From Promethearchaeota archaeon (GTDB lineage: Archaea; Asgardarchaeota; Lokiarchaeia; Sigynarchaeales; SOKP01), in contig JAHLWT010000035.1 of assembly GCA_019057775.1 (NCBI GenBank), positions 1 to 15,456 of the forward strand: a DNA stretch of 15,456 nt, written 5' to 3'. Numbering within the stretch: the first letter of the stretch is position 1; each line of letters begins with the position of its first letter. Shown here one piece after another: positions 1-15,456 of the stretch. Below the pieces are notes generated by a model. The model made no database searches. It was not told where the DNA came from and saw only the letters and a list, made by a program, of their open reading frames with translations. A program made the position numbers and the translations under genes.

Positions 1-123
1 TTGCTTGTTGATTACAATAAGAACTTATCGAAGAAATTTTATGGACGAGAGTTGGAAGATGGTATAAAGATAGCATTGGAAGGAGATAAAGCCTGCTTAA
101 TAAAGATTGTGGAGGCAGATTAA
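1..123 (+). CDS. C-terminal end of an unidentified protein (partial, possibly a glycoside hydrolase)
   Basis: An open frame runs from the window edge to a TAA at 121-123, giving the last 40 residues of a protein whose start lies outside the window. The tail (YGRELEDGIKIALEGDKAC and following) alternates hydrophobic and polar residues like a terminal beta-sandwich. It loosely recalls the C-terminal domains of alpha-galactosidase-type glycoside hydrolases. The next gene, a GH2 glycosidase, begins 73 nt downstream on the same strand without an obvious terminator between them, so the two probably belong to one carbohydrate-utilisation operon. The family assignment is only a guess from these 40 residues; the reading frame itself is convincing. 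Confidence 0.55.
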   Translation: MLVDYNKNLSKKFYGRELEDGIKIALEGDKACLIKIVEAD

Positions 124-196
124 TTAGGGCGGAGTATTCCCTTCATGCTTATCTAATTTTGGAAGAAAAGCGAAAACAACCGAAGAACAAAATATT

Positions 197-2992
197 ATGA
201 ACAGAATTAAAAATCGCATAGTAGTATTTTATCTGCTTTGTACACTTTGTTTCGGATTGAATGCACAAAACAACATTATCAAATATTTATCGGGAAAAGG
301 TTCGGACGATACTGTTGAATGGGATTTCTATTGCACAAAGGGGCGTAACAGTGGCAAATGGACAAAAATTAAGATTCCGTCTTGTTGGGAAACTGAGGGG
401 TTTGGAACTTATAACTACGGGCATGACAAGAATAAAGCCAATGAACAGGGGCTATATAAAACCACGTTTGAAGTGCCAAATGAATGGAGAAAAAAAAGAA
501 TTTTAATTGTCTTTGAAGGATCCATGACCGATACCCGGGTCAAAATTAATGGCAGACAGGCCGGAGAAGTTCATCAGGGAGCATTTTACCGTTTTAAAAG
601 GGATATAACCGGTTTGGTGCGCTTTGGGAAAACCAATCTGTTAGAAGTTACCGTTGACAAAATATCTGCAAACGAAAGTGTCAATCAGGCGGAGCGAAAG
701 GCTGATTTTTGGATTTTTGGAGGTATATTCCGTCCGGTATATTTAGAAGTTGTGCCTACACAATACATAGATTATGTATCTATCGATGCCAAACAGCACG
801 GTGAGATAAAAGCAAACATCTTTTTATCTGAGAAAATGAGGAAAGTGGAGGTGGGGATCGTTGTTATGGATTTTAACAACCAGGTGATTGGAAGCTTTAG
901 TTCTTTTTCCGGTTCAGAAGGAACGGAAAAAATTTCGGTGGAAGGGAAAATAGATCAGGTCCTCCCTTGGTCTTGTGAATCCCCGAACCTTTATCAGTGC
1001 CGGATACAGCTCAAATGCAACGGGAAGGTACTACATAGTATCAATGAAAGGATAGGCTTTCGTACTGTTGAAGTAAAACTTCGCGATGGCGTATACATCA
1101 ACGGGGAGAAGATTCGTTTCAAGGGGGTAAACAGACACTCATTTTGGCCCACGACCGGGCGAACTACAAACAAGACTATCAGCATCAATGATGCTTCTTT
1201 GATTAAGGATATGAATATGAACGCCGTGAGAATGTCTCATTATCCACCCGACAAACACTTTCTGGAGGTAAGTGATTCTTTAGGGTTGTATGTGATTAAT
1301 GAATTGTGTGCGTGGCAATATCCCCCATACGATACTCCGGTAGGGAAGAAACTCGTTCGGGAAATGATAACAAGGGATGTCAACCATCCATGCATTATAT
1401 TTTGGGCCAATGGGAATGAAGGAGGCTTCAATTATGATTTGGATTCGCTTTTCCCATTATATGATATACAGAAACGTCTGGTTTTGCATCCCTGGGAATG
1501 TTTTAGTGGAATAAATACCGTACATTATATCAATTATAATTCAGGCATTAAAAATATGTTTAACGGTCGTGATATCTTCATGCCTACCGAGTTGCTTCAC
1601 GGGCTCTACGATGGAGGGCATGGAGCGGGATTGGATGATTACTGGAATCTGATGCTTGCCAATCCGCTATCTGCCGGCATGTTTCTTTGGGATATGGCCG
1701 ATCAGGCTGTTGTCCGTACAGATAAAAATGGCATTCTGGATACAGATAAAGATCATGGAGCAGATGGAATTATGGGGCCTTACCGGGAAAAAGAAGGAAG
1801 CTTTTTTACCGTTAAAGAAATCTGGTCTCCTGTCTTTGTGGAAAAGAAATACATAACACCTTCATGGGACGGGTGTTTCACTATTGAAAACCGTTATAAT
1901 TTTACAAATACAAACGAATGTTCTTTTACGTACAGGCTTGCCAGGATAAACGAACTGTCTGGCGAAAGAGGAATAACCCGGCATATGGGAAGTATTATTG
2001 CTCCTGATATCAAACCCGGGGAAAAAGGGACGCTTGCTTTGGACTTGCCAGACGATTGGAGAACATATGATGTTTTATATGTTACTGCTACGGATAAATT
2101 CAAAAGAGAGCTCTATACCTGGAGTTATGAGCTGGTAACTCCAGACAGGTTTGCCCAACGGTGCCTGCCCGCAAATACAACCAAGGCAACTGTTTCGGAA
2201 ACTGCTGATGAATGGCAATTGTCAGCAGGGGACGTGAAAGTTGTTATTAATAAAAAGGATGGGTTGTTACACGCTGTTTACTCGAAAGGGAAATTAATTC
2301 CTCTCTCTAATGGACCGGTATTGATCACAGAACGCTCACTTGCATGTAAGTCCGTTAAGCTGAAATCTTCTTCGGAAGGCAATCCGTCAATTGCAGTTGA
2401 ATATACTTTTCAGGACGGTAATAAGAATGCATATTCCTTTTCCTGGACCATGTCGGGTAGTGGTATCTTAAAGCTGGAGTATCGCTATCGTCCACGTGAC
2501 AGGGTGAAAATGGCAGGCATAACTTTTGGCTTTCCTGAAGAGGGGATTACGGGAGCTACTCTTTTGGCTAACGGTCCGTATCGTGTGTATAACAACCGTT
2601 TGAAGGGAGGGACCTTGAATGTGTGGAAAAAAAAGTATAATAATACCATTACCGGTGAAAGTTGGGAGTATCCAGAATTTAAAGGGTATTACTCCTTGTT
2701 TTATGGAATGAAATTGGCTTGCCCTACCCCTTTTGAGGTGTATTGTGGAACCGAAGATATTTTCCTTCATCTTTTTACTCCGGAGGAACAGAAAGGATAC
2801 AGCATAAAAGGACGCCCAAACTTTACCCAACCGGAATATCCGAAAGGAAATATTTCCTTTTTGGACGCGATTCCTTCTGTGGGAACCAAATTTGGTGCAC
2901 CGGAAGAATATGGACCGCAATCACACCCACACCGCTTCAAAGGGTTTGGCGGGGAGGCAAATTTTGGAGGAACGCTTTATTTGAAGTTCTAA
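197..2992 (+). CDS. Secreted glycoside hydrolase family 2 protein (beta-galactosidase-like)
   Basis: A 931-residue GH2 enzyme, expected to hydrolyse a terminal beta-linked sugar by a retaining mechanism. Residues 1-24 form a signal peptide (basic start, hydrophobic FYLLCTLCFGL, cleavage after NAQ), so it is exported, probably to the periplasm. In order: GH2 sugar-binding jelly roll (about 40-190), Ig-like domain (about 195-290), TIM barrel (about 295-560), then beta-sandwich regions (560-931), the last resembling the small-chain domain of LacZ-type enzymes. The barrel carries VRMSHYP (345-350), the acid/base motif FWANGNEGG with Glu408, and the nucleophile motif PTELLHG with Glu465. The start has a good signal peptide immediately after it. 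It follows an earlier gene by 73 nt, which suggests an operon. Substrate cannot be read from sequence: beta-galactoside is the default, but Bacteroidota GH2 enzymes of this size also act on other glycans of plant or algal origin. Confidence 0.93.
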   Translation: MNRIKNRIVVFYLLCTLCFGLNAQNNIIKYLSGKGSDDTVEWDFYCTKGRNSGKWTKIKIPSCWETEGFGTYNYGHDKNKANEQGLYKTTFEVPNEWRKKRILIVFEGSMTDTRVKINGRQAGEVHQGAFYRFKRDITGLVRFGKTNLLEVTVDKISANESVNQAERKADFWIFGGIFRPVYLEVVPTQYIDYVSIDAKQHGEIKANIFLSEKMRKVEVGIVVMDFNNQVIGSFSSFSGSEGTEKISVEGKIDQVLPWSCESPNLYQCRIQLKCNGKVLHSINERIGFRTVEVKLRDGVYINGEKIRFKGVNRHSFWPTTGRTTNKTISINDASLIKDMNMNAVRMSHYPPDKHFLEVSDSLGLYVINELCAWQYPPYDTPVGKKLVREMITRDVNHPCIIFWANGNEGGFNYDLDSLFPLYDIQKRLVLHPWECFSGINTVHYINYNSGIKNMFNGRDIFMPTELLHGLYDGGHGAGLDDYWNLMLANPLSAGMFLWDMADQAVVRTDKNGILDTDKDHGADGIMGPYREKEGSFFTVKEIWSPVFVEKKYITPSWDGCFTIENRYNFTNTNECSFTYRLARINELSGERGITRHMGSIIAPDIKPGEKGTLALDLPDDWRTYDVLYVTATDKFKRELYTWSYELVTPDRFAQRCLPANTTKATVSETADEWQLSAGDVKVVINKKDGLLHAVYSKGKLIPLSNGPVLITERSLACKSVKLKSSSEGNPSIAVEYTFQDGNKNAYSFSWTMSGSGILKLEYRYRPRDRVKMAGITFGFPEEGITGATLLANGPYRVYNNRLKGGTLNVWKKKYNNTITGESWEYPEFKGYYSLFYGMKLACPTPFEVYCGTEDIFLHLFTPEEQKGYSIKGRPNFTQPEYPKGNISFLDAIPSVGTKFGAPEEYGPQSHPHRFKGFGGEANFGGTLYLKF

Positions 2993-3061
2993 ATAAATGT
3001 GGGGTCGAGCTAAGCAGGTTTTGGATGTCCCATTGGCCTTCAATTCCCACCCACACAATTT

Positions 3062-3111
3062 ACCCTGTGAAATAAATCGAAGATTTATTGCAAAGCAATA
3101 TTTCACAGGGT
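3062..3111. repeat. Perfect three-way-junction inverted repeat (REP-like)
   Basis: A 12-bp arm ACCCTGTGAAAT (3062-3073) is exactly complementary to ATTTCACAGGGT (3100-3111). The 26 nt between them divide without remainder into two hairpins: AAATC-gaa-GATTT (3074-3086) and ATTGC-aaa-GCAAT (3087-3099). All bases outside the two 3-nt loops are paired, giving a T-shaped fold like that of a viral terminal repeat. It lies 70 bp after the GH2 stop codon and has no T-tract, so it is not a standard intrinsic terminator. Such elements are often dispersed genomic repeats; only one copy is visible here. Confidence 0.75.
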
Positions 3112-3190
3112 GAATTATTTGGATATCGTCAAAAAAACTTATAACTTTTGAAAGCACAAACCTTGAAAAATGAGTGTATCCTCCACTTCG

Positions 3191-3240
3191 TTCAGGCCCT
3201 AACGTTCAGACCCTAAGGGTTTTTAAAAACCCTTAGGGTC
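3191..3240. repeat. 32-bp perfect palindrome with an adjoining 12-nt direct repeat
   Basis: From 3209 to 3240 the DNA is a perfect palindrome with 16-bp arms: GACCCTAAGGGTTTTT followed directly by its reverse complement. Just before it, TTCAGGCCCTAA (3191-3202) and TTCAGACCCTAA (3205-3216) form a direct repeat with one mismatch, so the palindrome's left arm looks partly duplicated. RNA from either strand could form a long hairpin, but no T-tract follows. Its function is unknown; it may be an intergenic repeat or a decayed mobile-element end. Confidence 0.7.
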
Positions 3241-3309
3241 TTTCCTGAAAATCACTTGGAATTGATATATAGTTAGTATCTTTATAAATCCAATCATAAC
3301 TAAACCACC

Positions 3310-3387
3310 ATGCCTGACAAACCCAACAACTTCATCCGGTTCTGGCAAGGACCGAACGTTAATAATTTGTCCAGTGGACAAATTTAG
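3310..3387 (+). pseudogene. Possible N-terminal remnant upstream of the TPR protein
   Basis: A 25-codon frame starts at ATG 3310 and reads MPDKPNNFIRFWQ before running into TAG (3385-3387) and then TGA (3388-3390). This opening closely resembles the N-terminus of a common Bacteroidota class of TolB-like/TPR membrane proteins, which continue with ELKRR and a membrane segment. The frame is the same as that of the following gene, where LWGELKNN appears just after the two stops. I infer that an N-terminal module was lost or replaced here by recombination, leaving this stub. It could instead be a short leader peptide. The second half of the stub overlaps the hairpin at 3364-3384. Confidence 0.4.
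3364..3384. repeat. Inverted repeat upstream of the TPR gene
   Basis: AATTTGTCC (3364-3372) and GGACAAATT (3376-3384) are perfect complements separated by AGT. The site lies 58 bp before the ATG at 3442 and ends directly at the in-frame TAG of the upstream stub. It could be an operator or a 5'-UTR hairpin for the TPR gene. Confidence 0.5.
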
Positions 3388-3441
3388 TGAGGGGCCAGGT
3401 TGTGGGGGGAGCTAAAAAACAATCTAAATACTCAACATAAA

Positions 3442-5634
3442 ATGGTAGTCTGGTCAGCAGAAATAAAAGAGATTGATGCATTATACAAATCCTTATCAGG
3501 ACAGCTTCCTGATTTGGAGAAGGAATTAGACCGGTTGGTCAAAGCTGAAGATGATATAGTCATATTGCTCTGTTCAAGAAGGTGTTTGGAAGTAATAATT
3601 ACTGATTTATGCGAAAGAGAATTAAAAAGACCACGAAAAACAGAACCACTCAAGGGTATTATTGATAAGCTGAACAAGGAAGAGAAGGTCCCTTCTCATA
3701 TCATTGCTTCAATGCAAAACCTGAATAATTTGTCAACGTTTGGTGCTCACCCCAAAGAGTTTGATCCGCGGCAGGTAAAGCCTGTTCTTAATAATCTTTC
3801 AACTATTATTGATTGGTATCTAAAATATAAGGATACTCAAATTGAAAGTAAAGCGAAGCCGGTAGAAGAAGATAAGCATGAAATTAAAGGATCAGATGAT
3901 ACCAAAGAAACCATCCGTATATCAAAGAAAAGGTTAATAATAATATTTTCAGGGCTTTTATTGGCTTGTGTTATTGTCATTGTGGCATTAGTAGTATTCA
4001 ATGTTATTGGCGGTGGAAAGCAAACTAAAGAATTAGAAAAATCCATAGCCGTATTACCGTTTCATAATGACAGTCCTGATGAAGAGAATGTGTATTTTAT
4101 CAATGGAACAATGGAAGCAATCCTGGACAATCTTTGCAAAATCGAAGATCTCAGGGTAATATCCCGTACCTCGGTTGAACAATACAGAAATGCCCCAAAA
4201 CTCATTCCTGAGATAGCAAAAGAGCTGAATGTGAGTTATATATTGGAAGGTAGCGGACAAAAATATGGAGATAACATCCGGTTAACTGTTCAATTACTTG
4301 ATGCCATAAATGATAAACATATATGGTCAAATCCGTATAACAGAGAGATAAAGGATATTTTTACTATTCAAAGCGAAATTGCTCAGTTAATCGCAGCAGA
4401 AATAAAAGCAATAATCACTCCAGAAGAAAAGCAACTCATTGAGAAAACACCCACTGCAAACCTGACAGCATACGATTTTTACCAGAGAGGAAGAGAGGAA
4501 TATTGGAAGTACTGGTCAGATAATGATAACAGGGAAGCACTGGAAAGAGCCGAAGATCTCTATCATAAAGCATTGGAGTATGATTCCACATTTGCAGAGG
4601 CTTATACCGGACTAGCCAGGGTATACTGGGGCAAGCATTATTGGGAAACATTTTTCTCAGAAAATTTTCTGGATTCTGTCCTTATACTGGCAGATATTGC
4701 CATTTCCTATGATGATCAATTGGCAGAAGCATATACTGTCAGGGGAGAATATTATCGTGAAATAGGTCTCACAGAACAGGCTATAAAAGAATATGACAAA
4801 GCCATAAAATTCAATCCAAATGATTGGATAGCATACGCTGGAAAAGGATCGTTGTATGCGTATGACGACCTTGTTAAATGGATTGATAATTTTCAAAAAG
4901 CTGCATCCCTTAATCGCGGATCAGAATTACCAGAATTATTAAGAGATATTGGTTGGGCGTATTTTAATGCTGGATTTAATGAGAAAAATAATTATTATAT
5001 TCAGGAAGCTTTTAAATTGGATGGCGATTCAACAGCATATTATCAGTATTTAGGCGATTCTGAAATCTATCTTGGTAATTTCGAAAAAGCTATTGAGTTT
5101 CTGGAGAAAGGATATGCGATAGATACAAACGATGTTGGTATTCTTGGCGATTTAGGATACAATTACATGTTCCTTGGTCAATATAAAGAATCATTAAAAT
5201 ATTATAAAAAATGGTTTGAAAGACTAAAAGCTCTCGGAATCCTAAGTTATAACAATATGCACCGGATTGGATATGCTTACTGGCAAAATGGATTCAAAGA
5301 AGAGGCAGAATACTATTTCAATGAACAAATTAATTATTGTAACAGGATGAATGAATTGGGACGAGAATGGGCACAAAAATTAGTTACATATTATGATCTT
5401 GCAGGTGTGTATGCATTCAGGGGTGAGAAGAATAAAGCATATGAAAACTTGAAGATTTTTAATCAAAACCAAAAGGAGTGTTTAACAGGGGTCACACTAA
5501 TAAAAAATGATCCATTATTCGACAGTATCAGAGATGAACCGGAATTTCAGCAGATTGTCAGGGATGTGGAAGCAAAATACCAGGCAGAACATGAAAGGGT
5601 CAGAGTTTGGTTGGAGAAGCAGGGGATGTTGTAG
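3442..5634 (+). CDS. DUF4145-like / TolB-like / TPR membrane protein
   Basis: A 730-residue protein, counting from ATG 3442. The N-terminal domain (about 1-130; SRRCLEVIITDLCERELKRP, AHPKEFDP) resembles the DUF4145-type alpha-helical module seen at the front of Bacteroidota multidomain proteins. A strong membrane segment follows (about 164-187, LIIIFSGLLLACVIVIVALV), then a TolB-N-like domain (about 200-325; KSIAVLPFHNDSPDEENVYF, VISRTSVEQYR, YILEGSGQKYGDNIRLTVQL) of the kind found in adenylate-cyclase-associated and regulatory TPR proteins. The rest is TPR repeats (for example AYDFYQRGREEYWKYW, AEAYTVRGEYYREIGLTEQA). It is probably anchored in the inner membrane and mediates protein contacts in signalling or assembly; no catalytic motif is visible. 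A TTG start at 3400 would add 14 residues, but ATG 3442 matches where the recognisable domain begins (MVVWSAEIKEIDALY). It appears to be a single-gene unit. Confidence 0.85.
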   Translation: MVVWSAEIKEIDALYKSLSGQLPDLEKELDRLVKAEDDIVILLCSRRCLEVIITDLCERELKRPRKTEPLKGIIDKLNKEEKVPSHIIASMQNLNNLSTFGAHPKEFDPRQVKPVLNNLSTIIDWYLKYKDTQIESKAKPVEEDKHEIKGSDDTKETIRISKKRLIIIFSGLLLACVIVIVALVVFNVIGGGKQTKELEKSIAVLPFHNDSPDEENVYFINGTMEAILDNLCKIEDLRVISRTSVEQYRNAPKLIPEIAKELNVSYILEGSGQKYGDNIRLTVQLLDAINDKHIWSNPYNREIKDIFTIQSEIAQLIAAEIKAIITPEEKQLIEKTPTANLTAYDFYQRGREEYWKYWSDNDNREALERAEDLYHKALEYDSTFAEAYTGLARVYWGKHYWETFFSENFLDSVLILADIAISYDDQLAEAYTVRGEYYREIGLTEQAIKEYDKAIKFNPNDWIAYAGKGSLYAYDDLVKWIDNFQKAASLNRGSELPELLRDIGWAYFNAGFNEKNNYYIQEAFKLDGDSTAYYQYLGDSEIYLGNFEKAIEFLEKGYAIDTNDVGILGDLGYNYMFLGQYKESLKYYKKWFERLKALGILSYNNMHRIGYAYWQNGFKEEAEYYFNEQINYCNRMNELGREWAQKLVTYYDLAGVYAFRGEKNKAYENLKIFNQNQKECLTGVTLIKNDPLFDSIRDEPEFQQIVRDVEAKYQAEHERVRVWLEKQGML

Positions 5635-6217
5635 ACTTTACTTACAATTTGAAACAAATCACATACACATTCATATTGAATTCATCCCGCCCTTTGTAAG
5701 CCAAAGCTTTAGCGAAGGCTTAAATGTCACATGAACTTAATATTGGGAATCTGGGATTGGGTTTTCCAATAACTTTTTTCAGTAGAGTTGTTGTTGATAA
5801 TAACTTTTAACAATTCCTGATCCCATCCCCCCATTTTCAACCATTTTTATTGCAACCAAAATTCCTGGATATTAAAACTAAATAGCTTATAGGAAATTGA
5901 CTTATTCTCAAGCCACCTATGCTATTATCTTATATTGGTTAATAATCAAATATCACTCACCAGTTAAAGTCCCTTAAATAGCCTTATTTTAAGTCATTAC
6001 ATTGAATTTCAGTCTATTGCATTCATTTTCTGAGTCAAATGGTAAATTAATCATTTGCACGATTTTCCCACCTCTTAAAGACAGTTATAATTATTTGATT
6101 TTTAAACCAAATAGCCAATGAAGTTGGGCAAAGTTATTGATTAAATTGCTGCAACCATGTTGCAACCAGAAAAGAAAAAGACTTTCAGAATATTGCTGAG
6201 AGGCTTGCTATTATTGG
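5635..6217. other. Intergenic stretch without a convincing gene
   Basis: This AT-rich stretch has stops in all frames and no protein-like reading frame. It holds the hairpin at 5697-5722 and three copies of TGCAACCA (5851-5858, 6150-6157, 6161-6168), two of them only 3 nt apart. I see no promoter or RNA gene that I would defend. Confidence 0.6.
5697..5722. repeat. Small REP-like hairpin
   Basis: TAAGCC (5697-5702) pairs with GGCTTA (5717-5722) around AAAGCTTTAGCGAA, which itself contains the palindrome AAAGCTTT. It lies about 60 bp after the TPR gene and resembles short intergenic palindromes that are frequent in Bacteroidota genomes. Without a T-tract it is a poor terminator. Confidence 0.4.
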
Positions 6218-6258
6218 GTGGGCGATACCGGGGTACTCGCCCCGCCAGCGTGCGGGGC
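6218..6258 (-). pseudogene. Fragment of a tRNA-Val 3' end joined to a REP-like palindrome
   Basis: The 14 bases GTGGGCGATACCGG (6218-6231) are identical to the acceptor and T-stem strand of the tRNA-Val copies at 6399 and 15168 on the same orientation. After that the similarity ends and a palindrome begins: GCCCCGC (6239-6245), loop, GCGGGGC (6252-6258), where the T-loop would be. I read this as the remnant of a third tRNA-Val copy, either a displaced att fragment from an older integration or a decayed tandem gene, interrupted by a palindromic repeat. Confidence 0.55.
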
Positions 6259-6312
6259 TCGTGATCCGGACTGGGGTGCCATCACAAAGCAAAAGCATGC
6301 TTCGCATTTATT

Positions 6313-6366
6313 TTTATTTGTCCATGCCAGGTTTCAAGCAAGCTTGACCTGTCAGGCACAAATAAA
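6313..6366. repeat. Long interrupted inverted repeat downstream of the displaced tRNA end
   Basis: Nested complementary blocks are TTTATTTG (6313-6320) with CAAATAAA (6359-6366), TGCC (6325-6328) with GGCA (6355-6358), AGGT (6329-6332) with ACCT (6347-6350), and CAAGC (6335-6339) with GCTTG (6342-6346). Together they make a 54-nt hairpin with small bulges. It adjoins the minus-strand terminator and may be a second transcription-termination structure or a dispersed repeat. Confidence 0.5.
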
Positions 6367-6390
6367 AAAAACCTCCTTTCGGAGGCTGCT
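6362..6390 (-). terminator. Intrinsic terminator of the original tRNA-Val unit (minus strand)
   Basis: Read on the minus strand, CCTCC-GAAA-GGAGG (6372-6385) is followed by eight T residues (6364-6371). It lies 12-15 bp beyond the displaced tRNA 3' half, where a tRNA terminator is expected. Integration of the element has moved it almost 9 kb from the intact tRNA it presumably served. Confidence 0.75.
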
Positions 6391-6396
6391 TTTGTT

Positions 6397-6444
6397 TTGT
6401 GGGCGATACCGGATTCGAACCGATGACCCCCTGCTTGTAAGGCA
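6397..6444 (-). repeat. attL: displaced 3' half of tRNA-Val
   Basis: These 48 bp repeat 15166-15213 with one mismatch (T at 6414, G at 15183, in the T-loop). They contain the tRNA acceptor, T-arm, variable region and part of the anticodon arm, and identity stops abruptly after GTAAGGCA. There is no tRNA 5' half beyond this point, so this copy is the chromosomal attachment fragment left after integration. The integrase gene starts 131 bp away. Confidence 0.92.
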
Positions 6445-6517
6445 ATAGTAAGATGTTGTTTATTATTACGCAATACCTTTTATAACTAACGTCTGTTAAT
6501 AAATACAGGTATTTTAA

Positions 6518-6549
6518 TTTGCAATATTATTTAATGTTTTTTACCTTTG
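6518..6549 (+). promoter_or_regulatory. Bacteroidota-type promoter of the integrase gene
   Basis: TTTG at 6518-6521, a 20-nt spacer, and TACCTTTG at 6542-6549 fit the Bacteroidota sigma-factor consensus TTTG, 19-21 nt, TAnnTTTG. Transcription should begin near 6556, about 20 nt before the integrase ATG and inside the adjacent inverted repeat. Confidence 0.7.
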
Positions 6550-6571
6550 TTGTATACTAATTTGTATACAA
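6550..6571. promoter_or_regulatory. Putative operator overlapping the integrase transcription start
   Basis: TTGTATAC (6550-6557) and GTATACAA (6564-6571) form a perfect inverted repeat with a 6-nt spacer, placed between the -7 box and the start codon. The right half lies within TTTGTATACAAT (6561-6572), which recurs exactly at 14891-14902 near the other end of the element. It is a natural site for a repressor or for the element's AlpA-like protein, or an arm-type integrase site. Confidence 0.55.
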
Positions 6572-6574
6572 TAG

Positions 6575-7795
6575 ATGGCAACAGTTAAAATAATTCTACT
6601 CAAAACGAAGGTCAATAAAGACCGATCCCACCCGGTAGTAATAAGATTATCTTCCGGCCGAAACCGCAACTACATTTTTTTAAATCTATTCTGTAAACCT
6701 GGTCAATGGAATGATGGGTTATGTAGGTTTAATACCAACCATAAGAAATTTAAACAGCATAACCGGATTCTGGCAAACCATGAGGAGCGAATTGAAGAAA
6801 TTATGGATTACTTCAAGTTAAGAAACCTGGAATTTTCGGCAGAACTGTTTAAACGTAAATTTAGACGAAAACTGTTAATTAATACAACTGTTTTTAACTA
6901 TTTTGACGCTATTGTAAACGATCTAAAAAGTAATAACAAGATAGGTAATGCAGCAGCAATAAAAGACGCAAAAAACGCTTTAAAACGATTCTATAATGGC
7001 CACCGGCTAATGTTTCAGGATATTGATATTACTTTACTAACTAAATATAAAAACTGGCTACAAGCACAGAAAAACTTTAAAGATGAATATCTTTCAGATA
7101 GAACAGTTAGTGTTTATTTAAGGTCGTTGAGGTCTGTTTACTATCGGGCTATGGGGGAGGGGCTAATATCCGAGGAGCTTAATCCATTTGGTAAACGGAA
7201 ATTTAGTGTAAATAAAGGGTTAAACCTTCGCACCCGGAAAAGGGCTATAACCAAAGAGGAAATAATGAAGATTTATTATTATAAGGGTACTCTTATTGAT
7301 GCAAGAAATATATTTATGTTTAGTTACCTGACCGCTGGAATGAATTTTATTGACATGGCATACTTAAAGTGGTCTAACATTGTAAATAACAGAATTGAGT
7401 ACAAAAGACTTAAGACCAGAAAAGAATTTTCAATTAAAATTACTGATCCAATTCAGAAAATTTTAGACTATTACAAACCTTATGGATCAGAATACATTTT
7501 TCCTATTCTACAAAAAACCCATAAAACCGAAATTCAAAAAAGAGATCGGATAAAAACCGCAAATAAAAAACTTAATCATGACCTCAGTCAGATTGCCAAA
7601 GAGTTAGATATTAACGCACATTTAACCAGTTATGTAGCCAGGCATAGCATGGCCACCGTATTATATAAAACAGAGGGTCAGAATGTATCAGAGATACAGG
7701 AACTTATGGGACATAGCCGGGAGGACGAAACCCGTATCTATCTGGAATCAATTGACCAAGAGAAAAAGGACAAACTTCAAGATAAACTGTTATGA
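6575..7795 (+). CDS. int: Tyrosine recombinase (integrase), Bacteroidota type
   Basis: A 406-residue site-specific recombinase that should integrate and excise the element at tRNA-Val. The N-terminal arm-binding region (1-95) has the Bacteroidota pattern (VVIRLSSGRNRNYIFLNLFCKPGQWN), the SAM-like core-binding domain spans about 103-205, and the catalytic domain 220-400. Visible catalytic residues are Lys280 (RLKTRK), Arg356 (YVARHS), His380 (LMGHS) and the nucleophile Tyr389 (RIYLES). The usual first arginine is not seen: the corresponding motif reads TAGMNFIDMA (253-262), where relatives often have TRGM. CTnDOT IntDOT is known to lack the canonical first Arg, so the enzyme may still be active. 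The gene is 131 bp from attL, under a consensus promoter, and its stop overlaps the next start (ATGA). Confidence 0.95.
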   Translation: MATVKIILLKTKVNKDRSHPVVIRLSSGRNRNYIFLNLFCKPGQWNDGLCRFNTNHKKFKQHNRILANHEERIEEIMDYFKLRNLEFSAELFKRKFRRKLLINTTVFNYFDAIVNDLKSNNKIGNAAAIKDAKNALKRFYNGHRLMFQDIDITLLTKYKNWLQAQKNFKDEYLSDRTVSVYLRSLRSVYYRAMGEGLISEELNPFGKRKFSVNKGLNLRTRKRAITKEEIMKIYYYKGTLIDARNIFMFSYLTAGMNFIDMAYLKWSNIVNNRIEYKRLKTRKEFSIKITDPIQKILDYYKPYGSEYIFPILQKTHKTEIQKRDRIKTANKKLNHDLSQIAKELDINAHLTSYVARHSMATVLYKTEGQNVSEIQELMGHSREDETRIYLESIDQEKKDKLQDKLL

Positions 7796-8496
7796 GTAAA
7801 ATTGAATTGAAATATACCGAAACACTTGAAAAATATTTTAACCTTGATCCTATCAAGATGGATTATCAAACAAAGGAGTTTAAGGAGGGAACAGATGATA
7901 CCTTAATGAATATTTTAGGAAAATATAATATCCCTAAAAAAGATAATCTTAATTCATTTCGGGTGATATTTGTACTAATTGAAAGCACTTATAAAACATT
8001 TAAAGATTATTATAGGGATAGATTTGAGTATTATGAAAAAGAGATGATCGAATTATTAAAATATTTCAAAGACATAAAAAGTAAAAACATTGATGATATT
8101 GAAAGCATTATTATAAAGGATAAAAATGGAGATCTAAAATTATCAACCTATCGCTGGAAAAAAGACATTATAGATATTTTGTCAGAAAGATATGCAGATG
8201 TAACACATGATTTTTTTGAAGTTGAAGATAAAATAGAGTTTTATAAATATATACCACCACCAACAGGCCCATGGGAACCTGCAAAGATACATGTGGGTCA
8301 TATTGCAAAACGAATGATGAATTTCCTAACCGGCGAAAATCTTATTAAGAAAATAACAGAGCAAAGAAAATGTATTGGTGAAATACTTATTTTGGGTGGT
8401 ATATTTGAGGATCGTGAGAGCCTCAATCATAACGTTAAAAACCTCATCGAAAAAGCTGAAAACAGCCTAAAAAGGAAAAAATTACCAAAAAAATAG
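7792..8496 (+). CDS. Uncharacterised protein translationally coupled to the integrase
   Basis: A 234-residue soluble, lysine-rich, mainly helical protein. I do not recognise the family. Its ATG overlaps the integrase stop codon in an ATGA junction, so the two are co-translated and probably act in the same process or at the same time. Features that stand out are a long charged helical first half, a central segment YIPPPTGPWEPAKIHVGHIA (about residues 160-179) with a rigid proline-rich turn, and a basic C-terminal tail (KRKKLPKK) that could contact nucleic acid. There are no membrane segments and no recognisable catalytic motif. In comparable elements this position often holds a regulator or accessory factor, but nothing in the sequence proves that here. 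Confidence 0.8.
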   Translation: MSKIELKYTETLEKYFNLDPIKMDYQTKEFKEGTDDTLMNILGKYNIPKKDNLNSFRVIFVLIESTYKTFKDYYRDRFEYYEKEMIELLKYFKDIKSKNIDDIESIIIKDKNGDLKLSTYRWKKDIIDILSERYADVTHDFFEVEDKIEFYKYIPPPTGPWEPAKIHVGHIAKRMMNFLTGENLIKKITEQRKCIGEILILGGIFEDRESLNHNVKNLIEKAENSLKRKKLPKK

Positions 8497-8558
8497 CCTT
8501 AATTTTTTCCGTCCCTCCATTATTTAGTTACGAAATTTGTTGTATTAATTTAATTAAT

Positions 8559-8867
8559 ATGATACAGCAAGTTTTTTTGTCGATCTCTATCGAAGAACTC
8601 AGAGAGTTAGTGAGGGATTCGGTGAAGGATGTTATTAATCAAAACCCACAAAATGAGTTAATGCGAGCTGATGAAGCCGCAGAATACCTCAAAATAAGCA
8701 AACTTTCAATTTACGGGCTTGTTAATAGGAGAAAGATTCCATTTTCTAAACGGGGAAAATATCTTTATTTTTTCCGAAATGACTTAGCTAAATGGGTGAA
8801 GTCTGAATTAACCATACAGCAAACAGAGGAGGGCTACAATAGTAAACTTGCTAATCAGCTTAAATAA
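8559..8867 (+). CDS. AlpA/excisionase-type helix-turn-helix protein
   Basis: A 102-residue DNA-binding protein of the MerR-like winged-helix (HTH_17) class. Residues 33-80 show the standard pattern: LMRADEAAEYLKIS (first helices), LSIYGLVNRRKIPFSKRGKY (recognition helix and wing) and FFRNDLAKWV. The N-terminal 30 residues form an amphipathic helix that may dimerise. Relatives act as recombination directionality factors or as AlpA-like activators of integrase and excision genes in satellites and islands. It starts 62 bp after the unknown gene, behind a TTTGTTGTAT sequence that also occurs in the integrase leader, so both promoters may answer to the same factor. Confidence 0.88.
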   Translation: MIQQVFLSISIEELRELVRDSVKDVINQNPQNELMRADEAAEYLKISKLSIYGLVNRRKIPFSKRGKYLYFFRNDLAKWVKSELTIQQTEEGYNSKLANQLK

Positions 8868-8887
8868 TTAGATGAAACTACAAAAAA

Positions 8888-9541
8888 ATGGCACTAAGGT
8901 ACATTGACACGGAACTATGGAAAACCAAATGGTTTAGAAAGTTGAAAGTTTCTGAAAAGGCTTTTTATTATTATTTAATAAGTAATTGCGACCATGCCGG
9001 AATATTTGAGGTTGACCTGGAAACAGCAGAGTATTTTATCGGTGAAAAAATTGAAAATCCTAAAGATTTTTCATCTGATAATTTCAGTATCGTTGAAGTG
9101 TCTGATAATAAATGGTTTTTAATTGATTTTTTGAAACTACAATATCCAAAAGGTTTAAATTCCGATAAACCGGCAATAGTATCAGTAAGAAATAGACTGA
9201 ATGAATACAACCTATTAGGAATGATTACAAAACGATTTGGCAATGATTATTTAATGATTAAAGATAAAGACAAAGATAAAGATATGTTTAAGGAGAAAGA
9301 TAAAGATAAAGTTGAATTAAAGAATAGAAGATTAAAGTTAGAAAATGAATTAAAACCTTTTTTTAATGAAAAAAATCAGAAAATTTTGAATGAATTTTTG
9401 GATTTTTGGACAGATATAATTGATTTTGAGGGGAATAAAAAAATGAAATTTGAATTAGAATTAAACTGGAATACTGAAAAAAGGCTTAAAGAATGGATAA
9501 TGAACGAAATTCCCAAAAAAGAGGTAATTGAAATTAATTAA
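8888..9541 (+). CDS. Replication-initiation-like phage protein (DnaD/DnaT-like architecture)
   Basis: A 217-residue protein resembling the replication-module proteins of Bacteroidota phages and islands. The N-terminal domain (1-120; MALRYIDTELWKTKWFRKL, SEKAFYYYLISNCDHAGIFE, RNRLNEYNLLGM) looks like a winged-helix origin-binding fold. It is followed by a low-complexity linker of repeated KDK units (125-141), and the C-terminus (166-206) carries the pattern FLDFWTDI, KMKFELELNWNTEKRLKEW, which matches the C-terminal motif I associate with Bacteroidota phage DnaD-like proteins. It would load host helicase at an element origin. It lies 20 bp after the AlpA-like gene. The exact role is inferred from architecture and place. 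Confidence 0.72.
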   Translation: MALRYIDTELWKTKWFRKLKVSEKAFYYYLISNCDHAGIFEVDLETAEYFIGEKIENPKDFSSDNFSIVEVSDNKWFLIDFLKLQYPKGLNSDKPAIVSVRNRLNEYNLLGMITKRFGNDYLMIKDKDKDKDMFKEKDKDKVELKNRRLKLENELKPFFNEKNQKILNEFLDFWTDIIDFEGNKKMKFELELNWNTEKRLKEWIMNEIPKKEVIEIN

Positions 9542-9558
9542 CCAAAAAAACTGAAATT

Positions 9559-10083
9559 ATGTTTTACAACAAAGCAAGCAAATTCCGAAAATCCGAAACA
9601 TTAAAAACAGCATTTCGACAGTATCAAGTTCAAAACGTATCGCAATTTCTTCTGGAGGCAAAACTTTATCCCAGATTTCCCGATCCAATTACGGAAACAT
9701 CGGCAGCACGTTTGATTTTTCTTTGTTGCGTTGGACATAGTACAGACTTTCGAAAGGTATTAGAGCAAGATGTAAAATCAGGTGAATGTGTTGAACGGAT
9801 TTCGGAACTGTTAGGCGACACTCGAAAGATAAAGGAGCTTAAATATTTGGAACTATATTTTGATCGGGAAAATTATCATTCTGCAATAGTTAAGATTTAC
9901 GAAAAGGATAAGGAATTATCTGGGAGCGATCCTAAAGCACTTTTTAGTAAAAACTATTTATGTTGCCACAAGCTAACCAAAGATTTTCTATTCAGGATTT
10001 ATGCAGAATTGCATACTGAATTTTATGATCAGGATGAACCGGAAGGGCAACTAATGATAAATGCAATAAAAGGAGTTAATTAA
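9559..10083 (+). CDS. Uncharacterised protein of the replication region
   Basis: A 174-residue soluble protein whose family I do not recognise. It is largely helical, with several cysteines (LIFLCCVGHS near 58-67, SGECVERIS near 79-87, NYLCCHKLT near 132-140); they are not spaced as an obvious zinc site. It sits 17 bp after the replication-like gene, and its TAA is separated by one base from the next ATG, so it is translated as part of the same operon. A role in replication or in controlling it is likely from position only. Confidence 0.78.
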   Translation: MFYNKASKFRKSETLKTAFRQYQVQNVSQFLLEAKLYPRFPDPITETSAARLIFLCCVGHSTDFRKVLEQDVKSGECVERISELLGDTRKIKELKYLELYFDRENYHSAIVKIYEKDKELSGSDPKALFSKNYLCCHKLTKDFLFRIYAELHTEFYDQDEPEGQLMINAIKGVN

Positions 10084-10084
10084 A

Positions 10085-10423
10085 ATGACAGGCAAAGGAG
10101 CAAGGAATAAAGGGAACGGATATGAACGTAAGGTAATGAATGAGTTTGTAAAGTTAGGCTTTGATGATTGTAAAACATCCCGGAATGAATCCAGGACAAC
10201 AGACAGCAACGGGATCGACCTGGTATTTACTGATCCCTTTAACATACAATGTAAAGCACGGGAATCTCAATTTAATTATTTGAAATTATTAGAAACAATG
10301 CCAAAGGATAACAACTATAATCTAATCATTCACAAAAAGAATTATTCAGGTGAGCTGGTAGTAATGAATAAAAAAGATTTTTACGAAATAATTGGAATGT
10401 TAAAAACAGAAAATATTATATGA
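10085..10423 (+). CDS. PD-(D/E)xK nuclease, Holliday-junction-resolvase-like
   Basis: A 112-residue protein with the arrangement of small archaeal Hjc-type and phage resolvases: GNGYERKVMNEFVKLGF with Glu14, then GIDLVFTDPFNIQCKARES with Asp45 and the Gln55-x-Lys57 pair. The early Glu, the Asp and the final QxK motif make up a PD-(D/E)xK active site in its QxK variant. It would cleave branched DNA made during replication or before packaging. The start follows the previous stop by one base, and its own stop overlaps the next small ORF (ATGA). Fold assignment is reasonably firm; the precise substrate is inference. Confidence 0.75.
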   Translation: MTGKGARNKGNGYERKVMNEFVKLGFDDCKTSRNESRTTDSNGIDLVFTDPFNIQCKARESQFNYLKLLETMPKDNNYNLIIHKKNYSGELVVMNKKDFYEIIGMLKTENII

Positions 10424-10536
10424 GACCAAGGATAAAAAAGAACAAGGACATTAAACACTGGACAAAGGTTTATAAGATCATACGAAATGATAAGAAGATT
10501 AACAAAGGAATATATAAAAAGGTTGTAACTAACTGA
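10420..10536 (+). CDS. Small basic protein of 38 residues
   Basis: ATG 10420 overlaps the nuclease stop codon (ATGA) and the frame ends at TGA 10534-10536. The product (MRPRIKKNKDIKHWTKVYKI and following) has about fifteen Lys/Arg residues, suiting nucleic-acid binding. The coupling and strong composition bias support a real gene, but a 38-codon frame is weak evidence by itself and I know no family for it. Confidence 0.45.
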   Translation: MRPRIKKNKDIKHWTKVYKIIRNDKKINKGIYKKVVTN

Positions 10537-10653
10537 GGGAGAGGGGGCTATGTCATTCCTATTACCCCTTCCACATTAACCGAGCCCGTTGTGTCGAAGT
10601 TTTTTATCTAAATATCCCTGCAAAAATGATTTTAATTATTCTAAAGGAAAAAA

Positions 10654-10962
10654 ATGAAGCTGAACAAAGAGCCTAAAGCGTTGTATGACAGCATTAAAAA
10701 AGAGTACAGTATTGCTGATCCGGGCGGACTGGCTCTATTAACCATTGTAGTTGAGAGTTACCAGCTTATGCGACAATGCCAGGATAAAATAGATCGAGAG
10801 GGTTTGACCGTAAAAGACAAATATCAAATGAAGGCACATCCATTGTGCAGCGTACTGAAAGACGCTAAAAGTCAAATTTTAGCTTCACTTAAGATGTTGA
10901 ATTTGGAAGGGATCGAAGTTTTGCCAGTTGGCCGGCCTACTCAGGGAAGGATAGGAACTTAA
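10654..10962 (+). CDS. terS: P27-type phage terminase small subunit
   Basis: A 102-residue protein with the P27 small-terminase layout: KEPKALYDSIKKEYSIADPG, then the helical LALLTIVVESYQLMRQCQDK, the loop EGLTVKDKYQMKAHPL and a final helix SQILASLKMLNLEG. P27-family TerS recognises phage DNA at the packaging site and hands it to the large terminase. Here no large subunit is encoded anywhere in the element, so this TerS would have to redirect a helper phage's TerL, as documented for phage-inducible islands. It follows a 117-bp gap with an AAAGGAAAAAA purine run before the ATG. Confidence 0.85.
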   Translation: MKLNKEPKALYDSIKKEYSIADPGGLALLTIVVESYQLMRQCQDKIDREGLTVKDKYQMKAHPLCSVLKDAKSQILASLKMLNLEGIEVLPVGRPTQGRIGT

Positions 10963-10972
10963 ATTTAAAGAT

Positions 10973-11374
10973 ATGCGAAAAGTACGATCCAGACAGCCAT
11001 TAACATTAACGAAAGTAGATCAGCAATTTTTATTTGATGGATGGGAGAGATTCGACCTGGATATCGACCATGAAACTATACAAGGAAAATGGGATAAGTA
11101 CAAAACTGAGGTTATGAAAGAATGGTTTAATGAACCGGATAACTTATTTAAAAGACCTTGGAGCTGGTGGCAATATGACAATCCTGAAGCCAGGCGAAAG
11201 GTGATTAACATTAACGGAAATATCCCTCATAAAGAATCGGATTTTAATTTCGGTAAACCCACAGGCTGGAATAAATGGGATCATGAAAAACAACCGGTAT
11301 TTGAAACACAAAGAGCCTATTTGATAAGAAAAAATTTACTGACAGAACAGGAAAAAACGATTATAGAGACTTGA
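10973..11374 (+). CDS. Uncharacterised phage packaging-region protein (RPWSWWQYDNPEAR motif)
   Basis: A 133-residue protein starting 10 bp after TerS. Its centre reads LFKRPWSWWQYDNPEARRKV (about residues 60-80), very similar to the RPWAWW...APEPR signature of small proteins encoded beside terminase genes in many tailed phages. The C-terminus (FETQRAYLIRKNLLTEQEKT) is also typical of that group. The family's function is unknown to me; its constant place beside terminase genes suggests a packaging or head-assembly role. In a complete phage this spot would be followed by large terminase and portal genes, whereas here the capsid gene comes next. Confidence 0.72.
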   Translation: MRKVRSRQPLTLTKVDQQFLFDGWERFDLDIDHETIQGKWDKYKTEVMKEWFNEPDNLFKRPWSWWQYDNPEARRKVININGNIPHKESDFNFGKPTGWNKWDHEKQPVFETQRAYLIRKNLLTEQEKTIIET

Positions 11375-11450
11375 TAAATACTGAGAAATCAGTCACCCGG
11401 TGGGGTCTTACACGTAAAATTAATAGAGTATAAATTTAATAACAAATATT

Positions 11451-12698
11451 ATGATGAAATTGAAAGGTTTATATGAGCAAAGAGGAACGCTCATGGATGA
11501 ATTACGAGATTGTACAGATAGAATTAGTGATGCAACGGATGCGTCAATAGCACGAAAAATCCAGACAGAATTTGAAAAAATTGAAATTAAAATTAGAAAA
11601 CTGGATTGTGATATTGGGATTATGGAAAGAAAAGAAGGAATTGCTGCCGGCAAGTCAACATACATTGGTAGCGATTCAGAAATCTCAGGTAGTAATATGG
11701 TGAACAGCCTTCCTAATGATGAGTACAAAAATAACCCGGCTTTTTTGGCATTGGAAACGTATGCTAAGTACGGCGAAAAGGGGATAACATCTGAAATGAG
11801 AGCTAATTATTTTACAACCACAGATGGCGAAGGCGGCTATACGATTCCGACTGAGCTTTATAAAGAAATCCACATGAGTAAATTGGCATTTGGTGGGTTA
11901 ATCTCACCGGACAATGTAAGCTGGTTGACGACCACAAGCGGGAATGATATTACAGTTCCTGCAAGTGACGATACCGGAAACTCTGGATTTTTGGTGACAG
12001 AAAAGACTGATCTTCAAACGAGTGCCGCAAATATGACTTTTACCGGCGTTGCTCTAAAGGCATACAAATATAGTTCCGGAATGGTCGTTGTAACAAATGA
12101 GCTTTTACAGGACACGGCATTTGATTTTGGTAGATTTTTGTTTGACGCCCTGTTAACTCGGCTGTGGAGAGGTTTAAACACCGTTTTTACAACGGGTGAC
12201 GGGTCAAGTAAACCTAAAGGGATTTATGCGACTTCAACCAAAGGAGAAGACGGCGTGAAAAGATCGATCACCCGAGACGATCTCTTAAATTTATTTCATG
12301 AGGTTGATCCGGCGTACAGAATCGGTAAAAAGGTTCAATGGATGTTTAACGACGCAACATTAAAAACCATAAAAAGTTTGATCTATACGGCCACTTATGA
12401 TGAGAGTTTGATGTGGCAACCGTCAATGGCGGTAGGTGCTCCGCAAACAATCGAAGGTATTAGGTACACACTTAATCAAGACATGGAGGATATCTTCCCG
12501 ACGAAAAAGAGTGTAATGTTTGGCGATTTTGCTGAGGTGGTTGTAAGACAGGCCGGCCCTTTGCGGTTTGTAAGATTAACTGAAAGGTTTGCCGAGTTGG
12601 ATCAAGTAGCCTTCTGCGTTTTGGGTAGATTCGATTGTAATAAGCTAACTGTCACAGGTACATATCCTTACAAACACCTGAGACATGCCACTACTTGA
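11451..12698 (+). CDS. HK97-fold phage major capsid protein
   Basis: A 415-residue protein with the HK97 family layout. Residues 1-100 form a charged coiled-coil delta-like region (MMKLKGLYEQRGTLMDELRD, EFEKIEIKIRKLDCD) that acts as an internal scaffold in the family. The shell domain follows: GGYTIPTELYKEI, SWLTTTSGNDITVPASDD, TEKTDLQTSAANMTFTGVAL, KYSSGMVVVTNELLQD, RGLNTVFTTGDGSSKPKGIY, and the closing FGDFAEVVVRQAGPLRFVRL and GRFDCNKLTVTGTYPY. HK97 delta regions are normally removed by a prohead protease, but none is encoded here, so a helper enzyme or an unprocessed shell would be needed. It is preceded by a 76-bp leader with small hairpins (for example ACTGA-gaaa-TCAGT, 11380-11393). A second ATG at 11454 is an equally good start. 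Confidence 0.93.
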   Translation: MMKLKGLYEQRGTLMDELRDCTDRISDATDASIARKIQTEFEKIEIKIRKLDCDIGIMERKEGIAAGKSTYIGSDSEISGSNMVNSLPNDEYKNNPAFLALETYAKYGEKGITSEMRANYFTTTDGEGGYTIPTELYKEIHMSKLAFGGLISPDNVSWLTTTSGNDITVPASDDTGNSGFLVTEKTDLQTSAANMTFTGVALKAYKYSSGMVVVTNELLQDTAFDFGRFLFDALLTRLWRGLNTVFTTGDGSSKPKGIYATSTKGEDGVKRSITRDDLLNLFHEVDPAYRIGKKVQWMFNDATLKTIKSLIYTATYDESLMWQPSMAVGAPQTIEGIRYTLNQDMEDIFPTKKSVMFGDFAEVVVRQAGPLRFVRLTERFAELDQVAFCVLGRFDCNKLTVTGTYPYKHLRHATT

Positions 12699-12722
12699 TA
12701 TATAATTAAATATCAGATAGTT

Positions 12723-12893
12723 ATGAAAGTTAAATTCTTAAAAACGGTTGGAGAACCCAGGAAAACCTATCATCGAGGTATTGAATATGATTTGCCAAAG
12801 CATGATGCTGAATATTATATTAGAGATGGTTTGGCCGAAAAAGGTTCTGATCCTGTAAAGGAAAAACGACCTTTGAAACCGTTAGAAGTATAA
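12723..12893 (+). CDS. Small phage head-region protein, 56 residues
   Basis: ATG 12723 to TAA 12891-12893, 24 bp after the capsid gene. The product begins MKVKFLKTVGEPRKTYHRG and contains YDLPKHDAEYYIRDGLAEK. The pattern of an N-terminal strand MKVKFL, a YxLP turn and a short helix ending in GLAE is that of small uncharacterised proteins that commonly follow major capsid genes in tailed phages. It may decorate or stabilise the capsid. The protein-like pattern and position argue that it is real despite its size. Confidence 0.68.
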   Translation: MKVKFLKTVGEPRKTYHRGIEYDLPKHDAEYYIRDGLAEKGSDPVKEKRPLKPLEV

Positions 12894-12929
12894 TTTATTG
12901 TGTTTTTTTTATGTTTGTGGCCGGGGGTG

Positions 12930-13114
12930 CAGCCGGTTAATTCTGTACATTGTACTTTTAGTTAATAGCAGGTGCGAATCCTGCAAGCTGATTACCGGGA
13001 GACTACTTAATCTTTACGGTACAACCTCCTGAGTCAGTATTTCATTTCTTAATTTTTAGTTGATAGCGGTGCGAATCCGTAAAGGGTAAGGCCGGTTTTG
13101 CTTTACCCTTTTTT
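12930..13114 (+). ncRNA. Structured noncoding RNA ending in an intrinsic terminator (candidate)
   Basis: Downstream of the head gene lies a sequence with no frame but much pairing. Two repeated units share TTTTAGTT, then RATAGC and GGTGCGAATCC (12956-12981 and 13054-13078); each GGTGCGAATCC forms a T-arm-like hairpin, best in GCAGG-TGCGAAT-CCTGC. CTTTACGG (13012-13019) can pair with CCGTAAAG (13077-13084), which overlaps the 5' arm of the terminator AAAGGGTAA (13081-13089) / TTACCCTTT (13103-13111) with its T-run. The alternative pairings are mutually exclusive, as in an attenuator. It could be an independent small RNA or the 3' UTR of the capsid operon. Confidence 0.5.
13081..13114 (+). terminator. 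Intrinsic terminator at the end of the capsid operon
   Basis: AAAGGGTAA (13081-13089) is exactly complementary to TTACCCTTT (13103-13111) and runs into six T residues (13109-13114). It would stop transcripts from the terminase-capsid operon. Confidence 0.75.
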
Positions 13115-13123
13115 AAAAACATT

Positions 13124-13197
13124 GCTTAGGGAAGGTCTGACAAAGTCCCAAGCAGTCTGAACTCCGATAGGAGGCACGTGCCTTCCCTGGGCTTTTT
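13124..13197 (+). ncRNA. Second structured RNA with a long closing stem and T-tract
   Basis: GCTTAGGGAAGG (13124-13135) pairs with CCTTCCCTGGGC (13181-13192) over 12 bp including two G-U pairs, and TTTTT follows. The 45 nt inside form a small hairpin GAC-aaa-GTC (13139-13147) and CTCC-GATA-GGAG (13162-13173), next to the palindrome GGCACGTGCC (13173-13182). It could be a compact, multi-branched sRNA or a fancy terminator. I match it to no known RNA family. It begins only 9 nt after the previous terminator, so the two may be separate transcripts or tandem stops. Confidence 0.5.
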
Positions 13198-13463
13198 AAT
13201 TTAACATTATTTAGACTCGGTTCAAATAAACTATATATGTAGGGGGGTAGTATAAGGTATAGGAAGGGTTTAAATCGTTCGTTGGAGGGCTTAAAATGCG
13301 TCAAATGCTGCCTGGGAAATAAAAAACCACACTTTTTGGTGGGGCTTTACGAATTTTAAGAATTTTTAACATTATTTAAGCAACTTTTTCCGTATAATAT
13401 ATGGTCTTTAATATACGTTATAACAAGAAAATCGATAGCATAATTTGTAAAAAAGGTATGTTT
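13198..13463. other. Noncoding stretch with a repeated TTTAACATTATTTA
   Basis: No plausible gene. TTTAACATTATTTA occurs at 13200-13213 and exactly again at 13365-13378. A G-rich patch (GTAGGGGGGTAGTATAAGG, near 13240-13258) lies between. The repeats could be protein-binding sites or iteron-like elements; two copies are too few to decide. Confidence 0.45.
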
Positions 13464-13496
13464 TTTGGCTTATAGTGTTAAAAAATAGTAATTTTG
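13464..13496 (+). promoter_or_regulatory. Bacteroidota-type promoter ahead of the late cargo genes
   Basis: TTTG (13464-13467), a 21-nt spacer and TAATTTTG (13489-13496) match the phylum consensus. Transcription from about 13503 would give a leader of some 330 nt before the first membrane-protein gene, and that leader contains hairpins such as TTAACTA (13626-13632) / TAGTTAA (13640-13646). It lies after both upstream terminators, so the cargo genes appear to be expressed independently. Confidence 0.6.
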
Positions 13497-13646
13497 TTAA
13501 CTTTTTTGTTGAAAACTTATTCAAAAGGAGCTTGTTTTTAAAAAAATTTGTATCTTAGACTATTCAAATGTAAGTTGAAGTTTGTCCGAATAACACTTAC
13601 AGAGCATAACATTAAATTACTTTTCTTAACTATTTTTGTTAGTTAA

Positions 13647-13825
13647 AATAGAACCACCGGGAATTATGCAAAGCCAATTATTTTTGAATTTGTTCCTGGT
13701 GAAATTAAAGAAACTCTAAAAAAAGAGGTTACTTCCTCCCGGTTTGAACAGGTTGTCTTTGTATGAGAAGTTTTATTAATAAGGCAAAGCATAACGAAGA
13801 TTTCTTAGCTTCGATTGAATGTTAA
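13647..13825 (+). pseudogene. Gene remnants, the second resembling the start of a HEPN-type protein
   Basis: One frame without a start codon encodes KPIIFEFVPGEIKETL and onward to a TGA at 13764-13766. It looks like real protein, not random AT-rich translation. An ATG overlapping that stop (13763, ATGA) opens a 20-codon frame containing INKAKHNEDFLASIE, which resembles the KAxHNExFLxxI opening of HEPN-like proteins, and then stops at TAA 13823-13825. Both are too short to function, so I infer a decayed two-gene pair, perhaps an old defence or toxin-antitoxin cargo. The similarity is based on short segments. Confidence 0.35.
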
Positions 13826-13835
13826 GTGAAATAGA

Positions 13836-14159
13836 ATGTTTACAGGTAAATACGACGCTGATTTTTGGTTACGTGTATTAATGAAGCACGGTATTCCAGG
13901 ATTTTTAGTTGTTTCCATTTTCGTGTTGATCTTGACATCAGCTTCAATCGAACAAAAGCAACAACTTATTGATACATATATTCTTTTTAAGCCGATCGGA
14001 GGTGATTGTGGAGTATATATGAAGATCGTTGTAATATTGTTTGTAATTATTATTTATGAAGCGATCTTTCTTAGAAGGAGGTTTTTATTAATGAAAGCCC
14101 GTATCGACGAGATTGCAGAGGAAAGAACCAAACTACAAGATTTATTATATAGACAATAA
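13836..14159 (+). CDS. Small membrane protein with two transmembrane segments
   Basis: A 107-residue protein of unknown family. Transmembrane helices are at about 19-36 (GIPGFLVVSIFVLILTSA) and 62-79 (MKIVVILFVIIIYEAIFL), separated by a loop with IEQKQQLIDTYILFKPIGG. The C-terminal 28 residues (RRRFLLMKARIDEIAEERTK and on) form a charged, probably coiled-coil helix on the cytoplasmic side. It is the first of two cargo genes; the next starts 19 bp later. Satellites and prophages often carry such pairs near the att site as exclusion, defence or holin-like functions, but no signature proves any of these. Confidence 0.78.
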   Translation: MFTGKYDADFWLRVLMKHGIPGFLVVSIFVLILTSASIEQKQQLIDTYILFKPIGGDCGVYMKIVVILFVIIIYEAIFLRRRFLLMKARIDEIAEERTKLQDLLYRQ

Positions 14160-14178
14160 CCACTTAAAAAATAGACAA

Positions 14179-14694
14179 ATGAATCTACTTCTCTTATTGC
14201 TTATCGGAGTTCTTATATACTGGAGAGTAAGTCACCTGGATGGGAAAAACGTATCCCTTGAGTTTAAGAATAGGCTTTTTTCTATCAGAGACAGACTTAG
14301 GTTTTATGCTATTCAGGGGAAATTGAAGGTTGAAGATCCTATCTTTATTAGGTTGGAACAGTTACTAATCAAGTTGGCTAGGGATTCAGAGAAGCTTAAC
14401 ATTTATTATTTGGTGATTATCTATGTCCTTAAGAATCCAACAGAAGAAGATTATGCAGAGTTAGAGAAAGACTTCTTAAATCCTGTAATGGGAAACAAGT
14501 ACTACAAGGAGACCTACAATAATATCAAGAGTTCTCTTTTTCAAATGCTTTACCGGAAACATTTTTTACTTATTGGTGCATATAAGTTAAAGTATATGAT
14601 TGAGAAAAACTTTGAAGATTTAAAGAAAGCCATCGTATATAACGTTTTTAAGTTCCAGGGGGAGTTAATTCCTAATTATCAGTTCACAAACTAA
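14179..14694 (+). CDS. Membrane-anchored protein of unknown family
   Basis: With the start at ATG 14179, 171 residues follow. Residues 2-16 (NLLLLLLIGVLIYWR) are an N-terminal membrane anchor, and the rest is a cytosolic helical domain with FKNRLFSIRDRLRFYAIQGK (29-48) and a C-terminal YNVFKFQGELIPNYQF. A longer frame starts at 14113, but it would overlap the previous gene by 47 nt and put charged residues before the anchor, so I prefer 14179, which is 19 nt after that gene's stop. I do not recognise the family. Adjacent position, shared membrane location and common transcription suggest that it works with the preceding protein, possibly against competing phages. Confidence 0.77.
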   Translation: MNLLLLLLIGVLIYWRVSHLDGKNVSLEFKNRLFSIRDRLRFYAIQGKLKVEDPIFIRLEQLLIKLARDSEKLNIYYLVIIYVLKNPTEEDYAELEKDFLNPVMGNKYYKETYNNIKSSLFQMLYRKHFLLIGAYKLKYMIEKNFEDLKKAIVYNVFKFQGELIPNYQFTN

Positions 14695-14785
14695 CATTTT
14701 TTAAATAGAATATTGATTTGTGATATTATAACCTAATGCTTTTTTAAGTTTTGGCAACCTAAGATTTAATTTATAATAAAGATAA

Positions 14786-14816
14786 GCCCTTTCTCTTGAA
14801 AGGGTTTTATTTTTTT
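14786..14816 (+). terminator. Intrinsic terminator of the cargo operon
   Basis: CCCTTTC (14787-14793), loop TCTT, and GAAAGGG (14798-14804) are followed by TTTTATTTTTTT. It lies 93 bp after the last cargo gene and closes that transcription unit. Confidence 0.85.
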
Positions 14817-14890
14817 AATTAACAAGGCTATTTTTCAACAAACAAATTAGTTGATGTGAATAACTTTACATTAATATTTGATAGTTTTTC

Positions 14891-14902
14891 TTTGTATACA
14901 AT
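14891..14902. promoter_or_regulatory. TTTGTATACAAT site, second copy of the left-end operator half
   Basis: The 12 bases TTTGTATACAAT equal 6561-6572, and TTGTATACAA within it is a perfect 10-bp palindrome. A related GTATACTAAT at 15110-15119 equals 6553-6562. So both ends of the element carry two related motifs, as expected for integrase-arm, excisionase or repressor sites. Confidence 0.5.
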
Positions 14903-14946
14903 TTTAATTTATTTTGACCTATCCATTCTGATCCTACCGTCATAAG

Positions 14947-15036
14947 ATGAAAAACAATATTTTAACGGAATATAATTCAATTCCACCTTATAAGATCGGT
15001 TACCAGGTAAAAAGTATTACAGAAAAGATGACCTGA
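14947..15036 (+). CDS. Possible 29-residue peptide near the right end
   Basis: ATG 14947 to TGA 15034-15036, product beginning MKNNILTEYNSIPPYKIGYQ. The frame is followed 26 bp later by an intrinsic terminator, and the stretch between two terminators would otherwise be empty. The start has no clear promoter, and a frame this short may be chance. Confidence 0.25.
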   Translation: MKNNILTEYNSIPPYKIGYQVKSITEKMT

Positions 15037-15061
15037 TTGTTTAAGTAAGTAAAATTAAAAA

Positions 15062-15094
15062 GGCCTGTATGTTTGATTATACAAGCCCTTTTTT
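15062..15094. terminator. Bidirectional intrinsic terminator near attR
   Basis: GGCCTGTAT (15062-15070) pairs with ATACAAGCC (15079-15087) with one mismatch. T-runs follow on the plus strand (15089-15094) and on the minus strand (complement of the A-run before 15061). On the minus strand it would replace the terminator lost to the tRNA through integration. Confidence 0.65.
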
Positions 15095-15165
15095 ATTGTA
15101 TCCTTTTGTGTATACTAATAAAGAAAAACAGAGATTATTAATTTATGTAAGTCTCTGTTTATCAG

Positions 15166-15213
15166 TTGTGGGCGATACCGGAGTCGAACCGATGACCCCC
15201 TGCTTGTAAGGCA
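15166..15213 (-). repeat. attR: 3' half of the intact tRNA-Val
   Basis: The 48-bp partner of 6397-6444, with one mismatch at 15183. Here it is fused to a genuine tRNA 5' half, so the element supplies the 3' end and restores the gene. The mismatch changes one T-loop base (TTCGACT here, TTCGAAT in the displaced copy), so the element brought its own slightly different tRNA end. Confidence 0.92.
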
Positions 15214-15243
15214 GGTGCTCTGAACCAGCTGAGCTAATCGCCC
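15169..15243 (-). tRNA. tRNA-Val (anticodon UAC)
   Basis: On the minus strand a 75-nt cloverleaf folds completely: acceptor GGGCGAT / ATCGCCC, D-arm GCTC / GAGC with loop AGCTGGTTCA, anticodon arm CCTGC-CTTACAA-GCAGG, variable GGGTC, T-arm ATCGG-TTCGACT-CCGGT, discriminator A. Loop position 34-36 reads UAC, decoding GUA valine. CCA is not encoded. It is the attachment gene of the element, and its function is preserved. A consensus promoter lies about 110 bp upstream, beyond a decayed tRNA-like copy. Confidence 0.95.
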
Positions 15244-15251
15244 TTAATTAT

Positions 15252-15341
15252 TCTTCCTTTTCCTCTATCGAACGCCTGACACTCCAGACTGCTCGGGTTG
15301 CTCTGAACCTCCCGATAGCCATCGGGAGAGCTAATCGCCCC
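15252..15341 (-). pseudogene. Decayed tRNA-Val-like sequence with a palindrome in its D-loop
   Basis: On the minus strand GGGCGATTAGCTC (15340-15328) and GGTTCAGAGCA (15309-15299) are identical to the 5' half of the intact tRNA-Val, but the four D-loop bases between them are replaced by TCCCGATGGCTATCGGGA, a perfect hairpin. Beyond that only fragments such as CGTTCGA recall the T-arm, and no 3' acceptor strand is present. It lies immediately after the promoter and before the intact gene, so it would be part of the same primary transcript. It is a broken duplicate, not a working tRNA. Confidence 0.65.
15310..15327. repeat. REP-like palindrome inserted in the tRNA remnant
   Basis: TCCCGAT-agcc-ATCGGGA is a perfect 7-bp hairpin (8 bp with its flanking C and G). 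Sequences of this CCCGATAGCnATCGGG kind are, as far as I recall, common dispersed palindromes in Bacteroidota genomes. It replaces exactly the AGCT of the D-loop. Confidence 0.6.
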
Positions 15342-15351
15342 AAAAGGTGTG

Positions 15352-15382
15352 CAAATATAGGAGACAATTTTGGATATACAAA
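15352..15382 (-). promoter_or_regulatory. Bacteroidota-type promoter of the tRNA-Val unit (minus strand)
   Basis: On the minus strand TTTG (15382-15379), a 19-nt spacer and TATATTTG (15359-15352) match the phylum consensus exactly. Transcription should begin near 15345, at the first base of the decayed tRNA copy, and run leftwards through tRNA-Val. The remaining bases to 15456 show nothing further. Confidence 0.75.
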
Positions 15383-15456
15383 GAAAAATTTAAGATAACA
15401 ATAATCCTAATATCAAGCCCTATTTTTGTTTTTTAACAATAGTAAAGCTTTCCTGT

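Follow-up and report, generated by a model that had tools for sequence, protein, structure and literature searches.

A putative integrative phage satellite encoding its own small terminase subunit and capsid protein

Two 48-bp direct repeats at a tRNA-Val gene enclose an element of 8,769 bp. It encodes a small terminase subunit (TerS) and an HK97-type major capsid protein, and no large terminase (TerL), portal or protease was found in it. We consider the element to be probably a phage satellite of the integrative kind that follows the logic of a PICI. A satellite had been proposed in a sequence-only reading of the same DNA, and the occurrence of TerS and capsid genes without TerL, portal or protease between att repeats supports that proposal. 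The window analysed is the whole stretch of 15,456 nucleotides, probably the entire contig; its features are listed in Table 1.

Element boundaries and gene content

The intact tRNA-Val repeat boundaries described in the sequence-only reading were borne out: the two copies agree at 47 of 48 positions, and both ARAGORN and Rfam recognize the tRNA. Apart from this gene, Rfam returned a single chance-level match in the window. Site-specific att sequences and an integrase, which mark PICIs in the wider sense, are both present. Within the window, the word TTGTATAC is confined to 6550, 6562–6571 (palindrome) and 14892–14901 (palindrome), giving five strand matches against 0.61 expected, a count reached in 0/200 shuffles. 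The two ends of the element also have sequence words in common, including the region of the TTGTATAC sites at 6550–6571. The TTGTATAC sites are possible integrase arm sites.

Table 1. Features of the element and its integration site.
Feature	Position	Strand	Evidence or remark
Displaced tRNA-Val 3'-half repeat, one att boundary	6397..6444	.	47/48 identical to 15166-15213
Pair of TTGTATAC sites (one a palindrome); candidate operators or arm sites for the integrase	6550..6571	.	Word count; putative function
Tyrosine integrase, 406 aa	6575..7795	+	PF00589, PF13102, PF17293 (all over cut-off); phrog_1
ORF2, 234 aa, no assigned function	7792..8496	+	Chance-level matches only
AlpA/excisionase-like HTH_17 protein, 102 aa	8559..8867	+	PF12728 46.6 bits; TIGR01764 34.3 bits (cut-off 28.8)
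ORF4, 217 aa, putative replication-type protein	8888..9541	+	phrog_19415; putative role
ORF5, 174 aa	9559..10083	+	No match, Pfam and PHROGs included
PDDEXK nuclease/resolvase-like, 112 aa	10085..10423	+	phrog_244 5e-13; PF24608 below cut-off
P27-family small terminase subunit (TerS), 102 aa	10654..10962	+	PF05119 (Terminase_4) 35.7 bits, cut-off 24.7; phrog_83
ORF8, orphan of 133 aa, flanked by the TerS and capsid genes	10973..11374	+	Single relative P0122, 60%
HK97-type major capsid protein, 415 aa, full-length	11451..12698	+	TIGR01554 207.6 bits; PF05065 140 bits
ORF10, 56 aa, phage-type	12723..12893	+	phrog_2616 E=0.0023
Terminator-like hairpin and T run closing the int-to-ORF10 gene run	13082..13117	+	Read from sequence
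ORF11, 107 aa, hydrophobic segments by eye	13836..14159	+	
ORF12, 171 aa, hydrophobic N terminus by eye	14179..14694	+	phrog_13156 E=0.0005, unknown function
Palindromic TTGTATACAA site near right end	14892..14901	.	Variant at 15107-15117
Second att boundary, 3' half of intact tRNA-Val	15166..15213	.	48-bp repeat, one mismatch
tRNA-Val(TAC), integration site, intact gene	15168..15243	-	ARAGORN; Rfam RF00005 69.1 bits

The main ORFs are whole, and from the integrase gene to ORF10 eight of the nine gaps measure 76 bp or less (the ninth is 230 bp), in agreement with the compact, undamaged core described earlier. The hairpin that closes this run is paired in the computed fold, yet it is absent from the terminator scan list. 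The integrase named in the sequence-only reading was confirmed, the putative AlpA-like regulator corresponds to a protein of the HTH_17/excisionase family, and the resolvase-like nuclease is of the PDDEXK type by its PHROGs match, though the Pfam match falls short. The replication module fared less well. ORF4 stands as a candidate, but it matches only a PHROG of unknown function, with partial matches in three phage records and no Pfam family. For ORF2, searches of Pfam, PHROGs, NCBIfam and PADLOC gave only chance-level matches.

ORF12 gave a weak PADLOC match to 1TM-TIR (E=0.006), the sole match among six ORFs run. Together with the hydrophobic segments noted by eye in two ORFs near the element end, one might think of an interference island, in which TerS and the capsid protein mainly poison the packaging and head assembly of an infecting phage, with little transfer of the element itself. 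Ccm does block phage reproduction by way of SaPI-sized capsids, according to the accessible part of PMC6092414. The integrase, att repeats and terminal sites nevertheless look intact, and PADLOC gave one weak match in six ORFs; we regard this reading as very unlikely.

The host, judged by sequence, is probably a member of the Bacteroidota. Its beta-galactosidase matches a 'Parabacteroides sp.' MAG at 68%. The assignment goes no further than probable because a search for the host TPR gene in 123 genomes from the family of this MAG was negative at 1e-60.

The head genes

The P27 assignment of TerS holds by PF05119 and phrog_83, whereas the score against the stricter TIGR01558 (30.4 bits) is below the cut-off of 45.6. 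The HK97 capsid protein proposed earlier was confirmed, TIGR01554 covering residues 5–398 at 207.6 bits against a cut-off of 27.5. Its predicted N terminus has helices at residues 2–27 and 31–68, a delta-type region, in a weak model (pLDDT 58). The AF2 model of ORF8 was unusable (pLDDT 36). When the capsid model was compared using Foldseek, the query-normalised TM-scores were below 0.3, and phage capsids led the list. Of the solved structures, the RcGTA capsid protein is the one it matches best by sequence, and encapsulins enter the Foldseek list from rank 16, so that use of the shell in the manner of a gene-transfer agent or encapsulin was considered. We hold this to be extremely improbable: phage capsids (Mycofy1, R4C, T5) outrank the encapsulins, TerS points to specific packaging, and portal, TerL, tail and cargo genes were not found in the element.

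For the missing genes, profiles for TerL, portal and protease were built from phages with related capsids. None matched at E≤1 in the window's stop-to-stop ORFs of at least 30 residues. Pfam (run on 14 proteins, including two from host genes) and PHROGs (12 proteins) likewise revealed no TerL, portal or protease, and no tail or lysis families were seen among the ORFs run against these two collections. These five functions are among those noted earlier as lacking, and the head genes whose discovery would have spoken against a satellite, TerL, portal and protease, did not come to light in these searches. Two profile matches elsewhere, portal in G577 L196 (E=0.0002, 13.8 bits) and TerL in L177 (E=0.91), were judged to be chance. 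With respect to the gene sets of known elements, the element has the major capsid protein of a capsid-forming PICI (cfPICI) and no detected portal, head maturation protease or TerL; the TerL, portal, tail and lysis genes of a conventional prophage were not found.

Relatives of the capsid gene

The collection viral_contigs was scanned with the capsid sequence alone and then with three-, twelve- and five-row alignments, the last two giving the best 80 of 575 and the best 80 of 596 relatives. Among the matches listed there are at least 127 viral loci, at least 92 of them non-redundant; loci with identical capsid sequences were merged before portal and TerL were counted. Where the sequence extends at least 2.5 kb upstream of the capsid gene, 64/64 non-redundant loci contain a portal gene, as do 70/72 where it extends at least 1.5 kb; both TerL and portal are present in 31/31 with at least 5 kb (all among the matches listed). 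In single-sequence comparison (E≤1e-3) of the 127 listed loci with the window, the capsid alone is common, joined by ORF10 in four loci. Phage L197, whose capsid belongs to the same clade as that of the window, has TerL, portal and a weak protease match. Directly 3' of its capsid gene lies a relative of ORF10 (7047–7316, E=1.3e-6), an arrangement that would fit a remnant and as such counts against a satellite.

Searches of phages with the element DNA and with TerS returned nothing or nearly nothing. Across 295 genomes belonging to the same order as G001, a single marginal TerS match came up (E=0.007), and it lies within a longer frame. None of 32 pattern matches in a genome_contigs scan with the capsid alignment was a relative, and the capsid search was negative in all ten genomes to which beta-galactosidase loci had led. 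Relatives of the integrase occur in seven small faecal 'Bacteriophage sp.' records and in a plasmid; these have the integrase and little else in common with the element and were rejected as members of the same family. Among the seven records and the plasmid (part), one also has an AlpA-like protein (E=8e-8), and other element genes gave no match at E≤0.1.

The near relatives of the capsid protein (70% identity) and ORF8 (60%) each belong to a contig of 13,985 bases, apparently one and the same, and no TerS was found listed with a contig of this length. Also counting against a satellite, this near relative is the only one known, no Stl-like repressor was recognised among the element genes, and no packaging site, cos included, was identified in the element.

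These data bear on whether the element is a decayed prophage that lost TerL, portal, protease, tail and lysis genes by deletion, with integrase, TerS and capsid left by chance. The sequence-only reading had held that full-length prophages among close relatives would make this copy a deletion product. That description fits the distant relatives with readable context, while the only near relative falls outside the count. The conventional nature of the listed viral relatives wherever enough sequence exists, and L197, do favour decay. Against it stand the whole ORFs and short gaps. ORF8 was not detected in viral_contigs or phages, nor in any of the at least 127 viral loci among the matches listed, and it recurs with a related capsid. 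Decay becomes less likely because this pair is found again on another contig, and because the TerS-ORF-capsid arrangement recurs in the unrelated G527 element described below. We judge a decayed prophage to be improbable overall, and fresh decay unlikely given the recurrence of capsid and ORF8; a satellite remains the preferred reading.

A second element of like layout

G527, from the same phylum draw, has a 9.7-kb element of its own, independent of the first and located at tRNA-Asp. Repeat copies of the tRNA-Asp end lie 9,671 bp apart, and the order is int-HTH-TerS-ORFs-capsid. Two ORFs lie between TerS and capsid. Its TerS is recovered at E=1.7e-11 by a profile built without G527; a profile containing the G527 sequence itself is circular for this purpose and was set aside. 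TerL, portal and protease were not found in this element, and the whole genome gave no match to the PF04860 portal or PF03354 TerL families (one Pfam family each). In the capsid tree the two elements belong to different clades. Of the gene order in 8–10 kb at tRNA-Val sites that the sequence-only reading proposed to look for, layout and size recur in G527, at tRNA-Asp and with a capsid of another clade. A second, separately assembled element of like layout suggests a recurring strategy.

Other phages have W-S-W-W-like motifs close to their terminases. ORF8 and the middle ORF of G527 are linked only by a W-S-W-W motif, with E=8 for a two-row profile, and we do not claim that they are homologous. 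By regular expression, no motif of this type was found in the loci searched.

Proposed mode of action

On entry or induction of a helper phage, the AlpA-like protein would help to switch on and excise the satellite. ORF4 may then act with host or helper enzymes in its replication, during which the PDDEXK nuclease could trim branched DNA. The satellite TerS would direct the helper TerL onto satellite DNA, and the satellite capsid protein would join the helper capsid protein around the helper portal, replacement being less likely. The resulting head would suit 8.8 kb or multiples thereof, with protease, connectors, tail and lysis supplied by the helper.

The alternative to mixing is a shell made entirely of the element's protein, built on the helper portal with the helper protease, in which case its own TerS and shell together would exclude the helper genome. 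In favour are the full-length protein with its long N-terminal helices (weak model, pLDDT 58) and the tree, by which the window element and G527 each acquired a complete phage capsid gene separately. Portal, capsid protein and protease are, however, usually matched to one another. Moreover, SaPIbov5 Ccm co-assembles with the helper protein (accessible portion of PMC8569155), and the cfPICIs, which make their own shells, also carry portal and protease (accessible portion of PMC10690885). We find a pure shell rather unlikely and favour the satellite with a mixed head. More tentatively still than the satellite itself, and with considerable doubt, the window element and G527 might be two independent captures within a 'shell plus selector' class of Bacteroidota-group satellites, of 8–10 kb and at tRNA genes, which repeatedly took up TerS and a complete capsid gene and dock their own shell on the portal, protease, motor and tail of a helper.

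If the satellite reading is true, a minimum kit of TerS plus capsid protein was adopted at least twice in the Bacteroidota group, and DNA selection and shell shaping are split from the supply of motor, portal and tail. The element offers concrete genes for asking whether one foreign capsid protein redirects a whole phage head. Such elements could escape satellite finders whose gene models come from cfPICIs or PICIs; SatelliteFinder missed TG93, according to the accessible text of PMC13230959.

Comparison with known systems

Satellites are described from Staphylococcus, E. coli, Pasteurella, Vibrio and Streptomyces in the literature as far as accessible, and among the papers listed for satellites or PICIs together with Bacteroidota, none was seen to describe a satellite from this phylum. 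Conventional HK97-like prophages and phages share the capsid family, and TerS related by iterated profile is present in 23 of the 92 non-redundant viral loci among the matches listed; unlike the element, the listed phages have a portal and, where the sequence suffices, TerL and mostly a protease. The cfPICIs also encode a capsid protein and TerS and depend on a helper, but they carry protease, portal, connectors, TerL and an HNH nuclease (PMC10690885, accessible portion). Small capsid-encoding satellites are already known, namely PmCI172 (PMC6092414) and TG93 (PMC13230959), both from the accessible text. TG93, a PISP of Vibrio crassostreae, is an 11.1-kb satellite with capsid protein, TerS and regulator; it differs in being an episome with Capsid protein E and a protease and, in the accessible text of PMC13230959, no detected integrase.

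PICIs with a capsid homologue (SaPIbov5, Pasteurella PmCI172) resemble the element in specific att, integrase and capsid homologue; AlpA is found in Gram-negative PICIs, and TerS in some PICIs (accessible parts of PMC6092414 and PMC8569155). Unlike in them, neither an Stl repressor nor a cos site was detected in the element and no replication gene was recognised, and its host group is outside the taxa described for them in these parts. SaPIbov5 Ccm is a delta-domain capsid homologue mixed into the helper's capsid, and no protease is identified in SaPIbov5 in the accessible portion of PMC8569155. The element likewise has a delta-type capsid homologue (helices from the weak model, pLDDT 58) and no detected protease or portal of its own. 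Its closest precedents are the PICIs with a capsid homologue, SaPIbov5 with Ccm and PmCI172, rather than the capsid-forming PICIs.

Boundaries and gene content

The window, apparently an entire contig of 15,456 bases, carries the element between two repeats that both correspond to the 3′ half of tRNA-Val(TAC), with the intact gene at the right end (see table); the sequence-only reading had already claimed boundaries of 48-bp tRNA-Val repeats. The integrase gene starts 130 bp inward of the left repeat. Repeats at tRNA-Val with an integrase just inside are what a tyrosine integrase typically leaves on inserting into a tRNA gene. Host-type genes for a GH2 β-galactosidase and a TPR protein lie to the left. 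The closest match to the β-galactosidase, at 68% identity, comes from a MAG named Parabacteroides sp., ahead of 53% for the runner-up; this is possibly a host clue or a transfer. A whole-window search placed TTGTATAC at three places only, all near the element ends; there are five strand matches, a number reached in 0/200 shuffles. Either arm sites for the integrase or a shared operator would fit this distribution. Further tRNA-Val scraps lie outside the element, the right-hand one (seen by eye) interrupted by a TCCCGATAGCCATCGGGA palindrome; they suggest an older tRNA array or repeated site use.

Ten genes, all in the same direction, run from 6575 to 12893 in the order integrase, ORF2, AlpA-like HTH_17 protein, ORF4, ORF5, PDDEXK nuclease, TerS, ORF8, capsid protein and ORF10. 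Eight of the nine gaps measure at most 76 bp, which bears out the tight spacing noted earlier; the ninth, of 230 bp, might hold a late promoter or a packaging site. The integrase, regulator, nuclease, TerS and capsid protein named in the sequence-only reading all have family matches; that of TerS clears the cut-off in Pfam and falls short of the stricter one in NCBIfam. The TIGR01554 match spans nearly the full length of the capsid protein. The terminator-like hairpin, read from the sequence, was paired in the fold and not listed by a separate scan; two more ORFs without known function lie between it and the right end. Two T-arm-like hairpins with the loop TGCGAAT were seen by eye after the capsid genes and were paired in the fold, with no match in the tRNA search or Rfam. 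The region 12910–13200 folds little better than shuffles (z −1.73).

Features of the window element and of related loci
Locus	Feature	Position	Remarks
Window	GH2 β-galactosidase	197–2992	
Window	tRNA-Val scraps	6219–6231; ~15294–15340	left; right
Window	Boundary repeats	6397–6444; 15166–15213	48 bp each, 47/48 identical
Window	TTGTATAC sites	6550; 6562–6571; 14892–14901	
Window	Gap upstream of TerS	10424–10653	largest in gene run
Window	ORF10	12723–12893	
Window	T-arm-like hairpins	12960–13080	
Window	Terminator-like hairpin	13082–13117	downstream of ORF10
Window	tRNA-Val(TAC), intact gene	15168–15243	minus strand
L197	ORF10 relative	7047–7316	E=1.3e-6
L177	TerS	~13334	E=1.7e-11, profile leaving G527 TerS out; PF05119 21.5 bits, below cut-off
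L177	Metallopeptidase-like ORF	14015–14464	PF13398 26.3 bits (cut-off 26)
L177	Capsid gene	14670	PF05065 246.5 bits
L195	Second G527 element	~9085–15298	~6.2 kb, tRNA-Ala

Head and packaging genes

Profiles for TerL, portal and protease, iterated from phage loci with relatives of the window capsid, gave nothing at E≤1 among window ORFs of at least 30 residues, in agreement with the absence claimed earlier. Non-redundant viral loci were grouped by the length of sequence available upstream of the capsid gene. For minima of 1.5, 2.5, 3.5 and 5 kb, portal was found in 70/72, 64/64, 52/52 and 31/31, TerL in 57/72, 55/64, 50/52 and 31/31, and protease in 61/72, 53/64, 41/52 and 26/31; because these same loci served to train the profiles, the counts describe the regularity of the phage layout and are no independent sensitivity test. 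In independent family searches of genomes, PF04860 matched two of four (G923 and G114; not G527 or G577) and PF03354 three of six (G114, G1055 and G1213; not G527, G577 or G923, whose TerL gene is cut by the contig end).

Origin of the capsid genes

The window capsid pairs with P0002, its nearest relative at 70% identity (support 1.0), in a tree of 131 capsid proteins built with FastTree from 401 columns and rooted at the midpoint. The clade adds P0003, P0005 and L197 (0.983). L197 is a phage in which a portal, part of a TerL gene and a weakly matching protease were found. In L197 the ORF10 relative lies immediately downstream of the capsid gene, so capsid and ORF10 probably came jointly from a phage. 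The same picture would be expected of an old phage remnant. A word-based search of 5.8 billion proteins found one ORF8 relative, P0122, at 60% identity; P0002 and P0122 appear to share a contig, both being listed with 13,985 bases. That capsid and ORF8 were kept together through this divergence argues against a fresh deletion product. TerS has a relative at 81%, whose contig measures 1,114 bases; no TerS relative is listed with 13,985 bases, so the TerS of the P0002/P0122 relative has diverged, been cut off or is absent.

An independent element in G527

The G527 and G577 capsids pair (1.0) elsewhere in the tree, adjoining L002 (0.47). The simplest reading of this tree, in which not every deep node has good support, is that the window and G527 represent two separate capsid captures. 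G527 was found by capsid profile in the draw from the phylum of G001. Its element locus, L177, has two ORFs between TerS and the capsid gene and, upstream, an integrase (PF13102 above cut-off, PF00589 below) and an HTH_17 protein. Also upstream is a large protein whose AAA/P-loop matches all stay sub-threshold. A 26-nt repeat (24/26 identical) occurs in copies 9,671 bp apart; they agree exactly over 15 bp, the tRNA-Asp 3′ end. The sequence-only reading had proposed a search for the same gene order at tRNA-Val sites; the similar layout in G527 lies at tRNA-Asp. In the 34 kb of L177 examined, no TerL, portal or protease profile matched at E≤0.01; a TerL-profile match at E=0.91 is at chance level. 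The whole genome gave 0 matches to PF04860 and PF03354, one family each for portal and TerL. The metallopeptidase-like ORF between TerS and capsid has an HEACH motif and may be an unusual kind of maturation protease.

A second G527 element (L195) carries an integrase and an HTH protein but gave no match for TerS or capsid. Its large protein is shared with the first element (95% DNA identity over 2,054 bp), so the packaging genes, present in one, behave as a separable cassette. G577 has a related element at tRNA-Ala (L196). The capsid fragment of G577, 84% identical to the G527 capsid, is at a contig end with the upstream side off that contig, and tRNA-Arg(CCT) lies ~1.4 kb beyond.

Capsid matches were rare in the genome draws, which overlap and differ in threshold: 0/10 genomes in one, 1/393 in the order (E≤1e-3), 3/395 in the phylum (1e-10) and 1/277 in the class (1e-20) of G001, 1/140 in the family of G005 (1e-10), and 4/195 in the class and 2/7 in the family of G527 (both 1e-20). 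Seven distinct genomes matched. In five (G923, G114, G1055, G1112 and G1213) a portal gene lies beside the capsid gene; four of these also showed TerL (not G1112) and four a protease (not G114). The other two are G527, with its minimal element, and G577, cut by the contig end. Seven human faecal 'Bacteriophage sp.' records (L165–L171, 4–16 kb) have related integrases; other window-element genes were not found in them, except one AlpA-like match. Some of these records may represent small integrative elements of another kind.

Proposed mechanism and comparison with known satellites

The window's capsid protein would most probably be built into the shell of a helper, with its TerS directing the helper's TerL to satellite DNA; we infer everything here beyond gene identity. 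Joining is favoured by two precedents. SaPIbov5 Ccm, a satellite-borne capsid homologue with a delta domain and no identified protease, occupies pentamers of the helper's shell, giving a smaller head (PMC8569155). PmCI172, which also has a gene for a capsid homologue, produces small heads, the gene's role in that not being proven (PMC6092414). A shell formed by the window protein alone is possible, though less probable.

No description of a Bacteroidota satellite came up in the literature searched, which included PMC11389934, PMC12324425 and PMC12946183. cfPICIs have portal, protease and TerL (PMC10690885); since all three were sought in the window element and not found, it is not filed as one. 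TG93 of Vibrio is another small arrangement, with capsid, protease and TerS (PMC13230959), whereas the window element has no protease match. With neither a repressor nor a replication gene nor a helper demonstrated, strict PICI membership is not assigned; judging by its genes, the element would work like a PICI.
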